A DNA stretch of 37,792 nt from Candidatus Methanoperedens nitratireducens (GTDB lineage Archaea > Halobacteriota > Methanosarcinia > Methanosarcinales > Methanoperedenaceae): positions 544,519 to 582,310 of the forward strand of contig NZ_JMIY01000007.1 in the NCBI RefSeq assembly GCF_000685155.1, written 5' to 3'. Below, piece after piece: positions 1 through 37,792 of the stretch. The notes under the pieces were generated by a model. That model made no database searches. It was not told the origin of the DNA and was given only the letters and a program-made list of their open reading frames with translations. A program made the position numbers and the translations under genes. The number at the start of each line of letters is the position of its first letter. Positions within the stretch are counted from its first letter, which is position 1.

Positions 1-130
1 ATCATATGATAGATATTCTTTCGTCATCGGTTCCCCTACGATTGAATAACTAAAGATTCATCAATCTATAAAAAATCAATCAAAAGGGGCGATTACATGA
101 AAACTCTTAACCGATGACCAATGGAAAAGA

Positions 131-139
131 TTTAAATAA
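131..139 (+). promoter_or_regulatory. TATA box for the UPF0182 gene
   Basis: The A+T stretch tttaaataa lies about 25 bases before the ATG at 161, in a purine-rich context (ggaaaaga just before it). That spacing would put the transcription start at or very near the start codon, so the message may be leaderless; no Shine-Dalgarno-like sequence is seen before the ATG. Called by spacing and composition only. Confidence 0.5.
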
Positions 140-160
140 TCTATGCATTAACAAGATTCT

Positions 161-2809
161 ATGAAGTTGAAACATATTTTGATACTTATACTGTTTTTTC
201 TATTTACTTTATCAGCTAACATCGTGGGTCTATTCACTGACTACTTGTGGTTTTATGAGGTCGGTTATCACAACGTGTTCTTCACGGTCCTGAAGACCAG
301 GATCATGCTGGGTGCAATAGCTTTTGCCCTGTTCTTTGCTTTTATGTACATCAATATCAGGGCAGCGCTCAAGAATACCTCAGGTCTCAAATTCCTTCTC
401 ATTTATTCCGGCGTGATTCTCATCATCAGCCTGCTCTTTGGTCTCTATGCAGCTTCGAAATGGGATATTGTACTGCGCTATCTGAACCAGGTACCTTTTA
501 ACCTCAATGACCCTATTTTCGGACATGATATCTCATTCTATGTTTTTTCACTCCCATTTTACAATTTTCTCTTGAACAGCTTATTCTTAGTGGTAATTCT
601 ATCTGGCATAGGAGCTGCAGTTATCTATCTTATCAATGGAGGGATTCTCGATCAGCTTGAAAGTCAGACAGATCCACGCTATCAAAAAGTGATCAATGTT
701 ATCAGATTACCTGAAGGCACAAAAATACATTTTGCTGTGATCGCTGGTCTATTCACTCTGCTCTTGACCATAAAATTCTACCTTATGCGGTTCGATATAC
801 TCTATACACCGAAAAAAGCTTTCTTCGGGCCCGGCTATGCGGATATTAATCTCCAGCTTTATGTAATCACGCTTATGGCAGTTTTAGCTCTCCTGATTTC
901 AGTACTTTTCTTCCTGAGCATAAAAAATACGAATGTCAAATGGCCTCTGGTCGGGATTATCTTAATAATTATTATATTTACAGGCGGGAGCTTTCTTACA
1001 ACTATGGTGCATCAGTACAAAGTCCTGCCTGATGAATACAATATCGAGAAACCTTATATAGAGAACAATATCAAGTACACAAGACTGGCTTTTGATCTTG
1101 AAGATATCGAGCAGATAGAATTCCCTGCTTCGGATAATCTTGCACTCAACGACATTGAGGAGAACACAAAAACAATAGAGAACATCCGTCTCTGGGACTG
1201 GAGGCCAATGCTTACAACCTATAAGCAACTTCAACTGATACGGACGTACTATGAGTTCAAAGATATAGATATAAACAGACTCACTATTGATGGGGAATAT
1301 ATGCAAATAGCCGTGTCTGCAAGGGAGATAGATTCTAAAAGACTCCCGGAACAGGCCCGTACATGGGTAAACGAACACCTTGTCTTTACCCACGGCTATG
1401 GTATTGCAATGAGCCCGGTACGAGGTGTATCAAAAGAAGGACTGCCCCAGTTCTATATAAAGGATGTGCCACCCAGATCAGAATTTTTTAATATCACGAG
1501 GCCAGAGATATATTTCGGGGAACTCGACGATGGTTATGTCATTGTCGGTACAACCAACCCGGAATTTGATTATCCCAGCGGGGAACTGAATGTATATACA
1601 AACTATAAGGGAACAGGAGGTATATCCCTCCGATCAGGTCTTGTGAAGCTGGCCATGGCTGTTCGTTTTGGCGAGATCAATATCCTGATTAGCGACTCGA
1701 TACAACCCGAAAGCAGGATTCTATTCAACCGGAATATCAATAACCGTATCAGGACGATCGCCCCTTTCCTGAAATATGATAATGACCCATACATTGCATT
1801 GTCTGAGGGAAAACTTTACTGGATAATTGATGGTTACACTGTCACTGACAGGTTCCCTTACTCTGAGCCTGCAGGAGGCATAAACTATATCCGGAATCCT
1901 GTCAAGGCAGTGATCGATGCATACAACGGCTCTGTGGAACTTTACCTGCTGAATGGATCGAATGACCCTATTATTGAAACCTATTCGGCAATGTTCCCCG
2001 ATCTATTCAAACCCATTTCCCTTATGCCAGAAGGCTTAAAGAGCCAGATCCGGTATCCTGAGGATATGTTCCGTGTTCAAGCTGCAAAATATGCACTTTA
2101 TCATATGAAAGATCCCGGGGTTTTTTATAACAGGGAGGATGTCTGGGAAATACCTGAAGAACTCTATGAAGGTTCAAAAATAGAGATGGAGCCTTATTAC
2201 CTGATCACAAAGCTTCCCGGATTACAGGATGAGGAATTTATCCTGCTTTTACCTTTTACACCAAGGTCAAAGACAAATATGATCGCATGGATGGGAGCAC
2301 GCAATGACATGCCGAATTATGGTAAAAGGATTGTGTATGTGTTCCCCAAGGAGAAACTTGTATACGGACCGATGCAGATCGAAGCAAGGATAGACCAGAA
2401 TACCGAGATATCTCAGAGTTTCACTCTCTGGAGTCAGTCAGGGTCCCGTGTCATAAGGGGAAATCTTCTGGTCATACCTGTCGAAGATTCGCTTCTCTAT
2501 GTTGAGCCTATCTATCTGAGAGCAGAACAGAGGGATTCAATTCCAGAACTTAAACGCGTCATCGTGGTTTATGGAGATAAGATCACTATGCAGGAAACGC
2601 TGGATGAGGCCATAGCTGTCATTTTCAAGGGAAAGGTTCCTGAACGAACTATTATCCCGGTTGAAGATACTGGAACAAATGACGAACTTATCCAGCAGGT
2701 TGTTGAATACTATGAGAGAGCACAGCAACTACTAAAAGAAGGGGATCTGGAAGGCTTTGGACGTGAGATCAACAGGATGGGAAAAATTCTTGAAAAGCTT
2801 AAAAAATGA
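161..2809 (+). CDS. UPF0182 family membrane protein
   Basis: An 882-residue protein of the UPF0182 (COG1615) family, whose function is unknown. The first ~290 residues hold about seven hydrophobic segments (for example ~5-25, 46-66, 78-98, 130-155, 190-208, 230-252, 262-283). A large soluble part of ~590 residues follows, rich in Asp, Glu and Tyr and probably outside the membrane, with the family's typical end: a Glu/Lys-rich helix reading YYERAQQLLKEGDLEGFG. Length is normal for the family and the frame is intact. The ATG at 161 is preceded by a TATA box at 131-139 and no ribosome binding site. It stands alone on the plus strand and converges with hsdM 121 bases downstream. Family identification is firm; the function is not known and none is proposed. 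Confidence 0.9.
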   Translation: MKLKHILILILFFLFTLSANIVGLFTDYLWFYEVGYHNVFFTVLKTRIMLGAIAFALFFAFMYINIRAALKNTSGLKFLLIYSGVILIISLLFGLYAASKWDIVLRYLNQVPFNLNDPIFGHDISFYVFSLPFYNFLLNSLFLVVILSGIGAAVIYLINGGILDQLESQTDPRYQKVINVIRLPEGTKIHFAVIAGLFTLLLTIKFYLMRFDILYTPKKAFFGPGYADINLQLYVITLMAVLALLISVLFFLSIKNTNVKWPLVGIILIIIIFTGGSFLTTMVHQYKVLPDEYNIEKPYIENNIKYTRLAFDLEDIEQIEFPASDNLALNDIEENTKTIENIRLWDWRPMLTTYKQLQLIRTYYEFKDIDINRLTIDGEYMQIAVSAREIDSKRLPEQARTWVNEHLVFTHGYGIAMSPVRGVSKEGLPQFYIKDVPPRSEFFNITRPEIYFGELDDGYVIVGTTNPEFDYPSGELNVYTNYKGTGGISLRSGLVKLAMAVRFGEINILISDSIQPESRILFNRNINNRIRTIAPFLKYDNDPYIALSEGKLYWIIDGYTVTDRFPYSEPAGGINYIRNPVKAVIDAYNGSVELYLLNGSNDPIIETYSAMFPDLFKPISLMPEGLKSQIRYPEDMFRVQAAKYALYHMKDPGVFYNREDVWEIPEELYEGSKIEMEPYYLITKLPGLQDEEFILLLPFTPRSKTNMIAWMGARNDMPNYGKRIVYVFPKEKLVYGPMQIEARIDQNTEISQSFTLWSQSGSRVIRGNLLVIPVEDSLLYVEPIYLRAEQRDSIPELKRVIVVYGDKITMQETLDEAIAVIFKGKVPERTIIPVEDTGTNDELIQQVVEYYERAQQLLKEGDLEGFGREINRMGKILEKLKK

Positions 2810-2930
2810 GGTAGAAACTCAGAGTATGTCTGAATACCCCTTCATGGTTCTCTTTTCGTTTTTGAATAAAATAGAGCATCGAGGCTAAGCCATACTGATG
2901 ATCAAAATTAAGACCATACCGCCCGATAAG

Positions 2931-4403
2931 CTATAATGCCCCTTTAACTGGCTGCACAAGGTCTTCCTGAATACTATTGAACTGCTCTAATGCCGCAACA
3001 AGGTTTTCTGTTATATCCTTCGCAATTATATCCGGGTCAGGGAGATTCTCAGAATCCTCAAGGCTATCATCCTTCAACCAGAATATGTCAAGGCTGACCT
3101 TATCGCGCTGCATAAGCTCATTGTAGGTAAAACTCCTGAATCTATCCGTTTCTTTTCTCTCAAATCGATTATCCGGGTTGTAACATTTAATGAAATCCGC
3201 CAGGTCATCGTATTTCAGAGTGTTTGTTTTAAGTGTGAAATGCTGGTTTGTCCTTAGATCATAAATCCAGAGTTTCTCAGTCCACGGTTTTTCGCTGGCC
3301 GGTTTTCTGTCAAAGAAAAGAACGTTTGCCTTTACTCCCTGTGCATAAAAAACACCTGTTGGGAGTCTCAAAAGGGTATGAACATCGCATTCTTGCAGCA
3401 ATTTTCTCCTGACCGTTTCACCTGCGCCGCCTTCGAAGAGTACATTGTCTGGAACAACAATAGCAGCTTTTCCGTTTATCTTCAACAGGGTTTTCACATG
3501 CTGGAGGAAGTTCAATTGCTTGTTTGATGTAGTCGCCCAGAAATCCTGACGCTCATAGGTTTGAGAGTCTTTATCAGCCTTCCCTTCTCCATTGACTATG
3601 GTATAGCTGCTTTTCTTGCCAAAAGGAGGATTGGTGAGCACAACATCAAATCGTTCTCCGGGGTCAGAAGCAAGGGAATCAGCAACAATGATCGGACTCT
3701 CTTCTCCTCCGATTCCATGAAGAAAAAGGTTCATGACGCACAGGCGCGCTGCATTATCGACAATTTCCCACCCTTTGAACGTCCTGTACCTGAGCGACTT
3801 CTTCTGCTCTATATCCAGAGAAAAATGTTTTGAGATATAATCATGCGCTGCAAGAATGAAACCTCCTGTTCCACAGGCAGGGTCACAGATAGTCGCACCC
3901 GGCTGAGGTTTTATAACATCGACCATAGCCTTGATGAGCGGTCTTGGTGTAAAATACTGCCCTGCACCACTTTTTATATCTTCTGCGTTCTTTTGCAGAA
4001 GCCCTTCGTAGATCTCACCTTTTATATCAATGTCAAGCCCGACCCATGTCTCACCGTTTATTAGTTCAATCAAACGCCGCAGTTTCGCAGGGTCTTGAAT
4101 CTTATTCTGTGATTTCCTGAATATGACGCCGAGCATTCCCTTGCCTTTGCCCAGTGTTTCAAGGATATGGCGGTAATGTACCTCAAGTGCATCCCCATCT
4201 TTTGAAATGAGGCTCTTCCAGTCAAGTTCTGTCGGGATTGTTGACGGCTTGTTGAATGGAGGCTTTGTCTGCTCGTCAGCCATTTTCAGAAATAAGAGGT
4301 ATGTCAACTGCTCTACATAATCGCCGTAGCTCACGCCATCGTCGCGGAGCACATTGCAGTAGTTCCAGAGACGTTGCACGATGGTTGAAGATTCGTTTGC
4401 CAT
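2931..4403 (-). CDS. hsdM: Type I restriction enzyme, methylase subunit HsdM
   Basis: Adenine-N6 methyltransferase subunit of a type I restriction-modification complex (with HsdS it methylates; with HsdS and HsdR it cuts unmodified DNA). The 490-residue protein has the helical HsdM N-terminal domain (IVQRLWNYCNVLRDDG near residues 8-23), the SAM-binding motif DPACGTGG at 174-181 and the catalytic motif NPPF at 258-261, so it should be active. It is the last gene of a minus-strand run hsdS-mntA-hepT-hsdM; only 23 bases separate it from hepT, and an AGGAGAC ribosome binding site precedes the ATG by about ten bases. The N-terminus resembles the EcoEI-like subgroup. hsdR lies upstream beyond hsdS and hicBA. 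Confidence 0.95.
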   Translation of the reverse strand: MANESSTIVQRLWNYCNVLRDDGVSYGDYVEQLTYLLFLKMADEQTKPPFNKPSTIPTELDWKSLISKDGDALEVHYRHILETLGKGKGMLGVIFRKSQNKIQDPAKLRRLIELINGETWVGLDIDIKGEIYEGLLQKNAEDIKSGAGQYFTPRPLIKAMVDVIKPQPGATICDPACGTGGFILAAHDYISKHFSLDIEQKKSLRYRTFKGWEIVDNAARLCVMNLFLHGIGGEESPIIVADSLASDPGERFDVVLTNPPFGKKSSYTIVNGEGKADKDSQTYERQDFWATTSNKQLNFLQHVKTLLKINGKAAIVVPDNVLFEGGAGETVRRKLLQECDVHTLLRLPTGVFYAQGVKANVLFFDRKPASEKPWTEKLWIYDLRTNQHFTLKTNTLKYDDLADFIKCYNPDNRFERKETDRFRSFTYNELMQRDKVSLDIFWLKDDSLEDSENLPDPDIIAKDITENLVAALEQFNSIQEDLVQPVKGAL

Positions 4404-4426
4404 TTTTTGCGTGTCTCCTGTGTTTT

Positions 4427-4843
4427 TCAGGAAATATACTTCAAAACCTTTTTGACAAATTGCCTGATATTATTGATATCTCCGGACATTATGATAAAAA
4501 TACGTTTTGTATCTATCTTACCATATCTGTGGACAAGCAGATTCCTGAACTGAGCCATCTCCTGAAGCTTTGCAGACAACACAGGGTCTATGATTCCCTC
4601 TTCTTCAAGAACCTTATAGATATCCTTGTAATCTTCTGCCCTTCTGAAACCTTTTTCAGCTATTATATGGCTTCCGATGTCAAGACATGCTTCGATGGCT
4701 TCCTGCAATGAGTGTTTTGCAGCCTGTATATCCCTGAAATTGCCTGAGAACGATTCAAATCCCTGCGACCTGATCTCTTCGATGAGCCGGAGGTTCTCAT
4801 CAATGAGATCTATCATGGCGTTTATGACTTCGCTGCTTATCAT
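4427..4843 (-). CDS. hepT: HepT-like HEPN-domain toxin (DUF86)
   Basis: HEPN-family RNase toxin of the MntA/HepT type. The 138-residue all-helical protein carries the HEPN catalytic R-x4-H motif near residues 101-108 as RNLLVHRY. In characterised HepT proteins the Tyr of this motif is AMPylated by the partner nucleotidyltransferase, which neutralises the RNase. Its ATG overlaps the TGA of mntA by four bases (ATGA), so the pair is translationally coupled. It is followed 23 bases later by hsdM, which places this toxin inside the restriction-modification operon. All key residues are present; activity is inferred from family membership. Confidence 0.9.
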   Translation of the reverse strand: MISSEVINAMIDLIDENLRLIEEIRSQGFESFSGNFRDIQAAKHSLQEAIEACLDIGSHIIAEKGFRRAEDYKDIYKVLEEEGIIDPVLSAKLQEMAQFRNLLVHRYGKIDTKRIFIIMSGDINNIRQFVKKVLKYIS

Positions 4844-5265
4844 ACCCCGAGTCTCACCTTCCGGGCGGCATCATACATTTCAAGGTGAGGTTTGAAATCG
4901 TAATATTGAGCCAGAGAGGAGGTTTCAAATTCTATTCTCTTTTTTTCATCTCTGGAGAAGAGAAGTTTTCCGAATCTCAGAACCTGGCTTCTGAACCTGA
5001 GTGTCGAACCATTGAGGACTCTTACGTCAATTGTCCTTTTTTCTGCCAGTGCTCTCTCGATGTTTATTGCAAGCCTGGAAGGATATAGCGGTTCTCTTTC
5101 AAGGATGCTCTCATCTCTTAAATAGATGGCAATATCTATATCGCTGCTCTCTTTCTGAGTGCCTTTTGCATATGATCCAAAAATGTAAGCAAAAAGGATT
5201 TCTGGGTCTTCTTCCATTGCTTTTATGATTTTTTCCACGTAATATAAATGTACAGAGGGTTTCAT
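4840..5265 (-). CDS. mntA: MntA-like nucleotidyltransferase antitoxin
   Basis: Minimal nucleotidyltransferase (MNT), 141 residues, partner of the adjacent HepT toxin. It has the family signature GSYAKGTQKESSDIDIAIYL near residue 31 (G-S-x10-D-x-D) and a third acidic residue in TIDVRVLN, the usual catalytic triad. Known members AMPylate HepT on a tyrosine near its active site and act as the antitoxin. The start ATG overlaps the hsdS stop by four bases (ATGA at 5262-5265) and its own stop overlaps hepT by four bases, so hsdS, mntA and hepT form one coupled unit. Here the nucleotidyltransferase comes before the toxin. Confidence 0.9.
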   Translation of the reverse strand: MKPSVHLYYVEKIIKAMEEDPEILFAYIFGSYAKGTQKESSDIDIAIYLRDESILEREPLYPSRLAINIERALAEKRTIDVRVLNGSTLRFRSQVLRFGKLLFSRDEKKRIEFETSSLAQYYDFKPHLEMYDAARKVRLGV

Positions 5266-6740
5266 AAACCCTTTCTCTTGAATTTACTTCCACTTCCTTT
5301 TTTTGTCCTCTCTGCCTTAATCCTCTCCAGCAACACCCCGGCAGGCTCATCATTCGCATCCTGCGCCACAAGCTTCCCCTCAAACGCCTTCTTCAAAATA
5401 CTCTGGCGCAGCCTTTCAGCTTGCGCTAGGCTCTGCTTAACGGTTTTCGCTACTTCATCAGCCACAGAGAGGCGGCGCTCCACCTCGGCTACGATGCGGC
5501 GTTGCTCGGCGAGGGGAGGGAGGGGAACAGCAAGATTTCCTAGAGTTTCCAAATTAATATTCTTTTGAGCAGTAGCCGGAGCATACTTTTCTAAATCTTT
5601 TTTAGCGGTTCTAATAAAGAATTCAATGAATCTGACATTGCAATTGGTATCTTCGCATACGAAACCGACAACACTGTCGGGAAAACAACTTGGGAAAGTA
5701 AGTATGCCGCTGTCTGCAATATTTGCGGCAATAGTTATGCAAAGAGTCCCAGCCGGCCAAAGGCGGCTCTGTGCTAACCCAAATTCACTATAAGTCTGAG
5801 AAAAATTTTTAATACTACCATTCGAATTCTTTACATCTCCGGTTTGTATGAAAGGATACGGACCTCCAAAAAGCCTTTTATCATCTCGTGGACGATGCTT
5901 TGATTTTCCACGCGCCAAATCCCCTAATTGTGGAAGTGTAGCCCATCCCCACCCCTCCGGCAGCGTAGGCAGTCCGCTCGTATCCGGCGCCACAGGTTCT
6001 TTGTATTTACCTTTGCCATTCCATTTCTCACGCCGCTCCTCAAGTATGCGCGCCAGCAGCACATCCGCAGGCTCGTATGTGCGCCCCTCGGCTTTCGCTA
6101 ATTCAGCCTCGGTTAGCACGAGTTTACCCTCACAGGCTGCTTTGAGCACAGATTGGCGGTAGCGCTTCAACTGCGCCTGTGTCTTTTTGAGTGCAGAAAC
6201 GCCTGCGTCGAGTCTGGTGAAAAGCTCCTCAATTTTGGCAACGATGCGGCGCTGTTCGGGAAGAGGGGGGAGGGGAGTGTAAATTTCTTGTACCTTAGAT
6301 AGTTGAAGAGATGGTAATGTTGTGGCATGTGTCAATTTTTTAAAATCAAATGTTTTAAGCCAATAATATAGCCACTCGCATGGGATGTCACCCAATGGTA
6401 AAGCAATTCCGATATGACTTACTACATACATATCTTTTCCTAAAATTGCTCTTTGATTTAGAAGAATTGACATTCCACTTTTTGTAAATAGAACAGAACC
6501 TTTAGGAAATAATTTCATCTTCTCGATAGCCTTTATATTCAGATGGTCTCTGGTGTCATAGATGTAGACATTACTTCCCAAGTTCCCCATATCTTGAACT
6601 CGAACAAATGGGTAAATACCATTTTCAAAAAATTCCTCCCCTTGTGGGGCCGGATTTCCAGCGCCGATATTAGCAATCTCCCCCAGCCTCGTCCACACCC
6701 ACCCTCCTGGCAGTTCAGACAGCGCGCCCTCGTTCATCAT
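5262..6740 (-). CDS. hsdS: Type I restriction enzyme, specificity subunit HsdS
   Basis: DNA-recognition subunit of the type I system. The 492-residue protein shows the two-fold layout of HsdS: target recognition domain 1 (~1-155), a central conserved segment with PLPPLPEQRRIVAKIEELF and a long helix ending in CEGKLV, target recognition domain 2 (~235-405), and a second conserved segment with PLPPLAEQRRIVAEVERRL ending in FEGKLV. Two intact TRDs mean it should read a bipartite site. Its stop overlaps mntA by four bases. Upstream is a 0.4-kb region with no credible gene, then hicBA on the other strand. The target sequence cannot be predicted from this alone. Confidence 0.95.
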   Translation of the reverse strand: MMNEGALSELPGGWVWTRLGEIANIGAGNPAPQGEEFFENGIYPFVRVQDMGNLGSNVYIYDTRDHLNIKAIEKMKLFPKGSVLFTKSGMSILLNQRAILGKDMYVVSHIGIALPLGDIPCEWLYYWLKTFDFKKLTHATTLPSLQLSKVQEIYTPLPPLPEQRRIVAKIEELFTRLDAGVSALKKTQAQLKRYRQSVLKAACEGKLVLTEAELAKAEGRTYEPADVLLARILEERREKWNGKGKYKEPVAPDTSGLPTLPEGWGWATLPQLGDLARGKSKHRPRDDKRLFGGPYPFIQTGDVKNSNGSIKNFSQTYSEFGLAQSRLWPAGTLCITIAANIADSGILTFPSCFPDSVVGFVCEDTNCNVRFIEFFIRTAKKDLEKYAPATAQKNINLETLGNLAVPLPPLAEQRRIVAEVERRLSVADEVAKTVKQSLAQAERLRQSILKKAFEGKLVAQDANDEPAGVLLERIKAERTKKGSGSKFKRKGL

Positions 6741-6776
6741 GCCAGCCCTCCTCGCATCCCTTTACCAAATATTAGC

Positions 6777-7073
6777 CGCAGATGAACGCAGATAAACGCA
6801 GATACACGGTTGGCAGGTGAGCAATTGAGATAGAACACGGATTGCGCGGATGACACTGATGCGCACGGATTGAAAATATCGGTAATTTTAAAAAGATCCG
6901 TGAAAATCCATCTGACCCGTGTTATCCGTGTTCTATATTGATGCTGCTTCTCCATAGCCGGTCGTAAATATTGCCAGGATTTGCGCTCTTTGCTGTGTAT
7001 TAATCTATCTAAATCTGCAACAAACACCTTAACGGAGATAGCTCTGTGTTCATCTGTGTGTATCTGCGGATTT
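6777..7073. repeat. Long imperfect inverted repeat with decamer repeats
   Basis: The 420-base gap between hsdS and hicB has no credible gene. It opens with three tandem 10-base units of the form cgcagatRMA (6777-6806). The same motif returns in inverted orientation near 7046-7073 (gtgtatctgcgga). Inside, gatagaacacggat (about 6830-6843) is matched in inverted orientation by atccgtgttctat (about 6926-6938), and cacggat near 6867 by atccgtg near 6897. The whole block is therefore a nested, imperfect palindrome of ~300 bases. Similar 'cgcagat/cacggat' sequences are a known type of dispersed non-coding repeat in prokaryotic genomes. A reading frame that crosses it on the minus strand has only repeat-derived low-quality protein sequence and is not called. 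Confidence 0.7.
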
Positions 7074-7121
7074 TTCATCATCTTCAACCCTGAGTGCTAA
7101 TAAAATACTGCTATGTATAAA

Positions 7122-7130
7122 AAAGTATAT
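7122..7130 (+). promoter_or_regulatory. Probable TATA box for hicBA
   Basis: The sequence aagtatatc in an A-rich context (preceded by aaaa) lies about 45 bases before the hicB ATG at 7175, leaving room for a ~20-base leader that contains the GGTGAT ribosome binding site at 7165-7170. Composition and spacing only. Confidence 0.4.
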
Positions 7131-7174
7131 CAGGATGAGACATTAAAATACCGTATGCAAAATTGGTGATTCTG

Positions 7175-7438
7175 ATGCTTATAGATTATATAAATAAAGC
7201 GTTGAGTAAAGCAGAATACGATAAGCTTGAGGATGGTACCTTTTTTGGCAGGATACCGCAGTGTCCGGGTGTTCTTGCTTTTGGGAAGACACTTTTTGAG
7301 TGCCAGAAGGAACTTGAGTCTGTCCTTGAAGGCTGGCTGATAGTTAAAATAAGACATGGCGATACATTACCTGTGATAGATGACCTGGATATCAATACAG
7401 GTATCCCATCAGACAATGAGGCTGCTGCTCATGCCTAA
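7175..7438 (+). CDS. hicB: HicB-family antitoxin
   Basis: An 87-residue HicB-like antitoxin. It has the partial RNase H-like fold signature of the family: TFFGRIPQCPGVLAFGKT followed by a helix ECQKELESVLEGWL. It should bind and inhibit HicA. I chose the ATG at 7175 because GGTGAT sits five bases upstream; a TTG at 7163 in the same frame would add four residues. The last 8 bases overlap hicA (7431-7438). No ribbon-helix-helix or HTH DNA-binding tail is obvious. The order is hicB then hicA, the reverse of the classic E. coli arrangement but common in archaea and cyanobacteria. It lies between hsdS and hsdR on the strand opposite to them. Confidence 0.85.
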   Translation: MLIDYINKALSKAEYDKLEDGTFFGRIPQCPGVLAFGKTLFECQKELESVLEGWLIVKIRHGDTLPVIDDLDINTGIPSDNEAAAHA

Positions 7439-7661
7439 ATGGAAGCCATGCAAACGCAGGGTTTTCATCAAAAAGCTGGTAAAACTTGGTTTCAATCCGC
7501 CTGAACCTGGCGGACGACATTTTTACATGCGATACGGCAGTAATGTGCTTACAATACCAAATAATGATGAGTATTCAGTTCCGCAGCTTAAGATGATGAT
7601 TAAGGAATTGGAAAACATCATTGGAAGAATGATTACACTGGAAGAATGGGAAGAGCTTTAA
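7431..7661 (+). CDS. hicA: HicA-family mRNA interferase toxin
   Basis: A 76-residue HicA toxin, an RNase of the double-stranded-RNA-binding fold that cleaves mRNA. Visible family features are the lysine-rich N-terminus, VKLGFNPPEPGGRHFYMRYG with the catalytic His in the GGRH segment, and a later LTIPNNDEYSVPQLKMMIKE helix. The ATG at 7431 lies inside hicB in another frame, an 8-base overlap that couples translation. A longer reading frame starting at 7380 is possible but would overlap hicB by 59 bases and adds no family-like residues, so it was not used. Complete and presumably functional. Confidence 0.85.
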   Translation: MPKWKPCKRRVFIKKLVKLGFNPPEPGGRHFYMRYGSNVLTIPNNDEYSVPQLKMMIKELENIIGRMITLEEWEEL

Positions 7662-7737
7662 TACACAACTCCTGAACTCTAGCGCGCTACTGCACATCTC
7701 TTCCACATCGAATCATCCATTATATCAGCTTTCTCTA

Positions 7738-10506
7738 TCATACCGCCAGCGTCTCATTCAGCTCTTCCAAAATATTATTCAATCTATTCCCGAACAATTG
7801 ATACGCCTTCGCTGGTCCTCCTCTCTCATAGAACGGTGCGAGTTCAAAATCATCCATTCCAATGCTCAGGGAGGATGCGATATGGTCTCTAATCATCAAA
7901 AGCCATGCCATCTGCGCCTCTGTGAACCTGACCCCTGCCATCTCCTGTTCCGCGCGCCACCTCTCAAAACGCTGGTTCACTGTCTCAGGGAAAGGCTCAA
8001 GCACATCACTCCTTCCAGAGGCAAACCGTATAAGTGAAACGATATTCGTCAGAAGCTTCTGCGCACCCGCACCTTTGACCTTTGACCTATCCAGTTGTTC
8101 ATAAGCCTGCCATAGTATTTCTGGCGTGAGTTGATATGGCGGTTTTCTTATTGCATCAGCAACCTCTTTTATCTCCTCGTATGTCAGGTGGCGCCTGCCA
8201 TAGGGCTTGCTGTAAATGATCTGCAGGGCTGTAATTTCGTCTTTATTTTCCTCGATAAACTTCTTGAAGGTATCCACGATGCCCCGCGCTCTTTCCTTTG
8301 CCTGTTCATCATAGCCTGCGAAAATAACGGTGTCTTTACTCGTTATATCAATATCCTGCTCATTCCTTTTCTTGATATCACTGAGAAGGCTCCTGAGTTT
8401 CGAACTATCAAAAGGAACGCAGGCGCTTTTCGCCAATTCCTCACCTGCTTTCTTGATTTGCTCGCCTGTTGGCGTCTCTGTTTTGAATATCTCCCTGGCT
8501 TTCTCCAATTTCTTATCAGGGTCAACAGCATCGAGAAGGCTGTTGACAAGCACTTTTAAAGACTTACCTTCTGCTGCTTTTTCAATATCTTTCTTGTCCT
8601 TTTCATCGATTTCCCTCTCCATCTTCGCAAGCCTTCCTGCAAGAGACGTAAGATTATCTTCATCCCTGATTCCAGCCGCAATTGATGTAATGAGCTTATC
8701 AAATGACACACTCTTTTTTCGCTCAAGCGGGCGGGAATCAGTCTTATCATTCTCGCACACCCCCACAGCATCCACTATCATAAAATGGGTTTTTGCAGCA
8801 GCATCCTTTGTGATAGCCTGGAAATCTGTTTGAGATATTGTTCGTGTACCCCGTCCTTTCATCTGCTCAAAGAGAACCCTGGATTTGACATCCCTCATGA
8901 AGAGGAGACACTCAAGCGGTCTAATATCTGTTCCAGTTGAGATCATATCTACGGTCACAGCTATTCGCGGATTGTAGGAATTGCGAAAACTCGCGATAAG
9001 GTCTTCTGGTTTATCACCAGCAGTTCGATAGGTTATTTTTTTACAGAAGTCATTGCCTTTACCGAATTCCTCCCTGATTATATGGACAATATCCTCTGCA
9101 TGTGAATCATCTTTTGCAAATACCAGAGTCTTTGGAATCTCAGTTCTTCCGGGGAAAATTTCTGTGGGCAATTTATCTTTAAAGATTTTGATAACAGTCC
9201 GGATCTGGTCTATTGCAACTACACTGCGGTCAAGCTGTTCAGGGGCATACTCTAAAGGCTCATCAAGTTGTTCCCACCTGACCTTTCTTGTAAGTTTATC
9301 TCTCTTATCAATATAATCTCCTGCTTCAACCCTGCTACCTTTTTCAGTGATACTTGTTTTGATACGGTAAACCTCGTATCCTACATTCACCCCATCTGCC
9401 ACCGCACGTTCATGGCTATATTCCATGACAAGATTTTGATTAAAAAAGCCCAGTGTTTGTTTTGATGGTGTGGCAGTTAGTCCTATAATGAACGCATCAA
9501 AATATTCAATCACCTGCCTCCATAAACCATAGATTGAACGATGGCACTCATCCGTGACAATGAAATCAAACGTCTCAACAGGAATTTGAGGATTGTAAGA
9601 AACTTCCTTTTCCTTACCATCTGATGAAATCTCAAAAAGTGACTGCTCTTCGTTCTCATGCTCAAATTCTGTCTCTCCACTGAGCATTGAGTAAAGTCTC
9701 TGGATCGTAGTGATACAAACCTTGCTCACGGGATCAATCGTATTTGATGCCAGGTGCTGGACGTTGTACAGCTCTGTAAACTTCCTGCCATCATCAGGAG
9801 TTACATACTGCGCAAATTCCTTTTTTGTCTGGCGCCCAAGGTTGCTCCTGTCCACCAGGAAAAGCACCCTTTTGGCACCTGCGAATTTTATCAGGCGGTA
9901 AATGAAACTTACCGCAGTATAGGTCTTGCCGCTTCCTGTTGCCATCTGGATAAGCGCTCTTGGTCTTGCTTCTGCAAAGGATTCTTCAAGGTTCTGGATG
10001 GCTTCAAACTGGCAATCTCTGAGCCCTTCTTTTATCAATGGATGATTTGAGGGCATTATTTTTAATCTTGACCTGAGAGTTTCTGGTTGAGAACTCCATT
10101 CTCTTAAAGTCTCAGGCTTATGAAATCCAAAAACTCTGCGAGACCGCGCATCCGGGTCTCTATTATCTCGGAAGTAGGTTTCTGTACCTGTGCTCTCATA
10201 AGAAAAAGGAGGAGTGTCCTGCATTTTTGGAAGTCCTTCCGGAATACCTGTTAGATATTTTGCTGTTTGTTCTGATACGCCGCTTAAAGTTGTTCCTTCT
10301 GATTTAGCCTCTAAAACCCCTCCTACAGTTCTATCCAGAAACAGTAAATAATCCGTAAAGCCTGATTTCAGTGGAAATTCACGTACAGCTACACCAGGAG
10401 ATATACCCAGATTAAACTCTGGATAATCTTGAATTGCCCATCCGGCACCTTCAAGTTGTTTATCGATTTGTTGTCTGGCTTTCTCTTCAGGTTTCTGTTT
10501 GACCAT
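7738..10506 (-). CDS. hsdR: Type I restriction enzyme, motor/nuclease subunit HsdR
   Basis: ATP-dependent translocase and endonuclease subunit. From the ATG at 10506 it has 922 residues. An N-terminal PD-(D/E)xK nuclease is suggested by FTDYLLFL and VLEAK (~50-70). Superfamily 2 helicase motifs follow: ATGSGKT (~190), DECH (~320), LTATP (~345) and GRGTRT near 560. A helical C-terminal domain that binds the methylase core of EcoEI-type enzymes ends the protein. ATG 10506 is preferred over a GTG at 10515 because TGGAG lies just before it. It is separated from hsdS by hicBA and the inverted repeat, so it probably has its own promoter. No lesion is seen, so the R-M system looks complete. Confidence 0.95.
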   Translation of the reverse strand: MVKQKPEEKARQQIDKQLEGAGWAIQDYPEFNLGISPGVAVREFPLKSGFTDYLLFLDRTVGGVLEAKSEGTTLSGVSEQTAKYLTGIPEGLPKMQDTPPFSYESTGTETYFRDNRDPDARSRRVFGFHKPETLREWSSQPETLRSRLKIMPSNHPLIKEGLRDCQFEAIQNLEESFAEARPRALIQMATGSGKTYTAVSFIYRLIKFAGAKRVLFLVDRSNLGRQTKKEFAQYVTPDDGRKFTELYNVQHLASNTIDPVSKVCITTIQRLYSMLSGETEFEHENEEQSLFEISSDGKEKEVSYNPQIPVETFDFIVTDECHRSIYGLWRQVIEYFDAFIIGLTATPSKQTLGFFNQNLVMEYSHERAVADGVNVGYEVYRIKTSITEKGSRVEAGDYIDKRDKLTRKVRWEQLDEPLEYAPEQLDRSVVAIDQIRTVIKIFKDKLPTEIFPGRTEIPKTLVFAKDDSHAEDIVHIIREEFGKGNDFCKKITYRTAGDKPEDLIASFRNSYNPRIAVTVDMISTGTDIRPLECLLFMRDVKSRVLFEQMKGRGTRTISQTDFQAITKDAAAKTHFMIVDAVGVCENDKTDSRPLERKKSVSFDKLITSIAAGIRDEDNLTSLAGRLAKMEREIDEKDKKDIEKAAEGKSLKVLVNSLLDAVDPDKKLEKAREIFKTETPTGEQIKKAGEELAKSACVPFDSSKLRSLLSDIKKRNEQDIDITSKDTVIFAGYDEQAKERARGIVDTFKKFIEENKDEITALQIIYSKPYGRRHLTYEEIKEVADAIRKPPYQLTPEILWQAYEQLDRSKVKGAGAQKLLTNIVSLIRFASGRSDVLEPFPETVNQRFERWRAEQEMAGVRFTEAQMAWLLMIRDHIASSLSIGMDDFELAPFYERGGPAKAYQLFGNRLNNILEELNETLAV

Positions 10507-10852
10507 AATCTCCACAAAAGCAACAAATCATTATAGTTATACTCAGATAAAAATTTTATTGATGATGTCATTTTGGATAGAGGTCAAAAGCTGAAAAAAT
10601 AGCCTGTAGGTCAATGCCATCAGTACTCATAGGGGTCATCACGGTATAAACTTCCCCTTCCCCTGACCGGTGGTCACTTCAAAGCTATGATTTCTACCAG
10701 CAATATCCATACGAAATAGGAGTATCAAACGAATTTAAGTGCTCCAATGCGGGTATATAAATATCCAATGTATATTGGTCGATAAGAGAGTCTCTTTTGA
10801 CCGATATACATATGGATTATTGCTATCTTTGTTAGTATTCTGTACTTTAATA
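10507..10852. other. Intergenic region between hsdR and fae-hps
   Basis: About 345 bases with no credible gene on either strand. It must hold the hsdR promoter (AT-rich patches such as ataaaaattttattga near 10546-10562, read leftward) and the end of the fae-hps transcript. The one clear structure is the hairpin at 10765-10815, listed separately. Confidence 0.6.
10765..10815. terminator. Long hairpin downstream of fae-hps
   Basis: Arm ccaatgtatattggtc (10765-10780) pairs with gaccgatatacatatgg (10799-10815) with one mismatch and one bulged base, and the centre contains a second perfect palindrome, aagagagtctctt. It starts 38 bases after the fae-hps stop codon in the direction of transcription. 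A role as transcript end or 3' stabiliser is inferred. It could instead be an operator for a dimeric regulator, since the arms are nearly symmetrical. Confidence 0.45.
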
Positions 10853-12034
10853 CTAGAAATCAGTCATTATCCTGTACTGGTCTATCTCAGGCTGTTTGAG
10901 CTCTTCCAGGAACTGCTCTGTCATAAAGCGTACGTCCTTTGCTTTGGTAATTGCACGTCCTACCACGATAATATCAGCACCTGACCTGAGGGCTTCCTTG
11001 ACAGTATCCACACGTATGCCTCCTGCCACAGCCACCAGCATTCTCTCGGATAGTTCCTTCATGGCAGGTATATCTCCCCATGCATGTTCTACTCTGTTCT
11101 CAGTATCGATCGCCCTGTGGAGTTCCACCACATCAGGTTTGATAGAGAGTTTCTTAAGCAGAGCAAGCGGATCACCAACGTTCAGCATATCTATAATAGC
11201 GTAGATACCTGTCTTCTTTGCCTCCTTTATCGCTTTCTCAATTGTAGTCACAGGTGCAAGTCCTGATATCACAACAGCATCTGCAGTGGCATCAGCCACC
11301 ATGCGCGCTTCGAGGTTGCCTGTATCCAGCGTTTTCAGGTCTGCCACAACAAAAGCATTCGGCCGCACCTCTCTTATGGACTGGACAACATTCACGCCAT
11401 ATCTTTTAATGAGCGGTGTTCCGGCCTCGATAATAAGATGGTCGCTCTGCGGTATCTGTTTTATTATATTCTTGATAGCATCGATATCAGGTATATCAAT
11501 GGCAACCTGCAGATAAGGCGGGTTCCATAACCTGACCACCTTGAACCCCATTATTGGATGCATGGTGCGGTCTTTCTCGTACATGAGCGTCTTTGTATCC
11601 GGGAATCCCCGCATCGCCCTGTCGATAGCAAGTTTTGTCGCACCGTAATTATAGCGATATATCTTGTTGTAATCTTTCGCCTCTGGATGTATAAACACAC
11701 TGACCACTATAGCTAGGTCTTCAACCTGATCCTCTGGAATTACCCCTTCCTGGATAGAATCTGCAACCGCTCTTGCAACAGCGGTCTGTGCAGGCCCGAA
11801 TATCTGGGCTGCCTGCGCCATATTCTTGACCGTTACTTTTGGCACGATTAGCGTTGCAGGCTTTGCGATCAGGTTTGGCCTTATAACCGATAGAAGAGGA
11901 GTGTGCCCCATGGACAACTGTGTAAAGCCATTCGCAAAGGCCTGTCCAACAGGACCCGTTTTCTCTCCAATGATCAAATCAATATGAGCCAGTTCTGGCT
12001 CCTCACCAATTAAGGCCTCACCTACTAAAAACAC
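10853..12034 (-). CDS. fae-hps: Fused formaldehyde-activating enzyme / hexulose-6-phosphate synthase
   Basis: Bifunctional 393-residue enzyme. Residues 1-~165 are Fae, which condenses formaldehyde with tetrahydromethanopterin; the proposed catalytic His is at 17 in LAHIDLIIG. Residues ~170-393 are hexulose-6-phosphate synthase, an orotidine-decarboxylase-like TIM barrel with [30 protein letters not shown] and a phosphate-binding VAGGIR near the end. In archaea lacking the oxidative pentose pathway this fusion runs the ribulose monophosphate route backwards to make ribulose-5-phosphate, with Fae trapping the formaldehyde. The start is GTG at 12034, with GAGGT six bases upstream and the TATA box at 12068-12079. 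dadD ends only 61 bases upstream on the same strand. The fusion is characteristic of methanogens and relatives and supports an H4MPT-using host. Confidence 0.95.
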
Positions 12035-12067
12035 TTTAATACCTCGGTGCTTAACATAGGTAATTTA

Positions 12068-12079
12068 GTATATATGTAT
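12068..12079 (-). promoter_or_regulatory. Probable TATA box for fae-hps
   Basis: Read on the minus strand, tacatatatact lies about 35-45 bases before the GTG start at 12034, which leaves a short leader carrying the GAGGT ribosome binding site. The element sits in the 61-base gap after dadD, so fae-hps can be transcribed independently of dadD. Confidence 0.45.
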
Positions 12080-12095
12080 TTCTGAAATTGTACTA

Positions 12096-13346
12096 TTATA
12101 GCGTTTGATGTCTTGTATCTTCAATTACTTTATCCTCATCAAGCACTTCTACCCTGTAATCCTCCATGAGTACTTTTCCATTAACGATAGTTGTTTTCAC
12201 ACCACATCCGCAGCCCCTGATAAGAGCCGGGATTATATTTGGAGATGTGAACTGCGGTTTTTTTAGCTCTACAAGGATAATATCAGCAAAACAGCCGGGT
12301 TTAAGTACACCTGCATTAATATTCAATGCCCGTGCGCCGCTCACAGTTGCCATCCCAAGAACTGTAGATGCTGTCATTGAGCGCGGGTCTTTTAGCTTAT
12401 GAAGATACAGAGCCATCCTCATCTCATTCCACATATCAAGACTTCCGCTTGAGGCTGCGCCATCTGTGCCAAGGGCTACATTTATGCCTTTCTCAAGCAT
12501 CCTCGGAACAGGCGATATCCCCACACCAAGGGCCATATTGCTTGTCGGGCAGTGGACAACATTTACCTTTTTGGTGCTCAGGATATCGATATCATCATCT
12601 GATAGCCAGATGCAGTGGGCAGCAAGGATATCAGGTCCGAGTAGATCAATGCTGTTGAGAAAATTAACATAACACATGCCATACCGCTTTTTCATTAAAT
12701 GCAGTTCATCCTCTGTTTCAAGAACATGGATGTGAATCCTGGAATTGTTCCCCGCAGCCAGTTCCCTAACTTTTACCAGAAATTCTTTTGAGCATGAAGC
12801 TGCTGAATGTGGAGCGTACATGGTTGTAATCCTGCCGTCTTCCGCACCGCTCCATTTTCTTGCAAAATCCACCCTGCTCTTGAGTTTTGAATCAGAATCC
12901 TCATTTATGCCTTCGATCATCCCGTATCCCAGAGCAGCCCTCATGCCTGTTTCCTTAACCACGGATGCCACCTCATCCATGTGGACATACATATCAGCAA
13001 AAGCAGTAGTGCCTGATCTTATCATCTCAAGTATTCCAAGGTATGCGCCAGATCTCACATCCGCAGGGGTCAGTTTGATCTCTGCCGCCTGGATCTTTTT
13101 AATCCAATCCCCGTAGGACAGATCATCGGCAAATCCGCGGAAAAGGGTCATAGGGAGATGTGTATGAGCATTGATAAGGCCGGGCATAACAGCGCAGCCT
13201 TTTGCATCGATCACCTTATCGGCTCTTTCATCCGTATTTTTTCCAATAAAGGTAATTAAACCGCTATCTACTACTATCACCCCCTCATCTATGCCTGTGC
13301 CATTCATCGTTAGTATGCGGCCGCCCCTGATTATTAAGTCTGCCAT
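12096..13346 (-). CDS. dadD: Amidohydrolase, 5'-deoxyadenosine / MTA / SAH deaminase type
   Basis: Metal-dependent deaminase of the amidohydrolase superfamily, 416 residues. Zn ligands are visible: HTH at 61-63 in LINAHTHLPMTLFRGFADDL, His in RIHIHVLETEDE (~208), His in LAAHCIWLSDDD (~245), and Asp in ALGTDGAASSGSLDMWNEM (~294). The N-terminal and C-terminal segments form the small beta domain usual in the family. The sequence matches the group that deaminates 5'-deoxyadenosine, S-adenosylhomocysteine and methylthioadenosine, which in methanogens recycles by-products of radical-SAM and methyl-transfer enzymes. Choice among these substrates cannot be settled from sequence. It lies 41 bases upstream of the next minus-strand gene boundary and just before fae-hps. 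Confidence 0.85.
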   Translation of the reverse strand: MADLIIRGGRILTMNGTGIDEGVIVVDSGLITFIGKNTDERADKVIDAKGCAVMPGLINAHTHLPMTLFRGFADDLSYGDWIKKIQAAEIKLTPADVRSGAYLGILEMIRSGTTAFADMYVHMDEVASVVKETGMRAALGYGMIEGINEDSDSKLKSRVDFARKWSGAEDGRITTMYAPHSAASCSKEFLVKVRELAAGNNSRIHIHVLETEDELHLMKKRYGMCYVNFLNSIDLLGPDILAAHCIWLSDDDIDILSTKKVNVVHCPTSNMALGVGISPVPRMLEKGINVALGTDGAASSGSLDMWNEMRMALYLHKLKDPRSMTASTVLGMATVSGARALNINAGVLKPGCFADIILVELKKPQFTSPNIIPALIRGCGCGVKTTIVNGKVLMEDYRVEVLDEDKVIEDTRHQTL

Positions 13347-13387
13347 GATATATTTTGTTGGCTGGTAGTGTAAAATGAATAATAAGA

Positions 13388-14476
13388 TTATTGATCTTTA
13401 TCTTTAGCTACCATCCTTATGATATTCTCTTTGCCTTTTCTTATCTTTAGAATCCGTCCATCCTCTTTCATCTTTGCCAGAATGATACTTATCTTGGATT
13501 TTGAGAGTCCGCTTTCCTTAACAATATCGGATTGATACGCCTGCCCACCACATCTTGTAAGGTATCGCTCTATCATCTCTTCATACCCCAGGATCTCTGT
13601 TGTCATATCTGGAAGCGGCATTAAAGCGTCGTCATCAATGTTAGTTTCAGTATTATCAACATAGACAGTACTATCTGCTGTGTCATCAATCAAACTGTCA
13701 TCATTTCTCCCGTTCACTCGCCTTCTCTTCCAGAAAACGATCAATGTGCCAGATATCAGGATAGCTATAGGCACTAATATCAGAAGCCATGTACTCTGAT
13801 AGGCACTCTGGTATGGCAGGTATGTGTCCTCCTGGATTATTTTGCGTGAGAGTACAAGATATGGTTCCCCTTTACCAAAGCTGTTGTAGAGTATCCTATC
13901 CCATATCAATCGATCTCCATCGAGCTTATCAAAACTCGGGGATGCGTTCAGAACATCATAACCAGCAGGTATTTTGATTATAAGCTTATCTAGTTGGGTC
14001 GGGAGCACAATACCTATACCTTCTGGAAAAGCGTCACCTATTACTATCTCTGATGAGTTCGTCCGCGAAAAATTCTCCCATTCAAAACCGTAGCGAATTA
14101 TACCAAAGGTGCGTGGAGCGGTTTTTACTATATCATAGGAGACATTAAAGTCTCTGATGCTCATAGGGCGGCCGGAGTTATTCTGTGCCAAAAGCACAGA
14201 TCTGTTAATATCATTCCATAATGCTGATGCCTGGATTGATCTGGATATACTCTGCTCGTTCAGTATATATTTAGATTCCCACTCACTTACCTCTGACTGG
14301 GTAGTCAGCGGCTGGTGATTTTCCGCAGTCCACAGCGCACTTCCATTCTCGTAAACCTCAACCGTTGCTATTGTTTGTGCTGTTGTTACAGTTTGTGCTA
14401 TAGCTGCCTGGTTCAACAGCATTAAAAAAACCAACAGAAGAATTGCTCTCATAATCAGTACAGCACTTGATGGCAT
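13388..14476 (-). CDS. Membrane-anchored protein with C-terminal winged helix
   Basis: A 362-residue protein with a signal peptide or N-terminal anchor (MRAILLLVFLMLLNQAAIA), a ~215-residue extracytoplasmic beta-rich domain with several Asn glycosylation-type sites, one membrane helix near 228-248 (STWLLILVPIAILISGTLIV), a basic stop-transfer WKRRR, an acidic linker, and a C-terminal winged-helix domain (~300-355) containing SDIVKESGLSKSKISIILAK. This architecture, an outside sensor with a cytoplasmic DNA-binding domain, recurs in Methanosarcinales-type archaea. The start is given at the first ATG; a start at 14452 (MRAILLL) would give a more standard signal peptide. No target is known; signal-dependent transcription control is inferred from the layout. 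Confidence 0.75.
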   Translation of the reverse strand: MPSSAVLIMRAILLLVFLMLLNQAAIAQTVTTAQTIATVEVYENGSALWTAENHQPLTTQSEVSEWESKYILNEQSISRSIQASALWNDINRSVLLAQNNSGRPMSIRDFNVSYDIVKTAPRTFGIIRYGFEWENFSRTNSSEIVIGDAFPEGIGIVLPTQLDKLIIKIPAGYDVLNASPSFDKLDGDRLIWDRILYNSFGKGEPYLVLSRKIIQEDTYLPYQSAYQSTWLLILVPIAILISGTLIVFWKRRRVNGRNDDSLIDDTADSTVYVDNTETNIDDDALMPLPDMTTEILGYEEMIERYLTRCGGQAYQSDIVKESGLSKSKISIILAKMKEDGRILKIRKGKENIIRMVAKDKDQ

Positions 14477-14636
14477 TGGTATTAAGATTTGCTACTCAAT
14501 CATCATCGTGATTCTTGTCTTTATTGTCCTTATGTTTATTCAGTTTTTATGATATAAACTGAACACTTATATGCTAACTCGCTTTGGTTCTTCACTGTTT
14601 CTGTTGGTTTCAATTATGCCATGTAATTCTACAATT

Positions 14637-15329
14637 CTAATCTCCTATTATTCTTATATTAGCCCCATCTGTCTCATATTCAAACCAGTGAGTAGGTTTT
14701 TGTAATATACCTACTACCCGGATAAAATTCTTATCATCCTCAGATTTGACCTCTATCATATAGTCGAATAATTGATTTAAGGTCGAGATTGCCTGTATGT
14801 CATGAATACCGCTCTCCAGTACATATATCCCAATACCCCCTATTGCTCTGATACGTCCGGTAAAAACATGGAGGAACCTGTATATCGTTTTAATATTAGA
14901 ATACATTAATAATGTGGAAAGTGAATTAATGCTAAGTTGAATTTTTCTTATACTCTCTATTCCAAGAAATTTCTCAAAAAACTGGCTGATTTTAATACCT
15001 ATCCCTGTTAGATCGATTGGACTGTTTGCTACAATAATATTATCATCTTCATCAGCCGTATTACAGGTCATTTTTGTAACACAATCAACTATTCCAATCC
15101 TTGAAGATAGTAATTCATTTTCTTTGAACCATTCTAGAACATGAGCTCCAGGCTCACGCGTGTTCACTGTTATTATTGCATCCTCGTTTTTTGCTATACC
15201 ATGGTACATTATATGATTCAAAATAACCTCTTTTCCGCTCATCGGTGGACCGACTAACAGGATATTTGATCCTTTCTTTATATCTGCACCCAGTAACTCA
15301 TCCAATCTCGGGATTCCTGTCTCAATCAT
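14637..15329 (-). CDS. KaiC/RecA-like ATPase-fold protein with altered Walker motifs
   Basis: About 230 residues from the ATG at 15329, chosen because GAGGGAGA lies just upstream; a frame extension to 15440 adds a hydrophobic, unfamily-like N-terminus. The opening GIPRLDELLGADIKKG and GPPMSGKE are typical of single-domain KaiC/RadA-like (GvpD-like) proteins. Two key positions differ. The Walker A Thr/Ser after Lys is Glu (G27-P-P-M-S-G-K33-E34), and the segment that normally reads V-I-D-S-L-S reads SINSLS, with Asn for the Walker B Asp. It may bind nucleotide without hydrolysis, or act as a regulator or partner subunit. It is monocistronic, with a 160-base gap to the winged-helix membrane gene downstream. 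The function is unknown. Confidence 0.7.
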   Translation of the reverse strand: MIETGIPRLDELLGADIKKGSNILLVGPPMSGKEVILNHIMYHGIAKNEDAIITVNTREPGAHVLEWFKENELLSSRIGIVDCVTKMTCNTADEDDNIIVANSPIDLTGIGIKISQFFEKFLGIESIRKIQLSINSLSTLLMYSNIKTIYRFLHVFTGRIRAIGGIGIYVLESGIHDIQAISTLNQLFDYMIEVKSEDDKNFIRVVGILQKPTHWFEYETDGANIRIIGD

Positions 15330-15596
15330 ACTATCTCCCTCTATGTACTTCTGTGAATCAGTATTTGCAGGGTGTATCAGTAGTGCTGCATGGTGATATT
15401 CAAGCATAAACATAATAATGATAATCACTAGTATAAACACATCGATAATTTTTTAAGTTTTTAAGAGTTTTTATGGTATATTATGCTATATTATAGTTTT
15501 ATATAGTTTATATGTGTTAATTTTGGCAATTGCAGCGCTAAAAAGCAATAGTTATAACGTAGAAGCGGGTTGAAATTAAACCGAAAAAAGTAATAT

Positions 15597-15618
15597 ACCC
15601 TAATTAATAATATAGGGT
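15597..15618. promoter_or_regulatory. Palindrome in the promoter of the RNase H-fold gene
   Basis: ACCCTA (15597-15602) and TAGGGT (15613-15618) form an inverted repeat with a 10-base A+T centre. It directly follows a TATA-like aaaaaagtaatatac (about 15582-15596), so it sits where the transcription start is expected. An operator is a reasonable guess; nothing in the window identifies its protein. Confidence 0.35.
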
Positions 15619-15668
15619 TAATTGCAGTCCATAGACACTACAACGGAGGGCTCAAGAGGAACAAACAG

Positions 15669-16415
15669 ATCGCTTTAGTAACACAAAACTTTTCCGTATA
15701 CCATTCTATTATCGAAGAGGCCCGTTCCCGCAAGCTCGATCTACTGGTTCTTGCTCCATCCCAGCCTATCCCGGCTAGCGTAGGTGTAGTTATTACCACT
15801 AAAAATGAGTATATTAAAATTAATTTTAATCGCGACATGATAATTATAGCAGATAAACCAGGGCCAACCATCGATAAGGCTCTCTCTTTGCTCTCAATAG
15901 AGGACTTCGATCGGATAATAATAGGGATAGATCCAGGAAAGCATCCTGGTATGGCAGTACTTGGAAATGATAAAACTCTCTCAGTTCACCATGTATCTGT
16001 GGAAGATGTCTGTCCGCTGATAGAAAGGATCATGCATGAATACAGGAATAAAAAAATCATAGTCAGGATAGGACATGGGGCCAGGCTTATTCGCTCAAGA
16101 CTTATTAACGAGATCCTTGACATGGGCCTTCAGGTAGAGATGGTTGATGAGACAGGGACAACACCCCATCTTGGTAAAGGTATGCGCGGTCGGATGAGTT
16201 CTGACATAATCGCTGCTATCAAAATTGCAAAGATACCAGGAAAAACCGTAGGAAAACAGTTCATAGAGCCGTCACAGGGTGAGGTGAGGGTGATCCAGGA
16301 GCACAGCAGAGAATACTCAAACGGCCGCTCTACAATACCAAGGTTGCTTGCCAAGGCGGTAGCAAAGGGTGAACTAACCCTGGATGAGGCTATGGAGAGG
16401 CATAACGGCTGTTAG
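15669..16415 (+). CDS. RNase H/RuvC-fold protein, start codon uncertain
   Basis: The clear core is IIIGIDPGKHPGMAVLG, the first strand of an RNase H-like (RuvC/YqgF-type) fold with its Asp, and later RGRMSSDIIAAIKIA. The first ATG in frame is at 15837, but the 56 codons before it read as ordinary protein (IALVTQNFSVYHSIIEEA, then a PIPASVGVVITT segment). A ribosome binding site AGAGGA at 15655-15660 points to position 15669, where the codon is ATC, not ATG. I place the likely true start there (248 residues). Either ATC is used, or a substitution has damaged the start and only the 192-residue form from 15837 is made. The end overlaps the DUF373 gene tail to tail by four bases. The biochemical role is unknown; nuclease activity is only a fold-based possibility. 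Confidence 0.65.
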   Translation: MALVTQNFSVYHSIIEEARSRKLDLLVLAPSQPIPASVGVVITTKNEYIKINFNRDMIIIADKPGPTIDKALSLLSIEDFDRIIIGIDPGKHPGMAVLGNDKTLSVHHVSVEDVCPLIERIMHEYRNKKIIVRIGHGARLIRSRLINEILDMGLQVEMVDETGTTPHLGKGMRGRMSSDIIAAIKIAKIPGKTVGKQFIEPSQGEVRVIQEHSREYSNGRSTIPRLLAKAVAKGELTLDEAMERHNGC

Positions 16416-17509
16416 TATTTTGATATACCCTCTCTGGATGATCTTATGGATAGTCTTGCTCCTATAGTTGCTATAAAAATCGCCAGCAGTACAGTCGAGA
16501 ATAGAAACTGTTGCCCGTCCTCAAGTACTGGATATCGGGTCACTGCCTCACGTATGACCAGAATATAGGTGCTGCCGCTCCAGAATAGAATACCGCTTGC
16601 AATAATAAAGAATGGGTGCGACCAATGTCGTCCAACATTTTCATTTGATAAACGCATGTCGATTATTTTCCCTGCACTGATTAATACTCCTGCAATAACA
16701 TACCACCAGGTAGAGGCATTGATATATCCCATAAGCAGGATAAGTATTCCCGACCATATTCCCTCGTTATAATAATTCCACAGCTCAATCCCTCCCTGAA
16801 CAGTCCCGATCAGGGATAGTACTATGGCTGCAAGATACATAATAAAAGTAATCTTTCCACCCTGAAGTGAATTCATCATGGAGGCATGGAAATTACTGAG
16901 AGCATCATCAAGGCCGGTGCCGCGGAAGAGCATGTAAATCCCGATTGCCCCGGTAATAGCAATGAGCGCAATCTCGGGTCTGTTGGCATACAATGAGATA
17001 GCGTATATCATAAACGCAAGGCCAAGCGGCATGAAAATTGTATGTGAGATTTTTGGGTCGTTAAAAGCCTGCTTTATTATATAGTATGTACTCTCCAGAT
17101 TCTCATGCTGCTTAACAATTACCCTTCGCACCGAATCCACTTTTATCCTGGATTGAATGATAGGCAGAACAGATTCATCCTCTGCACCGTCTGAGACAAG
17201 GATTGCCCTCTCTGGTTTTAACTGTTCAAGTATTCTCTCAAACTGCTCTGATATTCTCTTATCAGCCAGAATTCCTACATCCTTGTTCCCTGCTATTGAA
17301 ACGATCTCGACGTCGTTTTTTTCAGCTATCAATTTATCATATACATTTATTCCACCGAAAATTGTGTTGATATCAGAATCCTCAGGGTCGCTATAGGCAA
17401 GTCTGATGGCCGCATCAAGGTTTGCAGCACGCCCGATCACAGGACTTAAGACACCTGCTTTCTCCCCAAGATCATTATCCCGGTCAATGCATATAATAAG
17501 TGTCCTCAT
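16412..17509 (-). CDS. DUF373 family membrane protein
   Basis: A 365-residue archaeal protein of the DUF373 family. A soluble N-terminal domain of ~150 residues begins LIICIDRDNDLGEKAG and includes AILVSDGAEDESVLPIIQSR, an Asp-rich pattern conserved in the family. About six or seven membrane helices follow from ~160 to 355 (for example LGLAFMIYAISLY, ITFIMYLAAIVLSLIG, HPFFIIASGILFWSG). Length is typical. The family is widespread in euryarchaea, and its function has not been established. The stop overlaps that of the plus-strand RNase H-fold gene by four bases. The ATG at 17509 is followed by family-like sequence at once, so the start is secure. Confidence 0.9.
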   Translation of the reverse strand: MRTLIICIDRDNDLGEKAGVLSPVIGRAANLDAAIRLAYSDPEDSDINTIFGGINVYDKLIAEKNDVEIVSIAGNKDVGILADKRISEQFERILEQLKPERAILVSDGAEDESVLPIIQSRIKVDSVRRVIVKQHENLESTYYIIKQAFNDPKISHTIFMPLGLAFMIYAISLYANRPEIALIAITGAIGIYMLFRGTGLDDALSNFHASMMNSLQGGKITFIMYLAAIVLSLIGTVQGGIELWNYYNEGIWSGILILLMGYINASTWWYVIAGVLISAGKIIDMRLSNENVGRHWSHPFFIIASGILFWSGSTYILVIREAVTRYPVLEDGQQFLFSTVLLAIFIATIGARLSIRSSREGISKY

Positions 17510-17633
17510 TGAGTTCTGTTATCTCCACGTTTATATAAATAGAATTCGCACCTATTTTATAAGTAGCGGCCACAGATCGATCATTAATTAAGCCAGACGC
17601 TTATAATCTATCAGATACTACACTGGTATGGTC

Positions 17634-18770
17634 TCAGTTACTGCGACTCACTGCTGTGAAATTATTATTTATGGAGTTCTCGCCCTTTGACAGCATTATA
17701 ACTTTCACACGGGGGACTGTAGGCATATAGCTTTTCTTGAGTTGTTCTTTTACAATATATCTGCCTTCAGGGAGATTATCGAACCTGTAGAAGCCATTGC
17801 CATCTGTGAGAGTCACTTTCTTGATGTGTCTGTTTTTATTTATACCAATACCCATAAGCTCAACCTTCCAATCCGATAAACCTGTCTCATCGGCATCCCA
17901 TCTTCCATTGCCATTGGTATCATTGATGTAATATCCTGATATACTGCCAGATGCTAGTATTGGAGTTGGTATTGGAGTAACCGTTGATACTGGTGTGGGT
18001 GTAGGTGTCGGGGTTACTACCGGGGTTGCTGTGGATTCTGGGGTAGTTGTGGGTGAGGGTGTTGCTGTTTGAGTTAATGTTGGTGTAGGCGTTGGTGTGG
18101 GTGTTTGGGTCTCAGATGGTGTGGGCGTTGGAGTCTTAGTTGGCGTAGGTGTTGGAGTGGATGTTGGAGTGGGAGTTGGTATAGGGGTTGGTATAGGGGT
18201 TGGAGTGGGTACTGGGGTCGGGCTTGTATTGATGGGCTGCACTACCGTGCTGCCAAAATCGGCCACCCAGACACAATTGCCTGCGTTACAACTGCGGGAT
18301 ATGCCAATAGCAGCGTATGAACTGCTGAGCATGATAGCATTGTGACCCTGGCTGTTCTTCCATGCATTAAATGCCTGATTAGCGGTCGTCATTCCACCGC
18401 TATATCCCCAGGCGAGAATCTCTCCTGCAGAAGCACTCACTCCAGCCGGATAACCGAAATCGCGCAGACGCTTATCGAACGTGCGCCCGGTGGAATCAGT
18501 ATGCGAACAGGCAGACCTGTCAGTCACGCAAGTAGTAAGCATATCATCGCTCATCCAGCTGGCAGCATCCTGGAGTAACACATCGATGCTAAGCATACCA
18601 AGATTATTCTGTGCACGATAGTCGTTGATAAGACTTAAGAAGGACTCTGTCTCACTATCCGGCTGCGCACCTGCACCATCTGACAGCAATAATACCAGTA
18701 TTGTTATTCCAACAACTATTCTGAGGGCGCCCCCTCTGTAAAAATTATTATACGATATTGTTATCTTCAT
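17634..18770 (-). CDS. Secreted CAP (SCP-like) domain protein with Pro/Thr stalk
   Basis: A 378-residue exported protein. The N-terminal signal peptide ends near GAGAQP. A CAP domain spans ~40-175 with the expected residues: [15 protein letters not shown], the His of [11 protein letters not shown], the Glu of [11 protein letters not shown], and [19 protein letters not shown]. Four Cys suggest disulphides. A Pro/Thr tandem stalk of ~85 residues follows, then a C-terminal SdrB/prealbumin-like beta domain (~275-370) that contains a calcium-loop-like [13 protein letters not shown] and ends [15 protein letters not shown]. No anchor is seen at the C-terminus, so it is probably released or held non-covalently. 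Microbial CAP proteins are extracellular with varied or unknown activities. The Pro/Thr repeat makes the DNA locally repetitive (17960-18220). Confidence 0.88.
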
Positions 18771-18963
18771 TTTTACTACCGTTCCAGCTATGAATGCTAT
18801 TAACGGTTATTTAATATAAGTATAGTCAGGGTTTTTTAAAATCTCTTGAATTTTTAACCTCCACTACTGTTTGTTTTAGTTTTTTATTGTTTATAACAAG
18901 TTTTTTTGAAGTTGCAATCAAGATGCATCTTAAACAATAAAAATATTTATTTCCATTTCTGCC

Positions 18964-20913
18964 TCACTCCCTCTCCCTAACAAGCACCTCAACAGCAGAA
19001 GGATCGGCCAGTGTGGTAATATCCCCCAGCTTATCAATTTCACCTGACGCTATTTTCCTCAGTATCCGTCTCATGATTTTACCAGAGCGGGTCTTGGGAA
19101 GCGCATCAGCAAATTGCAGTTTCTCAGGTTTAGCGATCGGCCCTATCGTATTCCTGACATGATCTATAAGTTCTGCCTTTAGCTCCTTACTGTATCTCAC
19201 ACCTTCTTTGAGCGTAACAAAGGCATAGATCGCTTCCCCTTTTATCTCATGCGGGTATCCAACCACAGCAGCTTCTGCAACTTTAGGATGAGCTACAAGA
19301 GCGCTCTCTATCTCTGCAGGTCCAAGCCTGTGTCCTGAGACCTTGATCACATCGTCTATACGTCCCATGATCCAGAAATATCCATCCTCATCTTTTCTGG
19401 CGCTATCCCCTGTCGTGTATAACCCCGGGAACTGCGTGAAATATGTTTCTTTAAATCGCGCATGGTTGCCGTAAACCGTTCGCATCATTCCTGGCCAGGG
19501 CCTCTTTATCACAAGCAGCCCGCCTTCGTTGATATCAGCCTCTATCCCATCCGGCCGCAGAACTGCAGGTTCAATACCCGGAAACGGGAACGTGGCAGAA
19601 CCCGGCTTAAGGGGTATAGCGCCAGGAAGAGGCGTGATCATGATTCCCCCGGTCTCTGTCTGCCACCATGTATCAACTACAGGGCATTCGTTGTTCCCGA
19701 TTATGCTATAGTACCACATCCATGCCTCAGGGTTTATCGGCTCACCCACAGTACCCAGAAGCCTGAGGCTTGAGAGGTCTCTTCCTTTTGGCCACTTATC
19801 ACCGCTCCTCTCCAGCGCCCTGATCGCCGTAGGCGCAGTATAGAAAATCGTGACCCTGTATTTTTCCACTAATTCCCAGAACCGATCAGGCCGTGGATAA
19901 TCAGGAACACCTTCAAACATCAAACATGTTGCACCGCTTGCAAGAGGGCCGTACACTGTATAGCTGTGGCCTGTTATCCAGCCAATGTCTGCAGTGCACC
20001 AGTATATATCCTCATCGCGGTAGTCGAATATCCATTTAAATGTCTGCATGACGTACAATAAGTACCCGCCTGTTGTATGCAGCACACCCTTTGGCTTTCC
20101 AGTGCTTCCACTTGTGTACAGGATAAACAGCGGATCTTCAGCATCCATGGCCTCAGGCTCACAGTCCATGGAGGCGGTCTCCATCTCTTCATGCCACCAG
20201 AAGTCGCGTCCTTCCTTCATGTTCACTTCGGTGCTGGCGCGGTTATAGATGATCACATGCTCAATATCACTGTTAAGCGCCATATCAACGCTCTTTTTAA
20301 TAGGTATGGTCTTACCTGATCTGAAACCGGCGTCAGCAGTTATCACCATCTTACACGCGCTGTCATGGATACGGCCACGGAGAGAATCTGCACTGAACCC
20401 GGCAAAGACAACACTATGAATTGCCCCTATTCTCGCACATGCAAGCATCGCTATCGCAAGCTGCGGTATCATAGGCATATAGATCGCTATTCTATCCCCT
20501 CTCTTGATTCCCTTCTTCTTCAGAACGTTTGCGAACTTGCACACCTCGGTATAAAGCTGTCTGTAGGTGTAGCTCTGGGTATCTCCAGGCTCACCTTCCC
20601 ACAGAATGGCTATCCTGTCACCCCTCTCTGAGAGATGCCTGTCAAGGCAGTTATAGGATGCATTCAGCCTGCCACCACTGAACCACTTGCATATCGCATC
20701 CTGCGGATCCCATGAGTGGACACTGTCCCATTTTTTAAACCATGTAAGCTGCTCTGCTATCTGCGCCCAGAAAGATGCAGGATCTTTAATAGAGTCATTA
20801 TATATCTCCCTGTAATCACTCAGGCTTTTTATGTATGCTTTTTTGCTAAATTCTTCCTTCGGATTAAAAATACGTCTTTCCTTAAGTAAAGATTCAATGG
20901 TATTCTCAGCCAT
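18964..20913 (-). CDS. acs: Acetyl-CoA synthetase (AMP-forming)
   Basis: Acetate:CoA ligase, 649 residues, the normal length for Acs. It makes acetyl-CoA from acetate, ATP and CoA through acetyl-AMP. Motifs seen are the nucleotide-binding loop [19 protein letters not shown] (~268-286), [16 protein letters not shown], the WWQTETGG motif that shapes the acetate pocket (~420), a hinge region near [17 protein letters not shown], and the C-terminal [11 protein letters not shown] (~612-622) with the lysine that acyltransferases can modify. The ATG at 20913 has AGGTGA seven bases upstream. It is followed, after a 193-base gap, by the CAP-protein gene. No acetyltransferase or Sir2 regulator is nearby. 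Complete and probably functional, most likely for acetate assimilation. Confidence 0.96.
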
Positions 20914-21050
20914 GTCGGTTCACCTGTACAGGCTTAATCTATCATTATTATTAAAATAGATTGTCATGACTCACTTTGTAATAGATCTTCCTATTCAAAA
21001 CGTTTATAATCAAAGAAGAATATTTATTCAAAGTATAAAGTGAAAAAATT

Positions 21051-22256
21051 ATGTTGCCTCATAACCCACAAAAAGAGGTTCGAAGCATTCTCAGTAAAAT
21101 CGAAACCGGTAATGCAAATGAGGCCAGCATAGCCTCATTTGTGGAACTGATTTATAAACAACCATCCATGATACCCGAAGTTGCAGGGGTACTCGCCAGT
21201 ATCCTGCAGACGGGGAGTACAAAAGCCTGCAGTTCGGCTATTTCAGCTTTAAATATGGTGGCTGATAAGGACATTAGATCGGTAGCCGATTATGTATATG
21301 TGATTATGGGCTGTATACAGAGAAGGAAAAAAGACCTTGGCGAGGATGGGATACTAAACGCAATTGAGATTCTGCTAAAAATCACTCAAAAACATCCAGA
21401 GCGGATGAGCACTGCGGTATCTGAGTTACTTGTATGCCTTGAGAGTACGAGCGTAGCGATTAGAGAGAAGACTTATTTCCTGCTTGCACTCCTCGTAATC
21501 ATGCATCATAATGCCTTCAGAGGTCACTCAAAACAGATAATTCGAGCTCTAAATGGTCTTAACGTAGACGAGAGAATTTATGCATGCAGATTAATAAAGA
21601 AAATCTCAGAAAAAGATCCAAGAATAGTAGAGGATACATGCGATGACCTGGAGTACCTGCGCCTTAACCATCCGGACAATAAGTTGCGCTCAGAGGCTGC
21701 ATATGCGATAGAGGCGCTAAAAGGAGCCCTTGAAAAGAAACCCTACGAGCTAAATGCGAAGGTCGTAGAATCCGATAAGGATAAATCCTTTTCTGAGCTA
21801 ATTGAGCTTGTAACACCTAATGAGGAGGATTTCCAGAACATACTTGAAGGAATGGGTCTTAAGCATATGATCGTTAATAAAGAGATTCTTAAAAATGGGG
21901 CTGGAGTAAATACGAAAGATAGTACGCTTGAAAACCTTCTCAGAAATATGGTATCCAGTAGAACGATAGAAGCGGTAATGATAGTTAACAGTAAAGGTAA
22001 GGTACTTGCAAAATCAGGTACTCCCATCGATAGCTCACTCTTAAGTAAACTCATAGCTATGATTTCTCTGGAGAGCGACGCAGAATTCAGAAGCAGAGTA
22101 AGCATCGAGCATGCAGATAAAAAGATTGTTGCTGTCAGGGTGGGTAAGAGAGATGCTATGGCAATGATGACAGGCGCAGATATACCTATCAGTACTCTGC
22201 TACTTGAGCTGGATAAATCTGTCGAGCAGATAGATAAACTGCTCAGTGAGGTCTGA
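21051..22256 (+). CDS. HEAT-repeat protein with C-terminal roadblock/LC7 domain
   Basis: A 401-residue cytoplasmic protein in two parts. Residues ~1-225 are paired helices of HEAT/ARM type (for example IPEVAGVLASILQTGSTKAC, then SEKDPRIVEDTCDDLEYLR). After a charged linker, residues ~290-400 look like a roadblock/LC7 domain: LLRNMVSSRTIEAVMIVNSK, GKVLAKSGTPID, an alpha helix, then KKIVAVRVGKRDAMAMMTG. Roadblock domains commonly dimerise and partner small Ras-like GTPases. No GTPase gene is adjacent here. The ATG at 21051 follows GTGA by eight bases. Divergent from acs (137-base gap). Role unknown; a scaffold or GTPase regulator is inferred from the domains. Confidence 0.7.
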   Translation: MLPHNPQKEVRSILSKIETGNANEASIASFVELIYKQPSMIPEVAGVLASILQTGSTKACSSAISALNMVADKDIRSVADYVYVIMGCIQRRKKDLGEDGILNAIEILLKITQKHPERMSTAVSELLVCLESTSVAIREKTYFLLALLVIMHHNAFRGHSKQIIRALNGLNVDERIYACRLIKKISEKDPRIVEDTCDDLEYLRLNHPDNKLRSEAAYAIEALKGALEKKPYELNAKVVESDKDKSFSELIELVTPNEEDFQNILEGMGLKHMIVNKEILKNGAGVNTKDSTLENLLRNMVSSRTIEAVMIVNSKGKVLAKSGTPIDSSLLSKLIAMISLESDAEFRSRVSIEHADKKIVAVRVGKRDAMAMMTGADIPISTLLLELDKSVEQIDKLLSEV

Positions 22257-22365
22257 GCAGGTTAAATCATGTACAAATACGATATTATTCTGTTTAAAGA
22301 TCGATACATTAATAATGAATAATGTCTATGCTTAGTGTGGGTATTCTAGAAAGGACAGTGAGTCT

Positions 22366-23742
22366 ATGGGGGGACCAGTAGAACCATTTAAAATCAAAAT
22401 GGTTGAGAGGGTAAAACTGCCTGATCAGGAGCAAAGAACTGAAGCAATTAAAAAAGCATGCTATAATACTTTTCTTTTAAATTCTGAGGATATTTATATC
22501 GATCTACTTACCGATAGCGGTACCAGTGCGATGAGCGATAACCAGTGGGCTGGTCTGATGTTAGGCGATGAGGCTTATGCTGGCAGCAGGAATTTCTACA
22601 ATCTTGAACAATCTATTCAGGAGGTTTTAGGATATAGATATGTAATTCCCACCCATCAAGGCAGAGGGGCAGAACATATAATCTCAAGAGTTCTTATTAA
22701 ACCAGGGAAAAATATAGTTCCCAGAAATATGTACTTTACTACTTCAAAGGCTCATGTAGAACTACTTGGTGGCGAAATGCCAGATGTGATTATAGACCAG
22801 GCCCATGACCCTGAGAACGAACATCCTTTCAAAGGTAACATAGATCTCGATAAACTGGAGAGAGTCATAAAAGAAAAAGGTACAGAGAGAATTGCTTATG
22901 TGAATGTTGAGATGAATGTTAACATGGCTGGAGGCCAGCCAGTTTCAATGGAGAATTTAAGAGGAGTAAGAGAACTATGCAATAGTTACAATTTGAAAGT
23001 AGTTTTTGACGCTACCAGAAGTAGCGAGAATGCTTATTTTATAAAAGAGCGGGAAAAAGGTTATTGTGATAGGAGTATCAAGGAAATATTAAATGAGATG
23101 ATGTCTTACTCTGATGCCTGTATCTATAGTGCTAAAAAAGATTGTTTAGTAAATATCGGAGGATTTTTAGCAGCTAATGATAAAGAGATCTATAAAAAAG
23201 CTCGTAACTTAGTAGTAGTTTATGAAGGTCTGCATACCTATGGAGGAATGGCTGGTAGAGATATGGAAGCATTATCTCATGGGCTTAGAGAAGGTACTGA
23301 TGCCAGATATCTGGAGTACAGAATTAAACAGGTAAGGTACCTGGGTGAAATGCTCATGGAATACAATGTTCCAATTGTAAAACCCATTGGCAGTCATGGT
23401 ATTTTTCTGGATGCCCTGAGATTTTTTCCTCATATTCCAAGAGAGCTGTGGCCATCTCAAACACTGGCTGCGGCTATTTATGAAGAATCAGCAGTAAGAA
23501 CAATGGAAAGAGGAGCTGTTTCAAAAGGAAGAGATCCCAGAACAGGGAAAAACATTTTCCCTGCGTTAGAACTGGTAAGAGTGACAATCCCAAGACGGGT
23601 TTATACGAATACTCAGATGGAATATGTAGCCGAATCGATAAAAAAAGTTTATGAAAAGAGAGATCAAATCAAAGGATTGAGGATGGTCTACGAACCTAAG
23701 GATTTAAGATTTTTTCAGGCAGAGTTTGAAAAAATAGAATAG
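22366..23742 (+). CDS. tpl: Tyrosine phenol-lyase
   Basis: PLP-dependent beta-eliminating lyase, 458 residues (Citrobacter Tpl has 456). It converts tyrosine to phenol, pyruvate and ammonia. PLP and substrate residues are in place: Tyr71 in GDEAYAGS, Arg100 in THQGRGAE, Asp215/Arg218 in FDATR, the Schiff-base Lys258 in SAKKDCLVNIGG and Arg405 in RVTIPRR. Residues that separate Tpl from tryptophanase point to Tpl: Thr125 in MYFTTS, Arg382 in MERGAV (Ile in tryptophanase) and Phe449 in LRFFQAEF (His in tryptophanase). The DNA is richer in A+T and AGA codons than its neighbours, which suggests acquisition from bacteria. It ends 36 bases before the NapH-like gene on the same strand, so co-transcription is possible. 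Confidence 0.88.
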   Translation: MGGPVEPFKIKMVERVKLPDQEQRTEAIKKACYNTFLLNSEDIYIDLLTDSGTSAMSDNQWAGLMLGDEAYAGSRNFYNLEQSIQEVLGYRYVIPTHQGRGAEHIISRVLIKPGKNIVPRNMYFTTSKAHVELLGGEMPDVIIDQAHDPENEHPFKGNIDLDKLERVIKEKGTERIAYVNVEMNVNMAGGQPVSMENLRGVRELCNSYNLKVVFDATRSSENAYFIKEREKGYCDRSIKEILNEMMSYSDACIYSAKKDCLVNIGGFLAANDKEIYKKARNLVVVYEGLHTYGGMAGRDMEALSHGLREGTDARYLEYRIKQVRYLGEMLMEYNVPIVKPIGSHGIFLDALRFFPHIPRELWPSQTLAAAIYEESAVRTMERGAVSKGRDPRTGKNIFPALELVRVTIPRRVYTNTQMEYVAESIKKVYEKRDQIKGLRMVYEPKDLRFFQAEFEKIE

Positions 23743-23777
23743 CTGGATTACAGCTCCTCAGGAGTTCAGAAGAAAAA

Positions 23778-25223
23778 ATGCAAAGTGAGAACAAACCAAG
23801 GATATATGACCTGCTTGAGAATGATGCCATAAGATCTGTTTTCAAAAGCCGCAAGACGCAGTTCCTTCTTCAACTGCCAGCAGTCCTGTTCCTGGTTACA
23901 GTCGTGTTCGCAGGCTTTTTTGGAATACAAAACAGCAATATGAACCTTGCAACCATTTCAATATGGGTTATCTGGTGGTCGCTTCTTATAATAAGTCTGG
24001 CTCTGGCTGGAAGGATATGGTGTCTTATGTGCCCTTTCGGGGGAATCGGGGACTGGGTACAGCGCCGTACTTTTTATAAAAAGGCTAATGATACGTTCGG
24101 TTTAAACAAGAAATGGCCTGCTGGATTGAGAAACCTCTCTGTGGCTGCAGTGTTTTTTCTTGTGATAACATGGGCAGATTTCCAGTTCAATCTGGTAAAC
24201 AGCCCGCTGAACACTGCATACTTTATTCTTGTTTTGCTTGGTCTGGTCGTAATCATAGCAATAATCTTCGAGCGCCGCTCCTTCTGCAGGTATGTATGTC
24301 CCATTAGCGGGTTAATAGGCTTATATTCAATGTTTGCCCCTTTTGAACTGCGGGCAAAAGAAAAAGAGACCTGTAAGACCTGTAGAGAGAAATACTGCAT
24401 CCTGGGAAATGAAAAGGGATATCCCTGCCCGGTATTTGAGTATCCAGGTACAATGGAGAAAAACACTCATTGTGTTCTATGTACAGAATGCGCAAAAACC
24501 TGTCACTTTGATGAACCCAATATAATCAGTTCTTTTTCGACGGGTTCATCAAACAGGAGCAACATCTCCTTTAATCTTCGCTCCTTTGCAGGGGATTTTT
24601 TGACTATAACAAAAACCAGGATGGATGAAGGGCTCTTTATACTGATTCTGCTCGGGGTAACTGTATTCCAGACGCTGATCATGATAAGACCGTGGACGGG
24701 TTTAACGACAGATTTAATGATCTATACAGGCGCCAGTTACGATTCTGTTCGATTTATCTTATTCATTGCTGCGACGCTATTTCCGGTTCTGATATACTCA
24801 ACAGCGGCTGGTATCTCAAAATTACTCAACCAGAAAATAGTTTTTAAAGATCTTCTTGCAGGCTATGCATACTCAATTATTCCCCTGGGGCTGATGATGC
24901 ACCTTTCACATAATCTTCGCCATTTGCTGGAAGAAGGCACCGGGATCATCCAGGTCATCTCCGACCCTTTTGGCTTTGGATGGAACCTGTTCGGTTCTTC
25001 CGGATATGCCCCTGCCCCGCTTCTTAGCAATAATAATATTCTTTTAATACAGTGGCTTCTGATGTTTATCGGACTGGGATACTCAGTATCGGTCGGCAGG
25101 ATTATCTCAAGACGGATGTTTCATGGGAACGGATCGGTGTATATACCAATCCTGATGTTTGTTTTTATTTTTTTCGTGTTTTATCTCTGGGCACTTGGAC
25201 AGCCGATAATGCATAAGCATTAG
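23778..25223 (+). CDS. NapH-like polyferredoxin membrane protein
   Basis: A 481-residue integral membrane iron-sulphur protein. N-terminal helices (~28-48, 55-75, 108-130, 137-158) surround two C-x3-C-P-type motifs, GRIWCLMCPFGG and CRYVCPISGLIG, as in NapH/CcoG proteins. A cytoplasmic-type ferredoxin domain of ~60 residues follows with many Cys (CKTCREKYC, CPVFEYPG, CVLCTECAKTC), enough for two 4Fe-4S clusters. Four more helices end the protein. The first gene of the nitrite-reduction group, 105 bases before nrfA. NapH-type proteins pass electrons between the quinone pool and periplasmic redox enzymes or maturation partners; here it may feed, or help assemble, the NrfHA complex. That link is from position only. 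Confidence 0.8.
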   Translation: MQSENKPRIYDLLENDAIRSVFKSRKTQFLLQLPAVLFLVTVVFAGFFGIQNSNMNLATISIWVIWWSLLIISLALAGRIWCLMCPFGGIGDWVQRRTFYKKANDTFGLNKKWPAGLRNLSVAAVFFLVITWADFQFNLVNSPLNTAYFILVLLGLVVIIAIIFERRSFCRYVCPISGLIGLYSMFAPFELRAKEKETCKTCREKYCILGNEKGYPCPVFEYPGTMEKNTHCVLCTECAKTCHFDEPNIISSFSTGSSNRSNISFNLRSFAGDFLTITKTRMDEGLFILILLGVTVFQTLIMIRPWTGLTTDLMIYTGASYDSVRFILFIAATLFPVLIYSTAAGISKLLNQKIVFKDLLAGYAYSIIPLGLMMHLSHNLRHLLEEGTGIIQVISDPFGFGWNLFGSSGYAPAPLLSNNNILLIQWLLMFIGLGYSVSVGRIISRRMFHGNGSVYIPILMFVFIFFVFYLWALGQPIMHKH

Positions 25224-25328
25224 GGGATGAGAGCCACGATTAAAAGCGCAACTGCCCACAGATAGTATTAATTCACAGGAAGATAAATCCTTAAAGGTTG
25301 ACGATTAATTTACAAACGGGGAGTGGAA

Positions 25329-26624
25329 ATGAACAGAGTAAAACTGATATTGACTTTGATAGTATTGATTGTTATCACTATTGCAGTTGCAGGGCTGCTG
25401 ATCAGCATCTTTGAGAGAAAGCAGGAGGCAAGACAGACGTTTTTTAAAGTTGTTGATATCCCTGAGAATGAGCCAGACCCTGCTGTATGGGGACAGAATT
25501 TCCCGATACAATATGAAGACTACAACAGAACACTGAACACATCCGAGTTCACGGATTACAGCCTGTACGGCCGCTATGGAGGTTCGGAGGCGTTTTCCAG
25601 ACCGGACAAATATCCCAATTACCGCAGGCTCTTTGCTGGCTATTCCTTTTCAGTGGATTATCGCGAGGACAGGGGACACCTGCATGCTCTGGAGGATATG
25701 CTTGCAACGCAGCGGCTTGCAGGTAGAAAACCCGGTACCTGTTTGACCTGTAAGAGCAGTAATGTTCCACTGATAATGAATGAATTAGGCGTTGAGAGGT
25801 TCTATGCCACACCTCTTAATGATATTATGGCCAGGTTCAGCCCGAATCACTCGGTCTCATGCTCTGACTGCCATGATGCAGATACCCTTGCCCTGCGTAT
25901 CTCTCGCCCTGCTTTCAGGGAAGCGATGGCACAGAGGGGAATAGACATCACACAGGCCACGCACCAGGAGATGAGAACATATGTATGTGCCCAGTGCCAT
26001 GCAGAGTACTACTTCAGAGGAGAGGGCAACTACCTGGTATTCCCGTGGGCAAAAGGATTGGAAATTGAAGATATTGAGGCTTACTACGATGAGCTTAATT
26101 TTACTGACTGGGTACACAATGAAACACAGGCACCTTTAGTCAAAATCCAGCATCCTGATTATGAGTTCTGGTCAACCGGTATTCATGCCCGCTCTGGCGT
26201 TTCCTGCGCTGACTGCCACATGCCTTATAAGAGGGTGGGAGCAGTCAAGATCACGGATCACTGGATCAGCACCCCGCTTATTAAAATAAATAATGCCTGT
26301 ATCACATGCCATTCCTTCTCTGAGGAGGAGATGGGGCAACGGGTACTGGATTCTCAGAATATTACCTTTTCTCTATTGAATCGGGCTGAGAATGCCCTGA
26401 TAGATGCCCAGGACGCTATTATCCTGGCTCAGGAAAAAGGTGTATCAAACGAGTCGCTTCAGGAAGCCCGCAGACTGCACCGCAGAGCTTTCATCCGCTG
26501 GGATTTTATCAGCGCAGAGAACAGCATGGGATTCCATAGCCGGCAGGAAGCGGCAAGGATACTGGGAGCTTCAATTGATTATGCCCGCCAGGCAGAGCAT
26601 ACTGCCCTTACAGCTATAAGCTAA
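25329..26624 (+). CDS. nrfA: Pentahaem cytochrome c nitrite reductase NrfA
   Basis: Ammonia-forming nitrite reductase: six-electron reduction of nitrite on the outer face of the membrane. From the ATG at 25329 (after GGGGAGTGG; a GTG at 25323 would add two residues) it has 431 residues with an uncleaved-looking N-terminal helix (~5-28). Five haem motifs are present: the NrfA-specific CLTCK with lysine as active-site haem ligand (~138), then CSDCH (~178), CAQCH (~220), CADCH (~293) and CITCH (~324). Active-site residues are recognisable: Arg in DYREDRGHLHALED, Tyr in CAQCHAEYYF, His in KIQHPDYE. The C-terminal helices used for dimer contact are present. nrfH follows directly. The Lys ligand makes this a true NrfA rather than an octahaem relative. 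Confidence 0.96.
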   Translation: MNRVKLILTLIVLIVITIAVAGLLISIFERKQEARQTFFKVVDIPENEPDPAVWGQNFPIQYEDYNRTLNTSEFTDYSLYGRYGGSEAFSRPDKYPNYRRLFAGYSFSVDYREDRGHLHALEDMLATQRLAGRKPGTCLTCKSSNVPLIMNELGVERFYATPLNDIMARFSPNHSVSCSDCHDADTLALRISRPAFREAMAQRGIDITQATHQEMRTYVCAQCHAEYYFRGEGNYLVFPWAKGLEIEDIEAYYDELNFTDWVHNETQAPLVKIQHPDYEFWSTGIHARSGVSCADCHMPYKRVGAVKITDHWISTPLIKINNACITCHSFSEEEMGQRVLDSQNITFSLLNRAENALIDAQDAIILAQEKGVSNESLQEARRLHRRAFIRWDFISAENSMGFHSRQEAARILGASIDYARQAEHTALTAIS

Positions 26625-26639
26625 ATGCGGATGGTCTCC

Positions 26640-27053
26640 ATGAACAGGATACTTATAATAGCTGTTGGCGTATTTATGGGTCTGGGTATTTACACCTTCT
26701 GGTACGGAGAAGGGTACTCATACCTGAGAGATGAGCCAGAAGCCTGTGTGAACTGCCATGTTATGCGTGATCAGTTCAGAAGCTGGATCGCCTCAAGTCA
26801 TAATAATGTTACCTGCAACGACTGCCACATTCCCCAGGATTCTGTTGTGAAGTATGCCGTGAAAACAGAGAATGGCATTCGCCACTCAATAGCTTTCACC
26901 TTTGAGGATACACAGGTCATCCGCATTACTCAGAGGAACCTTGATCTACTGCAGCAGAACTGTATCCGATGCCACGAAGCTTTCGTAAGCCCGATAATCC
27001 AGGAGGGCATATCCTGTAGCAGGTGCCACAGAGAGGCAGGGCATGCACAGTGA
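26640..27053 (+). CDS. nrfH: Tetrahaem quinol dehydrogenase subunit NrfH
   Basis: Membrane-anchored NapC/NirT-family cytochrome that takes electrons from the membrane quinol (or methanophenazine-like carrier) and hands them to NrfA. From the ATG at 26640 it has 137 residues: one N-terminal membrane helix (~3-22), then four haem motifs, CVNCHVM (with the NrfH-type Met three residues from Cys-His), CNDCH, CIRCH and CSRCH. An ATG at 26625, directly after the nrfA stop, is in frame and would add five residues. The order nrfA-nrfH is the reverse of the common nrfHA. The small spacing (0-15 bases) means the two are certainly co-transcribed. Confidence 0.93.
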   Translation: MNRILIIAVGVFMGLGIYTFWYGEGYSYLRDEPEACVNCHVMRDQFRSWIASSHNNVTCNDCHIPQDSVVKYAVKTENGIRHSIAFTFEDTQVIRITQRNLDLLQQNCIRCHEAFVSPIIQEGISCSRCHREAGHAQ

Positions 27054-27068
27054 AGCAAGATCCGACTC

Positions 27069-27737
27069 CTACAATAGATTCTTCAATCCGTTTGCATACT
27101 CATGCGCAAGCCTTACTGGCTCAGGAAGCTTGTGGCTTCTAAGGGTTGCCTTTGTAATCAAAAGTGAGCTATCAAGTGATACCCTGTGGCCTGGAGCTAT
27201 CACTATCGCCCTGCCTCTCCTGCTGGACTTAAGAAGCCATCCCACAGTCCGGTCTTTATAGATAAGAGGATTCGCCTCGCCGACTAAAGAGGGCTCTTCT
27301 CCAGATCCGCACAGGATCCTCTTTGTAATCCCGATAGTGGGCACATCCAGAGCAACACCAACATGCGTGGCAAGACCTGCACTGCGTGGATGATTGATAC
27401 CTGCCCCATCCACCATCAGGATATCAGGGACTAGTTTCAATTTTTTAAAAGTACTTACTATTGCAGATCCTTCACGGAAACTTAAGAATGTAGGAATGTA
27501 TGGAAAATCCACGATACTGGTAGAATAGACACGCTCCATAACCTCAAGAGAATTGTAATCCAGTACCACGATCCCTGATATAATCATGTCATTCATGAAG
27601 GCCTGGTCTACGCCTGCAATAAGCCGAAGCTTACCGAAGTCATCCTTGATAATCGCTTTCTCAGCGATAAGCTTTTGAACTGCAATGAGAGACTCCCTGG
27701 AAGATTCCTGGAAAACCGTAGATTTCTTTAAGTACAT
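27069..27737 (-). CDS. nfi: Endonuclease V
   Basis: DNA repair nuclease that nicks near deaminated bases, mainly inosine/hypoxanthine. The 222-residue protein has the family residues: AGVDQAF with the first catalytic Asp (~44), YIPTFLSFREGSAI with the Glu (~90), VDGAGINHPRSAGLATHVGV with the second Asp (~111), and GWLLKSSRRGRAIVIAPGHRVS. Length is usual. The start ATG at 27737 has GGTGA just upstream. It converges with nrfH (15-base gap) and diverges from the integrase with only 28 bases between the start codons. The usual canonical DGHG is DGAG here, a variation at the third residue. Confidence 0.95.
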   Translation of the reverse strand: MYLKKSTVFQESSRESLIAVQKLIAEKAIIKDDFGKLRLIAGVDQAFMNDMIISGIVVLDYNSLEVMERVYSTSIVDFPYIPTFLSFREGSAIVSTFKKLKLVPDILMVDGAGINHPRSAGLATHVGVALDVPTIGITKRILCGSGEEPSLVGEANPLIYKDRTVGWLLKSSRRGRAIVIAPGHRVSLDSSLLITKATLRSHKLPEPVRLAHEYANGLKNLL

Positions 27738-27765
27738 ATGTCACCTGTAATGGTAAGGTGTTATC

Positions 27766-28815
27766 ATGGATATTAAAGAATATATCGAAGAATTAGAAGC
27801 AAATGGTTTTGCTAAAAACACAATAAGATCATATAAACAGATTTTAGAGAGATTAAACGATTTTAAAGAGCTAAAAGACATAACAAAGGAGGATTTAGTA
27901 AAATTCTTTAGAGATTTTAAAGGCACTGATGAAACAAAGAGATTGTACCAGACTAAGATCAAGAAATTCTTTAAAGACCTGGAGAGAGCAGAAGTAGCAG
28001 AGTGGATAAAGCCAGTTAGAGTAAAAGAAAAGCTAACCGCAGATGATATTCTAACAACTGAGGATATAAATAAACTTATAGAGTCAACTGGTGGAATATA
28101 CTGGAAAGCATTAATAGCATTCCTATTTGAATCTGGATGTAGAATATCAGAAGCTAAAGCACTAAAATCTAAAGATTTTAAAGAGACTAATGAAGGGATG
28201 ATAGTAGATATACCCACAATGAAAACAGCATCAGGATTTAGAAGAACCGCATTAATATTAAGTGCTGATTATATTAGAAATTTGAGAGTTTATAGTAACT
28301 CACCCCCTGATAGTGTAATTTTCCATATAAGCGCATCACACACACAGGTAGTATTAAATGAGATTTCCAATAGAGCAGGTATTAAAAAGCCAGTAACGCC
28401 ACACGCTTTTAGACATGCACAGGCTACAATAATGGTTCAACAAGGGTATAACGAAGCTATCATAAGAAAGAAATTAGGATGGACTCCAGGTAGTACCATG
28501 ATAGCACGATATCAGCACCTGAATGATAACGATGTAGTGGAAGCAACGTTAAAGAACAATGGTAAGACCCCTGAGAAGTTGATCATAACAGAGATAAAAC
28601 AGGCAGAGAAAATTACTTTAGTTGATGCTGCTATGCAGTTTTCTAAGCTATCCCAGGAGAATGAGACCCTGAAAACAGAACTGAAAAAACTAAAGAGCTT
28701 AGTTAAGAAAATTGCAGAGTTGCAGAATATGACATCTATCGAAGAACTGGAAGCAGAGACGTATTTTGAAGAAGCTGAGTCAAAAAAGGAAGAAAGATCA
28801 TTTCCACCCGACTAA
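27766..28815 (+). CDS. Tyrosine recombinase / integrase
   Basis: Site-specific recombinase of the archaeal XerC/D-like type, 349 residues. N-terminal SAM-like core-binding domain (~1-85), catalytic domain (~95-275) with Arg in ESGCRISEAKAL, HxxR in TPHAFRHAQAT, a Trp at the second-His position in KKLGWTPG and the Tyr nucleophile in MIARYQHL. A long charged coiled coil (~280-345) extends the C-terminus. The ATG at 27766 follows AAGGTG. The gene is AT-rich with frequent AGA codons compared with endonuclease V next door. It overlaps the next minus-strand gene by 18 bases tail to tail. It most likely mobilised or maintains the element running to about 30.2 kb; a chromosome-dimer resolvase is the alternative. 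Confidence 0.92.
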   Translation: MDIKEYIEELEANGFAKNTIRSYKQILERLNDFKELKDITKEDLVKFFRDFKGTDETKRLYQTKIKKFFKDLERAEVAEWIKPVRVKEKLTADDILTTEDINKLIESTGGIYWKALIAFLFESGCRISEAKALKSKDFKETNEGMIVDIPTMKTASGFRRTALILSADYIRNLRVYSNSPPDSVIFHISASHTQVVLNEISNRAGIKKPVTPHAFRHAQATIMVQQGYNEAIIRKKLGWTPGSTMIARYQHLNDNDVVEATLKNNGKTPEKLIITEIKQAEKITLVDAAMQFSKLSQENETLKTELKKLKSLVKKIAELQNMTSIEELEAETYFEEAESKKEERSFPPD

Positions 28816-29220
28816 CTTTTTAAGAGCTTTGTAATGATCCATACATGTAGCCGTACGGCACTTCTTACAAGCAAGATCACAGCGCTCTATAGGACTCATG
28901 GGTTCTTCCGATGCACGTTTTGCGATAGCCTTTAAATAGTTCTCCCTGAAAGAATCGTATATTTCAGCACTCCGCGCCTTATCCTTTAGATCGCGGCTAT
29001 GTTGAGAAACAAGCCAGTGTACTTGATAACGAGTTTTCCAGGGACTAAAGTTAGACCATTGATTCAACTGAGTGATGATAGAGAGAATACCAGAAGCGGT
29101 ATAACCTACATAGATAAGAAAGCCCACCATCCATAAACGTTGGTCATGTGTAGCATCAGGATTAAGAAGAACATCCATTATCTTTTTACGCTGTGATGCA
29201 TAGCGAATCTTCGCAAGCAT
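28798..29220 (-). CDS. Small protein, possibly primase-large-subunit-like
   Basis: About 140 residues from the ATG at 29220; the longer frame up to 29325 is a shadow of the preceding gene. The middle (HDQRLWMVGFLIYVGYTASG, then ITQLNQWSNF and KTRYQVHWLV) has the helix pattern of the archaeal/eukaryotic primase large subunit, where a short arginine helix, a glycine turn and a 'T-x-Y-Q' segment precede Fe-S cysteines. The C-terminus holds four Cys in CDLACKKCRTATC, which could bind Fe-S or zinc. The resemblance is from memory and is weak. The start overlaps the end of the upstream gene by 35 bases, so they are probably translated from one message. It converges with the integrase. Confidence 0.6.
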   Translation of the reverse strand: MLAKIRYASQRKKIMDVLLNPDATHDQRLWMVGFLIYVGYTASGILSIITQLNQWSNFSPWKTRYQVHWLVSQHSRDLKDKARSAEIYDSFRENYLKAIAKRASEEPMSPIERCDLACKKCRTATCMDHYKALKKLVGWK

Positions 29221-29668
29221 ACGAACCACACTCACGTCGAGGTATAGCATGTGCTGGATATTTACGGCAGGTATCAACATACTCCTGGAATGACTCAACC
29301 AGAGCAGGAGGTAACCCCCCATCAATGATCATCCTATCGAGCATAATAAGGAATTGCTGGAATATTTCAAGGTTTTTAGTATTTTCCTTGTCGCAATCAC
29401 GAAGTACGCTCATAACGTGTTTATGAGCCTCTAAAATCAATATTATGAATGCCTCATCGATAGCACCACATTCAAGAGCTTTATGAAACTCAGGAAAAGC
29501 CCTGGCATGTTCAGCCTGTGAGATCTCATTCATAACGCCAGCCGATTCATCTAAAGGCATGTTCTTAACATTACCAAGGCAACGCTCTTTGTATTTTTTT
29601 GTTTCAGTATCCCATATACGTTCATACACATATTCATTTTTGCCAACCTTGCGAGTAACGATAGCCAT
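29186..29668 (-). CDS. Hypothetical protein of the integrated element
   Basis: A 160-residue protein I do not recognise. It opens with a short beta-rich stretch (TRKVGKNEYVYERIWDTETK, then ERCLGNV) of the kind seen at the N-termini of some transposases and integrase-like proteins, followed by mostly helical sequence and a Cys-containing tail (RRECGSYACEDSLC). The ATG at 29668 is preceded by GGTGAT, so it is a real start. It overlaps the downstream small gene by 35 bases and lies directly after the hairpin/iteron region, which would serve as its promoter and control region. The position suggests a replication or control protein of the element; that is inference only. Confidence 0.65.
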   Translation of the reverse strand: MAIVTRKVGKNEYVYERIWDTETKKYKERCLGNVKNMPLDESAGVMNEISQAEHARAFPEFHKALECGAIDEAFIILILEAHKHVMSVLRDCDKENTKNLEIFQQFLIMLDRMIIDGGLPPALVESFQEYVDTCRKYPAHAIPRRECGSYACEDSLCITA

Positions 29669-29927
29669 ATGTTTATCACCAAGTGATAAGAGGACACCTA
29701 AATATATAAAGGTATCTTTATACCAGTAAATATATACGATATGTTTATACAGTATGGGTAATTTCCTGGTAGATTGTAAAGTTTTTTAGAACATGTGATA
29801 AGAGTTGTGATAACAATAAATATGTTGCAATAATAATTAAGAGTATGTCAATAGATTATGCTTTTTCAATGTTGCGTTAACCTTCGCTCTGTGCTTCGGT
29901 TACAGTTGTGCTAATACGAACAAGAAA

Positions 29928-30019
29928 AGGGGTGAAGAGTGCCCGCGTGGGAACCCCCCCACGCGGGAAGGAGGATGCATCCTCCTCGCGGCGGGCTAAC
30001 GCGCCGCCGCTCACCACCT
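29928..30019. other. 92-nt structured element: closing stem plus three hairpins
   Basis: Four helices with almost no unpaired bases between them. Closing stem: AGG-GGTGA (29928-29935) with TCACC-A-CCT (30011-30019), 8 bp with one bulged A. Hairpin 1: CCCGCGTGGG (29942-29951) with CCCACGCGGG (29958-29967), 10 bp, 6-base loop. Hairpin 2: the 18-base perfect palindrome AGGAGGATGCATCCTCCT (29969-29986). Hairpin 3: GCGGCGG (29988-29994) with CCGCCGC (30004-30010), 7 bp, 9-base loop. This cloverleaf-like fold could be a structured RNA or a DNA cruciform such as an origin or recombination site. It is not a tRNA: there is no T-loop or anticodon arm. Confidence 0.6.
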
Positions 30020-30052
30020 GGTAACAAGCTACATACGTGATATGGGATGTCA

Positions 30053-30165
30053 CATTATAAAGCTAATATTATTTTATGTACATGATATGTCACAACTATA
30101 TTTATTCTATGTACAGGATATATCACATTATAAAGCTAATATTATTTTATGTACAGGATATATCA
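30053..30165. repeat. Iteron-like AT-rich direct repeats
   Basis: Two 40-base copies (30053-30092 and 30126-30165) differ at two positions; both run from cattataaagc to ATGTACAKGATATRTCA. A third, partial copy lies between them (30093-30125) and shares only the last 17 bases. So the box ATGTACAKGATATRTCA occurs three times at spacings of 33 and 40 bases. Such arrays are typical of plasmid origins (iterons) or of operators for a repressor. It lies just beside the structured element. Confidence 0.65.
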
Positions 30166-30286
30166 TATTTATCAGAATTCGTAGAAATCCCATATTTTAT
30201 ATAACTCCCTGGAAAAATCACGGGGAAATATATCAGATGTTGCTGGCATAATACCGGGATTATTGGATGAGCTTGAAATACCTGCG

Positions 30287-32398
30287 CTACATCATCCGTC
30301 TCCTGATAAACAGCAGGACTGCTGCGACTATGCTCACAAGGGCCATAATTAGAACTGCTTTCCAATCAGAGGAAGAGGAAATGGTTGCTTCTGCTTCTGT
30401 TACAGCAGCCGTGGCCGTAGTCCCGGCAGTAGCAGTGGGTAATTGTGTGGATTGGATAAATACTTCCTCTCCTGTTACGCCTGCTATCGCAAACGGTGAA
30501 AAACGATCCGTGATAGCATGATAGCGCACAAATCCACCCTCTCCCCTGATATCCTGCGGGTTCATCGTGGGTAGCAGTATCCATTCGCCATCTGTGTAGC
30601 GGTACAGAACCACTTCGCTTATATCATTCTCATCAAGCCATGCCCTATCCACTCTGAACGTGATAGTAGCTTCCTCGATATTGTTCGGTATAGCGAACCC
30701 GGCGGTTCCCACCCAGATATTAAAATTCTTATATATAAGACCTGGAGCTGATGTATTTACAAATGATGAGGTGTTACGCAACACCTCTACAATTGTGGTC
30801 ACAGAATCAGCATTAACATTGCCCGTAATATTAACAAACTCCACAATACCGTTTTGCGTGAACTGATAGTTTGTGCTCTCACCCTTATATATATCCATCT
30901 CGTACTTCTCGGTTCTCTCTATGTTATTGTTGTCCTCACCTGATGTACCGCTACCGCCTCCACCTGAGGATGAGCCACCGCCCCCTGTGCCTGATGCCCC
31001 GCTACTGTCACTATAGTCACTATATGTAGTACCTCCAAGCGCGAAGATACTGAAATGGTTCAGGTCAGCCCATGCATACTTAATATCAGTATCTACTCCA
31101 GCATCATATATGTAAGGACCTCCTGGTATCTCCCCTCCTGTGTAATCTCTTACTCTATACCATGTATTGTTTATGCTATCCAGGTAGTAGAGACTCATAG
31201 TACTTTCATCCATGTCGCTGATTTCCTCAGATGTGTAATTGACTTTTAAGGTCACATTTGATATATTCTCAGCCGCAGCTACGTCCATCTCAATATACTT
31301 GATTATTCTCAGATCGTCTGGCACAACCGCGCTTGCATTAATACTTTTATTAGGAGGTACGATTCTCACTGTAAGATCGATGCTCGCATCTGCGGTCTCA
31401 TCGGCAGCAGCCTCTACCATTACATCTTTATGAGCTATGATCGGGATTTTATTTCCGGCTGGAATTTTTGTTGAATTAGCTATTACATCTACTGGCAGCG
31501 GCGCTGTACCGTTTATCTCCGCTGTCCTGGCAGTATGATTAACCCATGTCCGGTTAATGTTGCTCCATCTATCAACAGTGTGCGTGCCTATGGTATATTC
31601 TGTATCGGCAGCCAGGTCTGTTGCATTATAGAACTGCACGCCCCCGGAGACGTTAGTCTGGAATACTCCATCAATATATATCATAATTTCAGATAGATTC
31701 GAATTCTCAGGGTCAATCCATGACCAGTTGATATATGTTGGTGCATAGGTCGTATTCTGCAAACTGGTTATGCTTGCGACAGGTTCTGTAATATATGCAG
31801 GTACCTGAGTTTGTGCTGGAGCAGGTGTCTGGGTTGGCTCCGGGGTTTCTGTCGGTTCCGGAGTTTCTGCAGGTTCCTGGGTCTCTGTTGGGGTAGGTTC
31901 CGAAGGTTCTGTCGGAGTTGGTCCTGGAGTTTCAGTTGGAGTTTTCACTGGCGTCTTTACTGGAGTCTTTACTGGAGTCTCTACTGAAGTCTCTACTGGA
32001 GCTGGCTCCGGGGTTTCCGTTGGAGTAGGTTGCGGAGATTGTGTAGGAGTTGGTTCCGGGGTCTCAGTCGGCTCTGGAGCTGTTGGCTCTGGGGTCTCTG
32101 TTGGTTCAGTATCCGGTGTTGGAGCCGGAGTTTCTGCTGGTATCGGATTGGATGTCGGAGTTGGTTCTGGAGTCTCTTTTGATTTTGGAGTTTTTTTCTG
32201 TTTATTTTTCATGGCAGGTATATACTCGCTCATGGAGGCAAGCGGATATCCATCTTCATTGTTGCTGATAATTATGTCATAGGTATTGTGATCTATGTTA
32301 TCAGCAACATCGTTCTGGTATAATATGTTACTATCAGAAATTACATTGATTCCTGCAATTACGATTACGATTAAGAGAGCCAGCGCCCACCGATTCAT
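30287..32398 (-). CDS. Large surface protein with PGF-pre-PGF domain
   Basis: A 703-residue cell-surface protein: N-terminal signal sequence (ALALLIVIVIAGINVIS), a Pro/Thr/Glu tandem stalk (~70-205), a fibronectin-like domain with YINWSWIDPENSNLSEIMIY and TIGTHTVDRWSN (~220-290), a beta domain with many Asn glycosylation sites (~300-455), a Gly/Ser linker, then a PGF-pre-PGF domain (~495-650) containing NFNIWVGTAGFAIP and FSPFAIAG. It ends in a membrane helix plus RRR (WKAVLIMALVSIVAAVLLFI). The same domain set is frequent in Methanosarcina-type archaea. It is probably an S-layer-associated or adhesive protein, anchored at its C-terminus. The repeat in the stalk may vary in length between strains. 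Confidence 0.88.
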   Translation of the reverse strand: MNRWALALLIVIVIAGINVISDSNILYQNDVADNIDHNTYDIIISNNEDGYPLASMSEYIPAMKNKQKKTPKSKETPEPTPTSNPIPAETPAPTPDTEPTETPEPTAPEPTETPEPTPTQSPQPTPTETPEPAPVETSVETPVKTPVKTPVKTPTETPGPTPTEPSEPTPTETQEPAETPEPTETPEPTQTPAPAQTQVPAYITEPVASITSLQNTTYAPTYINWSWIDPENSNLSEIMIYIDGVFQTNVSGGVQFYNATDLAADTEYTIGTHTVDRWSNINRTWVNHTARTAEINGTAPLPVDVIANSTKIPAGNKIPIIAHKDVMVEAAADETADASIDLTVRIVPPNKSINASAVVPDDLRIIKYIEMDVAAAENISNVTLKVNYTSEEISDMDESTMSLYYLDSINNTWYRVRDYTGGEIPGGPYIYDAGVDTDIKYAWADLNHFSIFALGGTTYSDYSDSSGASGTGGGGSSSGGGGSGTSGEDNNNIERTEKYEMDIYKGESTNYQFTQNGIVEFVNITGNVNADSVTTIVEVLRNTSSFVNTSAPGLIYKNFNIWVGTAGFAIPNNIEEATITFRVDRAWLDENDISEVVLYRYTDGEWILLPTMNPQDIRGEGGFVRYHAITDRFSPFAIAGVTGEEVFIQSTQLPTATAGTTATAAVTEAEATISSSSDWKAVLIMALVSIVAAVLLFIRRRMM

Positions 32399-32555
32399 GT
32401 CTATACCTCCACCCTATATTAACAGAATCTGCACCCCATGCTCTTTTTCTTTTAAGCTCTGCAAATTATTTAATCCGGCATGGTTGAAGAGATTAATGAT
32501 TCCATATCGCTTATCAGGCCATTCCCACTCATACTATTACTAAGATAGAATGTTC

Positions 32556-33167
32556 TCAAAAGTACATAAAACTTTTGAGAACATTAACCCCATCATTCTT
32601 TCTTACCTTCTCCAGTCTCTTCTGCATAACCTCCTTCAATCTCCCAACATCCCTCTTCTTAGCGCTCACAGGCACTATCCTGTCAATCCACTGCCTCCAT
32701 GGAGGCGTCATACCAAGCCTCTGTGAAATCCCATCAAGCGTACTATCCCTGTCCACATCCCCAACTTTATCTATCTTGTTTGCGGCCACGATCACATCGA
32801 TGTTTAACTCATGCAAAAACTCAAAGAGCTCAACCTCAACTGGTATTTCGCCTCTTTCAGTCCATCTGTCCACAATCTCAGCAAAAGAACCTGCGTTTAC
32901 CACCATCACTGCAAGTGCGATGTTGCCGGCATTGCTCTCTATGTAATGAACGATGTTATCCTTGATAGCCTCCTGGCCCTGGTCTGATACACCACTCATG
33001 AACCCGAACCCGGGCATATCCACTATCTGGAAATCCTGATAGGGAATACGCAGAGGCTTTCGTGTCACACCCGGATGTTTGCCTACCGGGATTTTTTTGC
33101 CTGTGAGCGCCCTGATAAGAGTGGATTTACCCACATTGGATCTGCCCACGAACAATATCTCTTTCAT
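32556..33167 (-). CDS. engB: EngB-type GTP-binding protein
   Basis: Small P-loop GTPase of the EngB/YihA family, 203 residues, associated in bacteria with large-subunit ribosome assembly; the archaeal role is less clear. Motifs: G1 GRSNVGKST (8-16), switch region GVTRKPLRI (~38), G3 DMPGFG (~54), G4 NKID (~136) and a G5-like VSAKK (~172). Length and start are normal. A 157-base gap separates it from the surface-protein gene downstream, and tRNA-Val lies 64 bases upstream on the same strand. All nucleotide-binding motifs are intact. Confidence 0.92.
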   Translation of the reverse strand: MKEILFVGRSNVGKSTLIRALTGKKIPVGKHPGVTRKPLRIPYQDFQIVDMPGFGFMSGVSDQGQEAIKDNIVHYIESNAGNIALAVMVVNAGSFAEIVDRWTERGEIPVEVELFEFLHELNIDVIVAANKIDKVGDVDRDSTLDGISQRLGMTPPWRQWIDRIVPVSAKKRDVGRLKEVMQKRLEKVRKNDGVNVLKSFMYF

Positions 33168-33231
33168 GATCCTAAAGCATAGGACAGGTCATATAAAAAT
33201 GCTTCCAGATATTTTAATTTTTAAAAATATA

Positions 33232-33305
33232 TGGGCCCGCGGAGATTCGAACTCCGGACCTCCGCCATGTCAAGGCGACGTCATAACCAGCTAGACCACG
33301 AGCCC
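33232..33305 (-). tRNA. tRNA-Val (anticodon GAC)
   Basis: Read on the minus strand the 74 bases fold as a tRNA: acceptor GGGCTCG pairs with CGGGCCC followed by discriminator A, a D-arm with TGGTTA, anticodon stem/loop with TTGACAT (GAC, Val), T-arm GGAG-TTCGAAT-CTCC. CCA is not encoded; the next bases are tatatttttaa, a T-rich tail usual for archaeal transcript ends. No duplicate of its 3' end is seen elsewhere in the window, so it does not appear to be the attachment site of the integrase element. Confidence 0.95.
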
Positions 33306-33621
33306 GGTTTTTCCAACTGCGGATAATCGCTATTAACACTTTGCTAACAAGTAATTAATATTAATATTTATCCAGTAGTCTGGAGAGGTTAGTGCCTATT
33401 AACACTTTGTTTTATTTAAGCCTTTAGGGTCATGAAGGGACAATCCTTCTATCCCTTCAAAACAATTATCCGTTTGCCCGTTACCTATCAACCTGTGGTA
33501 ATAGGTGGATCTCCCCCTTTTTTTGTCTGTGGGACAGGAAAAATAGTTTTTATATAGATGGGAGAGGGGGGAAATCCACATAATTTTTAATATCTCATGT
33601 ATATAAACAAAGGTGTGATAT
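33306..33621. other. Intergenic region upstream of the ArsR-type operon
   Basis: About 315 bases with no credible gene. Contents: two copies of ctattaacactttg (near 33329 and 33395); a hairpin gaaggga/tcccttc (33434-33440 with 33452-33458, 11-base loop); a short inverted pair acctat/ataggt (~33482-33506); and the promoter element at 33547-33556. The repeats and hairpins could be regulator sites for the adjoining ArsR-type protein. Confidence 0.55.
33547..33556 (+). promoter_or_regulatory. TATA box for leader ORF and ArsR-type gene
   Basis: The sequence tttttatata, preceded by ggaaaaata (a plausible BRE), lies about 70 bases before the ATG at 33622, which gives a leader of ~40 bases. A purine run (gatgggagagggggg) sits right after it, where a repressor could act. 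Confidence 0.5.
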
Positions 33622-33690
33622 ATGTGTGAAGAGCAGATACTTAGAGAAAATAAATATAGCAATGAGAGGACTGAAGCGCAAGAACCATGA
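33622..33690 (+). CDS. 22-residue leader peptide, coupled to the ArsR-type gene
   Basis: A short reading frame encoding MCEEQILRENKYSNERTEAQ plus Glu-Pro. It has a good ribosome binding site (AGGTGTGAT directly before the ATG at 33622) and its TGA overlaps the ArsR-type ATG by four bases (ATGA, 33687-33690). Highly charged, one Cys. It may be a real small protein or only a translational leader that controls access to the following start. Confidence 0.45.
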   Translation: MCEEQILRENKYSNERTEAQEP

Positions 33691-34061
33691 ACAACAAATG
33701 CCTGTGTGAGTCCAGAACCATAGAGCCGTGCTGTCCAGGCGATGCAAAACTTCGCAGAGAATGGTTATTGAACCTGGAAAAAGAACATGAATCGTTAAGA
33801 TATGCATCTGAGGAGATCACCCGGAAATTAAGAATATTCTCCAGCCCTGATCGGGTGGAGATCCTGTTGATGCTTGATAGGAGGGAGCACTGTATGGATG
33901 AGATAGCAAGAAAGCTAAAGGCTCGAAAACCAGCTATCTCCTATCATCTTGAACTGTTAAAAAGGCATGGTATGATATGCATAAGAAAACGCTCCCGTTT
34001 TGCTTTTTATTGTCTCTCCCATGAGGGCAAAAAAGCGGTTATGCTCTTTCAAAACATATAG
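33687..34061 (+). CDS. ArsR-type winged-helix regulator with Cys-rich N-terminus
   Basis: A 124-residue DNA-binding protein. A central winged helix (~45-115) with FSSPDRVEILLMLDRREHCM, then EIARKLKARKPAISYHLELL as the recognition region, is of the ArsR/SmtB type. The first 20 residues hold four Cys (5, 7, 15, 16 in CLCESRTIEPCCPG), and another lies before helix 2 (C at ~69), so metal or redox sensing is plausible but unproven. It overlaps the leader ORF by four bases. The ATG is inside a coupled overlap, so no separate ribosome binding site is needed. No obvious target gene follows; only transposon debris. It may control itself. Confidence 0.8.
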   Translation: MNNKCLCESRTIEPCCPGDAKLRREWLLNLEKEHESLRYASEEITRKLRIFSSPDRVEILLMLDRREHCMDEIARKLKARKPAISYHLELLKRHGMICIRKRSRFAFYCLSHEGKKAVMLFQNI

Positions 34062-34138
34062 TTAAAATTTTCTGAATGTAGAATGTGCCTGAAAGAGTGA
34101 TGAACAAACTCTATTATAGATAGGGCAGATACCTATAG

Positions 34139-34941
34139 TCAAGTTCTCAAATACTCGTAAATTGGAACCATCGTGATACCCTCCTCAAATGCCGTAATCA
34201 GTTGTCGCTTTAATTCTCTCTTATTTTCTCAGTACCTTATTGCCAGCCATTTCTTAGCCGCCCTCCACGATTGCTCTATAGGATCAAGCTCAGAACTATA
34301 ACTTGGAAAATAAACGATATGCAGATGCTCTTTATTTTCCTGATAAAATTTTTGCATATCACCAGAGGTATGATAAGGACCCTGATCTATAACGGCAACC
34401 AGCTTACCGAATTTGTAAACAAGTCGTTGTAAGAATACCTTGAAAACATCACCGTTTAGCCAGTCTGTGAACGCATAGATGAAATATTCAGAGTTTAATA
34501 CCCCAATAACACAGATTTTTTCCTTCCTTTTGTATTCGTACTTTACATTCGGGTGACTACCAACAGGAAACCAGCCGTATGTGAGATATGGTGGAAGATG
34601 CTTTCGTCCAGAAATAAGACTGTGTATCCATCGTCAACAAATGGTTTAACTTGTTGTTTGAAGTTTTTTTAAATTCTTCTTGAAGCTGTTTGTTAGCCTT
34701 TCTATGAGATGGCCGTGGTTTCTGGCAGGATAGACCAAGACGATGAAGTATACGCCTTACTTGAAGTGGTTTATAGGACACGTTATAGAGTTGTTCTATT
34801 AGCTGGATAACAAGTTTTGTTGTCCAGATAATGAACGGAAAGCCCTGCTCCTGGGGAGATTTGAAAAGAATTGGCTTTAGATCTTCTATCTGTTATAGAA
34901 ATGTTTGGAAGAAATGATTCACCTCTTGGAATTATTGTCAT
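34139..34941 (-). pseudogene. Broken IS630-family transposase
   Basis: Read on the minus strand from the ATG at 34941, the pieces assemble into one IS630-type DDE transposase only if several lesions are bridged. (1) An extra base near 34880 splits TDEDLKPIL. (2) At an A7 run (34664-34670), a -1 shift is needed to go from EEFKK to NFKQQVKPF. (3) A base is missing near 34595 between LFLDES and PPYLTYGWFPVG. (4) An in-frame TGA (34229-34231) interrupts the tail. Catalytic residues are recognisable: Asp in LFLDES, Asp in VAVIDQGPYH, Glu in SSELDPIEQSW. The helix-turn-helix part (VRRILHRLGLSCQKPRP) is present. Terminal inverted repeats could not be identified. The element is very likely dead. Confidence 0.85.
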
Positions 34942-35160
34942 TTAAACACCCCCCCATTAAATAATCTGCTTGATGAGTCTTAAAAATTACGGAGGCATTA
35001 GAATCATGCTATAGAAATCTTAGAAATAGGTGATTAAATATAAATTGGTTGACCGTAATGTTTAACAACTTCTTGGAATTTATTATTCAGTATTTGAATT
35101 AATGAATCATCGAAAAGGCACAAAAACACAAAGCGTAGCTACAATAATTCAATAATACCA

Positions 35161-35739
35161 TTAGTGAACTATAGAGTCATCATAGGTGACGGTATCTATA
35201 CTCTTTGTAACTTTTTGCACATTTGGAGCGCATGAGATTACCTTATTATAGACATATGTTAAAATTTCGTCTTTCCAAAAGAAATTGCCATCTAGAGTGA
35301 ATTTATTATCCCATGTGGATATGTTATATATGTTCCATGTACGAAGTCTAGCATCACCAAATCGTATATATCGATCTGTTCTATTGATTGTCTCAATTCT
35401 TATAATATTTTTCCAAGGGCAGTAAACTCTTGTAAAGATATCAGAATATTCGATCCCGTTTGTAGAAATAATAACTTTTGCAGTTATTTCTTTTGATATC
35501 ATGATTAAAATTCCTATCGGGAGTACCATTGAGAGAATTAGGAAAAGCTGACCAAGAAAATTTGTATTCAAAAAGATAACATTCATTTTAAGTAATATCT
35601 CTCTTAGAATGTCCAGCCACAAGAAAGCTATAAGAAAAGGCGTTATTAATATCAGAAAGTAGAAAATATAACGACCTAATTGGCTTGAATATATTACTTC
35701 TTTCTGGTGTATGGTATCTTTACAGTCTTCTTTCGCCAT
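35161..35739 (-). CDS. Two-helix membrane protein with PH-like domain
   Basis: A 192-residue protein with two hydrophobic helices near 24-45 (FYFLILITPFLIAFLWLDIL) and 60-83, followed by a beta-rich cytoplasmic part starting KVIISTNGIEYSDIF and PWKNIIRIE. This is the layout of bacterial PH-like (bPH2/YdbT-type) membrane proteins; the assignment is from pattern only. No function is known. It stands alone between transposon debris and the hsdS remnant, and its A+T content is high. The ATG at 35739 lacks a clear ribosome binding site. It could be an accessory gene brought with the surrounding debris. Confidence 0.6.
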   Translation of the reverse strand: MAKEDCKDTIHQKEVIYSSQLGRYIFYFLILITPFLIAFLWLDILREILLKMNVIFLNTNFLGQLFLILSMVLPIGILIMISKEITAKVIISTNGIEYSDIFTRVYCPWKNIIRIETINRTDRYIRFGDARLRTWNIYNISTWDNKFTLDGNFFWKDEILTYVYNKVISCAPNVQKVTKSIDTVTYDDSIVH

Positions 35740-35798
35740 AAAACCCTTTTCCTTTGATATCAGAATTTGAACATATTAAATTTTACTAATAAAAGCGA

Positions 35799-35960
35799 TT
35801 GAGCTCCCGCCCCTCCCCGAACAGCGCCGCATCGTCGCCAGAGTAGACCAGCTCATGTCCCTCTGCGATGAGCTTGAAGTCAGGCTTGCGCGCTCGCAGG
35901 CGGACGGCGAGAGGTTGATGGAGGCGGTCTCGTGGGGAGGATGCTGGCAGGGTAACCTGG
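35799..35960 (+). pseudogene. hsdS C-terminal remnant, copy 1
   Basis: A short GC-rich piece in an AT-rich region encodes ELPPLPEQRRIVARVDQL, then CDELEVRLARSQADGERLME, the C-terminal conserved segment of an HsdS of the EcoKI-like type. No start and no recognition domain remain. A two-base insertion after the EAV codons (around 35930) shifts the end, which would otherwise read EAVVGRMLAG and stop. It is 88% identical at DNA level (90 of 102 bases, 35828-35929 against 36980-37081) to the second remnant 1.15 kb away. It differs from the intact hsdS at 5.3-6.7 kb, so it comes from another type I system. Confidence 0.85.
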
Positions 35961-35985
35961 CAGCCCGGCTACATGAATATTACAT

Positions 35986-36516
35986 TCATGTAAAACGGGA
36001 AAAAAGCTGCTTTAAATTATTATCTGAAAAAACATAATTATCTTTTTGCTTCAAGCTCTCGATAATTTCAATAAGCTCGCTCTTTTGCTTTATCGTTCCT
36101 TCTATTATACAGGCTCCTATCAAGCTTTTCAAATCAAATATTCTCTCAACCCCCTCTTTTATTGCTATTTTGGCAAGGTAAGAATCATCTGTGAGCAGAA
36201 TAGCTTTTCTTGATTTTGCCAGAACAATACATTCGCAATCTGCAACGCTCAGTTTATAATTATCGTTGAGCCTGTAAGCTTGTTCCAGTTCTTTCGTTCC
36301 AGGCACCAGGATACAAAGTTTATTTTTTACCTCGTCAAAACTCACCATTTCTTCTATTTTCTCAATAAATCTAAATCCTGCAATCTTATTTATATTTAAT
36401 TCTTTTAATACAGACGGCGTGATATAGCAAAAATGCTTTTTAAACAGGATATCCAGCAAACTTAACCTGTCTATTTTGGCCAATGAACTCAAAATGCAGG
36501 TATCGACAAGAATCAT
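35986..36516 (-). CDS. PIN-domain toxin (VapC-like, DUF3368 type)
   Basis: A 176-residue PIN-domain RNase. Acidic residues of the active site are visible: Asp5 in ILVDTCILSSL, Glu near 39 in SVLKELN, Asp in KLSVADCECIVLA (~92) and Asp pair in ILLTDDSYLAKIA (~109). After the PIN domain there is a ~35-residue tail rich in Lys/Asn. Its ATG overlaps the stop of the preceding gene by one base (TAATG), the usual coupling of antitoxin and toxin. The module is bracketed by the two hsdS remnants. Likely an RNase toxin held in check by the adjacent UPF0175 protein. Confidence 0.85.
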   Translation of the reverse strand: MILVDTCILSSLAKIDRLSLLDILFKKHFCYITPSVLKELNINKIAGFRFIEKIEEMVSFDEVKNKLCILVPGTKELEQAYRLNDNYKLSVADCECIVLAKSRKAILLTDDSYLAKIAIKEGVERIFDLKSLIGACIIEGTIKQKSELIEIIESLKQKDNYVFSDNNLKQLFSRFT

Positions 36517-36806
36517 TAAATCAGCCTTGCTAGTTCATCTCCCTTAGCTTCTGCAAAACCTCTTCTTATCTTTACGCCAGCTTTAGCAAGAAAATCCTTC
36601 ATCTCCTCGGTGCTAACTCCTGCCAATTCAGCAGCTTTTGAAATAGACATTTCCTCGGTTTTATATAGCTCTACCACTGCGGCTACTCTCATGTCCTTTC
36701 TGAATTCAAAAAAAGTCCTCAGAGCATCGTCAATAAGTTCATTTTTCGTCGAATAAATACCACTTCTAACCAGTGCATCTACACCATTGTTTATAACACT
36801 GCTCAT
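36516..36806 (-). CDS. UPF0175-family antitoxin
   Basis: A 96-residue small protein: N-terminal helix-rich segment (VDALVRSGIYSTKNELIDDA) that resembles a short ribbon-helix-helix-like dimer region, then a helix-turn-helix (EMSISKAAELAGVSTEEMKD, ~51-70) and a short basic tail. Members of the UPF0175 family are regularly found just before DUF3368 PIN toxins, as here, and act as their DNA-binding antitoxins. The TAATG junction gives tight translational coupling with the toxin. The start at 36806 has no obvious strong ribosome binding site. Confidence 0.82.
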   Translation of the reverse strand: MSSVINNGVDALVRSGIYSTKNELIDDALRTFFEFRKDMRVAAVVELYKTEEMSISKAAELAGVSTEEMKDFLAKAGVKIRRGFAEAKGDELARLI

Positions 36807-36979
36807 GAAGTTTATCTCCGTATATTCTTTAACATTGCATCCTATTTATCTCTATGGGGTAAAGAAGATTCCTTACTCAGGAGCTTTTACAATGCATGAG
36901 CATGTGAATTTAGCACACGCCGTCTAAATAGACTGCAATCGGAAGTGACTGGGCATTATCGATCATTAGCTAACAAAAG

Positions 36980-37105
36980 CGCATCGTTGCCAAGGTTGAC
37001 CAGCTCATATCCTTCTGCGATGAGCTTGAGGCCAGGCTTGTGCGCTCGCAGGCAGACGGCGAGAGATTGATGGAAGCGGTCGTGGAGCGGGTGCTGGCGG
37101 TATAG
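36980..37105 (+). pseudogene. hsdS C-terminal remnant, copy 2
   Basis: Forty-one codons and a stop encoding RIVAKVDQLISFCDELEARL, then VRSQADGERLMEAVVERVLA, the end of an EcoKI-type HsdS. Here the frame is intact to a normal stop (37103-37105), in contrast to copy 1. All upstream parts are missing; the preceding DNA is AT-rich and non-coding. The same aaaagcg heptamer precedes both copies, which hints at a shared junction. Confidence 0.85.
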
Positions 37106-37141
37106 CGATGAAGAGTACTCTATATAATAACGAAAATATGA

Positions 37142-37330
37142 TATAAATTGTTAGATGAGCCTATCAAGCTGCTCGTTAATACTATAATCATTTCTGAAAT
37201 CCAGTATAAGCTATATCGATTATTGGGTGATGAGGATTCTTATAATCGGACACTAAAATTACTCAGTTCAAAGTACGTAGGGTACCAACCGATAGAGCAA
37301 AGCACTATATTAAAAGCTTTGGAACTCAGC
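37142..37330 (+). pseudogene. PIN-domain (VapC-like) remnant
   Basis: About 60 codons that read YKLLDEPIKLL, VNTIIISEIQYKLYRLLGDE, then YVGYQPIEQSTILKALELS, which is the middle of a PIN-domain protein with the Glu of ISEIQYKL. The N-terminal strand with the first Asp is missing (a TGA precedes at 37139), and after ~37330 the frame becomes non-PIN-like, at the probable left edge of the IS1634-type element. Not functional. Confidence 0.6.
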
Positions 37331-37384
37331 TTCCCATTTTCCGCACATTTTAATACAACTCTCTCCAGAATCAGTATTTAGAAA

Positions 37385-37792
37385 ATGGACTACAGTAGTA
37401 AAAATTTAGATCACTTAGGAATCGTAGCAGGAGTTTGTAAAGAGATCGAACTTCGTGCATCTATCGATAGAATAGTCGGAGTAGACAAAAGGCAGAAAGT
37501 AACAACAGGAGAAGCTGTTGAGGCAATGGTCTTAAACGCGTTAGGTTTTGTGAGCAAGCCTCTATACATGTTTCCTGACTTTATGGGCACAAAACCTGTA
37601 GAGCTGCTAATAGGCGGACATCTTAAAGCTGAGGATTTTAATGATGATACGCTTGGAAGAAGCCTGGACAGATTATATAAAACCGGGACAGAAGAAATAT
37701 TTCTACAGATAGCGATCAATGCATATGGGAGATACGGGTATCATGGCAGATTTCTTCACAGCGATACCACAACCATAAGTGTTCACGGTGAG
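37385..37792 (+). mobile_element. IS1634-type transposase, 5' part (runs off window)
   Basis: The first 136 codons of a transposase of the IS1634 group (IS4-related). The N-terminal domain reads HLGIVAGVCKEIELRASIDR, then GEAVEAMVLNALGFVSKPLY and FNDDTLGRSLDRLYKTG; the first catalytic Asp appears in FLHSDTTTISVHG at the very end. The frame is open to the window edge. The left end of the element is probably in the ~37325-37345 stretch (cttcccattttccgcac), where the PIN remnant stops; the inverted repeat cannot be confirmed without the right end. Confidence 0.85.

Follow-up and report, generated by a model that had tools for sequence, protein, structure and literature searches.

A GC-rich four-helix cloverleaf in the control region of a minimal integrative element of Candidatus Methanoperedens nitratireducens, a possible replication-initiation site

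At positions 29928-30019 of the window, as we call the whole analysed stretch of 37,792 nucleotides, the DNA carries a GC-rich cloverleaf of four helices, which lies in the control region of a precisely defined, minimal integrative element of 2,512 bp. The cloverleaf is real and matches none of the known families tested. It may serve as the DNA-level site at which replication of the excised circle is initiated, a reading that we regard as quite possible while stopping short of calling it probable. The fold is made up as follows.

29928-30019, no strand assigned: GC-rich four-helix cloverleaf, from RNAfold and a DNA fold on both strands
29928-29935 paired with 30011-30015/30017-30019: outer stem, 8 bp with one bulged A
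29942-29951 paired with 29958-29967: H1, 10 bp with a 6-nt loop
29969-29975 paired with 29980-29986: H2, 7 bp with a 4-nt loop; a perfect 16-bp palindrome, GGAGGATGCATCCTCC
29988-29996 paired with 30001-30002/30004-30010: H3, 7 bp, a 1-nt bulge and 2 bp

A cloverleaf of four helices had been proposed here in a preliminary description made from the letters of the window, and RNAfold as well as DNA parameters returned it at the same coordinates and on both strands. The stem lengths given there (8, 10, 7 and 7 bp) hold for the main helices, with H3 gaining two further base pairs past its 1-nt bulge. The single unpaired base between consecutive hairpins is found between H1 and H2 and between H2 and H3, but 6 nt separate the outer stem from H1 and none lie between H3 and the outer stem, while a G+C content of about 75% in surroundings of about 30% came close to the 72% measured for the cloverleaf and the 31% and 25% of its flanks (over 160 bp). 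Random sequence was said to fold in this way only rarely, and this was confirmed: the RNAfold energy of the plus strand is -60.9 kcal/mol compared with a shuffle mean of -38.6 (z -6.5), that of the minus strand is -62.5 kcal/mol compared with -41.8 (z -5.4), and none of the 200 shuffles behind these scores was as stable. DNA parameters gave nearly the same architecture at -34.3 (plus) and -35.6 (minus), with z of -5.8 and -6.4, respectively, and all 34 pairs of the plus-strand fold are Watson-Crick. In a scan by stretches of 1.19 Mb of its own genome (37% of 3.2 Mb), the cloverleaf was the most stable of all 92-nt segments and the sole GC-rich one below -50, the second-ranked segment (-53.6) being a plain AT-rich inverted repeat. 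A GC-rich patch at 35809-35973 (70% G+C), considered as a second structure, folds no better than shuffled sequence; by eye it codes for the C-terminus of a type I restriction specificity subunit and looks like a stray fragment, with hsdM- and hsdR-like genes found at 2931-4403 and 7738-10515. Several broken frames at 34160-34960 are what is left of an IS630-type transposase (PF13592 match at 34557-34781), and a PIN-domain protein beside a UPF0175 protein at 35986-36806 is likely part of a toxin-antitoxin pair.

That the structure belongs to no known family, as first supposed, agrees with Rfam, in which gathering thresholds gave no match and relaxed thresholds sub-threshold chance matches only. 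ARAGORN recognised nothing tRNA-like there and predicted only a tRNA-Val at 33232-33305. Sequence homologues were not found in phages, and the plasmid search returned only GC-rich stretches of 36-43 nt (E 0.03-0.1), which we read as chance. A single-sequence covariance model detected no structural homologue in 31 genomes of the genus or, under stricter filters, in 186 genomes of the order. Membership of a REP family, which the preliminary description had left open, did not emerge either, for the cloverleaf occurs once in its own genome and was not found as a dispersed repeat in the genus or the order. In addition, the flanks of 15 related integrases were scanned for a comparable structure, and nothing near -58 kcal/mol was observed. 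The failure to find any relative indicates that the element is rare or fast-evolving.

The boundaries of the surrounding element were obtained by comparison with an empty site, and its main features are listed here.

27692-30214, no strand assigned: integrated mobile element, 2,512 bp from core repeat to core repeat, by blastn against the empty site
27692-27702, no strand assigned: core repeat ACTCCCTGGAA, left junction, within the 5' end of the endonuclease V gene
30204-30214, no strand assigned: core repeat ACTCCCTGGAA, right junction
27069-27737, minus strand: endonuclease V, the target gene (PF04493, E 5.9e-61)
27766-28815, plus strand: tyrosine recombinase, the integrase (PF00589, E 7.7e-18; PHROG integrase, 2.5e-37)
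28798-29325, minus strand: P0001, 175 aa, of a virus/plasmid family with weak similarity to the primase large subunit
29186-29668, minus strand: P0002, 160 aa, an orphan overlapping P0001

Rightward of the cloverleaf the window encodes a 703-aa predicted surface protein, and in a close relative (G024:C53, L085) blastn revealed an empty site that lacks the 2,512-bp stretch, the surface-protein orthologue (85% identical) being directly followed by endonuclease V (93%). The window aligns with this locus in two matches, 92% and 90% identical, which meet at the 11-bp core ACTCCCTGGAA; as the core is single in the relative and present twice in the window (27692 and 30204), the 2,512 bp are a precise insertion. 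The crossover point lies within the opening codons of endonuclease V, whose native 5' end reads MFPCDFSRESL (read from L061), and the new start codon (27737) and N-terminus come from the element, so that the target gene stays open. The insert is thus a tyrosine-recombinase integrative element with the recombinase inside, a direct-repeat core at both ends and an empty site elsewhere; besides the intact recombinase gene it holds a pair of small ORFs, the cloverleaf and, around attP, direct repeats. At the other endonuclease V loci, this recombinase was found within about 1.5 kb in none of 23. The host genome also codes for multihaem cytochromes, a cytochrome c552 (NrfA-type) protein and a Fae-HPS fusion, a set suggestive of a methane-oxidising archaeon of the Candidatus Methanoperedens type.

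The integrase shows, by eye, the catalytic motifs R-I-S-E and H-A-F-R-H and a Tyr region, and ends in a coiled-coil-like C-terminal tail. A related integrase in another genome (L044, G013:C165, 750-4354) is seemingly split, with residues 3-37 at 750-854 and the rest from 3464; between the two parts lies an 821-aa ORF (943-3408), which may reflect an intron, an intein-like element or some other insertion.

Homologues of P0001 occur in six further members of the genus, as a second copy in the same genome and in the archaeal virus ANMV-1 (KP703175.1, L114, 5923-6348; hypothetical protein AJP62017.1), the last with 43% identity over 51 aa and E 2e-5. In the genome of the window, G024 and G018, a recombinase lies 10-14 kb from the homologue on the same contig, and the second own-genome copy (G000:C1:657204-668727; L124, L125), about 10 kb from another tyrosine recombinase, suggests an integrated virus or plasmid. 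Ten members of the family align around H-x2-R-L-x3-FL-x3-GY...W-x2-Y...T-x2-Q. Six of the ten match PF04104 (primase large subunit) weakly, the best E value being 0.0039 and none passing the cut-off, and a scan of the genus with PF04104 picked up five family members, again short of the cut-off, in the helical portion of the model. When the family was aligned by hhalign with 29 PriL sequences of the genus, a modest match was obtained (Prob 75.6, E 2.4e-5 for one comparison) over the helical H-R-L-FL-G...T-YQV segment, which is the Fe-S helical region. P0001 itself falls in no Pfam family at cut-off, and its AlphaFold model is all-helical and poor (pLDDT 52). These similarities are suggestive of a family related to the primase large subunit. 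In three loci (L129 2883-3677, L130 11150-11959, L132 10891-11601) the P0001 homologue extends into a conserved C-terminal region (YIPLPKD..KRP..NW..Y) that resembles, by eye, the start of a primase-polymerase, although Pfam gives no such match. Full-length relatives of P0002 were not found in any collection searched; its low-confidence AlphaFold model has three N-terminal strands, a hint of a sheet, followed by helices. Among viral contigs there were no relatives of P0001, P0002 or the integrase, and among genome contigs none of P0001 or P0002.

In the circular form, all non-coding features are gathered in a single stretch of 609 bp that separates int from the divergent P0002-P0001 operon, in the order P0002 TATA-like box, cloverleaf, three repeats, TATA-like TTTTATATAA, attP core, fourth motif and int start. 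Besides the cloverleaf and the core, this region and its surroundings comprise the following.

29697-29712, minus strand: putative TATA-like box about 35 nt upstream of P0002, assigned by eye
29919-29924, no strand assigned: AACAAG, left member of a possible target-site duplication around the cloverleaf
30023-30028, no strand assigned: AACAAG, right member of the same possible duplication
30047-30172, no strand assigned: AT-rich direct repeats of the motif GTACA(T/G)GATAT(G/A)TCA(C/T), with copies at 30078-30093, 30111-30126 and 30151-30166
30195-30204, plus strand: putative TATA-like TTTTATATAA, assigned by eye
27732-27744, no strand assigned: related motif GTACATATGTCAC on the opposite side of the attP core, overlapping the start codon now used by endonuclease V

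The repeats flanking the attP core on both sides resemble tyrosine-recombinase arm-type sites, or possibly iterons. The TATA-like TTTTATATAA stands about 75 nt upstream of int in the circle and is cut off from it by integration, and may therefore serve int only in the circle.

An element that excises as a circle either replicates or is wholly dependent on the chromosome. Since the element described here contains, outside its genes, chiefly attP, the repeats and the cloverleaf, and since one of its two accessory genes is of a virus/plasmid family with similarity to a primase subunit, the cloverleaf would be the likeliest replication start. We infer present-day excision, replication of the circle, action of P0001/P0002 at the cloverleaf and a folded form that is DNA. 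The recombinase would excise the element as a circle, and the cloverleaf would extrude, or fold as single-stranded DNA, and act as the start of circle replication, either as an origin or as a single-strand initiation site. P0001, alone or with P0002, would recognise the folded structure and bring in the host primase and replisome. This proposal draws on the clean 2,512-bp insertion with its 11-bp core, on the gathering of cloverleaf, repeats, attP and gene starts in one 609-bp region, and on the primase-like P0001 family, with homologues in ANMV-1 and the genus, several of them on contigs with a tyrosine recombinase. The Watson-Crick-only arms and the equal folding of both strands are also as expected of a DNA inverted-repeat structure and favour a DNA-level structure, although this is weak evidence in GC-rich stems.

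Several observations argue against replication initiation. We recognised no gene of the HUH, Rep_trans, MCM or Orc1/Cdc6 type in the element, nor one for a catalytic primase, and P0001 and P0002 gave no Pfam or PHROG match to a Rep nuclease of the rolling-circle (SNJ2/pT181/HUH) type, so that replication would need host or helper functions. P0001 stays below Pfam cut-offs with a modest profile match, no cloverleaf homologue is available to reveal selection on the fold, and the GC-rich island, flanked by AACAAG, may have entered the element at a later time. Next to other P0001 homologues, moreover, the GC-rich structures look like unrelated repeats or IS ends. Three such structures came up when the surroundings of these homologues were scanned. 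The three-hairpin structure just upstream of the P0001 homologue in L127 at first resembled a counterpart of the cloverleaf but proved to be a dispersed GC-rich element of about 126 bp (L127:10114-10239; also G011:C16, G002:C22, G002:C44 and G014:C17) found in seven genus genomes, with partial copies that keep only one end or the other, as in MITE or transposon ends. Like the cloverleaf, it occurs in mobile regions and has compact hairpins that are GC-rich and similar in size; unlike it, it is multi-copy, and the two share no sequence similarity. The structure near the P0001 homologue in L129 is by eye an IS200/IS605-like end, and that in L126 is a strong GC-rich hairpin repeated about 3 kb apart (201-292 and 3231-3322) around a 654-aa FGE-sulfatase-type ORF.

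Plasmid origin, folded recombination site and new structured RNA were the three identities suggested in the preliminary description. The mobile-element setting fits an origin and single-stranded DNA better than an RNA, and the cloverleaf is not the recombination core: a crossover site of the integron attC type was rejected, because the empty site maps the crossover to the ACTCCCTGGAA core, about 185 bp away. A structured small RNA from the intergenic region, for instance a regulator of copy number or integration, nevertheless deserves consideration. Archaeal non-coding RNAs often stand out as GC-rich islands in AT-rich DNA, as the cloverleaf does, and its very stable fold (z -6.5) with several short hairpin loops would suit such a molecule. 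However, Rfam offers no gathering-level match, no dedicated promoter was recognised, and a position upstream of the P0002 TATA-like box means that the cloverleaf is not a leader; the lack of the G-U pairs common in RNA genes points the same way. We therefore hold a small RNA to be rather unlikely.

The cloverleaf could instead be a MITE-like or other non-autonomous insertion inside the element, without function for it. The AACAAG copies stand exactly 3 nt beyond both of its ends, an arrangement noticed post hoc with a chance probability of about 0.4-0.8%, and its outer stem would form short terminal inverted repeats; that such elements exist in the genus is evident from the dispersed three-hairpin one. 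The test of a longer imperfect direct repeat on either side of the cloverleaf (GCTA-ATACG) gave p 0.36, which is not significant. Against an insertion, the cloverleaf is present once in its own genome, no copy was found in the 31 genomes of the genus or the 186 of the order, and the terminal repeats are short and imperfect. We consider such an insertion quite improbable. A role as an accessory site for recombination or regulation, be it an attP-arm platform or a boundary that recruits P0002/P0001 or separates the divergent genes, would fit the position on the same arm of the attP core as the three repeats, with the fourth copy across, since this layout resembles the arm sites of tyrosine-recombinase attachment sites, and palindromes such as H2 are used by dimeric regulators; but the repeats are AT-rich and unrelated to the cloverleaf, a four-helix architecture exceeds what an operator needs, and terminators in archaea are tracts rich in U, not GC hairpins, which leaves this role decidedly doubtful.

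Returning to replication initiation, its most specific form would make the element a 2.5-kb plasmid whose replication module consists of a single-stranded DNA cloverleaf and a stand-alone PriL-like protein through which the circle is passed on to the host primase. We deem this version unlikely; to our knowledge, no primase-directed origin of this kind has been described in archaea. If replication does start at the cloverleaf, the element would be a very small archaeal integrative element in which folded DNA, together with an accessory protein of primase-like kind, takes the place of a dedicated Rep protein. Given the few genetic tools for such archaea, a self-contained 2.5-kb integrase-attP-origin module whose chromosomal target is known would offer a practical basis for building more. 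Even with another function for the cloverleaf, the empty site defines a precise mobile element and its integration target, the 5' end of endonuclease V.

Among known systems, the complementary-strand origin of phage G4 and the ssi sites of plasmids are stretches of about 100 nt with several packed GC-rich hairpins that are read as single-stranded DNA, and the cloverleaf resembles them in size and in its closely packed GC-rich hairpins. These sites are bacterial and work with DnaG or a RepB'-type primase, whereas the element has a weak PriL-like protein only. PriL-like or PriCT domains are typical of archaeal mobile-element primases (PMC5862659), and P0001 is like PolpTN2 and the PriCT-bearing primases in having a PriL-related helical domain on a plasmid or virus (PMC5862659, PMC3973330), but it comprises the helical segment and a short cysteine-containing tail only, with no catalytic primase domain. 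With archaeal tyrosine-recombinase integrative elements in general, the element shares an intact integrase, a direct-repeat core and a precise in-frame insertion; it differs in its target, the endonuclease V 5' end instead of the tRNA genes in which most of them integrate, and in an integrase that is not split by integration (PMC8371274). The betapleolipovirus SNJ2, of the Rep-Arvir family, carries a hairpin DNA element as its likely origin, and its replication operon becomes whole again only once the virus has excised and circularised (PMC13107129), which gives our proposal a close mechanistic precedent in archaea, and a tested one. Its origin combines a single small, conserved hairpin with an inverted repeat upstream, and a Rep nuclease is encoded beside it, whereas our element has four helices, no detected Rep nuclease and no relative found. 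Both are integrating archaeal elements with an integrase and an intergenic folded DNA, and in both circularisation joins control sequences with genes.
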